Shown piece by piece: positions 1-64,000 of a stretch of DNA of 64,000 bases. The notes beneath the pieces were generated by a model. That model was not told where the DNA came from and ran no database searches. It saw only the letters and a list, made by a program, of their open reading frames with translations. The position numbers and the translations under genes are program-made. Origin of the DNA: Lachnospiraceae bacterium. GTDB taxonomy: Bacteria > Bacillota > Clostridia > Lachnospirales > Lachnospiraceae. The stretch is from NCBI GenBank assembly GCA_017465475.1, contig JAFTWC010000001.1:1-64000 (forward strand), written 5' to 3'. The stretch's first letter is position 1. Every line of letters begins with the position of its first letter.

Positions 1-1144
1 ATGCCAGCATACCCGCCTTTACCACAAAAAGTCCCGCAAAAAAACCGGTCGGCAATGCCGGAAGCAATAAAGAATAGGCTTCATAGTACACGCTGCTGCG
101 CTTTTGCTTTCCTGTGGCTCCCACGGAAGAAAGCATACCGAGATACTTGCTTCTCTCATCAAAGGACATATTAAATACGTTATGAACCAATACCACCGAA
201 GCTGCCATAATCAGTACAATAAAGAACACTGACAATACGTTTACCGCCAAATTAACGGTACTGTCGGAGGAATTACCGGACAATGCCAGTAAGCTGTTGT
301 TGGTCTCCAGTCTTGTCCAGTCTCCCGCAACATCCTCCAGCTTCTCCATTACATTCCCTGCCCGCTTCACATTTATGAGTACCGATACATTAATGCACTC
401 CGGCAGTGCTCCGTTCTCATCCAAAAACGTCAATGCAGTATAAGCCGCCGCCCCGTCTTTTTCAAAATCCGGACACTCCATAAAACCTACTACAGTATAC
501 GTCCCACACTCTCCCGTAGCTTCCTTTGTCTCAAAAAACGTATCGTTTTCCCCGTAGTAGGGAAATCCCTGGGGTGCTTCCTTGGCTACGTTTCCTTCCA
601 AAATAAAACGATCATACGGAAAATAAGTGGAGCCTTCCGTATCATAACGCTGTATGATTCGCTTAAAATAGCTTGCGGAAATCGTATCACCGATGGCAAT
701 TTGCGCTCCGTCCTTCAACACATCCTCATTTAAAAGAAGTTCTCCCGTCTTCTCCGGCAGGCGGCCTTCGGTTACCATAATGTTCATCCAGTCAAAGTTC
801 TTCTCTCCGTATGCCTTTACCTGCAAGTACGGGCGATCAGGATTTGCAGACCGGGCAAAGTCCGTATAGCCGTAGTCCGTGGAAACCGAAGTTGCCTTTA
901 CCTGCTTCATATCCTTAATTTTTTCGTAGACTTCTTTGTCAGCTTCATATACGATGGCATGCCATTTCCCGTCATTGGCCGCTGCCATATCTCCCAGATA
1001 AGTCACTCCCGTATCTCTTCCCACAAATACACAAGTCATCAGCATGACCATAAACACAATTCCCAAAAATGTGGTAAAAGTTCTTCTTTTGTTCTTTTTC
1101 ATGTACTGACGTGTCACATGATGCACTATCTTACGATTACTCAC
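1..1144 (-). CDS. FtsX-like ABC transporter permease, C-terminus cut by window edge
   Basis: Membrane subunit of a MacB/LolD-type ABC exporter, encoded just after its ATPase. I start it at a GTG (1144-1142): translation gives MSNRKIVHHVTRQYMKKNKR, and a strong GGGAGGTGG lies about 6 bases upstream. The start overlaps the ATPase stop by 8 bp, which indicates translational coupling. A basic N-terminus is followed by a first membrane helix (about residues 24-42) and a long extracytoplasmic MacB-PCD-like domain. A second helix (VLSVFFIVLIMAASVVLVHN) then begins the FtsX core. The frame stays open to base 1, so the C-terminal helices are outside the window. Such pairs often export or sense antimicrobial peptides, but the substrate cannot be read here. 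Confidence 0.85.
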   Translation of the reverse strand, partial: MSNRKIVHHVTRQYMKKNKRRTFTTFLGIVFMVMLMTCVFVGRDTGVTYLGDMAAANDGKWHAIVYEADKEVYEKIKDMKQVKATSVSTDYGYTDFARSANPDRPYLQVKAYGEKNFDWMNIMVTEGRLPEKTGELLLNEDVLKDGAQIAIGDTISASYFKRIIQRYDTEGSTYFPYDRFILEGNVAKEAPQGFPYYGENDTFFETKEATGECGTYTVVGFMECPDFEKDGAAAYTALTFLDENGALPECINVSVLINVKRAGNVMEKLEDVAGDWTRLETNNSLLALSGNSSDSTVNLAVNVLSVFFIVLIMAASVVLVHNVFNMSFDERSKYLGMLSSVGATGKQKRSSVYYEAYSLLLPALPTGFFAGLFVVKAGMLA

Positions 1145-1841
1145 CGAGACCACCTCCCAGTACGCGAATCCGCTCGTCCTTTGTAATCTTTCCGTCCTCA
1201 ATACAAATCATGCGATCAGCCTGCAGGGCAATACTCTCATCGTGGGTAATCAAAATCAACGTCTGCTTCTGCTTGCGGTTCGATTCTCTGAGCAAGCGGA
1301 TAATTTCTTCTCCGTTCTTGCGGTCCAAGTTCCCCGTCGGTTCGTCTGCCAGCAAAATTGCCGGATGATTAAACAATGCACGACCGATGGACACTCTCTG
1401 CTGCTGTCCGCCGGAAAGCTCGCTGGGCAAATTATTTCTGCGATCCGTCAATCCCAGGTACTCCACAATCCGGTCCAAACGCTCTTTATCCATAGATCTT
1501 CCGTCAAGCAAATGCGGAAGTAAAATATTTTCATCTACATTTAACACCGGTAACAGGTTATAGAACTGGTACACCAGACCGATTTGTCTGCGGCGGAAAA
1601 TCGCCAGTTTGTCTTCATCCAAATCGTGCATATCGGTTCCTTCCACAAATACCTTACCGCTTGTGGGCTTATCCACGCCGCCTAAAATATGTAACAACGT
1701 TGACTTTCCGCTGCCGGACGGTCCCACAATAGACACAAATTCACCCTTTTCCACGGTAAAACTCACATCATCCAATGCCTTGATACAGGTATTTCCTTCT
1801 CCGTATACCTTTGAAACATGCTCACATCTTAAAATTTCCAT
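1137..1841 (-). CDS. ABC transporter ATP-binding protein (MacB/LolD family)
   Basis: The 234-residue ATPase powers the adjoining FtsX-type permease. Walker A is GPSGSGKST (about residues 40-48), the signature is LSGGQQQRVSIGRAL (about 142-156) and Walker B is ILLADEPTGNLD (about 162-173), with the H-loop in LILITHD. The length and the VYQFYNLLPVLNVDEN Q-loop segment are typical of MacB/LolD ATPases. The ATG start follows GGGAGGAACCGAAA. A possible -10 (TATGAT, bases 1871-1876) and a 26-bp palindrome lie upstream. Confidence 0.93.
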   Translation of the reverse strand: MEILRCEHVSKVYGEGNTCIKALDDVSFTVEKGEFVSIVGPSGSGKSTLLHILGGVDKPTSGKVFVEGTDMHDLDEDKLAIFRRRQIGLVYQFYNLLPVLNVDENILLPHLLDGRSMDKERLDRIVEYLGLTDRRNNLPSELSGGQQQRVSIGRALFNHPAILLADEPTGNLDRKNGEEIIRLLRESNRKQKQTLILITHDESIALQADRMICIEDGKITKDERIRVLGGGLGE

Positions 1842-1904
1842 TTTCGGTTCCTCCCAAACTTGATACCTTTATCATACACAGGTAAAATGACACTTAAGTG
1901 AAAA

Positions 1905-1930
1905 GGTAAGTGACAAATTTGTCACTTACC
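1905..1930. promoter_or_regulatory. 26-bp perfect palindrome upstream of ABC operon (operator or terminator)
   Basis: A perfect inverted repeat centred at 1917.5, with half-site GGTAAGTGACAAA. A smaller palindrome, CACTTAAGTG (1891-1900), and further TGTCA(C/T) copies lie alongside. The position, about 60-90 bp upstream of the ABC ATPase start, suits a dimeric regulator. On the minus strand the hairpin is followed by TTTTC, so it could instead end transcription of the SGNH gene. No regulator gene is adjacent within the window. Confidence 0.5.
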
Positions 1931-2012
1931 CTTGTCATTTTTTATGTCACTTTTCCAGTTTCGCCGTGTGTCCGGTTTTCTTCCCCCCGGCCTGTCGGGT
2001 TCGTTTTCCGGT

Positions 2013-3122
2013 TTACTTAGAAATCGCCTCAAATATCGTCTGACCGTACAACCGGATAGCAAAATCATTCGGATGGTTCACGCAGTTTCCGGTATAGTTA
2101 AAGTAGGTCTTCCCCCTGTTCTCCATTTCACGGAACATACTATGTACCGGAGCTGCCGCCATACCTTCATGAACCTTTGCATAGTCCGTAAGTGCCTTCT
2201 CATAGTTAAGAAGTCCGTCATTCTGATAAGTCGGAATCTCCCTGTTTGCAGTCATGGCCGGATACAACACAAACTCGCAATCCGGATTCCGCTTTTTAAG
2301 TTCGGTAATAATTTCATCAATATATCCCATAAACTGCTCCGTCGGGTCCCACATACAGTTCATACCGAAACCGATAAATACCAAATCCGGTTTCTCCACA
2401 CGGTCAAACAATGTGTTTACATTATCCACGCCCCACTTTGCAGTGGAACCGCCTGCGGATAAGTTATCCTTTGTAATCTCTGCCTGAGGATAGCTTTCCC
2501 GAAGCTTTCTTGTTACCATTTCCGCCCATACCGGCATATTCGGATAACGGTCGGACTGCACCTTCATCGGATTTAAGGAACCCATATCCACCGCCGGTTC
2601 ATCAGCACCGCTGGCTTCCCAACCTGCCGTAATACTGTCACCGAAATATACAATGTGAAGCGGACTGCCGCTCTCTAATTTCTCATAGGTCTTGGTAAGA
2701 CGCTCGCCCATACGCTCCGGTACAAGTCCGGTCCAGGACTCGCCTGTCTCGTAAGTCACCAACACCTGGTACTTGTACACATGCGGAAGAATCATGGTGA
2801 ATTCCTTCTTGCCCGCAAGACAAAGCCAGCCTGCCCACGGCTCGTCGTTGTACGGCTTGACGTATTCCTCTCTTTTTAATACAGGGATGCGGCTGTCTTC
2901 TGTACGCACAATCCCCCTCTCCGTTACGGTATAGTCCTTACCTTCTTCATATACAACCGTAGCGTCATGATTCGTGATCTTTGTAATCTTTTTCGGGGTG
3001 TACAAAAGATTTCCACCCTGTTCCTTTTTATCCCCATCCTCATAAAAGCATACGGATTCTTCCCAAATCAATCCACCCATCCAAACCGGTGCCAACCATT
3101 CCTGCAATCTGCTTTTTACCAT
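2013..3122 (-). CDS. SGNH/GDSL-family hydrolase (putative carbohydrate esterase)
   Basis: A 369-residue protein with a roughly 140-residue N-terminal beta-rich domain, then a C-terminal SGNH hydrolase domain. Block I is IVYFGDSITAGW with the nucleophile Ser in GDS. Block II is GGSTAKWG, block III is FIGFGMN, and block V is NHPNDFA, which supplies Asp and His. No signal peptide is visible, so a cytoplasmic deacetylase acting on imported oligosaccharides is plausible, consistent with other glycan enzymes in the window. The ATG is preceded by AGAAGGAA. The family (SGNH) is clear; the substrate is not. Confidence 0.85.
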   Translation of the reverse strand: MVKSRLQEWLAPVWMGGLIWEESVCFYEDGDKKEQGGNLLYTPKKITKITNHDATVVYEEGKDYTVTERGIVRTEDSRIPVLKREEYVKPYNDEPWAGWLCLAGKKEFTMILPHVYKYQVLVTYETGESWTGLVPERMGERLTKTYEKLESGSPLHIVYFGDSITAGWEASGADEPAVDMGSLNPMKVQSDRYPNMPVWAEMVTRKLRESYPQAEITKDNLSAGGSTAKWGVDNVNTLFDRVEKPDLVFIGFGMNCMWDPTEQFMGYIDEIITELKKRNPDCEFVLYPAMTANREIPTYQNDGLLNYEKALTDYAKVHEGMAAAPVHSMFREMENRGKTYFNYTGNCVNHPNDFAIRLYGQTIFEAISK

Positions 3123-3143
3123 ACGCGCTTTATTCCTTCTGAT

Positions 3144-4877
3144 TTATATTTTCTTAAATTTCTTTACTTCTTCTTCCAAACTCTCGGAAATCTCCTTATT
3201 CGCGTCCGCCTGAGACTTAATCGAACCGAGAGACATTACCAGCTGGCCGGTATGTTCCGCTGCGGTACCGATTCCCTGCGCACTTTCCTCGACCGCAATA
3301 TTGATACCGTTCAGACTCTCTGCTACCACCGCCATCGTTTCCTTTAAACCGTCCGCACTTCCATAGAAATCGTTCATCACGGAATTCAAGCTTTCCGCAT
3401 CCGTATAATACTGTTTTGCCACTCCGACAAATTTGTCATAATCGGTCAATACCGTTTGGTCAATAAATTCCAACATCTCATTGGCACTTCTGGATAAATC
3501 ATCCACCGCCGTAGTAACAAGTTTGCTGAGATCCTGAATATTATTGGCCGTATTTCTACTGTCATCCGCAAGAATACGGATTTCATCCGCCACCACTGCA
3601 AAGCCTTTGCCGGCTTCTCCCGCGCGTGCCGCTTCAATGGACGCATTCAGCGCAAGCAGGTTTGTCTGTTCGGAAATACTTAAAATATCTACCGTCAAGC
3701 TGTTAATCCGGTCAACATTTTTGCTGTTTTCGATTGCCTTCTCCAAAAGCCCGCGAATCTGCTCCAGCATCCGATTTGTCGTTTCCTTACTTTCAACCAC
3801 ACGCCCCTGTACCTCTTCCGCGCGTCCTTTGATTTCACCACAATATTCCGCTCCCTCTTCTGCCTTATCCCGAATCGTTCTCACTTCATCCGCCACATCC
3901 CGCGCACTGTCCGTCATCTGCGTCAAGGTCGCAGAAAGCTCTTCCATATTTGCGGAAAGTTCTTCCATTGTTGCCGAAATATTGGATGCATCTTCATTGG
4001 AGTCCGTGACACCCTGCATAATATTCAATGCCAGTTCCTCCATACGACCGGATTCACGCTTTATCTTTTGCATCATTCCCTGTAACTGCTCAATAAACCT
4101 ATTTAATCCGCGCACCAACTGTCCCAATTCATCTTGCGACTTAACCGTAACACGCTCTGTCAAATCGCCTTCCTGTTTTTCGATTTTTTCCATCATTTCC
4201 GTCAATTGTCTGCTTGCCCGGGAAGCCGGCTTGGCAACCGAACCGTTTACAATCAGTATTACGCAGACCGCCAATGCTGTGCAACCAAGTAACAGAACCA
4301 TACTTAACGTCAGCATTGATTGCGCAAACTCGGTTCCGTCTTCTGTCATGGAACCTACGCTCTCATGCAATGTACCGGAAAATGCAGTTGCCTTCTCCGT
4401 GGTAGCAGTCGCCAAGTCCATGGTATTTGCACTGAAGGTAATCATTGTCATACGATCCCCTGCCAAAACCGCATCTACCATTTTTGACAAGTTCTGTATC
4501 AAATCCGATGCGGCTTTCTCATATTCCAAAAAAGTAGCCAAAAGAGCTTCCTCTTTCGTCGCTTCCACCTTTTCTCTCATATCTTTCATCGTTGCCTGTG
4601 CCGTTTCCATCGTCGCCGGTGCTGCCATTGCAGCAATCCCGTTTAACGTCACATCATCTGATGTCAGTGCCATCATATTCGAGTACAAACGCACTTCCCC
4701 TATCATCGTGGCCATACTCGTATTATCCTCTTCAATTGCCATGTAAATTGTTCCCACCTGCTCCAGTGTTTCCGATGTGTGGATCGTTGCCCGTCTGCAG
4801 ACCGTAATTACACTCAATGCAAATGCAAGAAGTATCACTACCGCTACCGTAACCTTTACCCATATGTGTTTTTTCAT
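3144..4877 (-). CDS. Methyl-accepting chemotaxis protein
   Basis: A 577-residue chemoreceptor. A transmembrane helix at about residues 8-28 is followed by an extracytoplasmic helical domain (about 30-185, 4HB-like). A second helix ([18 protein letters not shown], about 193-210) leads to a HAMP domain and a long coiled-coil signalling domain. The conserved hairpin tip ([19 protein letters not shown]) lies at about 405-425. No C-terminal CheR-tethering pentapeptide is seen. AGGAGGCGG precedes the ATG. A cheW lies 30 kb away, so the chemotaxis genes are dispersed. The ligand is unknown. Confidence 0.94.
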
Positions 4878-5061
4878 TACAACCGCCTCCTAAGTATTCC
4901 GGGCCTTCCTTATCAAAGCCCGTTCTCCTATTTATCTCCGCTTTCAGTCTAACACCTTTTTTTACATTTTTCAACACAACCGGCAAACTTTGTCTGACTC
5001 TTCCGCTTTTTTTCGATTACATCTTGCAGCACTGCTCTGCGCATCGAATTGTCACGCAATT

Positions 5062-6132
5062 CTACGCTTTTACCGCCCACCGTAGTTTCGTGGACTTTGC
5101 CCGCGGGTTTCTCTGACATTCTGCCGCAGACGGACGAATCACATCCTCCGAAGCATCACTGTACACACCCTCTTTTTTCAGTTGTTTAAAGGCTTTTTTC
5201 ACCAACTGGTCTTCTCCCGAGTGGAAGGTAAGAATCGCCACTCGCGCTCCCGGCTTCAAAATTCCCGGAAGCTTTTCAAGAAACGCATACAACACTTCAA
5301 ACTCGCTGTTTACATCAATGCGAAGTGCCTGAAACACTCTGGCGCAGGACTTTTTCACCACTTCCTTGTACTCTGCAGGAGGAAGCTTACTAAGGGCCTC
5401 CTCGATGGCTTCCCGAAGCTCTGTGGTAGTTTCAAACTTCGCTCCCCGCTTTATTTTCTGAAATACCACCTTGGCAATCTGCTCCGCATAAGGCTCATCG
5501 GAATTTTCCACCATCATGCCGATAAATTCTTCCTTGGTAATGCTGCGCAGGCGCTCCGATGCGGACTGCCCGTGTTCCGGGTCCAATCGCAAATCCAGCG
5601 GCCCCTCCACTTTGTAAGAAAATCCACGTTCCGGATTATCAATCTGCATGGAAGATACGCCCAAATCCGCCAGTACAAAGTCAAACTTTCCGGCTTTCTC
5701 CGCCACTTCATCAATGTTGGCAAAGTTGGTCTGACAGATAGTCAGAATGTCCTCTCCGTAGCCCTTATCCTCTAAACGCTTCTTCGTTTTTACAATCTCA
5801 ATGGGGTCCACATCCAAGGCATACATATGGCCTTTTCCCTCAAGCTTTGCCAGCATGGCACTTGTATGTCCGCCATAGCCCAGGGTCGCATCCAATCCCT
5901 GCTCTCCCGGCTGAATTTTCAGTACATCCAGTATTTCATCTACCATAATGGAAATATGCATCCCCGCCGGAGTACTGCCCTTACGAATGACCTTCTCGAT
6001 GGTGTCTGCATATTTTTCCGGATTGGCTTCCTTATACTTTTCATGAAATGCCCGCGGGTGGGTTCCTTTATATCTGACCCGCCGCTTGTGGGGGGTGTCT
6101 GTATTCTGTTCGTTGTTCTGTTCGTTTGTCAC
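5062..6132 (-). CDS. rsmH: RsmH-type 16S rRNA C1402 N4-methyltransferase, divergent paralogue
   Basis: A 356-residue SAM-dependent methyltransferase of the RsmH (MraW) family. It starts at GTG, 7 bases after AAAAAGGAG. About 55 lysine- and arginine-rich residues precede the usual N-terminal HISIMVDEIL. The SAM loop reads DATLGYGGHTSAML instead of the usual DGTLGGxGHS. Later motifs (DFVLADLGVSSMQIDNPERG, ARVFQALRIDVNSE, AILTFHSGEDQLVKKAF) are well conserved. The gene does not sit with mraZ/ftsL/ftsI, where canonical rsmH lies. Some Lachnospiraceae carry a second RsmH, which this may be. Its rRNA target is an inference. Confidence 0.85.
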   Translation of the reverse strand: MTNEQNNEQNTDTPHKRRVRYKGTHPRAFHEKYKEANPEKYADTIEKVIRKGSTPAGMHISIMVDEILDVLKIQPGEQGLDATLGYGGHTSAMLAKLEGKGHMYALDVDPIEIVKTKKRLEDKGYGEDILTICQTNFANIDEVAEKAGKFDFVLADLGVSSMQIDNPERGFSYKVEGPLDLRLDPEHGQSASERLRSITKEEFIGMMVENSDEPYAEQIAKVVFQKIKRGAKFETTTELREAIEEALSKLPPAEYKEVVKKSCARVFQALRIDVNSEFEVLYAFLEKLPGILKPGARVAILTFHSGEDQLVKKAFKQLKKEGVYSDASEDVIRPSAAECQRNPRAKSTKLRWAVKA

Positions 6133-6150
6133 CTGTTAACTCCTTTTTAT

Positions 6151-6816
6151 CTATTCTTCCACCGCCGCCAGCACCTCTCCCGGGTCCGTGGCCGATGCAA
6201 AGCCTTCTTTTCTCCAGTCTTCCTGCTCATTTTTCACAAACCACCCCGCCTGTAACGTCTTCATTCCGAAAGCCCGGGCAGTTTCCAACTCCTGACTTCC
6301 GCCGTCTCCCACGTACAGACACTCTTCCGGCGCCACCGAAAGCTCCGCCAGGCACCGTTCAAAGATTTCATGCTCCGGCTTTTGTACCCCCTGTTCACAA
6401 GAAAGCATCATCACATCGAAACAGGATGCCAGCACATTTGCCCGGATAGCCTCCGCCTCTTCCAAAAAACAATTACTGATAAGCCCCACCTTATAGCCCC
6501 GCTCCTTTAACTCCCGGAGCATGGAAACCATCCGGTATTCCACCTTCTGCAAGCTCTCCGACTTAAAGGCATAACGCTTTTTCACTGCTTCCGAAATCCG
6601 CTCGGGATGAGCATACCGGGTACGCTCCCCAATCCAGTAAAGAGACTCTTCAAAATTCATTTTCCCTTTACTGCGGGCCTCCTCTGTTTCATGCCACAAC
6701 GGATAAAACTCGTCAATATCCGCGCCCAAATCCGCTGCAACATTCCGTCCGAAATACCGTGGCACACTATGCAGCGTCACCAATGTTTCAAACATGTCAA
6801 AGATAACTGCTTTCAT
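6151..6816 (-). CDS. HAD-superfamily hydrolase (subfamily IA)
   Basis: A 221-residue HAD phosphatase-like protein. Motif I is VIFDMFETL, with nucleophile Asp8; the usual second Asp is Phe, as in many FDLFxTL-type members. Motif II is VGLISNC, motif III Lys is in GVQKPEHEIF, and motif IV is LYVGDGGSQELETA. A helical cap domain lies between motifs I and II. AAGGGAGCATAAAGC precedes the ATG. It ends 18 bp before the rsmH-like start, so the two are probably co-transcribed. The substrate is unknown. Confidence 0.85.
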   Translation of the reverse strand: MKAVIFDMFETLVTLHSVPRYFGRNVAADLGADIDEFYPLWHETEEARSKGKMNFEESLYWIGERTRYAHPERISEAVKKRYAFKSESLQKVEYRMVSMLRELKERGYKVGLISNCFLEEAEAIRANVLASCFDVMMLSCEQGVQKPEHEIFERCLAELSVAPEECLYVGDGGSQELETARAFGMKTLQAGWFVKNEQEDWRKEGFASATDPGEVLAAVEE

Positions 6817-6870
6817 GCTTTATGCTCCCTTCTGTAGTTTGTTCCCCAACACAGCTACAAAAGACCTTCC

Positions 6871-7467
6871 TTATCTCTTCTGCAATTCGTCCAAATTCTT
6901 GTTATAAGCCGGAATAAACTCTTCCATAAAACAATCCGCCTCAGGAAGCTCCATGGCAATAATGGATGCTTTCGTAGACTGAAATGCACTGTCAAACTCC
7001 TTATTACCTGCCTTTTTCTCTTCCATACACTTAATCAGGGCAGAAAACTTGTCTGCCGCTTTCACTAACTTCCAAAGATAGGCATCCTCTTCTTCCTTAA
7101 AATACAAACCGTAAAACTCCTCCCGCAAATCCTCCGGAAGCATGGAAAGAAGCGTCTCTGCCGCCGCATCCTCTATCTTGTGGAACACTGTCTGTATCGT
7201 CTCATTATAATACTTCACCGGCGTGGGCATATCCCCTGTAATAATCTCCGTGGTATCATGATACATCCCAATCAGCGCCGCCTTACTGGCATCCAGGCTC
7301 TTTCCGAACCGCTTGTTACCGATGACACAAAGCATATGAGCAATCATCGCCACTTCCAAGGAATGCTCACAAATGTTTTCCGTACAGGAATTCCGCATCA
7401 AGGCCCAGCGGTCAATATATTTCATGCGGGACATCATCGCGCAAAAATTACTCTCATCTTTTCCCAT
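6871..7467 (-). CDS. HD-domain 5'-deoxynucleotidase (YfbR-like)
   Basis: A 198-residue HD-domain phosphohydrolase resembling YfbR, which dephosphorylates deoxyribonucleoside monophosphates. Metal-binding motifs are ENICEHSLEVA (His), GMYHDTTEIITGDMPTPVKY (His-Asp) and KAADKFSALIKC (Asp). I prefer the ATG at 7467 (MGKDESNFCAMMSRM), because family members begin close to this segment and AAGGGG sits just upstream. An in-frame ATG at 7506 would add 13 residues and also has a purine-rich upstream region. It is divergent from the metallo-beta-lactamase-fold gene. Confidence 0.85.
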   Translation of the reverse strand: MGKDESNFCAMMSRMKYIDRWALMRNSCTENICEHSLEVAMIAHMLCVIGNKRFGKSLDASKAALIGMYHDTTEIITGDMPTPVKYYNETIQTVFHKIEDAAAETLLSMLPEDLREEFYGLYFKEEEDAYLWKLVKAADKFSALIKCMEEKKAGNKEFDSAFQSTKASIIAMELPEADCFMEEFIPAYNKNLDELQKR

Positions 7468-7650
7468 GGTTTCATCCCCTTTTCTTCTCTCATTTACACA
7501 TTTCATTATGCCTTATCTCCCCCTCACTGTCAATCGAACAGGCACTTTTTCTTGAAAAAAACAGGAAACCGTGTTACACTGCAAACACAGGCGGCGATAC
7601 GTTTTTCTCGCCGCACCATACCCTCACAACGGGATGAAAGGATAACTGAT

Positions 7651-8439
7651 ATGAAAATTACAGCCTTACTGGAAAACACCACCGAGCGGGACGATATGCA
7701 GGTGGAACACGGTCTTAGCCTATATATCGAAACCGAGCGCCATAAGATTCTTTTTGACATGGGCCAAAGTGACTTATTTGCAAAAAATGCAGACACACTG
7801 GGCATCGACCTGTCAAAGGTGGATATTGCCATCCTTTCCCACGGTCACTACGACCACGGTGGCGGGCTGCAGACCTTTCTTTCTCTCAATGACAAAGCAC
7901 CGGTTTACATCAATCGGTATGCCTTTGAGCCTCATTTCAATGCGTTGGATAAGTATATCGGCTTGGATGAAGGCTTGCGTACTACTCTTGTAGAACAAAA
8001 TAGAATGCATATTGTCGACGAATCTTGCATACTTACGCCGGGGTTAACCCTCTTTTCCTGCAACGAGCGCACCCGCTCCCGGGACTTAGGAAGCTTCGGC
8101 TTAACGGTTTTGGATGGAAATAGTCACGTACCGGATGACTTTCGCCACGAACAGTATCTTTTAATCGAAGAGAACGATAAAAAAGTTCTTATCAGCGGTT
8201 GTTCCCATAAGGGAATTCAAAATATTATGGAATGGTTCGCTCCGGATATCTTGGTAGGGGGATTTCATTTTATGAAGCTGGCACCTGGAGAAGCCCTGGA
8301 TGCCGCAGCAAAAGACCTAAACAAATATTCCACCCGCTACTTTACCGGCCACTGCACCGGTGAGGAACAGTTTGCCTACTTAAAGGAACGGATGGAACGA
8401 TTAGAATATCTTTCTTGCGGAAAGACGATTCTGCTGTAG
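7651..8439 (+). CDS. Metallo-beta-lactamase-fold hydrolase
   Basis: A 262-residue MBL-fold metalloprotein. The signature HGHYDHGGG lies at about residues 62-70. Further ligand motifs are GCSHKGI and TGHCTGEEQF, with a GGFHFM segment between them. The architecture matches MBL proteins annotated as related to 7,8-dihydropterin-6-methyl-4-(beta-D-ribofuranosyl)-aminobenzene-5'-phosphate synthase, a weak functional label. The ATG at 7651 has AAAGGATAACTGAT upstream. The frame is open well to the left, but only this start gives the normal N-terminus (MKITALLEN). Confidence 0.88.
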   Translation: MKITALLENTTERDDMQVEHGLSLYIETERHKILFDMGQSDLFAKNADTLGIDLSKVDIAILSHGHYDHGGGLQTFLSLNDKAPVYINRYAFEPHFNALDKYIGLDEGLRTTLVEQNRMHIVDESCILTPGLTLFSCNERTRSRDLGSFGLTVLDGNSHVPDDFRHEQYLLIEENDKKVLISGCSHKGIQNIMEWFAPDILVGGFHFMKLAPGEALDAAAKDLNKYSTRYFTGHCTGEEQFAYLKERMERLEYLSCGKTILL

Positions 8440-8779
8440 ATAGCTTCTTCCTCCCCACGGCGGATCATTCCTTCGGAATGTTTCTCACAAAGGGAAGTTT
8501 TATACTATTTGACCCAAAAGCCATAGTCAAGTCAACAAAATCGAGAGGTTTTGAGTGTTCTAAACGACGGATTTTCTCAACAAAGCGTATATTAGCTGTT
8601 TAGACCCACAAATCTATAAAATTTTTCTCAAATAAGTCGTTATACAGTATTCTGAGAAAATGATTAGCTCCGGCACTCCAAAAACAGCGAAAATCATAGC
8701 AAATTCGTTGCTTCGAAAATTATCAGTGGGTCAGATGCTGTAGAAATTGCTATAATGACCCAAACCAAGTAAGTCACTA
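8440..8779. other. Intergenic stretch without a recognised gene; possible degenerate repeat
   Basis: This stretch between convergent genes holds four copies of the hexamer GACCCA or its complement (8511-8516, 8603-8608, 8727-8732 and 8757-8762). The last two form an inverted pair 36 bp apart. On the minus strand about 42 codons at 8475-8600 are open and end at a TGA, but there is no start codon with a ribosome site. A small CATTCCTTCGGAATG hairpin near 8468 may weakly end the upstream gene. I assign no function. Confidence 0.35.
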
Positions 8780-8830
8780 AGAAAAAAGCCACTGCACTTA
8801 CGAACTAAACATCGCAAGCGCAATGGCTCT
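8780..8830 (-). terminator. Rho-independent terminator of the DUF3737 gene
   Basis: On the minus strand AGCCATTGCGC pairs with GTGCAGTGGCT (11 pairs counting two G-T wobbles), followed by TTTTTTC. It lies 21 bp after the stop of the 8852-9688 gene. Confidence 0.65.
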
Positions 8831-8851
8831 GCTGTTTTCATTAAAAATAGT

Positions 8852-9688
8852 TTATCCCACCACTACTTCACACTTTGCTTCCGGATCGTCCATAATCAGC
8901 TCACCCACTGCCGGCACCTTAATACTTCCGGACTTCGGATTCTTTATGCTCATAATCGGAGCAATCAACTCTGCCTCTACCTCCGACTTTTCAAAGCTCA
9001 AATCTGCATCAATCATCTCGCAGTTCATAAGTTTCAAATTCTTACAGTAACAAAACGGCTGGGTACCGGAAATCTTACAATTCTCAAACGTAATATTTTC
9101 TGCATACCATGCCAGGTACTCACCCTCCACCACACAGTTTCTGATTATCACGTTTTTCGCATGCCAAAAGGCATCCTTGGTATGTAACACACAATTCTCA
9201 ATGACCGCATTCTCCACATATTGGAAGGAATACTTTCCGGTAAATTCCACATTCTGAAATGCAATCTGTGAAGAACGCATCATAAAGTACTCGCCTGCCG
9301 CCGTGCTGTCCTCCACACGAATGTTATTCACTGACCAGCCGAACTCCGGTGAAACAATGTCACTTTTCCGAATGGTCACATCGGCACACTCACGCATTGC
9401 CTTCACTCCGTGGAGCTTGGAGTCCGTAATGTCTATCTTTTCGGAATACCAAAAAGCCGCACGACAAAGCTCGGTAAGCTCTGTATTTTTCATAGTCACC
9501 CCGGTATCATGCCAGAACGGATACCGCAGATTCCATAAGCAACCCTCCACCGTCACATTCCGGCTTTCCTTAAACGCACTCTCGCCGTCCGCCGGTCCCT
9601 CAAACTTACAATTCACTGCCGTCACATCAACACTTCCGTAAAACTCTCTCTCTTTATCAAAAGTTTGGTTTTCCACTCTCATCATCAT
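8852..9688 (-). CDS. DUF3737 family protein (right-handed beta-helix)
   Basis: A 278-residue protein made of short repeating strands (for example DAFWHAKNVIIRNCVVEGEY and LAWYAENITFENCKISGTQ), the pattern of a right-handed parallel beta-helix. It closely resembles the DUF3737 family, which has no known function. There is no signal peptide. Three consecutive ATGs open the gene after AAAGGATGAA; the second (9685) or third (9682) has the better spacing. A promoter lies about 140 bp upstream (9827-9855) and a terminator follows. It is monocistronic. Confidence 0.8.
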   Translation of the reverse strand: MMMRVENQTFDKEREFYGSVDVTAVNCKFEGPADGESAFKESRNVTVEGCLWNLRYPFWHDTGVTMKNTELTELCRAAFWYSEKIDITDSKLHGVKAMRECADVTIRKSDIVSPEFGWSVNNIRVEDSTAAGEYFMMRSSQIAFQNVEFTGKYSFQYVENAVIENCVLHTKDAFWHAKNVIIRNCVVEGEYLAWYAENITFENCKISGTQPFCYCKNLKLMNCEMIDADLSFEKSEVEAELIAPIMSIKNPKSGSIKVPAVGELIMDDPEAKCEVVVG

Positions 9689-9826
9689 TTCATCCTTTCA
9701 ATACGTTGTTTGCCTCAAACGTTTCTCATTTCAACAGTTCAGATTCGTTACAGAATATGAACACCCCTATCCATCCGCAATCCAACGTATTCTTTTTCTC
9801 TCTTGTCTTGTTTTTCTTCCTTTTCA

Positions 9827-9855
9827 CTTATATCATACTTTTACGGAAAAAGCAA
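9827..9855 (-). promoter_or_regulatory. Sigma-A-type promoter of the DUF3737 gene
   Basis: Minus strand: -35 TTGCTT (9855-9850), 17 bp spacer, -10 TATAAG (9832-9827). The 5' leader is about 140 nt, and the rest of 9689-10000 shows no gene. Confidence 0.45.
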
Positions 9856-10006
9856 CCTTTTTCAGGTGTATAGCATAAAATGAACAATTTAGACATACCA
9901 AAATCAATATAGTCAAAAAAACAATATCACACATTTATGTCAGGAAATTTCAAATGATTTTACGTGCAATGCACGCAAACGAGATTATGTCTTACAGACA
10001 TAAATA

Positions 10007-10034
10007 AAAACCATTTGCTTACGCAAATGGTTTT
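10007..10034. terminator. Terminator downstream of tRNA-Trp
   Basis: AAAACCATTTGC and GCAAATGGTTTT form a 12-bp stem with a 4-nt loop. In the minus-strand transcript it follows the tRNA 3' end by 2 nt. Two further small hairpins (CGTGCAATGCACG at 9963-9975 and TTATGTCTTACAGACATAA at about 9985-10003) lie just beyond. Confidence 0.75.
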
Positions 10035-10036
10035 AA

Positions 10037-10109
10037 CAGGGGCAGTAGGATTCGAACCCACGACCTGCGGTTTTGGAGACCGTTATTCTACCAGCTGAAC
10101 TATACCCCT
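10037..10109 (-). tRNA. tRNA-Trp (anticodon CCA)
   Basis: A 73-nt cloverleaf on the minus strand. The acceptor arm AGGGGTA pairs with TGCCCCT (one T-G pair), with discriminator G and no encoded CCA. The D-arm has AGCTGGTAGA, the anticodon loop CTCCAAA has CCA at positions 34-36, and the T-arm contains GGGTTCGAATCC. It stands alone, with its own terminator just downstream. Confidence 0.95.
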
Positions 10110-10231
10110 ATATTCAATTTTTGACTGCCCCACTATAATACTATGTTTTCATACAAATGTCAAGCATTTTCTTCAAAAAGTAAATATGTCATAGTTCAAA
10201 AACATAACACTCTACTTATTGCAACAAACTC

Positions 10232-10272
10232 TTGCGATTGAGAGTCGTTTCTTAAAACGTTCTCAATCGCAA
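10232..10272. repeat. 12-bp inverted repeat downstream of the DUF1858 gene
   Basis: TTGCGATTGAGA (10232-10243) pairs perfectly with TCTCAATCGCAA (10261-10272). Inside it CGTTT...AAAACG extends the hairpin. Neither strand has a clear T-run after the stem, so this may be a 3'-end or mRNA-stability hairpin rather than a standard terminator. Confidence 0.5.
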
Positions 10273-10284
10273 AAGCAATCCTTC

Positions 10285-10485
10285 TTACTTGTTAGCCAAA
10301 AACTCATTAATCTGGTTTACCAGCTCGTCTGCATCAATACCGTGTACCATGCAAGCCATCTCCAGGCTCTCTCCCTGTGCGGACGGACAGCCGATGCAAT
10401 GCATTCCTGCTGCAAATAAAATCTCTACGATTCCCGGATCTACCTGAATCAACTGTGCAATAATCATATCTTTACTTACCTGCAT
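10285..10485 (-). CDS. DUF1858 (hybrid-cluster-associated) small redox-type protein
   Basis: A 66-residue protein of the DUF1858 family, also called the hybrid-cluster-protein-associated redox disulfide domain. It shows the family hallmark HCIGCPSAQGESLEMAC, with a CxxC pair (Cys30, Cys33) and a third Cys. Full-length members are about 65-75 residues, so this is complete. AAAGGAG precedes the ATG. The function is thought to be redox- or metal-related but is not established. Divergent from the ferredoxin gene. Confidence 0.85.
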   Translation of the reverse strand: MQVSKDMIIAQLIQVDPGIVEILFAAGMHCIGCPSAQGESLEMACMVHGIDADELVNQINEFLANK

Positions 10486-10703
10486 TTTTATTCTCCTTTC
10501 ATCTCTACACCATTCCGATACACCAAGGCATTATCCGAACAATGTACATCACTCAAAACTTCATGAATTAAAGTATACACAACCTGTCCGCGTTCGTCAA
10601 GCCTCATCCGTTGGAAGATTTCACACAAACATCCGAGGATTTTCACTTTCTCCGAATTCTTCCGAAAAACCCATAAATCCTCTTTGTTTCATAAAAAAGG
10701 TAC

Positions 10704-10732
10704 TTGTATTATTTGAAACTTTATATTACAAT
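10704..10732 (+). promoter_or_regulatory. Sigma-A promoter of the ferredoxin gene
   Basis: -35 TTGTAT (10704-10709), 17 bp spacer, -10 TACAAT (10727-10732), giving a leader of about 25 nt before the ribosome site AAAGGAGGA. The rest of 10486-10763 shows no gene. Confidence 0.6.
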
Positions 10733-10763
10733 AGGGGTAGATTAATAAAAGGAGGATATCACA

Positions 10764-10931
10764 ATGGCATATAAGATTTCTGATCAGTGCATCAGCTGTG
10801 GCGCATGCGCAGCAGAGTGCCCGGTAGGAGCAATCAGCGAGGGAGCTTCCCAGTACGAGATCGATGCAGACGCTTGCTTAGATTGCGGCGCTTGTGCAGC
10901 TACCTGCCCGACTGAGTCCATTTCTCAGTAA
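10764..10931 (+). CDS. 2[4Fe-4S] ferredoxin, clostridial type
   Basis: A 55-residue ferredoxin with two CxxCxxCxxxCP motifs: CISCGACAAECP (Cys 9, 12, 15, 19) and CLDCGACAATCP (Cys 38, 41, 44, 48). It carries low-potential electrons for anaerobic metabolism (hydrogenase, pyruvate-ferredoxin oxidoreductase, Rnf). The length is exactly that of classical clostridial ferredoxins. AAAGGAGGATATCACA sets the start. Its own promoter and a strong terminator make it monocistronic. The many GCN/GAN codons and strong signals suggest high expression. Confidence 0.97.
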   Translation: MAYKISDQCISCGACAAECPVGAISEGASQYEIDADACLDCGACAATCPTESISQ

Positions 10932-10948
10932 TTTACTTTCTAAAATGC

Positions 10949-10982
10949 AAAACGCTTCACCTTACGGTGAAGCGTTTTCTTT
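10949..10982. terminator. Bidirectional terminator, ferredoxin / alcohol dehydrogenase
   Basis: AAAACGCTTCACC pairs with GGTGAAGCGTTTT (13-bp perfect stem, TTAC loop) followed by CTTTTG on the plus strand. It sits between two convergent genes. Confidence 0.9.
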
Positions 10983-11014
10983 TGTTTTTATAAAAACCGT
11001 TTCCGATTCTTATC

Positions 11015-12199
11015 CTATTCTAACGTAGCTGCTGCAGCTCTCTCGTAAATCTCTGTCACAGCTGCCTTATCCAGCTCTACATAACCGCCACGGGTACCGT
11101 CGCCAATACCAAACAATTCCACAAGACGCGGAATATCTTCTTTCTTCGCACCAAGCTGCTCGAAATTAATCGGCATACCGATGGAAGCAAGGAAACGACG
11201 GAACGCCTTTACGCCCTCCAGGGCAGTCTCCTTCGGATTTGCGAAGTTCATCTGGCATCCAAAGACACGAGTAGCCATCTGTGCCATACGCATCGGGTCG
11301 TGATGATCCGCTACATACGTCATCCAAGCCGGCATAATTACCGCCAAACCCGCACCGTGAGCACAATCATATAATGCAGAAAGCTGATGCTCAATACCAT
11401 GGCTGTTCCAGTCCTGTGCTCTGCCCACACCAACAATATTGTTATGTGCCACCATACCTGCCCACATAATATTGGCACGAGCCTCATAGTTGTGAGGATC
11501 TGCAATAACACGAGGAGTTTCCTTTACCATTGTAAGAAGTACCGCTTCGCAAAGACGGTCCGTCACCTCTACCTCCGGTGTATTGGTAAAATAACGTTCA
11601 AATACATGGGCCATAATATCCGTTGCACCACAAGCCGACTGATATGCCGGAAGGGTCTCGGTAAGCTCCGGATTCAACACAGAAAACTTCGGACGCAGAC
11701 AATCTCCGCTGGCACCGCACTTTGTCAACGTAGATTCCTTCGTAATTACCGTATCCGGAGAGCCTTCGCTTCCTGCTGCCGCAATGGTAAGTACAGTACC
11801 TACCGGAAGTGCGGTCTGCGGTCTGCTTCCGGAATAGAAATCCCAGAAATCCCCCTCATACGGAACGCCCATAGCAATGGCTTTTGCCGAGTCAATGGAA
11901 CTTCCGCCGCCTACTGCAACAATAAAGTCAACCCCTTCCTTACGGCAAAGGTCGATTCCCTGATATACCAAACCGTCACGCGGATTCGGCTGTACGCCAC
12001 CAAGTTCCACATACGGAATTGCTTCTGCATCAAGAGATGCTTTTACTCTGTCCAAAAGTCTGGAACGAACCACGGAACCTCCGCCGTAATGAAGCAACAC
12101 CTTGCTTCCGCCGAACCGCTTTACCAGTCTGCCTGTTTCTGCCTCCTGACCTTTTCCGAATGCAAAATAGGTCGGGCTGTAAAAAGTGAAATTATTCAT
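11015..12199 (-). CDS. Iron-containing alcohol dehydrogenase (butanol dehydrogenase-like)
   Basis: A 394-residue group III dehydrogenase, close in pattern to NAD(P)H-dependent butanol dehydrogenases (BdhA/YqhD). The nucleotide-binding turn is VAVGGGSSIDSAKAIA (about residues 94-109). Metal ligands come from GATDIMAHVFERYF (Asp, His) and from HGIEHQLSALYDCAHGAG (two His). It probably reduces aldehydes to alcohols at the end of fermentation. ACAAGGAGGGAATCAT precedes the ATG. A terminator separates it from uvrA upstream. Confidence 0.92.
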   Translation of the reverse strand: MNNFTFYSPTYFAFGKGQEAETGRLVKRFGGSKVLLHYGGGSVVRSRLLDRVKASLDAEAIPYVELGGVQPNPRDGLVYQGIDLCRKEGVDFIVAVGGGSSIDSAKAIAMGVPYEGDFWDFYSGSRPQTALPVGTVLTIAAAGSEGSPDTVITKESTLTKCGASGDCLRPKFSVLNPELTETLPAYQSACGATDIMAHVFERYFTNTPEVEVTDRLCEAVLLTMVKETPRVIADPHNYEARANIMWAGMVAHNNIVGVGRAQDWNSHGIEHQLSALYDCAHGAGLAVIMPAWMTYVADHHDPMRMAQMATRVFGCQMNFANPKETALEGVKAFRRFLASIGMPINFEQLGAKKEDIPRLVELFGIGDGTRGGYVELDKAAVTEIYERAAAATLE

Positions 12200-12287
12200 A
12201 TGATTCCCTCCTTGTTTTCTACCTTACACTATAGCATATCTCGTCTTCATTTGCAATGTTTTTCTGTATTATTCCAAACATACAACA

Positions 12288-12323
12288 GAAAAGGCGCTCT
12301 GCTTCTTACAGAGGCGCCTTTTC
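12288..12323 (-). terminator. Terminator of the uvrB-uvrA operon
   Basis: AAAAGGCGC(T)CTG pairs with CAGAG GCGCCTTTT with one bulge. On the minus strand it follows the uvrA stop by about 70 bp and runs into TTTTC. Confidence 0.75.
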
Positions 12324-12391
12324 GTTGTTTAGTTAATATTATTATACTCATTATTATTCTTATAATCGCATTCAACTACAAGAATTACGTT

Positions 12392-15220
12392 TTACTTGAG
12401 ATACTTCTTCACATACTGTCCGGTATAGGACAACGGATTCTTTGCTACCTCTTCCGGTGTACCCTGTGCCACAATGGTGCCACCTTTGTCGCCCCCCTCC
12501 GGACCGATATCAATCAGATAATCCGCAGTCTTTATCACATCCAGATTATGCTCAATGACAAGCACCGTATTTCCGCCTTCGGTCAAACGCTGCAAAATCT
12601 CAATGAGCTTGTGCACGTCCGCAAAATGAAGACCGGTGGTCGGTTCATCCAGAATGTAGATGGTTTTACCGGTACTGCGACGACTAAGCTCCGTAGCCAG
12701 CTTGATACGCTGAGCCTCGCCTCCGGAAAGAAGTGTAGACGGATGCCCCAGTTTCAAATAGGAAAGCCCTACATCATTAAGCGTCTCTATCTTTTTACGG
12801 ATAGACGGTACGTTTTCAAAAAACTTCACCGCTTCTTCCACCCGCATTTCCAACACGTCGTAAATATTCTTTCCCTTGTACTTTACTTCCAGTGTCTCGC
12901 GATTATATCGTTTTCCGCCACAGACCTCACACGGCACAAAAATGTCCGGCAGGAAATTCATCTCAATCTTCAAAATACCGTCGCCGCCGCAGGCTTCGCA
13001 TCGTCCGCCCTTTACATTGAAACTGAAACGTCCTTTGCTGTATCCGCGAAGCTTCGCATCCGGCGTACTTGCAAACAAATCACGAATCTGATCGAACACA
13101 CCGGTGTAGGTGGCCGGATTAGAACGCGGCGTACGTCCGATTGGAGACTGATCAATATTAATGACCTTGTCCAACTGTTCCACGCCCTCAATACCGTCGT
13201 GGTCTCCCGCCAGTGTGCGGGCACGATTCAGGCTCTTTGCCAGATGCTTATATAAAATCTCGTTAACCAAGGAACTCTTTCCCGAACCGGAGACACCGGT
13301 GACGCAAGTAAACACCCCAAGCGGAATATCCACATCAATGTTCTTTAAGTTATTCTCTCTTGCGCCCTTTATCTTTAAAAACCCGGACGGTGTTCTGCGT
13401 TCCTTCGGTACCGGAATCTGTAATCTACCGGACAGATACGCACCGGTAACGGACTCCGGCACCTTCATAATCTCTTCTGCCGTACCTTGCGCAATCACTT
13501 CTCCGCCGTGGTCACCGGCACCCGGACCGATATCAATAATATGGTCTGCCGCGTACATGGTATCCTCGTCATGTTCTACCACTATGAGGGTATTTCCTAA
13601 ATCCTTTAAATGTTTCAATGTTTTAAGAAGCTTGTCATTGTCCCTCTGGTGCAAACCGATACTCGGCTCATCCAAAATGTAAGCAACACCCACTAATCCG
13701 GAACCGATCTGAGTTGCCAGACGGATTCGCTGTGCCTCACCACCGGATAAGGATGCAGTAGCTCTGGCCAAGGTCAGATAATCCAATCCTACGTCCATAA
13801 GGAAGCCCACGCGGGCACGAATCTCCTTTAACACCAGCTCACCGATTTGCATCTGCCGTTCCGTAAGTTCCAGTTCCTGCATAAAGGTATACAAATCCCG
13901 TACGGAACACTCGGTTATTTCCGCTATATTGCGCCCTCCTACCGTTACTGCCAAAGATTCCTTCTTCAAGCGCTTTCCTTTACACATCTTACACGGAGTG
14001 GTACGCATAAAAGTCTCGTACTCCTGCTTTGTGGTATCGGAAGCCGTCTCCCGGTATCTGCGTTCCACATTCTTAATTAAGCCTTCAAAGGCCACATCAT
14101 ATACACCCTGCCCACGCTGACTCTGATAATGAACTTTCACCACGCGACCGCCGGTACCGTAATAAATCATATCCTGGATTTCTTTCGGCAGCTTCTCAAA
14201 CGGAGTCTTTAAATCAAACTTATACTCTTTTGCCAGTGCCGTCAGCGTACTTCCGGTATAACTGGACGGATCCGTAGCAGACTGCCATCCTAACACCGCA
14301 ATGGCACCTTCCGCAATACTCATGGACTTGTCCGGAATGAGTAAATCCTCATCAAACTCCATCTTTACACCGATACCGTGACACTCCGGACAAGCTCCGA
14401 AGGGATTATTAAATGAGAACACTCTCGGCTCAATCTCATCAATGCTGACACCGCAATCCGGGCAGGAAAAGCTCTCAGAAAAACGAATCTGCTCTCCGTC
14501 AATCACATCCACAATGAGAAGGCCCTCACTCAACCGCAATACGCTGTCGATGGAATCCCGCAAACGCTGCTCAATGCCTTCCTTTATCACAAGGCGGTCC
14601 ACAATAATTTCGATATTGTGCTTGATATTCTTTTCAAGCTTAATCTCCTCGGAAAGCTCATACAACTGTCCGTCCACCACCACCCGGACATAACCGCTTC
14701 GCTTTGCCTGTTCGAAAATCTTTGCATGTTCACCCTTACGGCCTCTTACTACCGGCGCAAGGAGCTGAATCTTCGTCCGTTCCGGAAGCTGCATAATTTC
14801 ATCCGACATCTCATCTACAGTCTGCTTCTTTATGACTTTGCCGCACTCCGGACAATGAGGAATACCGATACGGGCATATAAAAGACGAAAATAGTCATAA
14901 ATCTCCGTCACCGTACCCACCGTGGAACGAGGATTCCGGTTGGTAGATTTCTGATCAATGGAGATGGCCGGGGAAAGCCCTTCTATACTCTCCACATTCG
15001 GCTTTTCCATCTGTCCCAGAAACTGTCTTGCATAGGAAGAAATGGACTCCATGTACCGACGTTGTCCTTCTGCATAAATGGTATCAAAGGCCAGGGAGGA
15101 CTTACCGGAACCGGACAAACCGGTCAAAACCACAAACTCATCCCGCGGAATATCAATATTAATTCCTTTTAAATTATTCTCTTTCGCACCACGTATCTTG
15201 ATAAACTTCTTTTCTGACAT
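12392..15220 (-). CDS. uvrA: Excinuclease ABC subunit A
   Basis: 942-residue UvrA, the damage-sensing ATPase of nucleotide excision repair; about 940 residues is normal. It has two ABC-type cassettes. The first has Walker [13 protein letters not shown] (about residues 34-45) and signature [16 protein letters not shown]; the second has [13 protein letters not shown] and [15 protein letters not shown]. Zinc-binding CxxC pairs are visible in CPECGK, CPDCG/CPECHG and CEACGG/CEVCGG. AAAGAGGACATCCTATT precedes the ATG. It lies 137 bp after uvrB and is probably read from the uvrB promoter. Confidence 0.98.
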
Positions 15221-15357
15221 AATAGGATGTCCTCTTTCTTACAGATTTCTTTTTCCCTTGTATCTTACTGTTCCCCAAGGAACAGATTTCAAACCAAACA
15301 ATAACTGTCCGGTACTCCGAAGCATTACGGTATTAATTTCAAGCAACGTACATGCCT

Positions 15358-17337
15358 CTACTCCAGCATCTTCTTTTTCAGTTCAAACAACTGGTCACGT
15401 ACTTTTGTCGCCAACTCGAAGTTTAACTCCGCTGCCGCAGTATTCATCTGCTTCTGCAGCTTCTTCTCCAGTGCCTGTAACTCCTTCTTGGACATGGATT
15501 CCATATCCTTGTCGATACCCTGGGTAATCTCTTCGGCTTTCTTTGATATGGTAATCAGCTCGCGCACTGCTTTCTTAATGGTCTGCGGTGTAATACCATG
15601 TTCCTCGTTATACGCCTGCTGGATGCCGCGACGCCGTTCCGTTTCGGAAATCGCCTTTTTCATGGAATCCGTCATCACATCCGCGTACATCACAACCCGT
15701 CCTTCCGCATTTCGCGCCGCACGGCCGATAGTCTGAATGAGAGAGGTCTCCGAACGCAGAAAACCTTCCTTGTCTGCATCCAGAATCGCCACCAGACTAA
15801 CCTCCGGAATATCCAAACCTTCTCGTAACAGGTTGATACCTACCAGTACATCAAACACATCCATACGCATGTCGCGTATAATCTCGGAACGCTCCAACGT
15901 ATCGATATCAGAGTGCAAATACTTCACCCGGATGCCTACTTCTCTGAGATAATCCGTCAAATCCTCTGCCATACGCTTGGTGAGCGTAGTCACCAGGACC
16001 TTACTCTTTTTATCCAGTTCCTTCCGAATTTCACCTAACAAATCATCAATCTGCCCTGTGGTCGGTCGCACCGACACTTCAGGGTCAAGTAAGCCCGTCG
16101 GACGAATCACCTGTTCCGTACGAAGAAGCTCGTGGGTTTCCTCATACTCCGACGGTGTGGCAGACACAAACATCATCTGATTAATCTTGCTCTCAAACTC
16201 ACCGAAATTTAACGGTCGGTTGTCCAACGCCGACGGCAAACGAAATCCATAGTCTACAAGTGTTGTCTTTCTTGAACGATCCCCGGCGTGCATACCCCGA
16301 ATCTGAGGAATCGTAATGTGAGACTCGTCCACAATAATCAAAAAGTCATCCGGAAAATAATCAATCAAGGTATGAGGTGTAGCCCCTGCCGGAAGCCCCG
16401 CCAAGTGTCTCGAATAATTCTCGATACCGGAACAAAAACCAAGCTCCCGCATCATCTCCACATCAAAGGCAGTCCGCTCTCCGATTCGCTGCGCCTCGAT
16501 AAATTTCTCCTCACTCTTAAAAAACTGTACCCGCTCAATCATTTCCGCTTCAATATCAAGAAGCGCCCGGTTCATCTGCTCCTGCTCCACCACGTAATGG
16601 GACGCAGGGAAAATCACCGTATGCTCCAAGGTACACTTAATCTCACCGGTCAACACATCAATCTCCGAAATTCGGTCTACCTCATCCCCGAAAAACTCTA
16701 CCCGAAGGGCCGTATCTGCGGAAGAAATCGGGAAAATCTCCACCACATCCCCTCGCACACGGAAGGTACCTCGCTTAAAGTCCATATCATTTCGCGTATA
16801 CTGAATATCAATCAACCGGCGCAATACATCATCTCTGTCCTTCTGCATGCCCGGGCGCAAGTTCACCGTCATGTTCTGATAATCAATCGGACTGCCCAGA
16901 CCGTAAATACAGGACACACTGGCCACAATGACCACATCCCGTCGTTCACTGAGCGCTGCCGTAGCCGAATGACGCAGCTTATCAATCTCATCGTTTATGG
17001 CAGAATCCTTCTCAATATAGGTATCCGTGGACGGTACATAAGCCTCCGGTTGGAAATAATCATAATAGGACACAAAATATTCCACCGCGTTCTCCGGGAA
17101 GAACTCCTTAAACTCTCCGTAGAGCTGAGCCGCCAATGTTTTATTGTGTGCAATGACCAGTGTAGGGCGGTTCAATTTCTCAATGACATTCGCCATCGTG
17201 AAGGTCTTACCGGAGCCCGTAACACCAAGTAACGTCTGGAATTGATTGCCTTCCTCAAAGCCTCTTACCAGGTCCGCAATGGCCTGAGGCTGGTCGCCGG
17301 TCGGGGCGTAGTCGGAATGTAAAATAAAACGGTCCAT
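15358..17337 (-). CDS. uvrB: Excinuclease ABC subunit B
   Basis: 659-residue UvrB, the helicase-like damage-verification subunit. I start it at the ATG at 17337 ([20 protein letters not shown]), where homologues begin and where AAAGAGG sits 6 bases upstream; a longer in-frame ATG at 17409 overlaps the promoter. Visible are Walker [11 protein letters not shown], the beta-hairpin motif [12 protein letters not shown], the helicase motif [13 protein letters not shown], the [12 protein letters not shown] motif VI, and a C-terminal UVR domain (about residues 622-655) that would bind UvrC. A LexA-like box lies over the transcription start. Confidence 0.98.
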
Positions 17338-17368
17338 AGAATACCTCTTTTCTATCTTTGCCAAAAAC

Positions 17369-17382
17369 CGAACATATATTCT
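17369..17382. promoter_or_regulatory. Putative LexA/DinR (SOS) box upstream of uvrB
   Basis: CGAACATATATTCT matches 12 of 14 positions of the Gram-positive LexA consensus CGAACATATGTTCG. It lies just downstream of the predicted -10, where repressor would block transcription. Damage-inducible uvrB control by LexA is well established in Firmicutes. Confidence 0.65.
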
Positions 17383-17392
17383 TTTTATCATC

Positions 17393-17421
17393 ACTATATC
17401 ACAAATCATTTTAAATGTAAA
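17393..17421 (-). promoter_or_regulatory. Sigma-A promoter of uvrB-uvrA
   Basis: Minus strand: -35 TTTACA (17421-17416), 17-bp spacer, -10 TATAGT (17398-17393). A GC-rich hairpin (ACTGCTGT...ACAGCGGT, about 17421-17458), flanked by T-runs on both strands, lies upstream and may insulate the two divergent genes. Confidence 0.6.
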
Positions 17422-17498
17422 GAAAAACCGCTGTAGTTTTTACTCCACAGCAGTTTTTCCACTATTATTATATCACTTTTCACGTCAAATTACAATTC

Positions 17499-17552
17499 TT
17501 GTAATACCGGTTACCGGATTCTATAATTAACACAAAAGGAAGGCTCCTTTTT
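17499..17552 (+). promoter_or_regulatory. Promoter and leader hairpin of the 17588 gene
   Basis: -35 TTGTAA (17499-17504), 17-bp spacer, -10 TATAAT (17522-17527). The spacer contains an inverted repeat CCGGTTACCGG (17507-17517) that could be an operator. The leader then has AAAAGGA-AGGC-TCCTTTT followed by T residues (about 17535-17554), a small terminator-like hairpin ahead of the ribosome site. Confidence 0.5.
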
Positions 17553-17587
17553 TACCAACCCAGCCAAATAACAAGGAGTGATTTACC

Positions 17588-18151
17588 ATGTTCTATCACG
17601 CAAGTAATACCGCCGGCATCCAGACACTTAATCCATATTCATCCTCCCACGGAAAACCACTGGTCTATTTTTCTTCCAAAAAGGAAAACACTTTGGTTTA
17701 TCTGAGTAATCCTGTCGAAAAGCATTGCAAGGAAATCGTTTTCGAACCTTCCGAACGCTACTACCGTTTTATGAGTTATCGTTTTACCAAAGATAACATT
17801 TTAGAGATTCTGGAATACTGGCCAAATGCACTGGAAGAAACGTACAAAGGCGTTTCCGGATATATCTATGCCACCTCACATATTCCGAGCACCCACACCA
17901 TGGATATTCCATATGTAATTGCCAGTGAAACACCTGTCACCATAGAATCCTTTGAATATGTTCCTGACGCATATCTCGCAATAAAACAGGCCGAAGAAGA
18001 AGGAAAAATCAAAATCGTAAGATATCATGAAAACAATGCGGACAGTCTGGAACAAATCAAAAAGCTGATATACCGCGAATATGAAAAAGCTCAAGCAATC
18101 CCTGAATATAAAATATTCTTAGAAGCTAAATTTCATGGTATATTATTTTAA
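17588..18151 (+). CDS. Uncharacterised protein (187 aa)
   Basis: I do not recognise this family with certainty. It is soluble, with no signal peptide or membrane helix. The N-terminus (MFYHASNTAGIQTLNPYS, then HGKPLVYFSS and LVYLSN) faintly resembles the LYHGT/YFS pattern of ADP-ribosyltransferase-fold proteins such as Arr or KptA. That is only a visual resemblance. The C-terminal third is charged and helical. An AAGGAGTGATTTACC ribosome site, a consensus promoter and a downstream terminator show it is a real, separately expressed gene. Confidence 0.7.
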   Translation: MFYHASNTAGIQTLNPYSSSHGKPLVYFSSKKENTLVYLSNPVEKHCKEIVFEPSERYYRFMSYRFTKDNILEILEYWPNALEETYKGVSGYIYATSHIPSTHTMDIPYVIASETPVTIESFEYVPDAYLAIKQAEEEGKIKIVRYHENNADSLEQIKKLIYREYEKAQAIPEYKIFLEAKFHGILF

Positions 18152-18197
18152 TGTTCGTCCATATACCGAAAAACAAAAATAGAAATCAAGTATTAGT

Positions 18198-18221
18198 AAA
18201 AGCGGAGACCCCTCCGCTTTT
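18198..18221. terminator. Bidirectional terminator between convergent genes
   Basis: AAAAGCGGAG and CTCCGCTTTT form a perfect 10-bp stem with loop ACCC, between the 17588 plus-strand gene and the 18232 minus-strand gene. Confidence 0.85.
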
Positions 18222-18231
18222 GCATTCTGCT

Positions 18232-18603
18232 CTATCCTAAATCGGACAGCACTATTCTGTCGTATGCACCGTTTTTCTTATCCTCCGGATGCGGTTCTAA
18301 CCCGATAATCGTAATTTCCTGCTTATCCGGCCCGTACACCCAAAACATCCGCATTGCACCGCTTGTTTTATTCTCCAAATAAGACTGCCACACTTTCATT
18401 CCGTAGCGTTTTGATAGCGGCGAAATTTCATGCGTCTGCAAACTTGGATAAAACGGATCTGCAGCTAATTTCTTAAGTGTTTTTCCCCACTTCTTATACA
18501 ACCTTTCGTCCTTCGTATTTATTGTCCCTGAACGGTATTTCTGTTGTAAATCATCCCAGAGTTTCTTCATCTCCGGAATCCCCATTCGTATAATATACCC
18601 CAT
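18232..18603 (-). CDS. Putative toxin of a type II toxin-antitoxin-like pair
   Basis: A 123-residue basic protein. The C-terminal strand pattern (GAMRMFWVYGPDKQEITIIG, then EPHPEDKK and YDRIVLSDL) recalls RelE/ParE-superfamily toxins, although the length is above the usual 85-105. It starts 12 bp after a small gene with an AbrB-like N-terminus, in the antitoxin-then-toxin order. AGAGGAGAGTTGTT precedes the ATG. The toxin call is an inference from context and fold-like pattern; catalytic residues cannot be assigned confidently. Confidence 0.55.
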   Translation of the reverse strand: MGYIIRMGIPEMKKLWDDLQQKYRSGTINTKDERLYKKWGKTLKKLAADPFYPSLQTHEISPLSKRYGMKVWQSYLENKTSGAMRMFWVYGPDKQEITIIGLEPHPEDKKNGAYDRIVLSDLG

Positions 18604-18615
18604 AACAACTCTCCT

Positions 18616-18855
18616 CTAAAAATCAGACAAGTCGATTGCCTCCGATACATCACCCGCTCTAAAATTGTTGATTGCAGCATCCATATCCTCCATAGTTTTA
18701 GACGAAATAGTATCCGGAACAACCAATTCTCGAGGTTCCAGCATAATACATCCGTTATCATACTCCCTAACTTGATAATACTGATACATTGCCCCTCTCA
18801 AAGTCACTCTTTTTTTGCTATCAATGTGAACCGTATAATCCTTTAACGCTATCAT
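18616..18855 (-). CDS. Putative antitoxin (AbrB-like N-terminus)
   Basis: A 79-residue protein. Residues 1-40 (VHIDSKKRVTLRG, YYQVREYDNGCIMLEPREL) look like a swapped-hairpin AbrB/MazE-type DNA-binding domain. The acidic C-terminus (DMDAAINNFRAGDVSEAID) would suit toxin binding. I start it at the ATG at 18855 because TATGGAGGTGATAGG is just upstream; an upstream in-frame ATG at 18891 lies too near the promoter and inside a palindrome. It is the first gene of the pair and probably represses its own promoter. Confidence 0.6.
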   Translation of the reverse strand: MIALKDYTVHIDSKKRVTLRGAMYQYYQVREYDNGCIMLEPRELVVPDTISSKTMEDMDAAINNFRAGDVSEAIDLSDF

Positions 18856-18877
18856 CCTATCACCTCCATAATATGCA

Positions 18878-18925
18878 GTGGGATTTCCCACCTTTATTAT
18901 AATACGGACACATTCAATTTGTCAA
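18878..18925 (-). promoter_or_regulatory. Consensus promoter with overlapping palindrome, TA-like pair
   Basis: Minus strand: -35 TTGACA (18925-18920), 18-bp spacer, -10 TATAAT (18901-18896), both perfect consensus. Directly downstream, at the expected transcription start, is the inverted repeat GTGGGA-TT-TCCCAC (18878-18891), well placed as an autorepressor operator. Confidence 0.65.
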
Positions 18926-19050
18926 CTTACAGAAAAATTATTGTTGCCACCTATCTTACTAAAAATACATAGTCACTACCATATAACCCGTCAATCCTTC
19001 CAAAATCGATCCGCAGGCCAAAAGCATCAACGCATACCTCTTTCACTTCT

Positions 19051-20895
19051 TTATAGTGGTGCTCCGAACCCTTCTATATACCCGGCATCTGCCAGGGCTA
19101 TCACGCACAACAACGCTCCCCAATGATAAAACTTATCACTGTTGCCGGAATCGCACCCCTCCCCGGTCAGAGCAGAATAATTTTCGTGTACATGGCGATG
19201 CTCCGTCCATTCCTTCATAAACAATTTGGCAGACTTTTGTGCTAAATCATGGCGCACCTCCTCCAATTCCGTCCGGGCAAGTGCCAAATATACGAGGAAA
19301 TTGAGCGGTGCCCACACCCTTCCCCTCCAGTACTCCTGATCCAAATATGCCGGGTCGTTTCGTGCAATGGACGGCAGCATCCATTCCCCGTAAAACTCCG
19401 ACGGATTGTAATAATGCTCCGCTATGCGACGCTGACGCTCCTGCGACACTTCCGGCGAAAACAATGCATAAAAGTTTGTGGGAGAAATGCGCCTTGAAAA
19501 TTCCCCGGTATCCGTGCGACGATTATAATAAAATCCGTTCTCCTCATCCCACAGACCTTCCAACCCCGCGCAAGCCTTCTCCATGCGTTCCTGCAATCGG
19601 GCAATATCCTCATCCCTTCCGATTAGTTTTGCCAAATCTATCAAACTTCGGCAGTCAAGAATATACAAGCCCGTCAGCCCCACATCTTCCAATTCCAAAC
19701 GGTGGGTTTCTTTATTAAACGGCACATCATCATACATGGGTGAATTATCCAGCCCGCTCTCCAACGCTGCGCCGAAGGTGTCATGTACACCGGTGGTTTC
19801 CCAACGATTCCCGTACTTCACCGGAATTTCTTCACTGCCCCAGCAAAGAGCTCCGCTCCCATTCATACGGTGTTCTGCAAACCAACAGTTCCAACGAAGC
19901 AAATCTTCATACAGTTCCTCCACGATCCATTTTTCCCCATGGATACGATAGGTTTCCAATAACATGGCACTTCCCACCGGCGGTTGGGAACGGTCCGCAC
20001 TGCATTGGCCGGTGGCATAGGCAAAATTCGGCACAAAGCCTTCCTGTGTCTGTTCCTCCAATATCTCCCGCAAATTACTGTAAGCCAGCTCACGATTACC
20101 AAGACTCGCCATAAATCCTGCAAAAAAGTTATCCCAGCAAAACAGAACATATCCGCCACTGCCGATACTCCAAAGCCGACTTACCGGCGATATGACCCGG
20201 TCATGTTTTGCATCATATACCGTATCCCACCCCAGCGCCGACTCCATGGCCTCGTACATCGGCTGCAGCTCTCCGAAACGTGCCGCCCCCTCCGCATGTG
20301 CCTTCTTATGAGATGCAATCAACTCCTGCACTTCCGTAAGACTGCGATTTTTTCCCGTAGAAAACGCCACCGGGCCGTCCAAAACCACCGACAAAAATGC
20401 GGTCTGTACCGGTATATTAAAGTCTTCCGTCGCCTGTCCCGTTGTATAAACCGAATATTCCTTATCTGACGTATGCCCTATCAATCTGCCTCCGTCTTTT
20501 TCTACCCAGCCCGGTTTCCCCCACAAAAAACCACCCTCCAGTACCAACATTGCCGGGCGAACCTGCTTCTTTACCGGTGTCACCAAAAGCACAAGCTCAT
20601 CCCCTTCCGCAGCAGATTCCACTTTAATTTCCATATCACACCAGGTAAGAGACATCTCCGTATAACTTTCGTCAAAGGCATGGGTTCCCGGGAATGCTGT
20701 CTCGGCAGGCTCACGACCGTATTCATTCACAAATCGACCAACCAACGTTTCTTTTAAATAGTGTCCTTCCCGGTATTCCTTAAATGCTACATTCAAAGCA
20801 AACCCATCCGGCATATGAACATGGGACAATACACTGCGTACATTCCATGTATGCCAGCCCTTTAAATAACTTTGCTTCATTTCGTTGTAATTCAT
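19051..20895 (-). CDS. GH63-like (alpha/alpha)6-barrel glycoside hydrolase
   Basis: A 614-residue enzyme with a beta-sandwich-like N-terminal half and a six-hairpin C-terminal domain. Signatures shared with GH63/mannosylglycerate-hydrolase-type enzymes are CWDNFFAGFMASL, YWRGRVWAPLNFLVY and ENYSALTGEG...YHWGALL. The start at 20895 (MNYNEMKQSYLKGW) follows AGTGAGGAGGACTGCT; an ATG 69 bases earlier lacks such a site. There is no signal peptide, so it acts on intracellular sugars. It faces an AraC regulator that probably controls it. The exact GH family and substrate are uncertain. Confidence 0.8.
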   Translation of the reverse strand: MNYNEMKQSYLKGWHTWNVRSVLSHVHMPDGFALNVAFKEYREGHYLKETLVGRFVNEYGREPAETAFPGTHAFDESYTEMSLTWCDMEIKVESAAEGDELVLLVTPVKKQVRPAMLVLEGGFLWGKPGWVEKDGGRLIGHTSDKEYSVYTTGQATEDFNIPVQTAFLSVVLDGPVAFSTGKNRSLTEVQELIASHKKAHAEGAARFGELQPMYEAMESALGWDTVYDAKHDRVISPVSRLWSIGSGGYVLFCWDNFFAGFMASLGNRELAYSNLREILEEQTQEGFVPNFAYATGQCSADRSQPPVGSAMLLETYRIHGEKWIVEELYEDLLRWNCWFAEHRMNGSGALCWGSEEIPVKYGNRWETTGVHDTFGAALESGLDNSPMYDDVPFNKETHRLELEDVGLTGLYILDCRSLIDLAKLIGRDEDIARLQERMEKACAGLEGLWDEENGFYYNRRTDTGEFSRRISPTNFYALFSPEVSQERQRRIAEHYYNPSEFYGEWMLPSIARNDPAYLDQEYWRGRVWAPLNFLVYLALARTELEEVRHDLAQKSAKLFMKEWTEHRHVHENYSALTGEGCDSGNSDKFYHWGALLCVIALADAGYIEGFGAPL

Positions 20896-20967
20896 AGCAG
20901 TCCTCCTCACTACCGATTTCATTCTAAAAAAATACATCCATATTTCAAATTGTAATTCAGTCATACC

Positions 20968-21018
20968 TTCATATCATCTTCATATCAGATTGACTTTATA
21001 TCATTTTACCGCTAAAAT
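20968..21018 (+). promoter_or_regulatory. Divergent control region: direct repeats and araC-type gene promoter
   Basis: TTCATATCA occurs at 20968-20976 and 20979-20987 (11-bp period), with a weaker copy just before. It abuts a -35 TTGACT (20990-20995), 17-bp spacer and -10 TAAAAT (21013-21018) reading toward the AraC-family gene. AraC proteins bind direct repeats of this spacing, so these are candidate sites for local control of both divergent genes. Confidence 0.5.
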
Positions 21019-21076
21019 AAAGTTAAAATATACTCCGTTTCTTATAAAAAATATCATTTTTATTGGAAGGTGTCAC

Positions 21077-21946
21077 ATGAATGAACAAATGAGAGAAACC
21101 GCTTTACGCGGAAGCAGTGCATATCCTATTGTACTGTACCACATGCCTAACGAACAATATCCGCTGCATGCGCCGTTTCACTGGCAGGATGACGTAGAGA
21201 TTTTATCTGTCACAAGCGGTCAGGTGGCTTTGACACGCAAAGAGGAAACCATCCTTTTACATTGCGGTGATATGGTCTGTATCAATCCCGGAGAATTACA
21301 CAGCTTCTGCGCAGTTACGCCGGATGCCGGTTGCGACATTTTTATTTTCCCAACAGAACATCTGACCTTCGCAAATGAAGACCACGACCAAAGTCGTTAT
21401 CTACGACCTTTGACAGAGAAGCAATCGGGCTTTCCTCTCTGCGTAGATACAAAAGATAAGCCTCTTATCCTCCAAGCAATGGATTTGCAGAAAACACGCC
21501 CTATTGCTTATGAACTTCAAACAAAACTCCTATTACTGCAGTGGATTGTCCGTTTGGCACAAACCGATTCCTTTGTGACGCTGCATACCACAAAACAAGG
21601 CGATGTATGCAAAGAAATTCTGACTTATATCAGGCAGCACTATACCGAACGTTTGACCATTCCCGAGATTGCAACCGCCGTGGGGATTTCCCCAACCTAT
21701 TTCAGTGCATTTTTCACCGAACACTTTTCCCAGCATTTCGGCGACTATCTGCGCAGTGTACGCATAGAACAGGCATGTGCGCTTCTTCTGGACACTGCTT
21801 TATCGGTTACCGAAATCGCCTTGGCCGTGGGCTTCAGCTCCGGCAGTCATTTCATCCAACACTTTCGAAAAGCACTGGGAATGACCCCGTTTACTTATCG
21901 AAAACGAAATGAAACCGCACCGGAGTTCCGAAATCCGACACCGTAA
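21077..21946 (+). CDS. AraC-family transcriptional regulator
   Basis: A 289-residue regulator with an N-terminal cupin sugar-sensing domain (HWQDDVEILSVTSG, then HCGDMVCINPGELHSF, about residues 33-80). The C-terminal AraC DNA-binding domain has two HTH motifs (LTIPEIATAVGISPTYFSAF and VTEIALAVGFSSGSHFIQHF, the latter followed by FRKALGMTPFTYRK). The ATG at 21077 follows GGAAGGTGTCAC. It is divergent from the GH63-like gene, the typical layout for a local activator responding to the substrate's sugars. Confidence 0.92.
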   Translation: MNEQMRETALRGSSAYPIVLYHMPNEQYPLHAPFHWQDDVEILSVTSGQVALTRKEETILLHCGDMVCINPGELHSFCAVTPDAGCDIFIFPTEHLTFANEDHDQSRYLRPLTEKQSGFPLCVDTKDKPLILQAMDLQKTRPIAYELQTKLLLLQWIVRLAQTDSFVTLHTTKQGDVCKEILTYIRQHYTERLTIPEIATAVGISPTYFSAFFTEHFSQHFGDYLRSVRIEQACALLLDTALSVTEIALAVGFSSGSHFIQHFRKALGMTPFTYRKRNETAPEFRNPTP

Positions 21947-21977
21947 AAAAGACAACTAATTTAATATCTAATTTGCA

Positions 21978-22006
21978 TTGCATTTCTTGACAAATTCGTG
22001 TATGAT
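21978..22006 (+). promoter_or_regulatory. Possible promoter of the lipoprotein esterase
   Basis: -35 TTGCAT (21978-21983), 17-bp spacer, -10 TATGAT (22001-22006). A TTGACA at about 21987 lacks a good -10 at the right distance. Confidence 0.4.
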
Positions 22007-22070
22007 ATCAATGTAAATTTGTGTCCGAACAGCATCTTTGCTTCAGATACACGAAAAAAGGAGAATCGCA

Positions 22071-23282
22071 ATGAAAAAGAAGGTAATATTTTTACTTATG
22101 GCAGCCGCATTGACCCTTGCAGGTTGCGGACAAAAACCGGAAGAACCGGCGAACACCGATGCAAAAAATACACCGGCCCCGACCGCTGTTTTAGAAGTCA
22201 CAGACACTCCGACAGAGGTACCTGCCACCGCAACACCGGAACCGACAGCCACGCCGCGCCCGACCAAGACGCCGCGTCCGACACCGACCAAACGTCCGAC
22301 CTCTACGCCGATTCCGACCGTTACTCCGGCACCGACAGAGGCACCGACCACCCCGACTCCGGCTCTTTTCACCTATGACAGAGAACGGACCTATACGGAC
22401 AATGCACCGAAAGCAAAAATGCCGAATTACTTATATAACAACGACGCCCCGGCGGGTTCTGTCGTTAATTTTGCTTACAAAACAAAGAACCACAAAAACG
22501 ATAACGGAAAAGAATATGATAAGTCTGCACTTGTGTATCTTCCGGCAAGCTATGACGAAAACGACACCGAGACCAAATATAACGTATTGTACCTGATGCA
22601 CGGCGGCGGAGACTCCCCGAAGTGGTTCCTCGGCGGAGAAGGCTTAAAGAGTAAGTTCACCCGTATGTTGGATCAGATGATTTTTACCGGTGAAATTGAA
22701 CCCATGATTGTTTGTGCCGTTTCCTACTACGAAGGCTACAGTGAAAACGCTACTCAAAACTGTCTCGACTTCTATTTAGAGCTGATGAACGACGTGGTTC
22801 CGCTTTTGGAAACTACCTACAATACCCACGCAGAGGACGTTACACCGGAAGGTTTGGCAGCATCCAGAACCCATAGAGCCTTCGGCGGGTTCTCCATGGG
22901 TGCGGTAACCACCTGGTCCGTATTCGAACACTGCCTTGACGAGTTCGCATACTTTATGCCGATGAGTGGCGACTGCTGGTCTCTCGGCATGACTGCCGGC
23001 AACAGCAAGTCCAAACAGACTGCAGAATATCTGGCCCAGAAGGTGGCAGATAGCGGAAAGACCGCAGAAGATTTCTTCATCTACAGCGGTTGCGGTACCG
23101 CGGATTCCGCCAACCCGAACCTGACGCCGCAGATTAACGCCATGAAGCAGCTTACCGACACCTTCCAGTACTGCGATAATTTTGTCAACGGAAATCTGTT
23201 CCAGTGTGTCGTACCGGGCGGACACGATGTCAATTCCGTAAATCAGGTATTGTTCCACGGTGTACCGAAATTATTCCATTAA
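22071..23282 (+). CDS. CE1-like esterase lipoprotein with PT-rich linker
   Basis: A 403-residue surface lipoprotein. The signal peptide ends in lipobox LTLAGC, with Cys about residue 20. About residues 40-105 are a Thr-Pro-rich unstructured linker (repeats of PTxTPxPT). The rest is an alpha/beta-hydrolase of the esterase D/feruloyl-esterase type: oxyanion loop YLMHGGG, nucleophile elbow GGFSMGAVTTW, and catalytic His in VPGGHDVNSV. It is expected to remove acyl or feruloyl groups from plant xylan or arabinoxylan outside the cell. AAAAAAGGAGAATCGCA sets the start. Confidence 0.88.
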   Translation: MKKKVIFLLMAAALTLAGCGQKPEEPANTDAKNTPAPTAVLEVTDTPTEVPATATPEPTATPRPTKTPRPTPTKRPTSTPIPTVTPAPTEAPTTPTPALFTYDRERTYTDNAPKAKMPNYLYNNDAPAGSVVNFAYKTKNHKNDNGKEYDKSALVYLPASYDENDTETKYNVLYLMHGGGDSPKWFLGGEGLKSKFTRMLDQMIFTGEIEPMIVCAVSYYEGYSENATQNCLDFYLELMNDVVPLLETTYNTHAEDVTPEGLAASRTHRAFGGFSMGAVTTWSVFEHCLDEFAYFMPMSGDCWSLGMTAGNSKSKQTAEYLAQKVADSGKTAEDFFIYSGCGTADSANPNLTPQINAMKQLTDTFQYCDNFVNGNLFQCVVPGGHDVNSVNQVLFHGVPKLFH

Positions 23283-23340
23283 GCAACTACGTTACATACA
23301 AATTTGCAACAATGTTTCGTACCCACTTTGCCTGAACGTA

Positions 23341-23390
23341 AAAGCGCTTGTCTCTTCCCTGTTTTAGGGCGAGGCAAGCGCTCTTTTTCT
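23341..23390. terminator. Bidirectional terminator, esterase / acyltransferase
   Basis: AGCGCTTG(T)CTC pairs with GAG(G)CAAGCGCT with an internal CCCT...AGGG stem, then CTTTTTCT. It lies between convergent genes. Confidence 0.85.
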
Positions 23391-24627
23391 ATTTTCCTAT
23401 TGCCCGCTTATGAATTTCCTCCGTAGCAAAAGAAATCTTGGTAATGGCATCCCGTTTCGTCAAATAGCACCAGAAGCTGTCATCCGGGATAGAAATATCT
23501 ACGCAGTCCCCTCTGCCCAAATAATCATACTCAATATGCATACTTTCCAAACTCTTCGCACTGCGGTGAAGCACATAGGGTTCTCCGTAATAATTGCACT
23601 CCACTCTCGTTTCCTCCGGGGTCTGAATCAGCTTTCCCATCCCCTGTTTATAAAACTTCCATGCATTAGGAAGAGTCTCCACGCGAACCTCATCTTCAAA
23701 ATAGTAGGTCCCGTTCTCGATTTCCTCCCTTACGCAGGCACGTTCCCAATTACTCCAGTCCGGAATATGAGAAAACTCCGTGTCTCCTTCCAAAGCCTGC
23801 AATTGACCGTATTCATCCATCTCCCAACTCTTTCCGCAACAATTGCACCAGAGCTTCGTTCCTTTGGAATCGGTTTGGTGTTCCGTCTTGCAAGCCGGAC
23901 ACTTATACAATAACGCATGCAAGCCATCCGCCCGTCCCGGATGGTCAATCTTGATTTTATTATCCCACTGCCATGCGAAGTCATCATACTGAAAATTCTC
24001 TGCAATACACCGATTGATTTCCTCCACTGACAACGCCTTTGTTTCATCTGCAGAAATAATCTGTTTCATCTCCGCTTCCACAAAAGTCTTTTTATTCTTC
24101 TTATTCCACTGCGGACAAGTCACAAAATTCCCGTGAATCTTAAGTACCACCACCGGTACTCCTAACAGTCGCACCATCTTTCCTAAAGAATCCGGCAAAT
24201 AAGAGGTGCATCCGTCCAGCGAATATCGAGCCTCCGGAAACAGCACAAAAATATTTTTAAGCTTATCCACACAATACTTCATATTCTTTACAAGGTGCAA
24301 ATCCGTCACAAACTTTCTGGTTCCCAACACACCAAGAGACCGCATAAGCGGCTCCGTGTAAGTTTTAAAACCCTCCAGCGTCATAACGTTATTCACCTTA
24401 TAGGGATGCGTCCCTTTTAACATCAAATTAAAATCCACCATGGAAGAATGGGTCACCAACAACAAATACGGCTTCCCCTCAATTTCTTCCATCCCTACCT
24501 TGATAAGCTTCGCTTTTCGCTTCCTCAAATCAGGAAAACTAATAATCCCCTTCGCCAACCCCATAATAAACGTGGGTGAAATCGGTTTCTTTTCAAAATT
24601 AAAACGTTTAATTTTCTCCTTTTTCAT
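23389..24627 (-). CDS. PlsC-type acyltransferase with C-terminal zinc ribbon
   Basis: A 412-residue protein. The N-terminal half is a 1-acyl-glycerol-3-phosphate-acyltransferase-like domain with the HX4D motif VTHSSMVDFN and the acceptor motif FPEARYSLDG. After about residue 250 comes a four-cysteine zinc ribbon (CPACKTEH...CNCCGKSW) and a beta-rich C-terminal region of about 130 residues not found in plain PlsC. No clear membrane helix is seen. GGGGGCTTACAT precedes the ATG. It is likely a phospholipid or related lipid acyltransferase; the role of the C-terminal extension is unknown. Confidence 0.8.
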   Translation of the reverse strand: MKKEKIKRFNFEKKPISPTFIMGLAKGIISFPDLRKRKAKLIKVGMEEIEGKPYLLLVTHSSMVDFNLMLKGTHPYKVNNVMTLEGFKTYTEPLMRSLGVLGTRKFVTDLHLVKNMKYCVDKLKNIFVLFPEARYSLDGCTSYLPDSLGKMVRLLGVPVVVLKIHGNFVTCPQWNKKNKKTFVEAEMKQIISADETKALSVEEINRCIAENFQYDDFAWQWDNKIKIDHPGRADGLHALLYKCPACKTEHQTDSKGTKLWCNCCGKSWEMDEYGQLQALEGDTEFSHIPDWSNWERACVREEIENGTYYFEDEVRVETLPNAWKFYKQGMGKLIQTPEETRVECNYYGEPYVLHRSAKSLESMHIEYDYLGRGDCVDISIPDDSFWCYLTKRDAITKISFATEEIHKRAIGK

Positions 24628-24759
24628 ATGTAAGCCCCCTTAAACATATAACCCATTGTAACATCATACCCTTAATCTCATTATACACCAAACCCGCAGC
24701 GAAAGAAACTACGAAGTAAAAAATCCGGATGATCGTATTTCTGATACGTATTCAAAAAA

Positions 24760-25019
24760 GGGGCAGAAATAGCCCCCACTTCAGTTTCTTGAAAAAGTCG
24801 GGGAGCCGTATAAATAAATTCTTTTTACTTTTCCCGAAGGGTCGCGTAGTTAGCGCAGTCGATATCACCTCTTAGCGATTCTAAGTCTCGAGGTCACACC
24901 CGAGAGACGTTTAGAATCGGTTAGAGGAAGATTGACGGAGCGTTGCGACTTGTAAAAAGGAGTTATTTATACGGCTCCCCGACGTTTACATTTCCCGAAA
25001 CAGGGGCTATTTCTGCCCC
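24760..25019. repeat. Long fold-back (inverted repeat) sequence, about 260 bp
   Basis: The whole stretch folds on itself around one axis near 24890. Outer arms GGGGCAGAAATAGCCCC (24760-24776) and its complement (25003-25019) match 17/17. Second arms at 24797-24828 and 24952-24983 match 30/32. A third pair, CCTCTTAGCGATTCTAA (about 24868-24884) with 24911-24927, matches 15/17, and TCTCG/CGAGA close the loop. On the minus strand the left outer arm is itself GGGGC...GCCCC followed by TTTTTT, a terminator. No protein is encoded. The region 24628-24759 to its left shows nothing. Confidence 0.85.
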
Positions 25020-25025
25020 ATTCAC

Positions 25026-27029
25026 TTAAAACAGTACTTTCGCTGCCGCTTCCCTGTCGGCAAACGGTCCCGGAACCGGTTCTACCGGGCGATGCTCCCC
25101 AAGATAATCGGTATCAAAGGTAATTGCCGTTCCGTCCGGGTCTTCAAACCGCTGTTCCGGTTCGAACGCGCATCCTAAGATGTCGCTGGTTACCATACCG
25201 GCACGGAAATCACCAAGGAAATCGTATACATTGGTCTTTAACGTGTACTTTCCGTCCTTTTCCACCAGTTCCACATATACCTTGTTGGTTTCATCCAAAA
25301 AGAAGTCTTCTTCATGTTCCCAAGCCTTTGCGCCGTTAAAAAAGGCATTTCCCTTAGACCATACCGGGAGATGGTCAAAGTGCCACCGGGCAAGCTTGCC
25401 CATATTCGCCGGCTTATCAAACTCAAAATGAGACAGCCACTCCTCATAGGTCGGATATCCGTTCCAAATTTCCGTACCTACCACGTCGTTTTCTCTCATA
25501 CGGAAGCCCATGTCTTCCTTCTCTTCCTGTACCTCTACCGGCCAGTTCTGTACAAAAATATTGTTGTAGAAACGGTTATCACCGTGGAGAATGGTCATGA
25601 AACCTGCCACCTCGGTACGATGTCTGATATGGTACGGAGTGTAACGCGGCTGGTTCTTTCCGTTGACAATACTATCCACACCGCCACCTACGGACGTAAA
25701 CGCGCCGAGAATCAGGTTATGTACCAATGCCACCCCTTCCGTCGCCAAACGAACAGAAGCCTTGGACAGCATAATGTTGTTATCGATAAGGGTCGGCCCA
25801 TGGCTTACCTCTATGAAAATATCCTGGCACATCATGGCACCTTCTGCATGAGTTGCTCCCTCCGGCATATAGTTGTCGTGAAGCAGGTTCTGGGAAATAC
25901 GGGTACCCTGCGCCTGCCAGTCACACCAAATACCCATGGTGGAATGGTGGATGTGATTTCTGCGCATAACAACGTCAATTGCCGCATGAAGCTTAATACC
26001 GGAAATCTCCGCCCCGCCCAGCTGCTGCATGTTATTAATATGATGAATATGATTGTCCTCAATTAAGCTGAATACGCAGCCCATACGGCCCACAATACCG
26101 GTCTGCTCGCAGCGATAGATATGACATCTTCTAACGATATGACCTCCGATATTCTCCTTCAGCCACCCGTGATACTGCCCGCGGCATACCGCATCACGTT
26201 CCATCTGTGTAGGACTCTTAACATATTTATTGGTAAAGTAATGGTCATTCTCCTCGTCATAATACTTTCCGAGAGAAATTCCGCTACACTTACTGTTACT
26301 GATTTCGCAATCCTCAATAATCCATCCTTTGGACCAGTGCGGACCGATAAGACCGTCCTGATAAGCCGCCGGCGGCGCCCAGGTGGTTGCTGCCTTGTTC
26401 ATATTAAAACCGCTGACTGTAATATAGTTTACACCGGTTTTGGACGGCATAAAACAATTTCTGCGGACATTGATTTCTACCTTTTCCTCATTGGGATTCT
26501 TTCCCTGAAAGTTGGCATAAATCACCGTTTCCTCTCCATCCTGCTCCGTATACCATTTATACACGGACCATTCCGGTTCCCAGGACGGCTGATACACCTC
26601 TGCTTTCATACACTCTTCCAATGTAACGGTCTCGTACAACTGACGATCATTCAAATACACCGCACCGGTATGACGAACCACCGGAGCAAAATACCAGTCT
26701 CCCATTACATAGGTCGTATACGGATTGTACGCCCCAAACACTCCGTTATTGACACGATATACCCAAACATTTCCTTCGTAATGAGTCCATCCCGTGGCAA
26801 CCTCCGCACCGGTAATGACCGCACCTAACGGCACCTCACTGCGATAAGTAATCCGAGCATCCGGCAGGCCCGCATTTACCGGGTCTACATACTCTCTGTA
26901 AATACCCGGAGCCACTACCACCTCATCTCCCGGTTTTGCCACCTTGGCCGCCTCGTTGATACGCTTAAACGGCATTTCTTTACTTCCGTTTCCTTCACGG
27001 CCCGCATTCTGATTAACATAAAGAATCAT
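25026..27029 (-). CDS. Right-handed parallel beta-helix protein (GH141-like)
   Basis: A 667-residue protein beginning YVNQNAGREGNGSKEMPFKR, the DUF1565-type start of many polysaccharide-active beta-helix enzymes. Long runs of short strands rich in Asn and His (RRNHIHHSTMGIWCDWQA, DNRFYNNIFVQNW) form the helix core. Architecture and length resemble GH141 enzymes (alpha-fucosidase or xylanase). There is no signal peptide, so it acts inside the cell or exits another way. GAAGGGAAGGTATACAGT precedes the ATG. A fold-back sequence follows the stop by 7 bp. Confidence 0.75.
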   Translation of the reverse strand: MILYVNQNAGREGNGSKEMPFKRINEAAKVAKPGDEVVVAPGIYREYVDPVNAGLPDARITYRSEVPLGAVITGAEVATGWTHYEGNVWVYRVNNGVFGAYNPYTTYVMGDWYFAPVVRHTGAVYLNDRQLYETVTLEECMKAEVYQPSWEPEWSVYKWYTEQDGEETVIYANFQGKNPNEEKVEINVRRNCFMPSKTGVNYITVSGFNMNKAATTWAPPAAYQDGLIGPHWSKGWIIEDCEISNSKCSGISLGKYYDEENDHYFTNKYVKSPTQMERDAVCRGQYHGWLKENIGGHIVRRCHIYRCEQTGIVGRMGCVFSLIEDNHIHHINNMQQLGGAEISGIKLHAAIDVVMRRNHIHHSTMGIWCDWQAQGTRISQNLLHDNYMPEGATHAEGAMMCQDIFIEVSHGPTLIDNNIMLSKASVRLATEGVALVHNLILGAFTSVGGGVDSIVNGKNQPRYTPYHIRHRTEVAGFMTILHGDNRFYNNIFVQNWPVEVQEEKEDMGFRMRENDVVGTEIWNGYPTYEEWLSHFEFDKPANMGKLARWHFDHLPVWSKGNAFFNGAKAWEHEEDFFLDETNKVYVELVEKDGKYTLKTNVYDFLGDFRAGMVTSDILGCAFEPEQRFEDPDGTAITFDTDYLGEHRPVEPVPGPFADREAAAKVLF

Positions 27030-27206
27030 ACTGTATACCTTCCCTTCTTATATAATCCGGCAAATATTAATATCGCAACAAAGAATTTCCCCAATGCAAT
27101 ATGCTTCCCATTTGCCCTGTATTATAATATTATCACACATTACACATCTCGTCCACACTTTTCACCCCCTTCGGAATAAGATGTAAAAAACACGAATATC
27201 GTTATA

Positions 27207-27235
27207 TTGTTTTTCTGTCCGAATCCTTCTATAAT
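27207..27235 (+). promoter_or_regulatory. Promoter of the peptide-modification locus
   Basis: -35 TTGTTT (27207-27212), 17-bp spacer, -10 TATAAT (27230-27235), about 37 bp upstream of the kinase-like gene's ribosome site region. Confidence 0.55.
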
Positions 27236-27278
27236 GAAACTAATACACAATAATCAAAGGAAAGGAGCACCAAAATCC

Positions 27279-28178
27279 ATGTACCAGTATCGCATCTACG
27301 GCATGTATCTGTTATCCGACATCGAGTTACCACAGCTTCCGGTTGCATCCCATAAGGACAAAGACAGTTTGCCGCAGATTACCGTTACAAAAGCTCCGTT
27401 TCCGGAACACTTAAAACAGGATGAAGTTTGCTATTCTCACGTTGCAAAAGATGTGAGTTATTTATCCAATACTTATTGCTACCTGCTGATTGAACAAGGA
27501 AACCGGATCACCTATGAAACCAAGGGAGAAGTTACCAACCTGCTTCTTGGTGCATATCTTTTAGGCTGGGGAATTTCCATGTTGTGCCATCAGCGCGGAT
27601 TGCTTGCCTTGCACGGTTCCTGTATTGCAGGTCCGACGGGTGCAGTTCTCATTTGCGGTGGTAGCGGCAGTGGCAAATCCACCGTTACCAAAGAACTTCT
27701 CTCCCGGGATTTTACCTTCCTGGCCGATGACCTTTCTGTTTTGGTCTTGGAAGAAAACGGTACTGTATCCGCCCTTCCTGCATTTCCTTACCAAAAACTG
27801 TGCAGAGATGTGGTTGAGCGGCTCGACCTCCCTCCGGAGGAAGTAATTTACGCGGACGAGAAGAAAGACAAATTCCTTGTTCCTTACAAAGGAGTTTTTT
27901 CCTCTGCCGCCGTTCCGGTCCGGGCCATTGTCATCTTGTCTCTTACCGATGAATCGTCTGTGTCCATCGAAGAACTCTCCGGCATTCCGAAGTTTGAAGC
28001 TTGCATGGGCACCTGGTTCTTGCGTCCTTTGCTTCGAGATGCCTTATACTCTCCGGAAAACGGAGTCGCCGGTCTTACCCTAACCTCCCGGCTTCCCATT
28101 TACCGGATTAAACGTCCTGTAAACGCTGACAGCAAAGCGGAAATCATACAAATAATCCTGTCTAAAGTCAGCAACTAA
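27279..28178 (+). CDS. HprK-like kinase of a RiPP-type locus
   Basis: A 299-residue protein of the HPr kinase/PEP-carboxykinase-like ATPase group. The P-loop is CGGSGSGKSTVT (about residues 126-137), preceded by the family motif LALHGSCIAG and followed by FTFLADDLSVLV (metal-binding Asp pair). The N-terminal 90 residues are a separate domain. Kinases of this group occur in paeninodin-type lasso clusters, where PadeK phosphorylates a Ser of the precursor. I start it at ATG 27279, after AAAGGAG with a long spacing; an ATG at 27234 falls inside the promoter. It is followed closely by the asparagine-synthetase-like gene. Confidence 0.85.
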   Translation: MYQYRIYGMYLLSDIELPQLPVASHKDKDSLPQITVTKAPFPEHLKQDEVCYSHVAKDVSYLSNTYCYLLIEQGNRITYETKGEVTNLLLGAYLLGWGISMLCHQRGLLALHGSCIAGPTGAVLICGGSGSGKSTVTKELLSRDFTFLADDLSVLVLEENGTVSALPAFPYQKLCRDVVERLDLPPEEVIYADEKKDKFLVPYKGVFSSAAVPVRAIVILSLTDESSVSIEELSGIPKFEACMGTWFLRPLLRDALYSPENGVAGLTLTSRLPIYRIKRPVNADSKAEIIQIILSKVSN

Positions 28179-28219
28179 CCACGTTATTTTTCACCGTTTC
28201 ACATACAAAAGGAGGATTT

Positions 28220-30193
28220 ATGTCAGCTATCTGGGGAATCGTTGCACTTTCTCCGAGTTACTCTTTCCCGGAGCATTGTGCACAACTGTTTGAATCAACC
28301 TATCAAAGTAACTGCAAAATTGATCGGTACGAAAACATTTCCGTACCAAGTGCCATCTTCGGTTGCGGTGTTCAATATATTACAGAGGAATCCCGACAGG
28401 AAACCCTCCCTTTTTCCAACACAGAGCGTGGGATTGTATTTACTGCCGACTGCGTCCTTGACAACCGTACAGAACTCATTGAATTGCTTTCTTCTCACGG
28501 TTTCACGAAAGCTGAACTTCTCTCTGCTCCGGACGGCACCTTGATGTACAATGCTTACCTCACCTTCGGCAACGACTGCGTAAAACAGTTCCGTGGTTTG
28601 TATTCCTTTGCCGTCTGGGAAGAAAAAAGTCGTACTCTGACTTTATTTTCCGACCACACGGCATCCCGAAGTCTCTATTACACAAAGCAGGAGAACTTTA
28701 TTGCATTCTCCACCCGAATGGAGCCTCTCCTGAAATTATTTCCGAAGATAACACCAAACAAGGATTACCATAAGGATTTTCTGCTGGCAAATCCGTCTGT
28801 TATTTACGTTACTCCGGGAGAAACTCCATACCGTGAGATTTCCCTGTTAACTCCGGCCACACAACTTCGCATAAATGAAAACGGCATCTCCTCATCTACC
28901 TATTGGGTACCCGGAACCTTCCGCCCCGCTCGATGTAAATCTCCGAAAGAATACAGCACCCGTTTTATGGAACTATACCGGGATTGTATCCGGGATGCCT
29001 TGCGTACCGTTGGAGAAGTAGGCATTGCCATGAGCAGCGGTTTGGACTCCTCCAGTGTCGGTGTCCTTGCCGCAAAGGAACTGGAAGCTGAAGAGAAATT
29101 ACTACATTCTTATACTTTTGTTCCTTATTTCCCAACCACGCCGTCTACCCGTAGTTCATACATTTACGACGAATCCGGCCTGGTACAAAAAATCGCTGCA
29201 AACCATCCGAATATGGACACGACATTTTTAAACAATGAAGGAAAAAATCCTTTTGCAGACATGAAACTGTGTTCCGACATTTTAGAGATGCCCTACAAAT
29301 CCGGTGTATTCCCGAACCATTACGAAATGTGTACCCGTGGTGCGCGAAAAGGCTGTAAAGTCTTCCTAAACGGAGCCTTTGGAAACCGTTCCGTATCCTT
29401 CGGTGACATATACCATATCGCCTACGACCGATACTGCAAGAAAAAAATGATTTCCTGCAAATTACTACTGAATCGTTTTGCAAAGCACGAAGGGATAAAT
29501 CACAAGGATATGTTCTCCCAAACAATACAAAGTTTTCGTTCGTTTCGTAAACACATGCATGACCCCTTTGAACATTATGTTCCGGAGAATTACTTCCTTT
29601 CTCCTACCATATTGCAGGACTACAACCTAAGAGAACGTTTTTCCGCAAATCCCTACGCCTTATTTTCCGGAGGATATATCAACCACAAAACCTTTTTACA
29701 ACAGTTGAACCACAACTGGCTTTTCATGTATTTAGGCGTATTTGAAACGCAGTTCGGCCTGCGCACCGGTATGCTTCTAAGAGACCCCACCAAAGATGTA
29801 CGCCTCTTAGAATTTTGCCATCATCTTCCGTTTCACATGTTTGCATACCGCGGAACACCTCGCCGGCTGATACGCAGCAACTTTTCCTCTCTGCTCCCTC
29901 CTTCTGTTTTGGAGTGTTGGAGCCGGCACGGACTTTTAAACGCTGACCGTATGCTTCGGATTAAAAGAGACTGGGATACAATAAAGCCCATGCTGATACA
30001 ACATCTTTCCTCCGGGATTTTAGATGACTATATCAACAAAGAGGGGGTCCTTTCGTTTATAGAATCTTTTGGTACCTCGGAACAAGAAAATTCCTATCAG
30101 ATGAACTCCCTTTGTGCCCTGGAAGGGTTGCTATGTTTCTGTCTACAAAAGGAAGTTCCTCCGATTGTACCTACTGATTCCAAATATTTTTGA
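28220..30193 (+). CDS. Asparagine-synthetase-like amide-forming enzyme (lasso cyclase-like)
   Basis: A 657-residue AsnB homologue. The N-terminal glutaminase-like domain starts MSAIWGIVALS: the Cys2 nucleophile essential for glutamine hydrolysis in AsnB is absent. The C-terminal synthetase domain keeps the PP-loop SSGLDSSS (about residues 271-278) for ATP adenylation of a carboxylate. Loss of Cys2 with an intact PP-loop is typical of lasso-peptide cyclases, which join a peptide N-terminus to an Asp or Glu side chain. AAAGGAGGATTT precedes the ATG. It is the second gene after the HprK-like kinase (41 bp gap). Confidence 0.85.
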   Translation: MSAIWGIVALSPSYSFPEHCAQLFESTYQSNCKIDRYENISVPSAIFGCGVQYITEESRQETLPFSNTERGIVFTADCVLDNRTELIELLSSHGFTKAELLSAPDGTLMYNAYLTFGNDCVKQFRGLYSFAVWEEKSRTLTLFSDHTASRSLYYTKQENFIAFSTRMEPLLKLFPKITPNKDYHKDFLLANPSVIYVTPGETPYREISLLTPATQLRINENGISSSTYWVPGTFRPARCKSPKEYSTRFMELYRDCIRDALRTVGEVGIAMSSGLDSSSVGVLAAKELEAEEKLLHSYTFVPYFPTTPSTRSSYIYDESGLVQKIAANHPNMDTTFLNNEGKNPFADMKLCSDILEMPYKSGVFPNHYEMCTRGARKGCKVFLNGAFGNRSVSFGDIYHIAYDRYCKKKMISCKLLLNRFAKHEGINHKDMFSQTIQSFRSFRKHMHDPFEHYVPENYFLSPTILQDYNLRERFSANPYALFSGGYINHKTFLQQLNHNWLFMYLGVFETQFGLRTGMLLRDPTKDVRLLEFCHHLPFHMFAYRGTPRRLIRSNFSSLLPPSVLECWSRHGLLNADRMLRIKRDWDTIKPMLIQHLSSGILDDYINKEGVLSFIESFGTSEQENSYQMNSLCALEGLLCFCLQKEVPPIVPTDSKYF

Positions 30194-30200
30194 TTTTTTC

Positions 30201-30229
30201 TTGCATACTGTTAAAATTTATGTTATAAT
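30201..30229 (+). promoter_or_regulatory. Strong promoter of the candidate precursor peptide
   Basis: -35 TTGCAT (30201-30206), 17-bp spacer, -10 TATAAT (30224-30229), starting 8 bp after the upstream stop codon. It gives the small peptide gene its own transcript. Confidence 0.7.
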
Positions 30230-30272
30230 TTTGAAACACATATATCGTTTACTTATGAAAGGGGCCATTGCT

Positions 30273-30524
30273 ATGAGGAAATGGGTTTCACCGGCAATCG
30301 AAGAATTACAATTAAAATATACAGCTAGTATCATTCCTTGGATTGAGGACGAGCAAAGTAATGAAGAAGAACTTCTTCCCATCGCAACTCCGACTCCTGC
30401 TGTTACCGGAACTGTAGATCAAGATTTAGGTACATGTTCGAATCCATTTTGGTACGGCAACGGCATGACCCACCAGGAGGCAGTAAAGAATAACCCTTTC
30501 TGGGGCGGTGCGTGGGGCAAATAA
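30273..30524 (+). CDS. Candidate RiPP precursor peptide (83 aa)
   Basis: An 83-residue peptide with AAAGGGGCCATTGCT before the ATG. The N-terminus MRKWVSPAIEELQLKYTA resembles lasso/paeninodin leaders: W4-xx-P7-x-I9 parallels the YxxPxL recognition motif. The middle is acidic (EDEQSNEEELLPIA). The C-terminal third is Gly/Asn/aromatic-rich and contains NPFW twice (residues 57-60 and 74-77), with one Cys (55). One possible lasso core is Gly62-Lys83 (ring Gly62-Glu69, position 8), but residue -2 is Trp, not the usual Thr. The cleavage site is not determined. No PqqD-like or protease gene is adjacent. Confidence 0.75.
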   Translation: MRKWVSPAIEELQLKYTASIIPWIEDEQSNEEELLPIATPTPAVTGTVDQDLGTCSNPFWYGNGMTHQEAVKNNPFWGGAWGK

Positions 30525-30542
30525 CTTCATATATGATTCTGT

Positions 30543-30590
30543 ACTCCTATCGACTTGTGTCCTCACACAGCCCGGTAGGAGTTTTTATTT
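30543..30590 (+). terminator. Terminator of the candidate precursor gene
   Basis: ACTCCTATCG pairs with CGGTAGGAGT (10 pairs, one wobble) with an inner GTGT/ACAC stem, followed by TTTTTATTTT. It closes the 30224-30590 transcript. Confidence 0.9.
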
Positions 30591-30654
30591 TCTTTCTTCA
30601 CGCATTTCATTACGATAACCTTAAAATCTCCATATGATTAAATTAGAATTCTAC

Positions 30655-30683
30655 TTGATTAACACATTCGAAAGTAATATAAT
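30655..30683 (+). promoter_or_regulatory. Promoter of the MATE transporter
   Basis: -35 TTGATT (30655-30660), 17-bp spacer, -10 TATAAT (30678-30683). Confidence 0.6.
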
Positions 30684-30711
30684 TATTCTTTGAAAGAAAG
30701 GGATGTATCTT

Positions 30712-32196
30712 ATGAACAAAACAAATAAAGCACTGGAAACCACATTGGACCGCCTTCCCATGGGGGACGGACAACCGGATAACAACCTGAAAGTTTCCAA
30801 CAAACTTCCTTCGGGAGTGAAATCAAAAGAACTGTATAAAGATATTGTACATATCGCATGGCCAAGTTTCATTGAACTTTTACTAACCCAGTTAGTATCC
30901 ATGGTAGATATGATGATGGTTGGCGGCATCGGCGGAGAGGCCAATCCGCAATTAGGCGTGGATGCCATCACCGCGGTAGGCCTTACTACGCAGCCAAAGT
31001 TCCTCCTCATGACCGCATTTGTAGCCATGAATACCGGTGTCACGGCGCTGATTGCCCGATACAAGGGCCAGGGTGATAAAGAAAAAGCAAATCTGGTGCT
31101 CCGCCAAGGTATGATGCTTACCTTTATCAGCACCTTAATTCTGTCGGTGCTGGGTATTATTTTTTCTCGCCCTATGGTTGTTTTTATGGGTGGAAAAGGA
31201 GATTCCATCATTAACCAGGCCACCGTTTACTTACAGATTCAGTTGGCAGGCTTTGCTACCGTGGCACTGACCAGTACCATCACTGCCGCACTGCGAGCAG
31301 TGGGGGATTCAAGAACCTGCATGATTTACAATTTGATTGCAAACCTTGTCAACGTTATATTTAACTGGCTCCTAATCGACGGCAACTGGGGCTTCCCGGA
31401 ACTGGGTGTTGCCGGTGCCTCCATTGCTACCGTCATCGGACAGCTGGTTGCTTTTGTCATCGCCCTTTGTGTCATTCTCCGGGGCAACGGTTTCCTGAAG
31501 CTGGAACTGAAGAAAGGGTTCAAACCGGATAAAACCATGTTAAGCAATATAACAACCATCGGTTTTCCTGCAGCTGCCGAACAGCTCTTAATGCGTGCCG
31601 GCATGGTAATTTTTGCAAAAACCGTTGCTTCTTTAAGTACCGCTGCCTACGCCACCCATCAGGTCTGTATGAACATCCAGGCGTTGTCTTTTATGACCGG
31701 TCAGGCGTTTGCGGTATCCGCCACTTCTCTGGTGGGCCAGTCTCTGGGCAGAAAACGTTCCGATATGGCACAGGCTTACTGCAGCAAAACTCGAAACGTA
31801 GGCTTTGCAGTATCCATTCTGCTTCTGATTATATTTGCATTTTGGGGTGGCGACATTGTCAGTCTGTACAATAAAGACGCTACCATTATTGAAATGGGCG
31901 GACGAATTATGCTCTTTGTTGCTTTTCTCCAGCCGTTCCAAACCTCTCAGTTTATTATTGCCGGAGGCTTACGCGGTGCAGGCGATACCAAGTCCACCGC
32001 AAAAATCACCACTGTTACCGTCTTAATCGTACGTCCGGTAGTTGCCTTGATTTTAGTAGGTGCCGGTCTTGATTTATACGGTGCGTGGATTGCCCTGGCC
32101 TGTGATCAGCTGCTTCGAAGCATTTTGGTATTCCATCGCTACAACAGCGGGAAATGGAAACTGATTAAGTTAAAAAATGAAGCAAAAGTAAGCTAA
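30712..32196 (+). CDS. MATE-family efflux transporter
   Basis: A 494-residue multidrug-and-toxin-extrusion antiporter with 12 hydrophobic segments in two bundles. Typical motifs are WPSFIELLLTQLVSMVDMMM near the N-terminus, LRAVGDSRT after helix 6 and LRGAGDTKS in the second half. An N-terminal extension of about 40 hydrophilic residues precedes helix 1. The ATG at 30712 is preferred over 30703 because AAAGGG is then at the right distance. It has its own promoter but lies directly after the candidate precursor gene, so a role in exporting or tolerating that product is possible though unproven. Confidence 0.93.
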   Translation: MNKTNKALETTLDRLPMGDGQPDNNLKVSNKLPSGVKSKELYKDIVHIAWPSFIELLLTQLVSMVDMMMVGGIGGEANPQLGVDAITAVGLTTQPKFLLMTAFVAMNTGVTALIARYKGQGDKEKANLVLRQGMMLTFISTLILSVLGIIFSRPMVVFMGGKGDSIINQATVYLQIQLAGFATVALTSTITAALRAVGDSRTCMIYNLIANLVNVIFNWLLIDGNWGFPELGVAGASIATVIGQLVAFVIALCVILRGNGFLKLELKKGFKPDKTMLSNITTIGFPAAAEQLLMRAGMVIFAKTVASLSTAAYATHQVCMNIQALSFMTGQAFAVSATSLVGQSLGRKRSDMAQAYCSKTRNVGFAVSILLLIIFAFWGGDIVSLYNKDATIIEMGGRIMLFVAFLQPFQTSQFIIAGGLRGAGDTKSTAKITTVTVLIVRPVVALILVGAGLDLYGAWIALACDQLLRSILVFHRYNSGKWKLIKLKNEAKVS

Positions 32197-32245
32197 CGCC
32201 ACACTGTTTTTCTTGTTTTAAACAAACAGTATCACAAAAATTACA

Positions 32246-32297
32246 AAAAAGGAGTACTCTCCGGGATGAGTTCCTTCCCGCGGAATACTCCTTTTTA
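32246..32297. terminator. Bidirectional terminator, MATE / GH127
   Basis: AAAAAGGAGTA and TACTCCTTTTT form an 11-bp stem around a GC-rich loop, between convergent genes. Confidence 0.88.
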
Positions 32298-32308
32298 TAT
32301 TCTTCTTT

Positions 32309-34675
32309 TTAAATCATTTTCACTGTATACAAGAACTGGCATACTGCCGCCGATTCATTTCCGTCGATTCCGCTAAAGGTAAAGGTTAGCATCTTCCGTT
32401 CCTTGCAATCATAGAAACGCTTTATTACGGATTGCATGGCTTCTTCCGGCACCGGAAGTAACACATCAAAGTACTCCCCCTCACCGGAGCCTTCCAATAC
32501 ACCTTCGTAAACCGTCACCTCTCCGGCTCTAATCCGAATCCCCTTACCGGTATCTGCATTCTTAAACATAACAAGCAAGCCCGTTCCGTCCTGATTCACT
32601 TCCATGGTATAGGAGAAACTTCCGCCTGCTTTCGCGTAACGGGAGGTTCCGCCTGCCGTGGTTCCCACAGAACCAGTCCCCTGCTCCGTCATGTTGTGCA
32701 GTGCATCGTTCTCATATTGGCCATATCCCGGCTGTACCGTATCCATACGCTCCAGCTCTGCTTTGTCCACACCGGCAACATACGAATCTCTGTCACAGAA
32801 TGTAAAATAAATACCGTAACGTTCTTTATACTGGGAATAGTGCGGCACATAGGTAAGTGTTGCATCAGTCCCCTGCAGTGCAAAGGTAAGCTCCTCCCCC
32901 TGCCGTACCAGATTCGCCTCAATCTGTGCCATATACTCTGCCACAGTGCCCTCTTTTACCATGATTCTTTCACTCTTTGACGGCACGTAACGTTCCTCAA
33001 TGACACGATTGCTTGGGATTGTAACATTCACACCTGTAGTCGTATCTATCATATCCTTCGTTCCCAAAAGGGCGCTCAACACCACCGGACCATACTTAAA
33101 TCCATAGGTATTGGCTCCATCCGGAAGAGAATATGCCACCACTTTCATCGGAAGGGTAACCGTAATCTGCGTTTCAGCCGCAAACGGACCTTCTACCAAA
33201 GCATATCCGTTTTCAACCGCATATGTATAAGGTTCCCCGTTCACCGCTATTTTTGCCTCTCCCGCCAACCAATACGGCAGACGGAACATAAGACTTCCGG
33301 CAAATGCCTTATGAATGAAAAATGTAACAGTATCCTTTTTCGGAATCTCTGCTTCCTGTGTAATCTCTACACCTTGGAATTCCACCGAAGAGGAAATGTA
33401 TTGATTTACGATTACTGTATTCTCTTTCTCAAAATAAAAGCTTTCCTGCAATTTTGCGAAGTTCTCCATACCGGTTCCGGTACAGCACCAGAACTTATTG
33501 AAACGTTCACCATATACTTTATAATATCCGCTCGCCATCGGCTGGAAGTAGGTAGTCATACCGGTTTCCGGATTTTGAGAGGATAAAATAGAGTTGATAT
33601 ATGTATTTTCATACCAATCCGCATACTTCACCTCTCCGGTAATCTCAAACAACTTCTTTGTCATCTTCTGCATGTTATACACATTACAGGTTTCACAGTT
33701 ACAATTGGTCCGCTCCTTATCTAAAATCCGGTCTTCTCCGAAATGCTCCCACTCACTGTTTCCGCCGGTGATATAGGTATGATGCTCCGTTACCAAATTC
33801 CAGAAATGTGTCACGTACTCCAAATACTTTGCATCTTTCGTTACAATGTAGCGATTTAACGCCCCCAGGAATTTTGGAATCGTAGTATTGGCATGATGAT
33901 TGTTCAGAATGTTGTCTCCCGCCTTCGCCTTTAGCACACGTTCAAAAAGTTCCACCTGATCAAAGGCATGCGCTGCTTCTAAATGTTCTTTCTTTCCGGT
34001 AATCAAATACACATCATACAAGCAATCATTCATACCGCCGTATTCAATTCCAAGTACAACCCGGTGAATGTCTTCACTCCAACTGCCGGTTCTTCCGTAC
34101 ACCCAATCTGCCAGTCGGGACATGACATCCTTCGTGGTTGCCTTAATCTCCTCAGCAAGTGCACCGTCCACGTCCATATTTGCCATAGACACAAGTCCTT
34201 CAAACAACTTGTGCATGGTATACCACGGTACCCAAGCCTGTGTGATAATGTTTGTTTTATTTTCTTCTACATAATCAAACTGAAGTTCCACATTGGATTT
34301 GTCCAAAATAATTGCGCCAAACAAGAATCCGGTCTTACCTGCCTCCTGACACTCCTTCAAACCGTCAATCAAACGCTTTAATATTTGCAACAGTTCCTGT
34401 CTGTCATTTTCATCACAGTTTACCGACTCGCAGCTCCGCACACAAGCCGTCATATAGTGTCCTAAACTATGACCGCCGATGAGCATGCTTTCCCAACCCT
34501 CGTATCTGGTTGCCCCCCGCATATCCACACCTGCCGTTTCTCTGAATCCGGCAAGCAACTTATCCGTATCGAATGCGGTCAGATACATTACTTCTTTTTC
34601 AAATGCATTCACCAAATAGGCATCTTTCATTGCCACCTTACGTAACGAAAATGCTTTGTTTCCTTTTAACTCCAT
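32309..34675 (-). CDS. GH127 beta-L-arabinofuranosidase
   Basis: A 788-residue member of GH127 (DUF1680), which release L-arabinofuranose from plant glycans such as arabinan or extensin-type oligosaccharides. The zinc-thiolate site is visible: Glu328 and Cys330 in NCNCETCNVYN, and Cys397-Cys398 in WCCTGTGMEN. The first Cys of that pair is equivalent to the nucleophile of HypBA1. Glu310 in SEWEHFGED is the likely acid/base. A catalytic (alpha/alpha)6 barrel is followed by beta domains. There is no signal peptide, so it is intracellular. GAAAGGAAGAGAAC precedes the ATG. Confidence 0.93.
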   Translation of the reverse strand: MELKGNKAFSLRKVAMKDAYLVNAFEKEVMYLTAFDTDKLLAGFRETAGVDMRGATRYEGWESMLIGGHSLGHYMTACVRSCESVNCDENDRQELLQILKRLIDGLKECQEAGKTGFLFGAIILDKSNVELQFDYVEENKTNIITQAWVPWYTMHKLFEGLVSMANMDVDGALAEEIKATTKDVMSRLADWVYGRTGSWSEDIHRVVLGIEYGGMNDCLYDVYLITGKKEHLEAAHAFDQVELFERVLKAKAGDNILNNHHANTTIPKFLGALNRYIVTKDAKYLEYVTHFWNLVTEHHTYITGGNSEWEHFGEDRILDKERTNCNCETCNVYNMQKMTKKLFEITGEVKYADWYENTYINSILSSQNPETGMTTYFQPMASGYYKVYGERFNKFWCCTGTGMENFAKLQESFYFEKENTVIVNQYISSSVEFQGVEITQEAEIPKKDTVTFFIHKAFAGSLMFRLPYWLAGEAKIAVNGEPYTYAVENGYALVEGPFAAETQITVTLPMKVVAYSLPDGANTYGFKYGPVVLSALLGTKDMIDTTTGVNVTIPSNRVIEERYVPSKSERIMVKEGTVAEYMAQIEANLVRQGEELTFALQGTDATLTYVPHYSQYKERYGIYFTFCDRDSYVAGVDKAELERMDTVQPGYGQYENDALHNMTEQGTGSVGTTAGGTSRYAKAGGSFSYTMEVNQDGTGLLVMFKNADTGKGIRIRAGEVTVYEGVLEGSGEGEYFDVLLPVPEEAMQSVIKRFYDCKERKMLTFTFSGIDGNESAAVCQFLYTVKMI

Positions 34676-34827
34676 GTTCTCTTCCTTTCTTCGGGTTTCT
34701 ATTCCTGTTCCGATACCGTTTTCAATTTTTCTGATTTTTATTATGACATCAAAACCTGTAAATGAAAATCCGCAAAGGTCACAAAAGGTGTGAAAAGGTT
34801 AGATGAGTGCAAAGTTTCCGGGGGCAA

Positions 34828-34862
34828 AAAAAGATGGACATACCATGTATACCCATCTTTCT
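34828..34862 (-). terminator. Terminator of cheW
   Basis: Minus strand: GAAAGATGG ... CCATCTTTTTTT, an 8-9-bp stem with a T-run, about 45 bp after the cheW stop. The rest of 34676-34905 shows no gene. Confidence 0.75.
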
Positions 34863-34905
34863 TCCTTTTCATCGCAACTTCATGCGCTATTCTCATTTAC
34901 TTCGA

Positions 34906-35376
34906 TTACTCGGACTTCTCCAGATTCTTTAATACTTCTTCCATCTGCGCTTCTTCATCACCCTCGTACATTCCGGCCGGATTCAACAAAAGCACCAATT
35001 TCCCCTGCTTATTGGCTACTGCACGCACATATGCGGTTCTTGCAGATTTTGCAATAATCGGAGTATCTGAAATTGCACTGTCTTCAAAGTCCTGCATTTC
35101 CATTACTTCATCCACCTTAAATGCGATGGATTTTCCGTCATAGCGAGCTACAATCAGCTTGTTTTTTGTCACGTCACTCTGTTCTTCCATCCCAAAACGC
35201 TTCCGCAAGCTGTACACCGGAATTACTTCACCACGCAGATTCATAAGCCCCAAAACACAAGCAGGTGCATTCGGAACCGGAACAATGTCCATCATCGGCT
35301 CAATCGCGGTCACAAACGTTACATCCAAGCCGTACTCTTCCTTACCTACCAGAAAAATAATGTCTCTCTCTGCCAT
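34906..35376 (-). CDS. cheW: Chemotaxis coupling protein CheW
   Basis: A 156-residue CheW-like scaffold that links chemoreceptors to CheA. Family pattern: FLVGKEEYGLDVTFVTAIE near the N-terminus, APACVLGLMNLRGEVIPVYS (the conserved NLRG segment, about residues 38-57), and a final beta barrel with LVLLLNPAGM. Length is typical. GAAAGAGGAGGTTATTGT precedes the ATG. It stands 21 bp downstream of prfB, away from other chemotaxis genes. Confidence 0.93.
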   Translation of the reverse strand: MAERDIIFLVGKEEYGLDVTFVTAIEPMMDIVPVPNAPACVLGLMNLRGEVIPVYSLRKRFGMEEQSDVTKNKLIVARYDGKSIAFKVDEVMEMQDFEDSAISDTPIIAKSARTAYVRAVANKQGKLVLLLNPAGMYEGDEEAQMEEVLKNLEKSE

Positions 35377-35397
35377 ACAATAACCTCCTCTTTCTAT

Positions 35398-36517
35398 TTA
35401 ATCTTTTGTTTTCCCGGTTGCATTCCACCTTAAATACGCATTCATAAACGGATCCAGATTACCATCCAACACCGTCTGGGCATTGCCCACTTCTTCGTTG
35501 GTCCGATGATCTTTTACCATTGTATACGGTTGTAATACATAAGAACGAATCTGATTACCAAAGTTAATATCTCTGACTTCCCCACGGATACCGGATTCTT
35601 TCTCCGCGTTCTGTTGTTCCTGTAACAAGTACAGCTTTGCCTTTAACATCTGCATTGCTTTATCCTTATTTTGGAACTGGGAACGTTCATTCTGACACTG
35701 CACCACAATTCCCGTCGGCAAGTGGGTAATACGAATTGCGGAGGATGTCTTATTGACATGCTGTCCGCCGGCACCACTGGAACGATAAGTATCGATTCGT
35801 AAATCCTTCTCGTCGATTTCCACTTCCGGCGCTTCCTTCAAATCCGGCATAATATCACAGGATACAAAAGACGTCTGACGCTTTCCTGCCGCATTAAACG
35901 GAGAAATACGAACCAAGCGATGTACGCCGTGTTCGGATTTTAAATACCCGTAGGCATTCTCTCCGTGAATTTCCAACGTAACGGACTTATAGCCGGCTTC
36001 ATCTCCGTCCAAAAAATCAATTATTTCCGTCGTAAAACCACGCTTATCCGCCCAACGCTGGTACATCCGGCAAAGCATGGAGGCCCAGTCACAGCTTTCC
36101 GTACCGCCGGCACCTGCATGAAGTGTCAAAATGGCATCTTCCTTATCGTACTCATCACACAGCAACGTTGCCAAGTGCATCCGTTCATAATGGGCTTTAA
36201 ATAATTCCATAGCCTCCTGGGCTTCCGGCACCAAAGAAGCATCCCCGGACTCATATCCCATTTCCAGATACGTCTGTACATCTTCATACTCTGTCTTTAA
36301 ATTATCATAATCCGCCACCGCATCTTTGAGATTTTTCAGTTCTTTCATATAGCCCTGGGATTTATCCGCATCATCCCAAAAACCCGGTTCCTGCATAATT
36401 GCTTCTATTTCCTGAATCTTCTCACGCTTGCCGGAGAGGTCAAAGTGAATCCCCCATTTCAAGCAACGGTTTTTCAAAGCCGGTGAGTTCGAACTTAATC
36501 GCATCCAACTCTACCAT
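35398..36517 (-). CDS. prfB: Peptide chain release factor 2, with programmed +1 frameshift
   Basis: RF2 ends translation at UAA and UGA. The true start is ATG at 36517 (MVELDAIKFELTGFEKPLLE), with GAAGGTGAGCAG upstream. After 25 codons the frame hits CTT-TGA-C (36445-36439), the classic RF2 slip site, preceded by the SD-like GGGGG. A +1 shift continues as DLSGKREKIQEIEAIM, giving 372 residues. The anticodon-mimic SPF (RISPFNAAGKR) and catalytic GGQ (SSGAGGQHVNKT) are present. Its position after secA is the usual Firmicutes arrangement. A continuous reading from a spurious start would miss the first 25 residues. Confidence 0.97.
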
Positions 36518-36606
36518 CTGCTCACCTTCTTTCCTATATTTCCGCCTAACGCTCCGCAGCCTTTTGCGTATACGTTACACTTCTATGCCATTCCGTGTTA
36601 CTGCTT

Positions 36607-39177
36607 TTATGCATTTCTGCCGCAACACTTCTTATACTTTAATCCGCTTCCGCATGGGCACAAATCATTCGGCTGCACCTTCTTCTCGGTACGCTTTACC
36701 GGTCCCTTTGCAAGGGAATCGTCACGGTTGGTACCCGTTACCTTTGCTACCTGTTCACGCTCTACCTTCTGCTCGATACGAATATTCATCAATGCCTTTA
36801 CCGTATCTTCACTGATTGCCGCAATCATACCGGAGAACATTTCAAAGCCCTGGAACTTATACTCGGTAATCGGATCTCTCTGACCGTACGCCTGCACACC
36901 GATACCCTGACGAAGCTGATCCATATCATCGATATGATCCATCCATTTACGGTCGATGACACGAAGTAAAATAGCACGCTCTACTTCACGAAGCTGCTCC
37001 TTATCCGAGAACTCTGCTTCCTTTGCTTCGTAATGCTTTACCGTTTCTGCCTTTAACTGCTGAACCAATTCTTTCTTGGTCATATGCTTCTTCTGATCTT
37101 CCGTCAAACGAATCGGCTGAAGCGGTATAATCGGAAGCAAAATCGTGTTCAACTCACGAATATCCCAGTGCTCTGCGTCCTGGTCATCGCGGATACAGCT
37201 GTCCACGCAACCTTCTACCACATCGTTGGCCATCTTAAAGATGGTTTCACGCATATCTGCACCTTCCAACACCTGCTTACGTTCCCCGTAAATAATCTCT
37301 CTCTGTTCGTTATTTACGCGGTCATATTCCAACAAATTCTTACGAATACCGAAGTTATTGTTCTCGATCTTTTTCTGTGCCTTTTCCACAGCGGAGCTTA
37401 ACAGCTTATGCGTAATCTGCTCACCCTCCTGCATACCGAGGGAATTGAACATGGTAATCAAACGCTCGGAACCGAACAAACGCATCAAATCATCTTCCAG
37501 AGAAATGAAAAACTTCGATTCACCCGGGTCACCCTGACGTCCGGCACGACCGCGGAGCTGATTATCAATACGTCTGGACTCATGACGCTCTGTACCGATG
37601 ATTTTCAAACCACCCAGTTCTTTTACGCCTTCGCCCAACTTAATATCGGTACCACGACCTGCCATATTGGTAGCAATGGTAACTGCACCGCGCTGACCGG
37701 CATCCGCTACGATTTGTGCTTCCATTTCATGGAACTTCGCATTCAATACCTTGTGCGGAATGTTACGACGCTTTAACATATCACTCAGTTCTTCGGAAGC
37801 CTCAATGGTAATGGTACCTACAAGCACCGGCTGTCCCTTCGCATTTGCCTCTATAATTTCTTCTACAATTGCCTTTAATTTTTCACGACGGGTCTTATAA
37901 ACCACATCATCCTTATCAATACGGGCAATCGGACGATTGGTCGGAATTTCTACTACGTCCATACCATAAATCTCACGGAACTCTCTTTCCTCCGTAAGAG
38001 CGGTACCGGTCATACCCGATTTCTTGTCATACTTATTGAAGAAGTTCTGGAATGTAATGGTTGCAAGAGTCTTACTCTCTCTCTTTACCTTTACATGCTC
38101 CTTCGCTTCAATCGCCTGATGAAGACCGTCGGAATAACGTCTGCCCGGCATGATACGTCCGGTAAAGTCATCTACAATCAATACCTCATCATTCTGCACC
38201 ACATAATCCTTATCTCTTGCCATAAGGTAGTGCGCACGCAACGCCAAAATGATATTATGCTGGATTTCCATATTCTCTGCATCCGCAAGGTTTTCGATTT
38301 GGAAAAATCTTTCCACCTTCTGCACACCCTGCTCCGTCAGATTAATGTTCTTATCCTTCTCATTTACAACAAAGTCACCTTCCTCCTGAAGCTCTTCACC
38401 CATGATAAGCTCCATCTTGGTCAGTTCTTTTTCTTTACCCTTAATAAGCTGTCTTGCTAAAATATCACAAGCCTGATACAAACTGGTGGACTTCCCGCTT
38501 TGTCCGGAAATAATGAGCGGCGTACGGGCTTCGTCGATTAATACGGAGTCAACCTCATCGATGATGGCATAATGAAGACCACGCATAACCAGCTGCTCTT
38601 TGTACATTACCATGTTGTCACGAAGATAATCGAAGCCGAACTCGTTATTGGTACCGTACGTAATGTCACAGTTATATGCCGCACGTCTTTCGTCATTGCT
38701 CATGTTATTCAAGATACAACCCACGGTTAATCCCAGGAAGGTAAACACCTGTCCCATCCACTCGGAGTCTCGCTTTGCAAGGTAGTCGTTTACGGTAACG
38801 ATGTGAACACCTTCGCCGTCTAACGCATTCAAGTAGGCCGGCAAAAGCTCGGTCTGAGTCTTACCTTCACCGGTACGCATCTCTACGATACGCCCCTGAT
38901 GTAAAATAATACCGCCGAGAATCTGTACGTCATAATGACGCTGACCCAGCACACGCTTCGTTGCTTCACGCACCACCGCATATGCTTCCGGCATTAAAGA
39001 CTCTTTGGTCTCACCCTTTGCAAGACGTTCTTTAAACTCTGCAGTCTTTGCACAAAGCGCCTCATCCGACAATACGGCAACCGACTCCTCCAACTTATTT
39101 ATTTTCTCCAAAATCGGACGAACAATCTTTATTTCTCTTTCGCTGTGTGTCCCGAAAATTTTCTGTAATAAACTCAT
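36607..39177 (-). CDS. secA: Preprotein translocase ATPase SecA
   Basis: 856-residue SecA, the motor that drives proteins through SecYEG. Walker A is [11 protein letters not shown] (about residue 101 onward), Walker B is [18 protein letters not shown], and the helicase-like motif is [15 protein letters not shown]. The C-terminal zinc/SecB-binding tail is present ([13 protein letters not shown]). AGGAGAGAACAG precedes the ATG. It lies between hpf and prfB, as in many Firmicutes. Confidence 0.98.
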
Positions 39178-39339
39178 CTGTTCTCTCCTAACAATTCCTT
39201 TCTATGCTTATAAGATCCGTGTTCAGCATACACGACACCCATAATAAGTTATTGTAACATTTCTAACGGATTAAATCAACCTTTTCATGGAATGTTTACA
39301 TTCTTTTTACAAGAGAGACATACTTCCGGAAAACGCAAA

Positions 39340-39367
39340 CCAGCGCACGGCATTTACCGTGCGCTGG
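39340..39367 (-). terminator. Terminator of hpf
   Basis: CCAGCGCACGG and CCGTGCGCTGG form a perfect 11-bp stem with a 6-nt loop. On the minus strand it is followed by TTTGCGTTTT, about 45 bp after the hpf stop. Confidence 0.8.
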
Positions 39368-39411
39368 CCATGTCAAAAGAAGGGGAACGAACGCGACCGA
39401 ATGTCGCAATA

Positions 39412-39939
39412 TCAATACTCAGGTTCAATCAAACCGTAGGTATTGCCTTTTCTCTTATAAACAACGTTTACTTCATCGGTCTCCGCATTACGGAATACGA
39501 AGAAATCATGTCCTAAAAGCTCCATCTGTACACAAGCCTCTTCGATATCCATCGGCTTCATGGCGAAACGCTTGGAACGAACAATCTTGATTTCATCTTC
39601 CTCACCGGTTTCTTCTTCAAGAAATACCTGACTGAGAGCCATAGCCGACTGCTTCTGATCCACAATTTTATTCTTGTATTTTCTGAGCTGACGCTCCAAT
39701 ACAGCCTCTACTAAATCAATGGAAGCATACATATCGTTGCTTACCTGCTCTGCGCGGATGATGGTTCCCTTAATCGGGATGGTAACCTCAATGCGTTGTC
39801 TGTCCTTTTCTACACTTAAGGTCACATTCACTTCGGTATCCGGTGTAAAATAACGTTCCAACTTGGATAATTTATCGATTACCGCTTCTCTTAATCCGTT
39901 TGTAATTTCAATGTTCTTTCCGCTTACTGTGTAATTCAT
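39412..39939 (-). CDS. hpf: Ribosome hibernation promoting factor, long form
   Basis: A 175-residue long-form HPF that dimerises 70S ribosomes into inactive 100S particles in slow growth. The N-terminal S30AE domain runs from MNYTVSGKNIEITNGLREAV to about residue 95. An acidic linker follows (EEETGEEDE), then the C-terminal dimerisation domain (RSKRFAMKPMDIEEACVQM to YGLIEPEY). The start at 39939 follows AAAAAAAGGAGCTGGTATTT; an ATG at 40056 lies outside the family's N-terminus. It has its own promoter and precedes secA. Confidence 0.96.
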   Translation of the reverse strand: MNYTVSGKNIEITNGLREAVIDKLSKLERYFTPDTEVNVTLSVEKDRQRIEVTIPIKGTIIRAEQVSNDMYASIDLVEAVLERQLRKYKNKIVDQKQSAMALSQVFLEEETGEEDEIKIVRSKRFAMKPMDIEEACVQMELLGHDFFVFRNAETDEVNVVYKRKGNTYGLIEPEY

Positions 39940-40021
39940 AAATACCAGCTCCTTTTTTTCTGTGATTGGTTCTGCCTTACAGAAATGAAGCAGCTCCTTC
40001 TCCCTCCTGCCTCTTGAATAA

Positions 40022-40050
40022 ATTATAACACAGTGCCCTTTAAATAGCAA
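40022..40050 (-). promoter_or_regulatory. Sigma-A promoter of hpf
   Basis: Minus strand: -35 TTGCTA (40050-40045), 17-bp spacer, -10 TATAAT (40027-40022). The leader is about 75 nt. Confidence 0.65.
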
Positions 40051-40214
40051 GTACAATTTTATATTTTTTCGTTGTATTGTTCGTTTATTTTTTCAGTTTT
40101 GCAAATAATTCATCTCTTTTACTCGTTATATGACATTTACTGCCAAATTCCGCTTTCCTTCTCATTTGTCCAAAAAAGCCAAAGTACGACAGAACATTTC
40201 TTTTCTCCCCTTTT

Positions 40215-40383
40215 TTTGTGATTTTATCACAAATCCCAAAACAAACTTTCGACCTTGACAACCTTTTTCATATTCCACACTTGTGGTACTTTTCTGTGTA
40301 TATTGTGGATAACTTCGTGTATAACTCTATTTTCCATACCTTTTCCCTGTTTTTTGTGGGGATAACTTTCCGTTTTATCCACA
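40215..40383. promoter_or_regulatory. DnaA-box-like cluster in the hpf upstream region
   Basis: Two perfect TTATCCACA boxes in opposite orientation (40304-40312 minus, 40375-40383 plus), one with a single mismatch (CGTGTATAA, 40316-40324) and weaker relatives near 40271 and 40355. They are grouped within about 110 bp of AT-rich DNA. A TTTGTGAT-TTT-ATCACAAA hairpin lies at 40215-40233. Further AT-rich sequence runs to 40506. No dnaA or dnaN is present nearby, so this need not be the chromosomal origin. The region 39940-40506 holds no convincing gene. Confidence 0.5.
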
Positions 40384-40506
40384 AGCCTCCTTGAACGTTC
40401 TTCCTTCATTTTATTTCTTTGCATCGTCCTTTTGTACAGTTTGCACAAAACAGCACTTGTCAATACCACTTTGAATTTTTTTTATTTTCTTTATTTTCAA
40501 AACATT

Positions 40507-41403
40507 TTACCAAGGAAATTGATAGGGTTCTCTATACTGTAATGTCTTAAAAGTGTATCCCTCTGCAAGCAAACGTTCTATAATTTCCGGCAACACTTCT
40601 GCGGTTAAATTACTGCATGGTGAATCATGTAACAGAATAATCGGGTATTTCTGTCCCTCAATAGTATCAAATATATTCTTTTTGATAGATGCCGCCGTAG
40701 GTGTCCCTACAGAATCCTCGCCGCTTACACTCCAGTCATATCCCAGAAATCCTCGCCGTTTCATTTCTTCTTTCAGCTCCTCCTTAATCGGATTGATGTA
40801 AGTGCTGTAGCTTCCGCCGGGAAAGCGATATATCCCGGGACACTCCCCGAACAGCTCTACAAAACGTGCAGCCAATTTATCATAATCCTTTAAAAACGCA
40901 TCTACCGAATGATAGATTTGCTCGTAACTATGAGTTTCCGTATGCATTCCCAGCATATGTCCTTCTTCCAACGCCCGCTTTACGGTTTCCACTCCGTCCT
41001 CCGTCAAATTTTCCCCGATTACAAAAAAGGTAGCATTAATATCGTATTTCTTCAACGTGTCCAGAATTTTCTTTGTATTTCTGCTGGGACCGTCATCAAA
41101 GGTCAGAAACACCGTTTTTTCCGGAAGCTCCTGTCTCGTAATTTCTCCTTTTGCATATAAATACGGATACGCTTCTGTTTTGCTGACAAAATCCTCCTCC
41201 CGGCTTTCCGCCCCCGTCTTCCCATCCCGGTTCTCTGCAATCGTGTTTTCCTCCAACACATTTTGGGAAAGTACATCCGCCTGTGCCACCTCGTATTCCT
41301 TTTGTTTTACCCGATTTTCTTTTGCCCATTCCGCCACAGCCAGATTTGCCAACACAAGCGCCAGCACCAATGTACCTCCGCGGATAATTCTTCGTTTCAA
41401 CAT
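40507..41403 (-). CDS. Polysaccharide deacetylase (NodB domain), membrane-anchored
   Basis: A 298-residue peptidoglycan- or chitin-deacetylase-like enzyme. An N-terminal signal anchor (IIRGGTLVLALVLANLAVAE) is followed by a linker of about 70 residues and a NodB domain. Catalytic and metal motifs are LTFDDGPSRNT (Asp-Asp), MHTETHSYEQ (two His), RFPGGSYS and LLHDSP. It probably acts on cell-wall glycan outside the membrane. I use ATG 41403 (MLKRRIIRGG). Its only SD-like sequence, TGGGG, lies inside the 3' arm of the upstream terminator hairpin; a GTG at 41415 is an alternative. Confidence 0.88.
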   Translation of the reverse strand: MLKRRIIRGGTLVLALVLANLAVAEWAKENRVKQKEYEVAQADVLSQNVLEENTIAENRDGKTGAESREEDFVSKTEAYPYLYAKGEITRQELPEKTVFLTFDDGPSRNTKKILDTLKKYDINATFFVIGENLTEDGVETVKRALEEGHMLGMHTETHSYEQIYHSVDAFLKDYDKLAARFVELFGECPGIYRFPGGSYSTYINPIKEELKEEMKRRGFLGYDWSVSGEDSVGTPTAASIKKNIFDTIEGQKYPIILLHDSPCSNLTAEVLPEIIERLLAEGYTFKTLQYREPYQFPW

Positions 41404-41449
41404 AAAAAGCCCCACAGTGCATCATCAGTTTATCTTATGCACTGTGGGG
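41404..41449 (-). terminator. Terminator hairpin of purE overlapping the next gene's start region
   Basis: Minus strand: CCCCACAGTGCAT (41449-41437), 14-nt loop, ATGCACTGTGGGG (41422-41410), then CTTTTT immediately before the deacetylase ATG. It is a perfect 13-bp stem. Transcripts starting upstream of it would have the SD-like TGGGG hidden in the stem. Confidence 0.85.
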
Positions 41450-41495
41450 TTGTCCTCTGAACTATTACCGTGATGAGAAACACACTATACGGCAC

Positions 41496-42008
41496 TTACA
41501 TTTCCTTTAAATAAGTCTCATAGCCTACTTTTTCGATTTTCTCTTTCTTCTTTTCCACGCCGGCCTTTAACTCATCTTTATAAGCCTCAATCTTTGCAAG
41601 CAACGCATCATCCGAAACTGCAAGCATCTTTGCAGCAAGAATACCTGCATTCTGTGCACCGTCGATTGCTACGGTTGCCACCGGAATACCGGACGGCATC
41701 TGTACAATGGAATACAAGGAATCCACACCGCTTAAGGTCTTAGTGTGAATCGGTACGCCAATAACCGGAAGCGGGAAAATAGCCGCACACATACCCGGAA
41801 GATGTGCCGCGCCGCCTGCGCCTGCAATAATCACCTTAAATCCCTTTTCCTTTGCGGACTTTGCATAATCAAAAAAAGTATCCGGCATACGGTGCGCGGA
41901 AATCACCGTAACCTCATAAGAAATACCAAACTTGTCCAACATCTGTGCAGCCTTGCTCATTACCGGCAAATCGGAATCGCTGCCCATTACAATACCTACC
42001 TGTGCCAT
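41496..42008 (-). CDS. purE: N5-carboxyaminoimidazole ribonucleotide mutase
   Basis: 170-residue PurE, which moves the carboxyl group in N5-CAIR to form CAIR in purine biosynthesis. Motifs are [14 protein letters not shown] at the N-terminus, VISAHRMPD (active-site His) and [14 protein letters not shown], with GVPI and [13 protein letters not shown] later. The ATG at 42008 (MAQVGIVMG) follows AAGGAAGGATAGTAGT. No purK or other purine gene is adjacent here. A strong terminator follows. Confidence 0.96.
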
Positions 42009-42090
42009 ACTACTATCCTTCCTTTTCCTTTTTTCTTTTCCCCATCGTATCATACCCTTCTAAAAATTGCAACTTAAAATCATATTATTT

Positions 42091-44154
42091 CTATTCCAAT
42101 GCTTCATTTAACAGTTCCGTACCGGCCAGTACAAACCGCCCTTCCTTAATAATCACAATTTCTTTTCCATCCTCACAAAGTGCAGTAATCTCTCCCAATT
42201 CATCATACGGAATCGTAATATCCGTGTGACAATGGAAATATGCCTTTTCCGGCTCCGTATGACGAAGCTCGGCACATTCGTTTGTCCTTGCCACAATCTC
42301 TTTTCCGTCCGGATTATATACTTTGTGATCCTCACTGTGAGAATAACAGGTGTCACCAATAGCAAAATGCGGACCGGTTTTCTCTGCGATTAAAATCGGC
42401 AGAACATCTGCAATACCGAACCGTTTCCCCATGGTATATGCGATGGTGTTGGTTCCGATGGCAAATTCTCCCAGTGGAAGCCATTCATGATTCTTTAACA
42501 GATTTTCTTTTATAAACTTTTCATTTTCTTCCTTCTCGACATAATTTTCGCAGGAATATGCCGTAGTCTTGCCGTCCTTAAAACTGATTTCAAGATTCTT
42601 ATATTCCGTGCCATCCAGGAAAACGCTCGTCACATGTAACACACCGTCTGTTCCTTTCAACACCGGGGAAGTAAATACCTCTCCCGCCGGAATATTCACA
42701 TCCGCCGTACAGTTTTCAAAAATCGTTTCCTTTTCCGGATTATTTAACTCCCACAGCTGTACCGTAATATCCGTCCGGTTTTCTCCTCTTCCGGTGACAC
42801 GCACCGCCCGGGCCCGGTCCAAAGCATCAATAATACACTGTTGTACCTTTCGGTACACCTCGTTATCCAACTGATTCAGTCGCATGGTTTCATTAAAAAT
42901 ATCTCCAAACTTCTCCCCGATGGACGGAAGCGGGTATGCTACAATGGTAAAGGATGTCTGCTCCGACGGAATATAGCGTTCCGCCAAAGCTCCCATTCTT
43001 CCCGTAGATTCCACCTTCAAGCGCTGCTGACGCTTATCCAACACAACTGCTTCTGCACGATTTTTCGGAAGCGGCAATCGTTCTCCGAAGGTTTCCAACA
43101 CCAACGGACCGGCGTACAACGACAACATTTCTTTTTTTGCTTCGTATACTCTGTGAGCCGCAGTTTCTTTTCTCACATACCACTGTTTATCTGCCAAAAG
43201 CCCTTCATCATTCCGGTGGTCATAATCATACTGAATATTTACATTCGTTACCGTATAGCCGGACTTTCTGGCATGACGTCCGTTCACCGGCGTACGTACT
43301 GCCGTTACATTTAATCCTTCCTGTTCCAAAAGAAGAATCACTGCTTTCATTACCCGTTCAAATCCGACGGCATACCGAAGTCCCACGGTCTGTCCCTTGG
43401 AAAGCGGCACCCGCATCACCTGAAATCCCCGCAAATATCCTCCCACCACATTCTCTGCCATGGCGTTAATCTTTGCTTCCGGAAGACTTCGCAAGTACGC
43501 AGCAATGCCCATTTCGTTCTCCGTAATATATTCTCCGTAACGATACAGATAACGCAAATCCGTTTTCTCCGCTTCCATAATAATATCTTTTACAAAGGTA
43601 TGGTTCGGATTAAACTGTTCCTCTGCTCTCCAAGCCAAAAACAACTCTGCATTATCCGTTTCAAAGGAATACAATGCCTCTCTGCATTCTTTAAACGTAT
43701 ACTCATGATATTCTTCAAAATAATTATACAATTCAATCAACAGTTCCGCTGCCATTACCGTAAATAACAGGTTCCCTTCTGCCGCATAAAAGATTTGGGC
43801 ATTCAGTTTTGCTGCTATATAGGTAAGCAGTCTTCCGTACTTCTTACCGTACTTTTTTACCGTATAGGCAGGATTGGAAAAACTCTCTTCATAATGTTCC
43901 GGCACAACTTCGCTGTAAAGTTCGTCAAAACGCGCCTTACACACCGCTTCCGTCAACGTAAAAAAGGAACCCTCTTTCACGTCCTTTACATAGTCAAAAA
44001 TTCGCAACATCTTCCTCGCCTGGGCCGAAAAAAACTCACGATATTCTTCCGGCACCGTCTGTTCCGTAATCATACTCTGCAAACGTTCCGTACATAGAAG
44101 GAGACGTTCCTTTGTATCCTCCTCATTGCTCCACACTTCCGCATAATCTTCCAT
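42091..44154 (-). CDS. M29-like metallo-aminopeptidase with N-terminal extension
   Basis: A 687-residue protein. The C-terminal half matches the thermophilic-aminopeptidase (M29) family: NIPAGEVFTSPVLKGTDGVL (metal Glu), LGEFAIGTNT, EKTGPHFAIGDTCYSHSED (His) and FHCHTDITIPYD (His, Asp). M29 enzymes are usually about 400 residues, so the N-terminal 270 residues are an extra, mostly helical domain. It likely trims peptides in the cytoplasm. The ATG at 44154 follows AGAGAGGTACTGTGTG, with a GTG one codon earlier. The nearest genes are unrelated. Confidence 0.8.
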   Translation of the reverse strand: MEDYAEVWSNEEDTKERLLLCTERLQSMITEQTVPEEYREFFSAQARKMLRIFDYVKDVKEGSFFTLTEAVCKARFDELYSEVVPEHYEESFSNPAYTVKKYGKKYGRLLTYIAAKLNAQIFYAAEGNLLFTVMAAELLIELYNYFEEYHEYTFKECREALYSFETDNAELFLAWRAEEQFNPNHTFVKDIIMEAEKTDLRYLYRYGEYITENEMGIAAYLRSLPEAKINAMAENVVGGYLRGFQVMRVPLSKGQTVGLRYAVGFERVMKAVILLLEQEGLNVTAVRTPVNGRHARKSGYTVTNVNIQYDYDHRNDEGLLADKQWYVRKETAAHRVYEAKKEMLSLYAGPLVLETFGERLPLPKNRAEAVVLDKRQQRLKVESTGRMGALAERYIPSEQTSFTIVAYPLPSIGEKFGDIFNETMRLNQLDNEVYRKVQQCIIDALDRARAVRVTGRGENRTDITVQLWELNNPEKETIFENCTADVNIPAGEVFTSPVLKGTDGVLHVTSVFLDGTEYKNLEISFKDGKTTAYSCENYVEKEENEKFIKENLLKNHEWLPLGEFAIGTNTIAYTMGKRFGIADVLPILIAEKTGPHFAIGDTCYSHSEDHKVYNPDGKEIVARTNECAELRHTEPEKAYFHCHTDITIPYDELGEITALCEDGKEIVIIKEGRFVLAGTELLNEALE

Positions 44155-44178
44155 CACACAGTACCTCTCTTTCTCAAC

Positions 44179-44517
44179 TTACAATCCTAATATATATAAA
44201 CAGAACAAGAACACAAACAGCACGCCGGAAATCACCAGACCCGCAAAGGGAATCGTGGTGTACACATCCTGTTCCTTTAGGCCCTTAAGGCTCAGAGAAA
44301 ACGCTCCTGCCGAAAGTGCCGCCACAAAGATCCCCATTGCTCCAACGATGCTTCCCGCCTCACCTTTTGCCACGGCCGAAACCACACACAATATTATAAA
44401 TACAGTCACACCGATCAGCGCCAGTACAAAACCTGCAATCCCCTTCCGGGAACGTTTCCTGCTGTGAAAATGCATTCCGTCACGGCTTCCTTTTTTAAAC
44501 AATATATCCTCACTCAT
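44179..44517 (-). CDS. Small three-helix membrane protein (DUF6142-like)
   Basis: A 112-residue protein with a basic N-terminus (KKGSRDGMHFHSRKRSRKG) and three hydrophobic helices (about residues 28-50, 57-77 and 90-111). It resembles the DUF6142 family of Lachnospiraceae, function unknown. Its ATG overlaps the VanZ-family stop (ATGA), so the two are translated in tandem. AAAGGGGAAGAAACG precedes the start. Confidence 0.7.
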   Translation of the reverse strand: MSEDILFKKGSRDGMHFHSRKRSRKGIAGFVLALIGVTVFIILCVVSAVAKGEAGSIVGAMGIFVAALSAGAFSLSLKGLKEQDVYTTIPFAGLVISGVLFVFLFCLYILGL

Positions 44518-44966
44518 CGTTTCTTCCCCTTTCTTCCCAACAGTATCTTGTAACACCAATATCCCAACACGCCTCCCAGCGTATTCAATATCAAATCATC
44601 CACATCAAAAGCTCCGGTCCTTGATACCAGTTGCAGACTTTCCGCACAGAGTGTCAGTAAAAAGCTGAATACCAACACCTTTCCCGTATGCATTTTGTAT
44701 TCCGTAATGAGGGGTAACAAAAAACCAAAGGGCATAAATGCCACAATATTTCCTGCAATATTGGTGATTACATACCGATAGCCCACCATGTCCACATGTT
44801 CTATCGCCCGTTTGATTTCCAAAAAAGGCTCCAAATTATACCGGTATCCCATCTCCATGGTACGGCCGTAGGCACTGCTGAAAAACAGCAAATAGGCAAG
44901 CAACAACAAATATGCCAAAAAGGCAAGAATGGCCACACATCGCAATGTTTCCTTCTTTTTACTCAT
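44514..44966 (-). CDS. VanZ-family membrane protein
   Basis: A 150-residue integral membrane protein with four helices. Family features are the loop NLEPFLEIKRAIE after helix 1, NIAGNIVAFMPFGFLLPL in helix 2, and CAESLQLVSRTGAFDVDDLILNTLGGVLGY at the C-terminus. VanZ in its original context raises teicoplanin resistance, but most members have no known role. GAAAGGAGGAAGCAACA precedes the ATG. It is coupled to the small DUF6142-like gene. Confidence 0.92.
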   Translation of the reverse strand: MSKKKETLRCVAILAFLAYLLLLAYLLFFSSAYGRTMEMGYRYNLEPFLEIKRAIEHVDMVGYRYVITNIAGNIVAFMPFGFLLPLITEYKMHTGKVLVFSFLLTLCAESLQLVSRTGAFDVDDLILNTLGGVLGYWCYKILLGRKGKKR

Positions 44967-45041
44967 TGTTGCTTCCTCCTTTCTGTTGTTATTCTTGCTA
45001 CTCTCGCGTCAACTATCCGAACATACCGACCCGTCGATATC

Positions 45042-47465
45042 TCAGACACGACTTTCATGACATACCAAATATAAAATCTGATACTGTTCTCCCGCATCCT
45101 TTAAAAAGGAAAGGGCACGGGTAATTTTTTCTTTATCCAAATTAACAAAGGGATCATCCAACACCAAAGGCGGCGCTTCTTTTTCAAACAACGCATCCAC
45201 CAAGGCAAACCGCATACAAAGCCCTACCAAATCCCGCAAGCCCGTGCTGAGATACCCGGGTTCTTTCCCTTCACCATAGGCATTTACCCGGATATTTAAA
45301 TCGATATCCGTCTCGATTCCGCCAAAATGTCCATCCATGCTGTCGGCAAAATCTTCTTTTCCCAAAAGTGTCAGGTAGTGTTCAAACCCCGTAGTCAACC
45401 CTCGCAAGTAGCGGGAGGAAAACTGCTCTTTCGCCGTTTTTAGACACTTCATGGTTTCGGTTATGAGGAAATGCTCTCGCTTCTTTTGCTCCGTTTCCTG
45501 AACAAGTTCTGCACAAAGTTCTTCCAGTTCTCCGCAATTTTCCGCTTCTTCTTCAAAGTCCTCCGCACGATTCCGACAATCTTTCTCTTCTTCCGCAAGT
45601 CGCGCAATCTTCACCAGAAGCTCCTGTTCTTTGCTTTGCAGTTCTCTAAAACTAACCTCCGGTGCCACCATGCCGTAAAAAGTCTCCGGAGATACTTCCT
45701 CTTCAAATTGTTCCCGTTTTTTTACAGCTTCTGCATACTCTTCCGAAAAACGCAAAAAATCTTTGGTCCGGTTCTCTAAAATGTGCAGGCTTCCCGTCAC
45801 GTCTTCCGTATCCATTCCGTAGGATTCTAATAGTTCTGTACAACGGGCCAGCAGCCTCTCTTTTTGATTTGCGGAACGAACATAGTGTTCCTGTTTTTCC
45901 CGCAGAACCTGATACTCCCGTACCATATCCGCCAGACGGTACAATCCTCCGGTTACATCCGTCGAATTCTCTGCTCCGTATTGCGTAAGCAGTTCTCTCC
46001 CTCGGTTTCCTTGTTCCGTCAATCGGCTCAGTTCCTTTTTATACTTCAGTGTCTGCTGTTTCTTCGCAAGTCCTTCTTTTCTCTTTCTGCCTCCGTTCAG
46101 GATAAACACGATTCCCAACCCAATAACGGCGCCGCTGACTCCCACCAGCAGTTTGCCCACAAACAACTTCGTTTCATCCGCAACTACCTCTTGGTCTTCC
46201 GTAGTATATTCAGAAACCACTGACTGTCCCGGCACAGATTCCCCGCGTTTTCCTTCTCGTTTCACAACCAATCCGGTGATTTCCAAAACAACTGCCAAAA
46301 GAAAAAGAATCACACCAAAGAACAGCCTCCGGTTTCCTGATTTCATTTTCTGATTTGTTTCAGCCAAGCTCTGTTGATACCGGTTTTCCGTTTCAGATAA
46401 CTGCTCTTTTATCTCTGCTTCCTGTCGGATACATTCCTGTATTTCGGAAAGCTCCGGCGTATTTTCCCCGAATTTTGTTTCATATAAAGAAACTCTGTTT
46501 TCTTCTTCTGCTTCCAAACGATAAGAACGCACTTCCCCTGCAAGTACCGCTGCCTCCTGGGCCTCCTGTCTGCAAATGCGAAGCTCGGAAAGGTCCGGTG
46601 CTCCCTCCGGAAACAGCTTCTGTAGACCCTCCGTTCTTACACGAAGCTCTTCCTCCCGTTCTCTCAATTCTCCATAATGTTGTTTCTTGGCAACCAGTGC
46701 TTCATATCCTGCCGCCGTCTCCAATTTCTCACGGCAAACTACCAGCTCTTCTTCCGCCTGTTTTCTGCAATCGGCAGCCTCCTGCTCTTTTTCCCTCCAC
46801 GGCTTTGCACTTTCTTCTTTTCTCCGGCAGGCTTCCAACTTTGCCTGTGCTTCGGAGAACCGGCGATTTAACTCCGCCACATATCCCTTTTCTTCCTTCT
46901 GACGGTCCGGAACATATTTTTTCCGCAATTCATCCAACATCACATAGGCCGCATCATAGTTTCCGTCTTCTTCCTCGCCTTCCGCCATCTTTCCCAGCTT
47001 CTTCGCAATGCTGTCATTCATTGCCACATCGGCAATCTTATTTTGCGGAAGGTAGGTACTGCGGGAATATGCTTCCTTGTCCAACCCGAACAACTCTTTT
47101 CCCAAGTCCGCGGAAAAATCCGAAGACTCCAAATTCGTAGATAAGTCTATCAGCCGGAAAGTGTCCTCCGCTTCCTTTTTTCCAAAGGTACGCTCTGCCC
47201 GATAGGTTTTTCCGTTTGTTTCAAACACAAGAGAACCGCCCATCACACCACCGTTCCACGGCCGGTACTTACGGCGTTCCGCTTCTTCCAACCTGGTCCT
47301 GCCGCCTGCCTGCGGCAACCCGTAAAACATGGCACGCAAAAAAGCGGCAAAGGTACTTTTCCCCCAACCGTTATCCTCACAGATTACGTTAAGCCCTTCC
47401 GTAAACTCGTAGCTAAACTCATGTAGCTTACCAAAGCCCTGTATATGACAACGTTTTAAAAGCAT
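45042..47465 (-). CDS. SMC-like AAA ATPase (YhaN/SbcC-type)
   Basis: An 807-residue ATPase. The N-terminal ABC half has Walker A EDNGWGKSTFAAFLR (about residues 31-45). Long coiled coils follow, and the C-terminal half has signature-like LSTGLRDLVGLCMRFALVDA and Walker B PPLVLDDPFVNLD. Two hydrophobic stretches (LFFGVILFLLAVVLEITGLV and LLVGVSGAVIGLGIVFIL, around 375-455) interrupt the coiled coil, as in YhaN of Bacillus. Its start overlaps the upstream phosphoesterase by 10 bp. Together they form an SbcCD/YhaNM-like DNA-processing pair. Confidence 0.88.
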   Translation of the reverse strand: MLLKRCHIQGFGKLHEFSYEFTEGLNVICEDNGWGKSTFAAFLRAMFYGLPQAGGRTRLEEAERRKYRPWNGGVMGGSLVFETNGKTYRAERTFGKKEAEDTFRLIDLSTNLESSDFSADLGKELFGLDKEAYSRSTYLPQNKIADVAMNDSIAKKLGKMAEGEEEDGNYDAAYVMLDELRKKYVPDRQKEEKGYVAELNRRFSEAQAKLEACRRKEESAKPWREKEQEAADCRKQAEEELVVCREKLETAAGYEALVAKKQHYGELREREEELRVRTEGLQKLFPEGAPDLSELRICRQEAQEAAVLAGEVRSYRLEAEEENRVSLYETKFGENTPELSEIQECIRQEAEIKEQLSETENRYQQSLAETNQKMKSGNRRLFFGVILFLLAVVLEITGLVVKREGKRGESVPGQSVVSEYTTEDQEVVADETKLFVGKLLVGVSGAVIGLGIVFILNGGRKRKEGLAKKQQTLKYKKELSRLTEQGNRGRELLTQYGAENSTDVTGGLYRLADMVREYQVLREKQEHYVRSANQKERLLARCTELLESYGMDTEDVTGSLHILENRTKDFLRFSEEYAEAVKKREQFEEEVSPETFYGMVAPEVSFRELQSKEQELLVKIARLAEEEKDCRNRAEDFEEEAENCGELEELCAELVQETEQKKREHFLITETMKCLKTAKEQFSSRYLRGLTTGFEHYLTLLGKEDFADSMDGHFGGIETDIDLNIRVNAYGEGKEPGYLSTGLRDLVGLCMRFALVDALFEKEAPPLVLDDPFVNLDKEKITRALSFLKDAGEQYQILYLVCHESRV

Positions 47466-48547
47466 GACTCCGCCTCCTCTCCGTTAAGAGCACGGATTCC
47501 CAGCTCCAAAAGCATTCTTTTTTCTTCTTCTGTGTAATTTCCCGCCATCACCGTGCGAATAAATTCCCCTCTCAGGGAAATATCATTTTCGTACTCTTCC
47601 GGTCGGATGGCAATCCCCACTTCCTTGTCGTTTATTTTAAACGCATAATATCCGTTTTCAAACCGGGTCGCCAGATACTGTAAATCTCGTTCGGACGAAA
47701 GCCCCACTTTGCCGGTCAGGGACACTTTCACCAAATCTGATTCCGGAATTCTCAAAAGAGCTTCCTTTACCTTCTGTTCCACTGCAATTGTAGTCTCTGC
47801 CCCGGAAATATCCGGAAAGACTTCATGCACAGTCCTGCATGCAAATGGGACAAACGTGTGGGTAATCTTCCCTTCTTCCGCTTCCAGCCACACAAAGCCC
47901 TTCTCCCCGCATTCATCAAACCCTCTTCCTTCCGGACATCCGCAGTAACAATAGACTCCTCTGGAATCTAACGGCTCATATTTGTAGGAATGAATATGTC
48001 CCAGCGCAAGATAATCAATATTCTTATTTTTTAATGCCCCTAAGGCAACTGTTTCCGTTTTATCCGCAGACACATATTTTTCCGTCTGCCCGTGAAGCAT
48101 CACAATATTACAATCATTACGGTTCAACAACAAAGAATCATACAGACCTGCCCTGTTTCCTTCCGAAAGCTCCGCCCCGGCAATCACCACATCTCCGTAA
48201 CGGTAATAGGTCCAGTCCTCTCCGAACAATTTCAAATTATCCGGACGTTCTTCCCAGACATCCAAAAAGCTTTCCGTATCATGATTCCCCTTCAGATACA
48301 AAAAATCCACACAGGAAAAGCGCAGAATTGTCTCTTTCACCACATTCTGCGTACGTTTCGTCACCACTTTTCCGTCAAACAAATCCCCCGCAATCAGCAT
48401 CACCTCGGCTCCATGCTCCGCTGCATACTCTGCCATTTTTACAAAGGTTGACAAAAGCTCACTTTTCCGTTGTTTTTTCTTTTCGCCCTCCAAATTCGCA
48501 CGAAGTGCCGAATCCAGATGCAAATCTCCGCAATGAAGTAACTTCAT
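47456..48547 (-). CDS. SbcD/Mre11-type DNA repair metallophosphoesterase
   Basis: A 363-residue calcineurin-like nuclease. Metal-binding motifs run in order: HCGDLHLD (residues 5-12), LIAGDLFDGK, YLKGNHDTE, IVMLHGQ and LGHIHSYKY. The roughly 130-residue C-terminal part would bind the coiled-coil ATPase encoded next. Members of this class cut DNA ends or hairpins with their SMC-like partner. GCGGGAGATTAT precedes the ATG. The 10-bp overlap with the ATPase gene points to a stoichiometric complex. Confidence 0.9.
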   Translation of the reverse strand: MKLLHCGDLHLDSALRANLEGEKKKQRKSELLSTFVKMAEYAAEHGAEVMLIAGDLFDGKVVTKRTQNVVKETILRFSCVDFLYLKGNHDTESFLDVWEERPDNLKLFGEDWTYYRYGDVVIAGAELSEGNRAGLYDSLLLNRNDCNIVMLHGQTEKYVSADKTETVALGALKNKNIDYLALGHIHSYKYEPLDSRGVYCYCGCPEGRGFDECGEKGFVWLEAEEGKITHTFVPFACRTVHEVFPDISGAETTIAVEQKVKEALLRIPESDLVKVSLTGKVGLSSERDLQYLATRFENGYYAFKINDKEVGIAIRPEEYENDISLRGEFIRTVMAGNYTEEEKRMLLELGIRALNGEEAESCF

Positions 48548-48579
48548 ATAATCTCCCGCATCCTTCCCGTATTTCCTTA

Positions 48580-48963
48580 TTACAACTGCAATGCCGACAA
48601 ACCGTTCATGACACCGCCAAATAATGCCCCCATCATTGTCATCATTAACACCACTGCCAATACGGTGTAAAGAAGTGTCGCCCTGGCAAAGCTTTTCTTG
48701 GAATCCTTAATGTCATTGGAAAATCCCCAATAAACCAACACAACCAAATAAGCAATCCAACCTACCATCGGAATAAACGGAAGACACATCACTACAAAAA
48801 ACACCCAGGTCGGCACCATCTTTGCTTCTTTAGATGTCTCTGCCGTCTTTTGTTCCGTCGGTTCCGGATGTACTTCCGTCCCCAGTAAGGTTCCGCAATA
48901 ATCACAATAATTTGCATTGGGATTCATCGGCTCTCTTCCACACGCTGTACACTGCATACTCAT
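48580..48963 (-). CDS. Zinc-ribbon membrane protein
   Basis: A 127-residue protein starting with a zinc ribbon (MQCTACGREPMNPNANYCDY, continuing CGTLL; four Cys). A polar linker (residues 30-45) leads to two or three hydrophobic helices (VPTWVFFVVMCLPFIPMVGW; YLVVLVYWGF; LYTVLAVVLMMTMMGALFGG). This zinc_ribbon_2-plus-helices layout is common in Clostridia and has no defined role. AGAGGAAA precedes two possible ATGs (48963, 48957). It lies between rnfD and the phosphoesterase. Confidence 0.75.
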   Translation of the reverse strand: MSMQCTACGREPMNPNANYCDYCGTLLGTEVHPEPTEQKTAETSKEAKMVPTWVFFVVMCLPFIPMVGWIAYLVVLVYWGFSNDIKDSKKSFARATLLYTVLAVVLMMTMMGALFGGVMNGLSALQL

Positions 48964-48996
48964 TTTCCTCTTTTCTCTTCATTCTATTAATTTCAT

Positions 48997-49935
48997 TTAT
49001 ATATTTGCTTTTTTCCCTTTTCCGAACGATTTCGGAAAGGTCAGTCTGTCAAGAAGCGGCACCAGTAAATTTCCTATCAATACCGCACAGGCATCCCCCG
49101 CTGCAGAAAGTCCCATTACCCGGAATACTCCCGCCAATGCTCCCACAATAATTCCAAACAATACTTTTCCCATAGGAGTCATGGGAGATGTGGTATAATC
49201 GGTAGCCATAAAAATCACAATCAGTAAAAAGCCGTCACTGCAAAGCTGCATTGCAAGATACTCCGGCCGAAATCCGTAATTTCCGCACAGCCCCAGCGTC
49301 ACCGTAAACGCCGCCAAAAACGCCACCGGAATTCGAAGAGAAATCACATTGCAAAACACCAGATACAATCCGCCCAGCAGTAACATAAGTGCACTGGTTC
49401 CGCCTATGGTTCCGCTCAGTGTTTCAAAATCAAAGCCGCAAAACTTTTCTCGCCAATCTGCCCATTTAAAGATAATTATTTCGAATAATTCTGCCATCGC
49501 ATCCGAATCGGTCTCACTCATAAATTTCCCGGTTGCAATCAAAAGAGCACACTTGGCCGTCAGTGCCGGATTCAGCAAATTCCGTCCCAAACCGCCAAAC
49601 AACATCTTCACCACTACAATGGCAAACACACCGCCTGCCACCGGCACCCAATAAGGCACATCAAAAGAGAGATTCATGCCCAAAAGCAATCCGGTTACCA
49701 TGGCACTGCATTCATAACCGCTACTCTGTACTTTTTTTACTTTTTTACAAATGTATTCGGCAAGCACACAAGAAGTTACCGACAATAACAATATCAAAAA
49801 TGCGCGGAAGCCGAACTTGTAGATTCCGAACAATGCTGCAGGCGCAAGGGCAATCATCACATCCCGCATAATGGTTGCCGTGGTTTCTTTGCTCCTGATA
49901 AAAGGAGCTTTCAAAATAATTCCGTTTTGTTCCAT
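48997..49935 (-). CDS. rnfD: RnfD/NqrB-like membrane subunit, apparently without the flavin-attachment motif
   Basis: A 312-residue membrane protein of the RnfD/NqrB family. The start at 49935 (MEQNGIILKAPFIRSKETTA) follows GGTAAGGAGGAGCAAT. Conserved segments include FGGLGRNLLNPALTAKCALL, SGTIGGTSALMLLLGGLY and TDYTTSPMTPMGK. In typical RnfD a SxATP motif between these carries covalent FMN on its Thr; here that stretch reads DSDAMAELFEI, so the Thr seems missing. It is preceded by rnfC with an 11-bp gap, but rnfG, rnfE, rnfA and rnfB do not follow. Confidence 0.85.
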   Translation of the reverse strand: MEQNGIILKAPFIRSKETTATIMRDVMIALAPAALFGIYKFGFRAFLILLLSVTSCVLAEYICKKVKKVQSSGYECSAMVTGLLLGMNLSFDVPYWVPVAGGVFAIVVVKMLFGGLGRNLLNPALTAKCALLIATGKFMSETDSDAMAELFEIIIFKWADWREKFCGFDFETLSGTIGGTSALMLLLGGLYLVFCNVISLRIPVAFLAAFTVTLGLCGNYGFRPEYLAMQLCSDGFLLIVIFMATDYTTSPMTPMGKVLFGIIVGALAGVFRVMGLSAAGDACAVLIGNLLVPLLDRLTFPKSFGKGKKANI

Positions 49936-49946
49936 ATTGCTCCTCC

Positions 49947-51269
49947 TTACCGTCTTCTGCGCTCTTCTAATATACTGCGTCTGGTTTGTCTGATTTCCTG
50001 TGCAAGCATTCTTCCAGCCGGACAAACATAGGAACATGCTCCGCATTCACAGCATTCCATCCCGTCCAAACGAACAAATCCTTCACAATCCGTCTGTTCC
50101 GCGCATTTTATCAGTCGGTGAGGCGTCAGACCGCTGGGACATACCTCCATACATCGTCCGCAACGAATACACGGACTCACCAATCGTTTTGCTGCTTCCT
50201 TCTTTTTCATGACCAAAAGAGCAGAAGAAGTCTTTGTCACCGGCAGTTCCAAATCGGTTAATGCCGTACCGGTCAAAGGACCTCCGGACACAAACAACTC
50301 CGGTTCCTCCGTAAATCCGCCGGCAGCTTCCGCCAATTCTCTGTAAGACATGCCCATATATGCCCATACGTTCCGAGGATTTGCCACCGCATCTCCCGTC
50401 ACCGTAACCACACGTTTGATTAGAGGGGTAGATTCTGCTACCGCCATGTATACAGCATACACTGTACCCACATTATGTACCACACACCCCACATCTGTCG
50501 GAAGCATGGCGGAATTCATTTTACGCCCTGTCACAGTTTTAATTGCCTGTCGCTCTGCTCCCTGCGGATATTTGCTCTTCACCGCTTTCACTGTAATCCT
50601 CGGCTCGTTCTTTACCAGTGCAGACAAACACTTCACTGCCTGTGGTTTGTTATCCTCTATTAAAATAACACCCTTGGCATTTTCAAACAGCTGCAAAAGT
50701 ATCTTCAGACCTTCCACAATCTTTTCCGGTTCTTCCGTCATCAGACACTCATCCGCAGTCAAATACGGTTCGCTTTCTGCTCCGTTTACAATCACGTAGT
50801 CGATTCCGTCCTCATTCTTCGGACTTAACTTTACGTGGGTAGGAAAGCCGACTCCGCCAAGACCTACAATTCCGGCTTCCTTTATATAGTCCCGGATTTC
50901 TCCCTTAGAGAGGGACGTATACTCCCGCTTTTCTCCAAGCCCTTCCATCGTCCGAAACTCTCCGTCATTCTCTACTACGATAGTTTCGCACATGGTTCCG
51001 GCCACCGTCAAGCGTTCCTCTATAGCTTTTACCGTACCGGATACTCCGCTGATTACATGGGCAGAGACTACTCCGGCTGCCTCCGCAAGCCGCTGTCCCA
51101 CCGACACGGCATCCCCCACCTCCACTACCGGTCTCGCCGGCAATCCGATGTGTTGCGCCAGCGGATAAACCGCTTCTCCTTTCGGCACTACAGTACTTAT
51201 CTCTTTATTCTTTGACAAATCTTTGCCGTCATACATTTGTATTCCATTACGAAATGTCGTCTTGCCCAT
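49947..51269 (-). CDS. rnfC: RnfC-like electron-transport subunit
   Basis: A 440-residue RnfC-type protein that docks ferredoxin/NAD electron transfer to the Rnf membrane complex. It has an N-terminal barrel-sandwich region (VVPKGEAVYPLAQHIGLPA), an NADH/FMN-binding part with GLGGVGFPTHVKL and VIVNGAESEPYLTADE, a SLBB-like region, and two [4Fe-4S] motifs (CIRCGRCMEVCP and CCECGACSYVCPAG) at the C-terminus. The ATG at 51269 follows AAAGGAAGG; a TTG at 51275 is an alternative. The partner genes beyond rnfD are absent from this locus. Confidence 0.92.
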   Translation of the reverse strand: MGKTTFRNGIQMYDGKDLSKNKEISTVVPKGEAVYPLAQHIGLPARPVVEVGDAVSVGQRLAEAAGVVSAHVISGVSGTVKAIEERLTVAGTMCETIVVENDGEFRTMEGLGEKREYTSLSKGEIRDYIKEAGIVGLGGVGFPTHVKLSPKNEDGIDYVIVNGAESEPYLTADECLMTEEPEKIVEGLKILLQLFENAKGVILIEDNKPQAVKCLSALVKNEPRITVKAVKSKYPQGAERQAIKTVTGRKMNSAMLPTDVGCVVHNVGTVYAVYMAVAESTPLIKRVVTVTGDAVANPRNVWAYMGMSYRELAEAAGGFTEEPELFVSGGPLTGTALTDLELPVTKTSSALLVMKKKEAAKRLVSPCIRCGRCMEVCPSGLTPHRLIKCAEQTDCEGFVRLDGMECCECGACSYVCPAGRMLAQEIRQTRRSILEERRRR

Positions 51270-51428
51270 CCACAAACCTTCCTTTCGGGAAAATGTACTT
51301 TATCCTCTATCAAATCCGTGTCAAAATACGTTTGTCGTATCTTGTAATATCCCAAATTTTATCATACCACATCCGACAAAAAAATGGAATGAAAAATGTG
51401 TGAATTGTAATTTGGAAATAATAAAGCA

Positions 51429-51477
51429 AAAAGCAACCCCGGAACAAATCTTACCTTTTGTTCCGGTTGTTGCTTTT
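51429..51477 (-). terminator. Terminator of spoIIID
   Basis: A stem of about 20 bp: AAAAGCAAC-CCCGGAACAAA pairs with TTTGTTCCGG-TTGTTGCTTTT, with a T-run on the minus strand. It lies 26 bp after the spoIIID stop and insulates rnfC. Confidence 0.88.
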
Positions 51478-51502
51478 ATACGTTCTGATTCTGTTTCTGT
51501 CA

Positions 51503-51754
51503 TCAGACCTTATGTAAGTACTTCTCCCTGGTGGCCATGCCCCCGCGAATGTGCCGCTCGGACTTATTCACATCCAGCACCTCTCTGGTGGCGTCCGCCA
51601 AGTTTTTGTTGACTCTGGGGAGGCGTTCGGTGACATCCTTATGCACCGTACTCTTACTTATCCCAAAGGCCTTTGCCGTCTCACGAACCGTAGCCTTATG
51701 CTCCACTATGTACCTTGCGATTTCTACAACCCGTTCTTCAATACATCCTTCCAA
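51503..51754 (-). CDS. spoIIID: Stage III sporulation transcriptional regulator SpoIIID
   Basis: An 83-residue DNA-binding protein that acts in the mother cell during sporulation, tuning sigma-E and sigma-K genes. Highly conserved segments are ERVVEIARYIVEHKATVRET and AFGISKSTVHKDVTERLPRV (helix-turn-helix), then NKSERHIRGGMATREKY. The start is a TTG at 51754, with GAGGG about 7 bases upstream; no ATG fits the family N-terminus. It implies a spore-forming lineage. Confidence 0.95.
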   Translation of the reverse strand: MEGCIEERVVEIARYIVEHKATVRETAKAFGISKSTVHKDVTERLPRVNKNLADATREVLDVNKSERHIRGGMATREKYLHKV

Positions 51755-51842
51755 TCTCGTACCCTCATGCAGGCTTTTTTACAGTGTATGAGGGGGAGGG
51801 GGGAAATATGATATTGCCATTCGTATAATACTACACCTTATA

Positions 51843-52817
51843 CTAAACTTTGTTCTCTTTATGATGTCGTCCTACATCTCTGCACATCTTATTTTCAGAT
51901 ATTTCTTTCACAACCCCATCATATCCAGGAAATAGGCTCGCAGCTCCATATCCCATTTTTTGAATGTAATTATACATGTCTATACACTCATCTTTAGGAA
52001 TAACAAATTTATATAACACTGTTGTCTCGTCAAATTTTTCTCTCTCATAAAACTTCGCAAGCAACTGGTCAAGCGGAGTTCTATCAATCTTTTTCGATAA
52101 CATTTCTGTTGTATCCGAACCCGTTCCCGGCACCACAATTCTCCATTGAGATAATATTCCTTTTTGGGCCCTTAAATTAGGATTGTCTGAATAAGAGGGC
52201 ACTACTAATGATAGCGGAGCCATATTTAGAGGATATGGATGACGGCTTTGAAAATACTGCGCATTCAAAGCCCAAATGACCATCACATCTTTTTCAATAT
52301 TACCTTCCTTCTCCATAGAATATTCTTTTATACTTCCAATACTAGCAAAATACATTGCCACATTAATATCAAACGTCCAATCAAGCATTCTTGTTGGTAA
52401 ACCATAATGTTGTGCAAACGCAACTAACTCTTCAAATTCTTCGCCTACCCATAAATAATCATTTTCTCGAATGAACAGTTCAAAAGGCATTAACGTAGCA
52501 AAATTATTTGATATTACTTGAACTTTTGGAATCTTTAATCCTTTCTGATTCGCAAGCCGATAAAACTCCCTTATCAAAGAGTATTCAGCTTGTATCTGCC
52601 AATACTCCAATTCTTTCATTATCTCATCACATTCAATGCTTTTCCATAATTTTTCCCGATTCTGTTCCCGCAATGCCGATGGAATCAACTCATATTTGCC
52701 AGACGATACTCCACGAAAAATAAAACCATTTAATTTATTAAACAAGTCCCCACTTGGCAAAACCAAACTCTTTATAAAAGCATCAAAGTTTTCAAAACAT
52801 ATCTCTTTTATCTGCAT
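51843..52817 (-). CDS. FRG-domain protein of a defence-like operon
   Basis: A 324-residue protein with the FRG domain: GFIFRGVSSGKYELIPSALR (about residues 32-51), then FAQHYGLPTRMLDWTFD (about 133-149) and VAMYFASIGS. FRG domains occur in many genes of mobile or defence islands and their biochemical activity is unclear. It begins at an ATG overlapping the stop of the RloB-like gene (TAATG), the third gene of a compact operon. It has no signal peptide or membrane helix. Codon use and AT-richness differ from the nearby housekeeping genes, suggesting transfer. Confidence 0.85.
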   Translation of the reverse strand: MQIKEICFENFDAFIKSLVLPSGDLFNKLNGFIFRGVSSGKYELIPSALREQNREKLWKSIECDEIMKELEYWQIQAEYSLIREFYRLANQKGLKIPKVQVISNNFATLMPFELFIRENDYLWVGEEFEELVAFAQHYGLPTRMLDWTFDINVAMYFASIGSIKEYSMEKEGNIEKDVMVIWALNAQYFQSRHPYPLNMAPLSLVVPSYSDNPNLRAQKGILSQWRIVVPGTGSDTTEMLSKKIDRTPLDQLLAKFYEREKFDETTVLYKFVIPKDECIDMYNYIQKMGYGAASLFPGYDGVVKEISENKMCRDVGRHHKENKV

Positions 52818-53470
52818 TACATTTCCCTATATCCCCTTCCTCTTATCTCTCCCACCAGCTCATGCACCGTCGTACACGGACACATCTCTGATGGTTTTGT
52901 TTTTCCTTCTCTAATACACTGTTCCAACTTCTGCTGTGCTATCTGAATTGCCTTTGCTTCATCACCGGCTTTGCAGAGCTTTCCATACATCTGCTCGTCG
53001 GCTTTGGAATACTTCTGCCCGGTTTTGGATTCATATACCCTTCCGAATTCCGAGCAACAAGTCCAAGAATCTTGCATCGCCGGCATAGAACCGAAATAAG
53101 CGTGTAACCATATCTCAAAGCATGGATTGGACCATCCTACCTGTATACCCTTACGCTCAGCCTCAGCAATAATCTCGTCAAAGCCTAGTATCTGGTCTCT
53201 GTCAAATACAATCCACGGAATACGGTACTGTGCCTCATACGCCGTGAGCTCCAGACATTTATCTATCATAGTACGCGTCTTCGTCTCCACAACCTTGATG
53301 ACAAGCTTGTTTCTTACATCTTCCGGCAATGCCTGATGAAGTCCTGTAAAGAAACAGCGTTCCGTAGCTTCTGTATCCGTAACAATCAGATAATACCCCA
53401 ACTCCGGGATTTTGAATTGCTTTCTCTGCTCTCGTGTCTTTCTGTTACCGGTTCTATCCTTTTTCGCCAT
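52817..53470 (-). CDS. rloB: RloB-family protein (Toprim-like)
   Basis: A 217-residue RloB-like protein. Family features are a basic N-terminus (KKDRTGNRKTREQRK), a first strand YYLIVTDTEATERCFF (where many members read CEGEKTE), PWIVFDRDQ, and the hallmark SNPCFEIWLHAYF. RloB proteins are found beside RloA ATPases in restriction and abortive-infection loci, and a Toprim-like nuclease fold has been proposed. The gene starts 1 bp after the ATPase stop and overlaps the FRG gene by 1 bp, so the three are translated together. Confidence 0.85.
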   Translation of the reverse strand: MAKKDRTGNRKTREQRKQFKIPELGYYLIVTDTEATERCFFTGLHQALPEDVRNKLVIKVVETKTRTMIDKCLELTAYEAQYRIPWIVFDRDQILGFDEIIAEAERKGIQVGWSNPCFEIWLHAYFGSMPAMQDSWTCCSEFGRVYESKTGQKYSKADEQMYGKLCKAGDEAKAIQIAQQKLEQCIREGKTKPSEMCPCTTVHELVGEIRGRGYREM

Positions 53471-53471
53471 C

Positions 53472-54785
53472 CTACACTCTCCGTTCCACTTCAGTAGGCG
53501 CTAAGCCAATGTCCCCCGGACATTGAGCGCCCTTGAACATATCAATACTCTTTAAGTCAGGGATTGCACCATACTTTCCTAACAGATAATTCTTCTCGTA
53601 GCTTTCGTCCTTGCGGATACGTGAACCGTCCTCATCCACAAAATCAGCCAACGAATACAGTGTAGAAAGTCCTCTCTCATCCTTCTCCACAAACCAAATC
53701 TCATCGCGACGCAACAGTTGATTCGACAACTGCCATGTATCATGAGTCGTAAAAACAAGCTGCGCATGATTCGTATTGATCTCCGGATTGAGGAAGGTAA
53801 GCAGGAAGTTTCTTACAAGCAACGGATGCAAACGCGCATTCAATTCATCGATAAAGAATACGCTTCCCTTCTCCAACACTTCCTGCAACTCCGGATACAG
53901 CGCAAACATCTTCAGTGTTCCGGCAGACTCCAAGCCCAACGGAATCTCTGCCATTCCGTCCGAATCAATCATCTTATGGAGTGCATTAATCTTGTAGGTT
54001 TCTTCCTTCCCCTCACCTTCGTGCGGAACCTTCTCAATTCTAAAATCCTTAATATGCTCGTCGAAAGATGCAAAATACTCTACAACCTTCTGCTGAATCT
54101 CCTTGTTCTCCACAAAGCCCTTTGGAAGTCTGCGAGACATAAAGTAATTGGTAACCGGATCGCCAAAGTCCGCGAACTCATTTGCAAGGAACCAATCTCT
54201 GATTGCCTTACACTTACCAATCTTCAACTTGGCACCCAGAGAAATAATGAGTACCTGCTTTTCAAGGGCAACTTGAATGTTATCCTTGCTACTCTTCGGA
54301 AATCCGGATAAATCCCATTCGCTCTCCTTCAATCCACGGTAAAATACCGTACTGTACTTTCTGGCGGTCTTTGCCTTGGAATTCAACCACTCCTCCGTTA
54401 CACCCTCTCTATTCACGCAAAAACCATAGTTATATGTCCTCTCAGACTTATCCCCCGGCAAAGTAAAGTACACCTCAAAACTGGATTCAGCATTGGCAGA
54501 TGTCGAATCAAACAAGAACGGAGTCGGTCTGAATTCCTCAAACTTCTCTTCCTCATCTCCATACTTGAAAGAATTCACAACATACTCGGACATATACTCA
54601 AAAGCATTATATATATTAGACTTTCCGCTCGCATTTGCACCGTAAATTGCAGCAACCGGTAAAATCTTCTCATTACCAACAGACACTACTCTTTCAGAGA
54701 ACTCCGTCATCTTTGCTGCGGACAAATCTAAAGTAGCCTCTTCCCGAAATGACTTGAAATTTTTAAAACTGAACTGTATTAACAT
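53472..54785 (-). CDS. rloA: RloA-type AAA (AAA_15/AAA_21) ATPase
   Basis: A 437-residue ABC/SMC-like ATPase. The N-terminus MLIQFSFKNFKSFREEATLD is typical. Walker A is AIYGANASGKSNIYNA (about residues 42-57), Walker B is GSVFFIDELNARLHPLL, and the H-loop is LVFTTHD. Similar ATPases (RloA, PARIS AriA, OLD-family) sense phage or DNA signals and control a partner effector. I start it at ATG 54785, after GTGAGGTGGCAATT; an in-frame ATG at 54869 adds a Cys-rich stretch unlike the family. It is the first gene of the operon. Confidence 0.88.
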   Translation of the reverse strand: MLIQFSFKNFKSFREEATLDLSAAKMTEFSERVVSVGNEKILPVAAIYGANASGKSNIYNAFEYMSEYVVNSFKYGDEEEKFEEFRPTPFLFDSTSANAESSFEVYFTLPGDKSERTYNYGFCVNREGVTEEWLNSKAKTARKYSTVFYRGLKESEWDLSGFPKSSKDNIQVALEKQVLIISLGAKLKIGKCKAIRDWFLANEFADFGDPVTNYFMSRRLPKGFVENKEIQQKVVEYFASFDEHIKDFRIEKVPHEGEGKEETYKINALHKMIDSDGMAEIPLGLESAGTLKMFALYPELQEVLEKGSVFFIDELNARLHPLLVRNFLLTFLNPEINTNHAQLVFTTHDTWQLSNQLLRRDEIWFVEKDERGLSTLYSLADFVDEDGSRIRKDESYEKNYLLGKYGAIPDLKSIDMFKGAQCPGDIGLAPTEVERRV

Positions 54786-54974
54786 AATTGCCACCTCACA
54801 TTCTTTTCTACTCTCTATTATACACCGTTTTTTGCAAAAAAACAACACGCAAATGTGTTTTTCTCTCACTTATATGCATTTCCATAGTAACAAATAAAGA
54901 AGCCTTTTTGTCAGCCACTCTTTCCTTGTAAGGCGCCTTTCTTTCTTTTATACTATAAAAAAAGGAGGCTTGCA

Positions 54975-55214
54975 ATGAAAATAAAAGAACCAAAGATTAA
55001 TACCATAGAATCAGGAAAACGCCTAAAGATAATAATGGAGAGTAAAGCAACCAAATCTAATGATTTAGCTACTGCAATCGGTGTGTCTCCCCCGGCAGTA
55101 AGAAATTACATTAATGGAGTCAATTTACCATCAACACAGCATCTATACTTAATTTGTAAATATCTAAACATAAATGTTACCGATTATTTCGTCGAGGAGA
55201 ATGATAATGAATAA
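54975..55214 (+). CDS. XRE-type HTH protein
   Basis: A 79-residue Cro/CI-like regulator. The helix-turn-helix is visible (TKSNDLATAIGVSPPAVRNY then INGVNLPSTQHLYLICKYLN), and the C-terminal tail VTDYFVEEND is acidic. AAAAAAGGAGGCTTGCA precedes the ATG. It is divergent from the RloA-type gene and overlaps the next gene by 8 bp. It may regulate the island. The DNA here is clearly more AT-rich than the flanking chromosome. Confidence 0.88.
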   Translation: MKIKEPKINTIESGKRLKIIMESKATKSNDLATAIGVSPPAVRNYINGVNLPSTQHLYLICKYLNINVTDYFVEENDNE

Positions 55215-55794
55215 ATACAAACTTGCAAAAGAATTAACTAAACAATTCTATTCCGATAAAAAAACTCACACTGTTCAAGAAACAAGAGCCTTTCTAAGAA
55301 ATAAAAATATAGATGTTGACACGGACCCAAATACTACTAATAATATTATATTTCTTTTAAAAAAAGAAGGTTACCTGAAAAAATGTAATGGAATTGGCAT
55401 TTATCAACTTGCAATCAACATTCCAAAAACAAGCACTAATAGAATAGACTATAACAAATACATTACAATAACACCAGACCAGAAACAATATCCCAAAAAG
55501 TTGGTTGTCAATCGAAACGGAGTAGTACGATTGAACTCAACCTTTTTAAAGTGTGAATCCCTAAAAAAATTTGATATTCTTTTTGATCCTGCAAATAAGT
55601 CAATACTCCTTATTCCTAACGAAGACTCTTTACTATGCTTTACAAAATCTGGAATACTAAAAAATGTAGGCTTTGAGAACATTCTTAAAAAGAATCACGT
55701 CTCTATTCCGGCAACATTTATATTAACACAGGATAAAGACCTTGACGCTTGGAAAGGAACTTTGGAAAAACAAGTTTCCACAACACGCCAATAA
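55207..55794 (+). CDS. Uncharacterised AT-rich island protein (195 aa)
   Basis: I do not recognise this protein. The N-terminal 80 residues (QETRAFLRNKNIDVDTDPNT, then IIFLLKKEGYLKKCNGIGIY) look like a winged-helix pattern. The C-terminal part (YPKKLVVNRNGVVRLNSTF, then FDILFDPANKSILLIPN) is beta-rich and recalls an AbrB-like swapped hairpin. GAGGAG sits 7 bases before the ATG at 55207, inside the end of the HTH gene, so the two form a translationally linked pair. It could be an accessory regulator or antitoxin. Confidence 0.65.
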   Translation: MNKYKLAKELTKQFYSDKKTHTVQETRAFLRNKNIDVDTDPNTTNNIIFLLKKEGYLKKCNGIGIYQLAINIPKTSTNRIDYNKYITITPDQKQYPKKLVVNRNGVVRLNSTFLKCESLKKFDILFDPANKSILLIPNEDSLLCFTKSGILKNVGFENILKKNHVSIPATFILTQDKDLDAWKGTLEKQVSTTRQ

Positions 55795-55876
55795 ACCAAA
55801 ATCATACAACTTATTTTTCACTTCAAAAACTTAAATTTTATCAAAAATGCCTTCACTTTCTACACAAAACTAAAAC

Positions 55877-55911
55877 AGGAACTCAAATTCATCATCAGAA
55901 TTTGAGTTCCT
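55877..55911. terminator. 14-bp stem terminator between convergent genes
   Basis: AGGAACTCAAATTC and GAATTTGAGTTCCT pair perfectly with a 7-nt loop. On the minus strand it is followed by GTTTTAGTTTTG, so it mainly ends transcription of the 55981-56490 gene. Confidence 0.7.
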
Positions 55912-55980
55912 ATAAGTATAGCATATTCTCTACCATTCACCAAATTACATCTTGCTTTTTCCTCATTTATGCATTATAAT

Positions 55981-56490
55981 CTACTCATAAGAAACGGGTT
56001 TCTGACCATCTGACGCTTCCGTCCATGATGGGTATCTCGTTTCTTTTTTTATATTTTGAATATCGTACAAATATAATTTTTCATCTGCATAATATCGCAC
56101 AATTAAAACCGCTTGATATACCTTGTATTCTATAATCTCCCCGTTATCATTTGTCACAGGCATTGCAAAACGAGTATTATAACGGAACCATCCTTTCCCA
56201 GCCTTTTTCTTATGCTTTTTTCCAAAATCTTCTTTCCATCTCTTTCCTGTCGCAATCTCAATCATCTGCGGAATGCCTTGAGACATGTTTGCTTTCACCT
56301 TAGGAAGGGCTCCAACAAGTTTATTGGTATACTCCGAACCCGTATATTCGTCTACAAACATTTTGTCAATGTAGATAAAATCTTTTGTCTTAGACACTTC
56401 CACTATTTTTCCAACATAACGCAACAAATATTGTTCAACTTCTTTCCACGAAATACTTCTCTTACCTTTAAACACCACTTGTGGAATCAC
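55981..56490 (-). CDS. Mobile-element-type protein or domain remnant (169 aa)
   Basis: A basic protein with the pattern FKGKRSISWKEVEQYLLRYVG, then MSQGIPQMIEIATGKRWKED, YNTRFAMPV and YLYDIQNIKKETRYPSW. I recall similar stretches as C-terminal domains of phage and conjugative-element polyvalent proteins, possibly nuclease-like. This is not certain. The start is a GTG (56490) with only a weak ribosome site, and a stop lies 4 codons upstream in frame. The domain begins exactly at the junction with a beheaded regulator, so it may be a 5'-truncated fragment rather than an intact gene. Confidence 0.5.
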   Translation of the reverse strand: MIPQVVFKGKRSISWKEVEQYLLRYVGKIVEVSKTKDFIYIDKMFVDEYTGSEYTNKLVGALPKVKANMSQGIPQMIEIATGKRWKEDFGKKHKKKAGKGWFRYNTRFAMPVTNDNGEIIEYKVYQAVLIVRYYADEKLYLYDIQNIKKETRYPSWTEASDGQKPVSYE

Positions 56491-56499
56491 TACCAGTTT

Positions 56500-56754
56500 T
56501 CACCGACAGAATCTCTCGGCGTTACACCTGGCTATATCAGCAATGTAGAAAACAACCGCACCGCTATGTCTTTGCGTATTCTTACTTATTACGCTCGTCT
56601 GGTAGGATGTTCCTTGGATTCACTTGTAGGTGACTTAGAACCGGAATATGCAGAAACCGCACTGGACAGAGAACTGTATCAGGCCATTCTGAAACTGGAT
56701 ACCGAAACAAAAGAAAAACTGTTGAAAACGATTGAATTATGGTCAAAAAAGTAG
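56500..56754 (+). pseudogene. 3' remnant of an XRE-family regulator
   Basis: From about 56500 the plus strand reads ESLGVTPGYISNVENNRTAM, the second half of a Cro/CI helix-turn-helix, then LRILTYYARLVGCSLDSLVG and a charged C-terminus ending at TAG. The first about 20 residues of such a regulator (start and helix 1-2) are missing: upstream codons belong to the complement of the 55981-56490 gene. There is no start codon or ribosome site of its own. The junction near 56495 is probably the edge of an insertion or deletion. Confidence 0.75.
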
Positions 56755-56830
56755 CCCATCACCACTCATGGCAATAGGCTACTACAATCATCATTTTATT
56801 ATTTCTCCGGATTCGGTTTTAACGGTAAAA

Positions 56831-57880
56831 TCAAACCCTTTTCCCCATAAACCGCTCCGGACCTTTTCCGAAGTTCACCTCCCGGATTGCTTCCAGAATT
56901 TCTTCCTTTCTCGCTTCCGCGTCCGGTAACTTGCACACCACATCATTCAAATCATACGGGCCGTTTCTGAAATGACCTACCACCGCACCGCGGAACTCTC
57001 CATCAATCAAAAGATACTGCAGCGGTTCGTGGTCGTATTCCAGATGCTCATACAACGACTTGAACTGTTCCCTTAACACATGCTCGTTTGATTTATATAA
57101 GAAATCATTACGATGCACCGCATAGACAAAGTGCAACGGTATCGGTTCATAATTCACAAGAAGCTCTGCATCCTCTTTTAACAAATACGCTCCCTCGTAT
57201 TCTAGCAGCTCACCCTCTGCCACAAGCTCCGCAACCGCAAGCTTGATTTCCTTTTCCGGCAATTTATAATAGCTCTTTGCCATAGCGGTGCCAAACACCA
57301 CATGACGATATGCAAACCGGCGAAGCACCACTTTTAAGGCATCCTTTCTGCTGTACCGTTCCAAATCACAATCCGGGAACATTTCCGTGAAAGTATACCA
57401 GCCTCTATCCCACTCGCCGTCGTACTGGTCCTCGTAGATCAAAAACGCTTCCTGCAAACGATGCAGTACCGGCGTGATTTCCTTTACCAAATACCCGGTT
57501 TCTTCCTTACTCTGCTGAATGGTGAACGGTCCGGTATGCTCAATCAGATGCAAAATCTCTTCTTGTATCAACGTCGGCTTTGTCAGCGGCTTCCGATACA
57601 GTCCCGCAAACAACTCCATCTCGACCGGCATAATCCAACCCAGATTTCCTCCGGTAAAACGCCCTTTTATCAGTTCCCTCTTCATCTGCCGTTCTCTGTT
57701 AAACTCGATATCATCAAACGCCGCACGAAAGCTTAATACCGGCGGTTGTCCAAACCCGTTCCAGTACACATTTAACCCCGGTTGCATATCCCGATAAAGC
57801 TCTATGTATTCTTCTTCCTTTGCCCCTTTCGCTAAAAACTGCCGTTCCATACGAAGGGAAATTACTTTTTTCATATCCAT
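56831..57880 (-). CDS. Winged-helix (HTH_42/YcaQ-like) protein
   Basis: A 349-residue protein resembling the HTH_42 (winged-helix DNA-binding) family that includes YcaQ/AlkZ DNA glycosylases. Recognisable are the N-terminal LRMERQFLA segment, a middle stretch VLHRLQEAFLIYEDQYDGEW, WYTFTEMFPDCDL, and RRFAYRHVVFGTAMAKSYY. The catalytic QxQ/QxD motif of characterised AlkZ/YcaQ is not obvious, so glycosylase activity is uncertain. It overlaps no neighbour but lies 12 bp after the DUF3795 gene, suggesting co-transcription. Confidence 0.7.
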   Translation of the reverse strand: MDMKKVISLRMERQFLAKGAKEEEYIELYRDMQPGLNVYWNGFGQPPVLSFRAAFDDIEFNRERQMKRELIKGRFTGGNLGWIMPVEMELFAGLYRKPLTKPTLIQEEILHLIEHTGPFTIQQSKEETGYLVKEITPVLHRLQEAFLIYEDQYDGEWDRGWYTFTEMFPDCDLERYSRKDALKVVLRRFAYRHVVFGTAMAKSYYKLPEKEIKLAVAELVAEGELLEYEGAYLLKEDAELLVNYEPIPLHFVYAVHRNDFLYKSNEHVLREQFKSLYEHLEYDHEPLQYLLIDGEFRGAVVGHFRNGPYDLNDVVCKLPDAEARKEEILEAIREVNFGKGPERFMGKRV

Positions 57881-57892
57881 CCTGCACTCACC

Positions 57893-58162
57893 TCACACTT
57901 CACCCTTTTCCCACCGCTTTAGAACCTCAAGCCTGGAACCGTTCTCATCTCCATATTCCGGGTCATAAGCATAGTCCGTCAGCTTCTGACATGGAAACTC
58001 TTCACACTCTCCGCAATGGGTATATCCATGTTCCATACAACATAACGCAATCTTACACTCTCCGTGAAACGGATACCCCTTCGACGAAAAACAGCCCTTA
58101 CACCCACATTTTTCTACAAACTCGCAAGTAGAACAGATACAACCGCACATTGACTCTACCAT
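57893..58162 (-). CDS. DUF3795-like cysteine-rich protein
   Basis: An 89-residue protein with about 14 cysteines, in a pattern (CGCICSTCEFVEKCGCKGCF, later CKIALCCMEHGYTHCGECEE) typical of DUF3795. These are small metal- or cluster-binding proteins of unknown role. The ATG at 58162 follows AAAAGGAGAAAACG; an earlier in-frame ATG (58228) lies before this site. It is upstream of and close to the HTH_42 gene. Confidence 0.82.
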   Translation of the reverse strand: MVESMCGCICSTCEFVEKCGCKGCFSSKGYPFHGECKIALCCMEHGYTHCGECEEFPCQKLTDYAYDPEYGDENGSRLEVLKRWEKGEV

Positions 58163-58266
58163 CGTTTTCTCCTTTTCCTGTACTTTTGTATCTATCCTAC
58201 CGCTCCAAACATGACACCTGTATGTCATGTTTCATTCTAAAAATCAATTTCCCGATATTTCACACG

Positions 58267-59163
58267 TTATCCTCTGTACATACCGAGCATCTTTTCCAAT
58301 TCATTTACATACAACGCCTTAAAATCCTCCGATCCCAGCACCTGCACTCTGCTTCCGAACCCAAGGAACCAATCCAATGCTCTCTCATAAGAAGAAAATC
58401 CCCATTCTGTATAAAGTCGTCCATCTTCCTGTACTCTATAACATCCCGGTCCGTATTCCTCTACCAAACGATAGGTCTCACTTGCCTCATAGATTGCCGG
58501 AATAATGATGTCATCCGTCATATTCTGTCCGAACTGCTTCTTCTCCTCCGGAATCTCTTTCGGTTCAAAGGTCTCCTCCAAAAGCTCCAACTCCCACAAC
58601 CGATGTAGCTTGTACATCCGGAAATCATTCCGCTCCGGACAAAACCCGAACACATACCAGTTAGACCACTGAAATACAATTAATGCCGGTTCGATTACCT
58701 TGTCGCCCTCTCCCCGGTTGTAATAATAGTGGAACTTTACCCGTCGATTCTCTTTTATTGCCTGTTTTAACAAATCAATTTTCTCCGACAAACTCCCGTG
58801 ATAAAAGGAAGCCAAATCAATCACGATATGCTCCGCAATCGGAAGCATACCACCGATTTTCCCGCTGACTCCTGCGTGCTTCGGTGCGCGAGACACACTG
58901 TCCACCGACTTTACACCGATCAGAATTGCTTCCAACTCTTCCTCGGTAAATACCGTCGTATCCAGTTGAAAACCCTCCATGATTTGAATGCCGCCGTCTG
59001 CTCCCTGTGTCGTCACAATCGGAATTCCCGCGCGACAGATATCCTCAATGTCACGGTTAATTGTACGTCTCGACACCTCAAACTTTTCCGCAAGATACGG
59101 CGCAGTCACCTTCCCTTTCTGTTGGAGAGTTGTAATTATTCCGATTAGGCGGTCTATTTTCAT
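58267..59163 (-). CDS. WYL-domain HTH transcriptional regulator
   Basis: A 298-residue regulator. The N-terminal DeoR-like winged helix reads KIDRLIGIITTLQQKGKVTA, then YLAEKFEVSRRTINRDIEDI. The middle WYL domain has NWYVFGFCPERNDFRMYKLH, and a C-terminal extension (WCX-like) follows. WYL proteins sense nucleotide or nucleic-acid ligands and often control DNA-damage or defence genes. AAGGAGAACCAACC precedes the ATG. It may regulate the HTH_42/DUF3795 pair downstream. Confidence 0.92.
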   Translation of the reverse strand: MKIDRLIGIITTLQQKGKVTAPYLAEKFEVSRRTINRDIEDICRAGIPIVTTQGADGGIQIMEGFQLDTTVFTEEELEAILIGVKSVDSVSRAPKHAGVSGKIGGMLPIAEHIVIDLASFYHGSLSEKIDLLKQAIKENRRVKFHYYYNRGEGDKVIEPALIVFQWSNWYVFGFCPERNDFRMYKLHRLWELELLEETFEPKEIPEEKKQFGQNMTDDIIIPAIYEASETYRLVEEYGPGCYRVQEDGRLYTEWGFSSYERALDWFLGFGSRVQVLGSEDFKALYVNELEKMLGMYRG

Positions 59164-59252
59164 GGTTGGTTCTCCTTATGCTCTGTTCTTTTTCTATTAT
59201 AACAAAGAAACAGCTCCGACTGCAATCCCTTGCAATCAGAGCCTCTTTCTTA

Positions 59253-59918
59253 TCAATTCATTTCTACTTGATACGGCTTATCGTCCAGCGGCTTCTTACA
59301 ACCGTTCTTCTTCGCCATATAGCGAAATACTACTTTCTGTATCCTCTTTCCGATTCGATTATATTTCCGGATTTCTTTTTCCGGAAGGTACTCCGGACCG
59401 GCAAATTCATTTACTTCTTCTTTGTCAAAGGTTTGTTTCTCCGCAAATGACCTGCCCATCTTTTCATAATGGGCCACCATCTTCTCTGCCATGTCTTCCG
59501 GCATCCAGGAAGGAGCAAAATTATCCCCTTTTATCAGCGTTCCATCATATTCACAGTTGAAATAGGACGGTAACAGTTCTAAATATGCTTCTCCGCACCG
59601 AAGCTGACTAGCTTCGGCAAATCCTCCTTGCAAGATAAAGGACAGTTTTGTGCCGGACTCTTTTTTCGGCTGCAAGGTTTCTAAAAACTCCAACATAATT
59701 CCCGGCACATTCTCTACATACAAAGGAATGGCAAATAAAATATCTTTATTCCTCTCATATGCTTCTTTCGCACCTGTCCATTGCTTTTTATCCGATAGAT
59801 GCCACACTTCCGTAGTGTTTCCACCTTCCTCAAATCCACGGATAAAGGTCCGAATAATCCGTGCTGTATTACTCTTCGTCTCCACACGAGGGCTTGCGTT
59901 AATGATTACTAAATGCAT
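59253..59918 (-). CDS. Flavodoxin-like NAD(P)H-dependent oxidoreductase
   Basis: A 221-residue flavodoxin-fold protein. The N-terminal FMN-phosphate loop is VIINASPRVETKSNTARII, and the second FMN contact is ILFAIPLYVENVPGIMLEFL. A longer basic C-terminus (YMAKKNGCKKPLD) follows. It is likely an NAD(P)H:flavin or quinone-type reductase. Its ATG lies 10 bp before the stop of the preceding gene, so the two are linked. GAAGGGGGATTCTTTC precedes the start. Confidence 0.82.
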   Translation of the reverse strand: MHLVIINASPRVETKSNTARIIRTFIRGFEEGGNTTEVWHLSDKKQWTGAKEAYERNKDILFAIPLYVENVPGIMLEFLETLQPKKESGTKLSFILQGGFAEASQLRCGEAYLELLPSYFNCEYDGTLIKGDNFAPSWMPEDMAEKMVAHYEKMGRSFAEKQTFDKEEVNEFAGPEYLPEKEIRKYNRIGKRIQKVVFRYMAKKNGCKKPLDDKPYQVEMN

Positions 59919-60418
59919 GAAAGAATCCCCCTTCCTTCTTCTAATGAGAATACACCAAGAGAGGTACTTTCAAAATTAAGTGTCGTTCTCTCCATCCATT
60001 TTTCAAGATAAGCATGTTCTGCATTCCCCGTATAAATAATTCCCATTTGTGGACGAATATCATAGCGCGGTACATGTCGCATCTGACCATCTACAAACTG
60101 CAAATACATGGTTGCAATCGGCAAAATCCGATCCAATAGATTTTTCGTCTGATACGATACAAATCCGAATTTTGTGTCTGTAATGAAAACAATCTTCTCA
60201 TGTAGCAAAATCTTTTTCAAAATAATCTCATAGTCATCTTTAATGGTACAGATTCCCGGTGTCTTCAGCCAACAGTAATTGCAACCGATACAATGGGATA
60301 TTTTCATATCCTTTGTATAAACCACCTCACTGCCGGAAACTCTCGCACATATCTGATTTTGCAATTCCAAAACTTCGTCGTTATACTCGGATAATGTATT
60401 TAACACAAGCACACTCAT
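59909..60418 (-). CDS. Flavodoxin-family reductase
   Basis: A 169-residue flavin-reductase-like protein. The motif MKISHCIGCNYCWLKTPGIC (CxxCxxC, about residues 38-57) is the signature of the NADPH-dependent FMN reductase/iron-sulfur-flavoprotein group. VFITDTKFGFVSYQTKNLLDR forms the FMN-binding turn. The usual N-terminal GSPR-like phosphate loop is weak (LNTLSEYNDEVL). AGGAGAAAAGAGT precedes the ATG. It shares an overlap with the second reductase; the electron acceptor is unknown. Confidence 0.8.
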   Translation of the reverse strand: MSVLVLNTLSEYNDEVLELQNQICARVSGSEVVYTKDMKISHCIGCNYCWLKTPGICTIKDDYEIILKKILLHEKIVFITDTKFGFVSYQTKNLLDRILPIATMYLQFVDGQMRHVPRYDIRPQMGIIYTGNAEHAYLEKWMERTTLNFESTSLGVFSLEEGRGILSCI

Positions 60419-60528
60419 ACTCTTTTCTCCTCTTTCTGCTCGTTTGATTAGAATCTTATCATAATCGCATTGTACATTTCAAGAAAAAGAAGATTAGAAA
60501 AAGGTTAAAAGAGAATTAAACTTCATTC

Positions 60529-61839
60529 CTATTCCCGCCCCCTAAGTCTCTTCCATCTAACAAACCAACGGCCGGTTGAAATAATTCGAGCCACAAATAT
60601 AATCCAGAACGTAATCTGTAACCCTCTCAGATCCGCTCCCAATTTTGTATACAGAATAACACCCAGCATCGGCATAAACGCATTGGATAACGTCACCAAC
60701 ACCGTATAAATCGATATATATAAGGTTTTATTTTTTTCAGGAACTACTTGTAAAAGGCATTGCATAATGTTAAGATTTACCGCTGCAAGGGTTATATTAG
60801 CCAAAGTATTCATAAGTACAAATACGATTTGCCCCTGCGGCAACGGAAGACTGGTGGCCACAATCATACAAATCGGACAAAACGCAAGCCCTAAATTACC
60901 GAAGATAATTCCAAATCTGACACCGTACTTATTATTCAGCCGGCTCCAAAAACCTATGGTAACAAATTGGACAACCGCATTACCGATATTAACATAACTA
61001 AGCCACGCCTCGTTTAACTTAAGGTAATTCACCTGGCCTATAAAATACAAGGTCCAATCCACATGCCAGGTGACATAGAAAAAAATCGCCACACTAACAT
61101 AGCTCAGAAATTTTTTGTTATGTAACAGCTCGGAGAACACACCTTTTAACCGGTCGGTCCGATGACTGACAGAGGCTGTATCGAAACCACCTTTTATTTG
61201 GCTCATCACAATCATTTGAATCAAAAGTAACACAGCACCGATCCAGACATACGTCTGATGCAAACGTATTTTACCGCCGTTGGTATTCGCGGATGCAAGT
61301 AGCGACCCGCTGACAAGAGGGATTATAATACCGATTACAAAAGTCAGAGCAGTACGACACGTGATAATATGGTTTTGTTCCTTTGCATTCACCAAATCCG
61401 AAAAATACGACTGCCAGGACACGTTATAGATTGTCATAGGCCCGACAGAAGCCGCAACTAAAATCAGGAAGGCTGTAAACCGGTTTGTAGAAAGCATTGG
61501 TACACAGCCGATAAGCGCATAAAAAATTGTAAGAAACAATAAGGAAACCATTACCATGTTCCGCTTATTTTTCATTCTATCCGTCAGAATGCCTCCCGGA
61601 ATAAGTACCATCAGACCAACCAGTTGAGGAATGGTAGTCATCAAACTTAATTGAAACTCACTTGCTCCTAATCTTGTGGCAAATAAATTATTGTTACTTC
61701 CCACAAGATTGTTCACCAACGTAATTAACATTCCGTCTAACGTAAACAATAAAAGGATTCGATTCCCGGGATCTGTAATATTATGTAACACGGTTGGCAG
61801 AACCCCTTTTCCCGGATGTTTTTTTGAACGATTCATCAT
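60529..61839 (-). CDS. MFS transporter
   Basis: A 436-residue major facilitator with about 12 helices. The loop 2-3 signature appears as GGILTDRMKNKRNMVMVSLL (about residues 78-97). The central cytoplasmic loop (SQIKGGFDTASVSHRTDRLK) separates the two halves. The two opening ATGs follow AGCGGGTTACGG. It lies 36 bp downstream of the split transglutaminase-like gene. The substrate cannot be told. Confidence 0.85.
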   Translation of the reverse strand: MMNRSKKHPGKGVLPTVLHNITDPGNRILLLFTLDGMLITLVNNLVGSNNNLFATRLGASEFQLSLMTTIPQLVGLMVLIPGGILTDRMKNKRNMVMVSLLFLTIFYALIGCVPMLSTNRFTAFLILVAASVGPMTIYNVSWQSYFSDLVNAKEQNHIITCRTALTFVIGIIIPLVSGSLLASANTNGGKIRLHQTYVWIGAVLLLIQMIVMSQIKGGFDTASVSHRTDRLKGVFSELLHNKKFLSYVSVAIFFYVTWHVDWTLYFIGQVNYLKLNEAWLSYVNIGNAVVQFVTIGFWSRLNNKYGVRFGIIFGNLGLAFCPICMIVATSLPLPQGQIVFVLMNTLANITLAAVNLNIMQCLLQVVPEKNKTLYISIYTVLVTLSNAFMPMLGVILYTKLGADLRGLQITFWIIFVARIISTGRWFVRWKRLRGRE

Positions 61840-61875
61840 ATACCGTAACCCGCTTTCTTATTTTGACATCAGTAG

Positions 61876-62901
61876 CTACTCTTTCTCCCCTTCATTGGCC
61901 TCTTCCATCTCAAACATCTCTTCTCCCACACCTTCCTCAAACCGCACCCGGAGCACAGCCTGAGGCCAATTGACGGAAACAAGGGCGCGCTTTCCCTTTG
62001 CACGGGCTTCTTTATCAAACACTTCCAAAAGTTCCTTCAGGATATCTTTCGTCAGGTACCCGCCCCGCCAATGGAACAAAAGGTCTTTTCCTTTCTTTAC
62101 CGCCTGTTTTGTCCGATTCTGTACCTCCTCCGTGGTGGTCCAGGAAAACTTCTTTTCTTTATAATAAAAATGATCGGCGTCACTACAAACCGGCACCTTC
62201 CAAATGACCGGCTCGTGGTCTCAGAAAATCTGCTTGTCCGACAAATTCACATAATCATATCTTACCGTTTCGTCCTTGGAAAGCGTATTATCAAAGGTTG
62301 CATCCAAATGGTAATACTGTCCGCCGATTCGAATCACGTTCCATGCATGCCGATATTTAATCCCTTTCTCCGGATTTGCTTCGGACAAGGCAATAATACA
62401 CCATATATTCAGCTCATCGCACAGAATTTTCACAGCCTTTGCTATTCCCTCGCAAACTGCCACTCCGTTTCCCAGCGCTCCGATAATTTCATGGGAATAC
62501 TCCTTTTTCAACTTATCGTACTTCACATTTTTCACAATGAAATCATGGATAAACAGCTCTTTTCCCTTCTCGTCCAACTCTGCCGCCTGGCGGGAAAGCT
62601 TCTTTACTCTTGCCTCCATGGCCTGACGATGTTCCTTGATTTTATTCTTTGGAAAAAGATACTGTGGCACCATCTCCACCGCCGAGGAATCCGGATAATA
62701 CTTATAGGTAAATGTCACGGAATAAAAGAGTTCCGGACAATCCATGCGAATCAGAAAATAAATATCCGACAATTCTTTCTGCGAAAGCATGGGTACCGCG
62801 AAGGAGTCCCGGAGATTTAACAAGCCTTCCTTCATGGCATAGTACGCCCGCTGTTGTTCTTTATTCAATAAATCAAAATAATAGTTACTTATCTTTGCCA
62901 T
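61876..62901 (-). pseudogene. Transglutaminase-like protein gene split by an in-frame TGA
   Basis: Two reading frames in the same phase (62901-62221 and onward to 61876) make one roughly 340-residue protein interrupted by TGA at 62223-62221, between DKQIF and DHEPVIWKVP. The N-terminal part holds the full transglutaminase/papain-like triad: Cys in GVAVCEGIAKAV, His in YRHAWNVI and Asp in HLDATFDN. The C-terminal part (KGKDLLFHWRGGYLTKDILK) is a continuation, not a gene with its own ribosome site. A single CGA-to-TGA change would explain it. The first half could still be made as a 226-residue protein. Confidence 0.8.
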
Positions 62902-63063
62902 AGTTCAACCTTTCCACGCGGAATATATGTATGATTTAGCATAATCACCGATTCTTCTTTATTTTACTGTACCCACACCTTCTAAGTCAACAAATAACTA
63001 TGATGTCGAAACGCAATACATAATACATTTAATCGAGACTTTCATACCTTACACAAACAGTAT

Positions 63064-63098
63064 AAAAAGCTGCCGCGCATTTTGCACGACAGCTTTTT
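63064..63098 (-). terminator. Terminator of the surface-protein gene
   Basis: AAAAAGCTGCCGCGCA pairs with TGCACGACAGCTTTTT (two G-T/mismatched positions). On the minus strand it runs into TTTTTATAC, about 27 bp after the stop. The region 62902-63063 shows no gene. Confidence 0.85.
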
Positions 63099-63124
63099 CT
63101 ATATCATTTTCTATTTCTTTTCCT

Positions 63125-63997
63125 TTACGGCGTCGGACTTGGACTCGGGGTCGGGCTCGGTGTTGGTGTCGGCGTCGGCTTTGTCGGGTCCTTTACAATC
63201 TTACCGCTGTTTTTACTGGTTACGCTTGCCGTCTCACCGGTAACGGAAGACGTATTGGAGATTCTGACACGGATGTAATATCCGATATCACTTTCTTTAA
63301 TGGTGTATTTACTGTTTGCATATCCGGTACCGGAGGTAATTTCCGTATAAGTACCGTTTGCTTTGTCACTGCGTTCCCAAGTATAGGTGATCGGTCCGGA
63401 AATCGCATTGTTACTGGTGACTGCCGTAATCACACCGCCCGGATACAGGGAGGTATTGGAAATCGCTGCATAAGCAACCTTATCATACAAAATCTGATAC
63501 GGATACTTCTGATATACAGACGGAAGCTCTTCCTTGCTTTCCGCTGCCACACGGAAAATGAAGTACTTTCCGGTTAATGCCTTACTGCTGCTTACCTTTA
63601 AGGTCTTTCCGGCCTTTAAGGTACTCCATTTTACTTCACTGAGCTCTTCACCGGTTAAATTATCCGGATCATCTACAATGGCATACTGATAATTTATACC
63701 GTCTAAGGTAGATGTCTTATTGGTCAGAATCACACCGCTGGTACCACTCTTTGTATTCTGATAGGTAATCTGTACATGGTCCGTAATATCCGGATCGGAT
63801 TTTGTAAACGGAATCAGGATTTTCTCCGTCTTGGAAGCCGACTTTCTCTCTGCTGCCGCCGTACGGACATATACATAAATTCCCGTTACTTCTCCGCCTT
63901 CGTCTTTTTCCACGTGGTACTTGCCCGGATTGGCATCTACCAACGCCTTATCTACCTTTTTATTGGCATCCGTCTCCAACACAAGCGGTATTGCCAA
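63125..63997 (-). CDS. Large surface or extracellular protein, C-terminal part (cut by right edge)
   Basis: The last 290 residues of a protein whose start lies beyond 64000. Repeated beta-rich segments (for example SNTSLYPGGVITAVTSNNAI, then PITYTWERSDKANGTYTEIT and DIGYYIRVRISN) resemble bacterial Ig-like adhesion or cell-wall domains. The protein ends in a Pro/Ser/Thr tail (PTPTPTPSPTPSPSPTP) directly before the stop, with no LPXTG, membrane helix or SLH domain after it. Tyr/Ser/Thr-rich composition fits secretion. The N-terminal part and signal peptide cannot be judged. Confidence 0.75.
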   Translation of the reverse strand: MAIPLVLETDANKKVDKALVDANPGKYHVEKDEGGEVTGIYVYVRTAAAERKSASKTEKILIPFTKSDPDITDHVQITYQNTKSGTSGVILTNKTSTLDGINYQYAIVDDPDNLTGEELSEVKWSTLKAGKTLKVSSSKALTGKYFIFRVAAESKEELPSVYQKYPYQILYDKVAYAAISNTSLYPGGVITAVTSNNAISGPITYTWERSDKANGTYTEITSGTGYANSKYTIKESDIGYYIRVRISNTSSVTGETASVTSKNSGKIVKDPTKPTPTPTPSPTPSPSPTP

Positions 63998-64000
63998 GGT

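Follow-up and report, generated by a model that had tools for sequence, protein, structure and literature searches.

We propose that the locus described here, comprising genes for a kinase (K), a cyclase-type protein (C) and a precursor peptide (A), is probably a spoke cassette of a split, paeninodin-like lasso peptide pathway with shared machinery and a new precursor family. Paeninodin-type lasso clusters combine an HprK-like kinase and a cyclase with a PqqD-like B1 protein, a protease B2 and an ABC exporter. The genome studied holds three kinase/cyclase/precursor sets but a single lasso-type B1 and a single B2, which argues for a split pathway. The same reading is supported by a cyclase-free hub with dispersed cassettes in two genomes (G398 and G400), by the coincidence of cyclase and B2 in 10 of 397 family genomes, by a similar split in G380, and by a leader whose W, P and T are invariant in 6/6 precursors, together with purifying selection on A.

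The K-C-A locus and its neighbours

K, C and A lie in series and co-oriented on the plus strand of the window, the whole 64,000-nucleotide stretch that was analysed. The preliminary description of an HprK-type kinase, an AsnB homologue and an 83-aa peptide was thus accurate.

27279..28178, plus strand: K, HprK-like kinase, 299 aa (HprK-related models below cut-offs; motifs invariant)
28220..30193, plus strand: C, AsnB-like macrolactam-cyclase-type protein, 657 aa (model matches, tree grouping)
30201..30229, plus strand: candidate promoter for A, TTGCAT and TATAAT with a 17-nt spacer (by eye)
30273..30524, plus strand: A, precursor peptide, 83 aa (homologues, conservation, pN/pS)
30273..30326, plus strand: predicted leader of A, residues 1-18, MRKWVSPAIEELQLKYTA (WxxP; Thr two before the expected cut)
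30327..30416, plus strand: variable middle of A, residues 19-48, with a Pro/Thr-rich stretch (pN; acid positions)
30417..30521, plus strand: conserved aromatic tail of A, residues 49-83, DQDLGTCSNPFWYGNG...NNPFWGGAWGK (invariant residues; pN/pS)
30543..30582, plus strand: terminator-like hairpin with a downstream T run, separating A from the MATE gene (folding against shuffles)

The frame first given for the kinase stands, and its start is moved from 27207, an upstream TTG in the same frame, to the ATG at 27279. As also described earlier, no B1, B2 or ABC exporter gene adjoins the trio, and a profile search found neither B1 nor B2 on the window's contig. The left-flanking gene, formerly called a beta-helix gene, encodes a GH120-type protein by model match. 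The first hexamer of the putative A promoter agrees at 3/6 positions only, hence its absence from the scanner's list; promoter-like sites in the region show no excess in that scan (10 found, 9.9 expected). Foreign base composition was rejected (GC is 0.40-0.48 across the trio, with no sharp break). Plasmid carriage (the best plasmid match has 29.6% identity) and phage carriage (two peptide patterns found no relative in viral contigs) find no support. The host of the locus is described as a gut bacterium.

The 178 nt separating A from the downstream MATE gene contain the hairpin and its T run (-20.3 kcal/mol, z -4.5, 0/200 shuffles as stable); a consensus terminator scan, which allows loops of at most 8 nt, does not list it. 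By tblastn, no MATE gene was found beside A in 3/3 non-syntenic relatives. Given this absence and the intervening hairpin, the MATE gene probably forms a separate unit outside the locus, and its proposed role as a dedicated exporter finds no support.

K matches Hpr_kinase_C with an E-value of 9e-6 and 25.8 bits (cut-off 33.3); all its HprK matches among Pfam and NCBIfam models are sub-threshold, and HPr kinase structures 2qmh and 1jb1 are matched weakly (E 0.07). GxSxxGKST and ADD are invariant in K and its seven aligned relatives (8 rows). Against NF033535, the NCBIfam model for lasso cyclases, C scores 190.6 bits (E 4.8e-56), below the cut-off of 525, a point of difference from paeninodin-like clusters. 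Its second residue is Ser, where glutaminase-active relatives carry Cys, and its ATP motif is SSGLDSS. In the tree C groups with the cyclases of other tail-bearing loci, those whose precursors share the aromatic tail (support 100/99), and the sister group includes the cyclases of L073 and L110, whose loci also contain B1 and B2.

Kinase and cyclase together bear on a reading in which the product is a linear phosphorylated peptide like LPP (PMC13381572), modified mainly by the kinase, with the cyclase as a remnant. An HprK-like kinase is present at 5/6 tail-bearing loci, and, according to that paper, LppK modifies an internal Ser, which would fit precursors that do not end in Ser; the same paper gives LPP a [Y/W]xxP leader, a discrete RRE and a long (45-aa) core, likewise similar. 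It also describes LPP loci as having YxxP leaders and a leader peptidase of the signal-peptidase-like type but no dedicated cyclase, unlike the window locus. Compared with both congeners, C has pN 0.19 and pS 0.75, as befits a conserved gene, and it adjoins A in 6/6 loci, a count to be read with the fact that C itself served in part to find them; the leader carries W in 6/6, not the Y typical of LPP; and the G461 cassette, with no kinase in the flanking sequence searched, retains C. We therefore regard an LPP-like peptide as highly improbable, while the missing G461 kinase also counts against the split pathway.

A probable shared hub and dispersed cassettes

Contig C23 carries B1, B2 and the ABC gene, as well as the other two kinase/cyclase/precursor sets; its PqqD is the only lasso-type one in the genome, and its B2 the only one over cut-off. 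The genome resembles paeninodin-like systems in having an AsnB-like cyclase, an HprK-like kinase, B1, B2 and ABC, and differs from their clusters in that the last three lie outside the window locus. In the congeners G398 and G400 the hub has the order NT-B2-(1 gene)-B1-ABC and is flanked on each side by about 5-7 kb without a cyclase match, and three dispersed cyclases with precursors all lie away from it; the A2-K2-C2 set is inside the hub in G000 and on other contigs in these two genomes. G380 is split alike, its contig C13 carrying a kinase/cyclase/precursor set and its contig C11 a further cyclase together with B1 and B2. Among 397 family genomes, the B2 profile (E 1e-15) detects 12 and the cyclase (E 1e-60) 11, of which 10 also have B2 (Fisher p 3e-17, uncorrected for kinship and with clusters holding a local B2 included). 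By Pfam model, B2 occurs in 5/6 genomes with a tail-bearing precursor and its cyclase, and B1 and B2 occur jointly in 5/6. The compared genomes are drafts in many contigs.

Two genomes argue against a split pathway. G285 (93% complete) has an intact trio and no detectable B2; its one PqqD was rejected as a lasso B1, as comparison with B1 of C23 gave no match at E 0.01 and it adjoins another precursor-like ORF, apparently within a different peptide locus. In G401 (a congener, 72% complete), which has a related cyclase with a precursor, neither B1 nor B2 was found.

The preliminary description had offered two readings. That of B proteins encoded elsewhere is favoured by the C23 genes, the cyclase-free hub and the distribution of B2; that of a new class may hold, given that the window precursor matches no Pfam or NCBIfam model and 2/6 tail-bearing precursors lack the ring acceptor. 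A known B1/B2 cluster with the same precursor, named there as counter-evidence, was seen at 0/6 loci in the sequence searched. Its other counterexample, a kinase and AsnB-like gene lacking a peptide, is matched in part on contig C16 of the congener G115, where K is intact and no A was found, yet the cyclase is cut to 216 aa; owing to this truncation the locus is, on sequence grounds, a remnant. It lends something to the idea that the window's cassette is itself decaying and without function in its genome, which we hold to be very unlikely: as judged by reading frames and substitution rates, K, C and A of the window are each undisrupted, and between species each evolves under purifying selection.

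Leader, middle and tail of the precursor

A can be taken as a real gene because it has homologues (58% identity) in two congeners, because its pN (0.28-0.29) is below its pS (0.68-0.78) over the whole gene, and because a profile built on 32 other precursors places its leader first among the window's 9,358 candidate 14-mers, a ranking that is partly circular since those 32 were collected with a leader pattern. The 32, being the training set, score at least 30 bits, other tail-bearing leaders 19-26 and the window leader 5.3, the lowest of those scored, which weighs against the split pathway. Residues W4, P7, E10 and T17 are invariant in 6/6 tail-bearing precursors, T17 being the penultimate leader position if the predicted cut is taken as the boundary. 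The lasso-like leader reported earlier on this 83-aa peptide agrees with this prediction, and WxxP with a penultimate Thr is also seen in paeninodin-like lasso peptides of Bacillota. A role for the WxxP motif is given in PMC13381572.

The middle of A is more variable (pN 0.41-0.45 against two syntenic congeners) and offers E25, D26 and E27 as possible ring acceptors. Paeninodin-like lasso peptides close their ring on an Asp or Glu 7-9 residues into the core. An acid at core position 9-10 is found in 4/6 tail-bearing precursors and 31/32 others; for positions 7-10 the counts are 4/6 and 32/32 (chance about 0.53), the exceptions being L070 and L071. Paeninodin kinases phosphorylate the C-terminal Ser of the precursor; 0/6 tail-bearing precursors end in Ser, as against 14/32 others. 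Both the missing acids and the missing Ser speak against the split pathway.

The pattern D...C.N[PQ][FY]W.GN...W...WG is common to the precursors of C's clade, with D51, C55, N57, W60, G62, N63, W77, W81 and G82 invariant in 6/6 and tail pN of 0.21-0.22 against pS of 0.84-0.94. No Pfam or NCBIfam model matches the tail pattern (4/6 precursors scanned) or any part of the window precursor; the paeninodin precursor model does not match the window peptide and gives a weak leader match in the G285 precursor (E 0.06). At 83 aa, with an aromatic tail and no C-terminal Ser, the window precursor departs from paeninodin-like ones. The tail was rejected as a conventional lasso core, as all six do not have in common a Gly that is followed by an acid 7-9 residues later (by eye). 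In the window peptide its YGNG resembles pediocin-type bacteriocins; kinship was dismissed, relatives having AGNG, QGNG or QGNP instead. In the Lachnospiraceae rows compared from PMC7533575, rumen lasso precursors have predicted cores of 25-42 aa, similar in length and in leader type (such as MKWNAPVMEELNINATAN), unlike ours in that the cores are predicted to start with Gly, and without the aromatic tail among the precursors compared.

These features could instead mark a separate peptide class descended from lasso ancestors, in which the tail does the work, the ring acceptor has become dispensable, C makes a different bond or just a minor ring, and B2 may be unneeded. The invariant tail, the acceptor missing in 2/6, a cyclase clade of its own and G285 are in keeping with this; a pathway without B1 and B2 would not need the leader W, P and T kept in 6/6, both proteins are present in 5/6 genomes, and 4/6 precursors keep the acid at position 9-10. 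We consider such a class unlikely.

Proposed mechanism and its meaning

How might a split pathway operate? Gene content, conservation, co-occurrence and the cyclase clade are observed; we infer the following enzymatic steps, linkage, phosphorylation site and exporter. The locus's own K and C would act on its own A, while B1 (leader binding), B2 (leader cleavage) and ABC (export) would be supplied in trans from C23, whose single set would also serve the genome's two other cyclase/precursor sets. B1 would bind the WxxP leader, K would phosphorylate a Ser or Thr of the precursor, and B2 would cut after residue 18. C may then activate an acidic side chain (E25, D26 or E27) with ATP and join it to the new N-terminus, and the long product with its aromatic tail would be exported by the hub's ABC protein. 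Maturation enzymes encoded away from their precursor are also described for unclustered lanthipeptide proteases (PMC8960859), which serve another peptide class, and for the citrulassin deiminase (PMC8498205), a tailoring enzyme only; here the RRE, the leader peptidase and probably the exporter would be shared. In the open-access library searched, judged by title and abstract, we recognised no report of lasso pathways whose B proteins are encoded at a distance from A and C.

What are the implications of such an arrangement? The search for lasso clusters, like their definition, usually relies on adjacent A, B, C (and D); should several dispersed cassettes depend on one B1/B2/ABC set, mining by cluster overlooks such loci or cuts them short. 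The precursor family, in which the ring acceptor, usually considered essential, varies and the tail is conserved, is directly testable. More tentatively, and at low confidence, we envisage a post-lasso class, in which a lasso cyclase lineage yields products independent of the ring, the tail is functional, and movable cassettes of cyclase and precursor, mostly kinase-bearing, draw on a common hub for RRE, leader peptidase and exporter. If the shared hub is real, leader-mediated sharing between cassettes would be part of the design and not a conflict.

The window locus and its neighbours

The preliminary description of three genes, a kinase, a cyclase and a small precursor, is borne out: the locus is real and all three are intact in sequence.

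27279-28178, + strand: K, HprK-like kinase, intact
28220-30193, + strand: C, AsnB-like lasso-type cyclase, intact
30273-30524, + strand: A, 83-aa precursor peptide, intact

Gaps of 41 nt (K-C) and 79 nt (C-A) separate them. K carries HprK-type motifs with weak family scores, and C is an asparagine-synthetase-type protein whose top NCBIfam match is a lasso cyclase model, below the curated cut-off. A TATAAT with a poor -35 was found by eye upstream of A; a terminator-like hairpin lies 3' of A and is absent from the list of the consensus terminator/promoter scan. The flanking genes appear to be unremarkable carbohydrate genes, one for a GH120-type protein (25026-27029, - strand) and one for a large protein resembling GH127 (32309-34675, - strand). 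Further right, a prfB-like gene (35398-36517, - strand) carries the frameshift site CTT TGA C, preceded by a G-rich stretch: the known RF2 autoregulation.

The order GH120-K-C-A-MATE is kept in two congeners, G398 and G400. Identity to these is 66-69% for K and C, 95-96% for GH120 and 87-88% for MATE; the faster divergence of K and C than of these neighbours is as expected for a specialised peptide system. In the same comparison A as a whole has pN 0.28-0.29 and pS 0.68-0.78, its leader pN 0.18 and pS 0.30 (18 codons only), its middle part pN 0.41-0.45, and its tail pN 0.21-0.22 and pS 0.84-0.94. The congener G115 retains a remnant (L041:5154-6747, contig C16, - strand), in which the kinase is intact and the cyclase cut to 216 aa, with no precursor or MATE match within the 16 kb examined; it directly adjoins a gene that, on visual comparison, is a homologue of the one at 32309-34675 in the window.

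A precursor family with an aromatic tail

Scanning genome contigs with a cyclase alignment gave 13 loci: five with precursors sharing the conserved C-terminal aromatic tail (L069 in G400, L070 in G460, L071 in G461, L072 in G285, L081 in G398), the G115 remnant (L074) and seven of other lasso type. The window precursor is a sixth member of this family, which is unnamed in Pfam and NCBIfam. A matched no model in either database, nor did two of three relatives' precursors scanned; the third, from G285, gave weak matches to the paeninodin model over its leader (E 0.06) and to one Pfam model (E 0.22). All six precursors share M1, W4, P7, E10, T17, D51, C55, N57, W60, G62, N63, W77, W81 and G82. 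Their loci lie in four different gene surroundings, one shared by the window, G398 and G400, and K adjoins C in all except L071.

A midpoint-rooted tree was built from 37 cyclases, each 560 aa or longer; it omits L071, whose frame is split, and L060, a shorter reading of L056. With labels taken from precursors within 2.2 kb, the five cyclases of tail-bearing precursors form one group (100/99), recovered in 100% of 200 bootstrap trees. It joins the cyclases of DGG[YR].GDG-type precursors, one of them DGFFVG (90/100, not starred).

The six leaders fit the WxxP preference that PMC13381572 ascribes to the RRE of Bacillota paeninodin-like precursors, of which such leaders are typical. Lachnospiraceae precursors listed in PMC7533575, where 33 of 425 rumen genomes carry a complete cluster, have the same leader type with long cores.

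Core position 1 was taken as the second residue past the leader Thr. Among 32 other precursors, related rather than independent cases and collected with a leader pattern blind to the core, Asp/Glu occurs at 7-10 in 32 (chance about 0.53) and at 9 or 10 in 31 (chance about 0.32). Acids stand at 7, 8 and 9 in the window precursor, at 7, 10 and 11 in that of G285, and in those of G398/G400 at 8 and 9 by script count, or 9 and 10 from conserved T17; L070 and L071 have none at 7-10. Four of six is indistinguishable from chance. A C-terminal Ser ends 14 of the 32 others and none of the six. Paeninodin kinases act on that residue (PMC9266682 and PMC8498205), whereas in LPP the Ser that LppK modifies is internal (PMC13381572). 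The product of the window locus is a candidate lasso peptide.

B proteins encoded apart from the cassettes

Where are B1, the PqqD-like leader-binding protein, and B2, the Transglut_core3-type leader peptidase, to be found? In the window's own genome (88.8% complete), one of two PqqD matches is discrete (contig C23) and the other lies within a radical-SAM-like protein (C9); of two Transglut_core3 matches, that on C23 passes the cut-off and that on C11 falls below it. Contig C23 holds two sets.

C23, about 6.6-13.6 kb: complete set ABC-B1-C-K-[A on other strand]-B2-nucleotidyltransferase
C23, about 34.6-37.9 kb: third kinase/cyclase/precursor set, without B proteins

With the window set, this makes three cyclases to one B1 and one B2, and the earlier suggestion that B proteins encoded elsewhere are used is graded most likely. 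C32 holds a fourth match to the cyclase, weaker than the others (E 6e-11), which is taken for an ordinary asparagine synthetase. Beside the radical-SAM-like protein, a 102-aa ORF (L014:5293-5601, C9, - strand) holds two near-identical copies of a six-cysteine peptide, which we read as a tandem SCIFF-like precursor.

Across ten genomes of the genus, PqqD occurs in six and B2 in five. Both are present in all three with the intact trio (the window's own, G398, G400) and in one of six with neither trio nor remnant (G403; Fisher p 0.048, leaving aside G115, where both B proteins occur along with the remnant). Three cyclase/precursor pairs are present in each of G398 and G400. The hub of these two genomes, nucleotidyltransferase-B2-(one gene)-B1-ABC, has no cyclase match within about 5-7 kb on either side; in G398 about 18 kb of the same contig separates it from the nearest cyclase/precursor, and in G400 all three cyclases are on other contigs. 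The sole leader-pattern match near these hubs, a 29-aa ORF (L112), was discounted as a precursor. G380 has a similar split (C13 vs C11). L110:6736-14802 (G461, C64) is a multi-cassette hub, with two different precursors between two cyclases, adjoining B2, B1, ABC and a kinase.

No B1 or B2 match was found at the six tail-bearing loci within the sequence examined (contigs of 13 and 22 kb for L070 and L071). G460 and G461 encode both elsewhere, and both are thus present in five of the six genomes. The exception, G285, weighs most against a dependence on B2: no B2 was found there, and its PqqD adjoins another precursor-like ORF. That stretch (L107:10016-12173, C192), with a 519-aa protein bearing a P-loop near its start, the ORF with a YxxP motif and the discrete PqqD, is apparently another peptide locus. 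In G401 (72% complete) a related cyclase is accompanied by a precursor of a different type, and both B1 and B2 are missing; this speaks more weakly against dependence on B proteins, unless an assembly gap is responsible. Across 397 genomes of the family, 11 carry the cyclase (E 1e-60), 12 carry B2 (E 1e-15) and 10 carry both (p 3e-17, a figure that ignores kinship and includes ordinary clusters); G285 has the cyclase without B2, G045 and G346 the reverse.

Searches of an open-access library, judged by title and abstract, gave no recognised case of lasso B proteins encoded apart from A and C. Precedents for maturation in trans are unclustered lanthipeptide proteases (PMC8960859) and a citrulassin deiminase whose gene lies outside the citrulassin cluster (PMC8498205). 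In the most likely reading, the window locus is a spoke in a split pathway of lasso type, in which it and other cassettes draw on the same B1 and B2 and probably on the same exporter.
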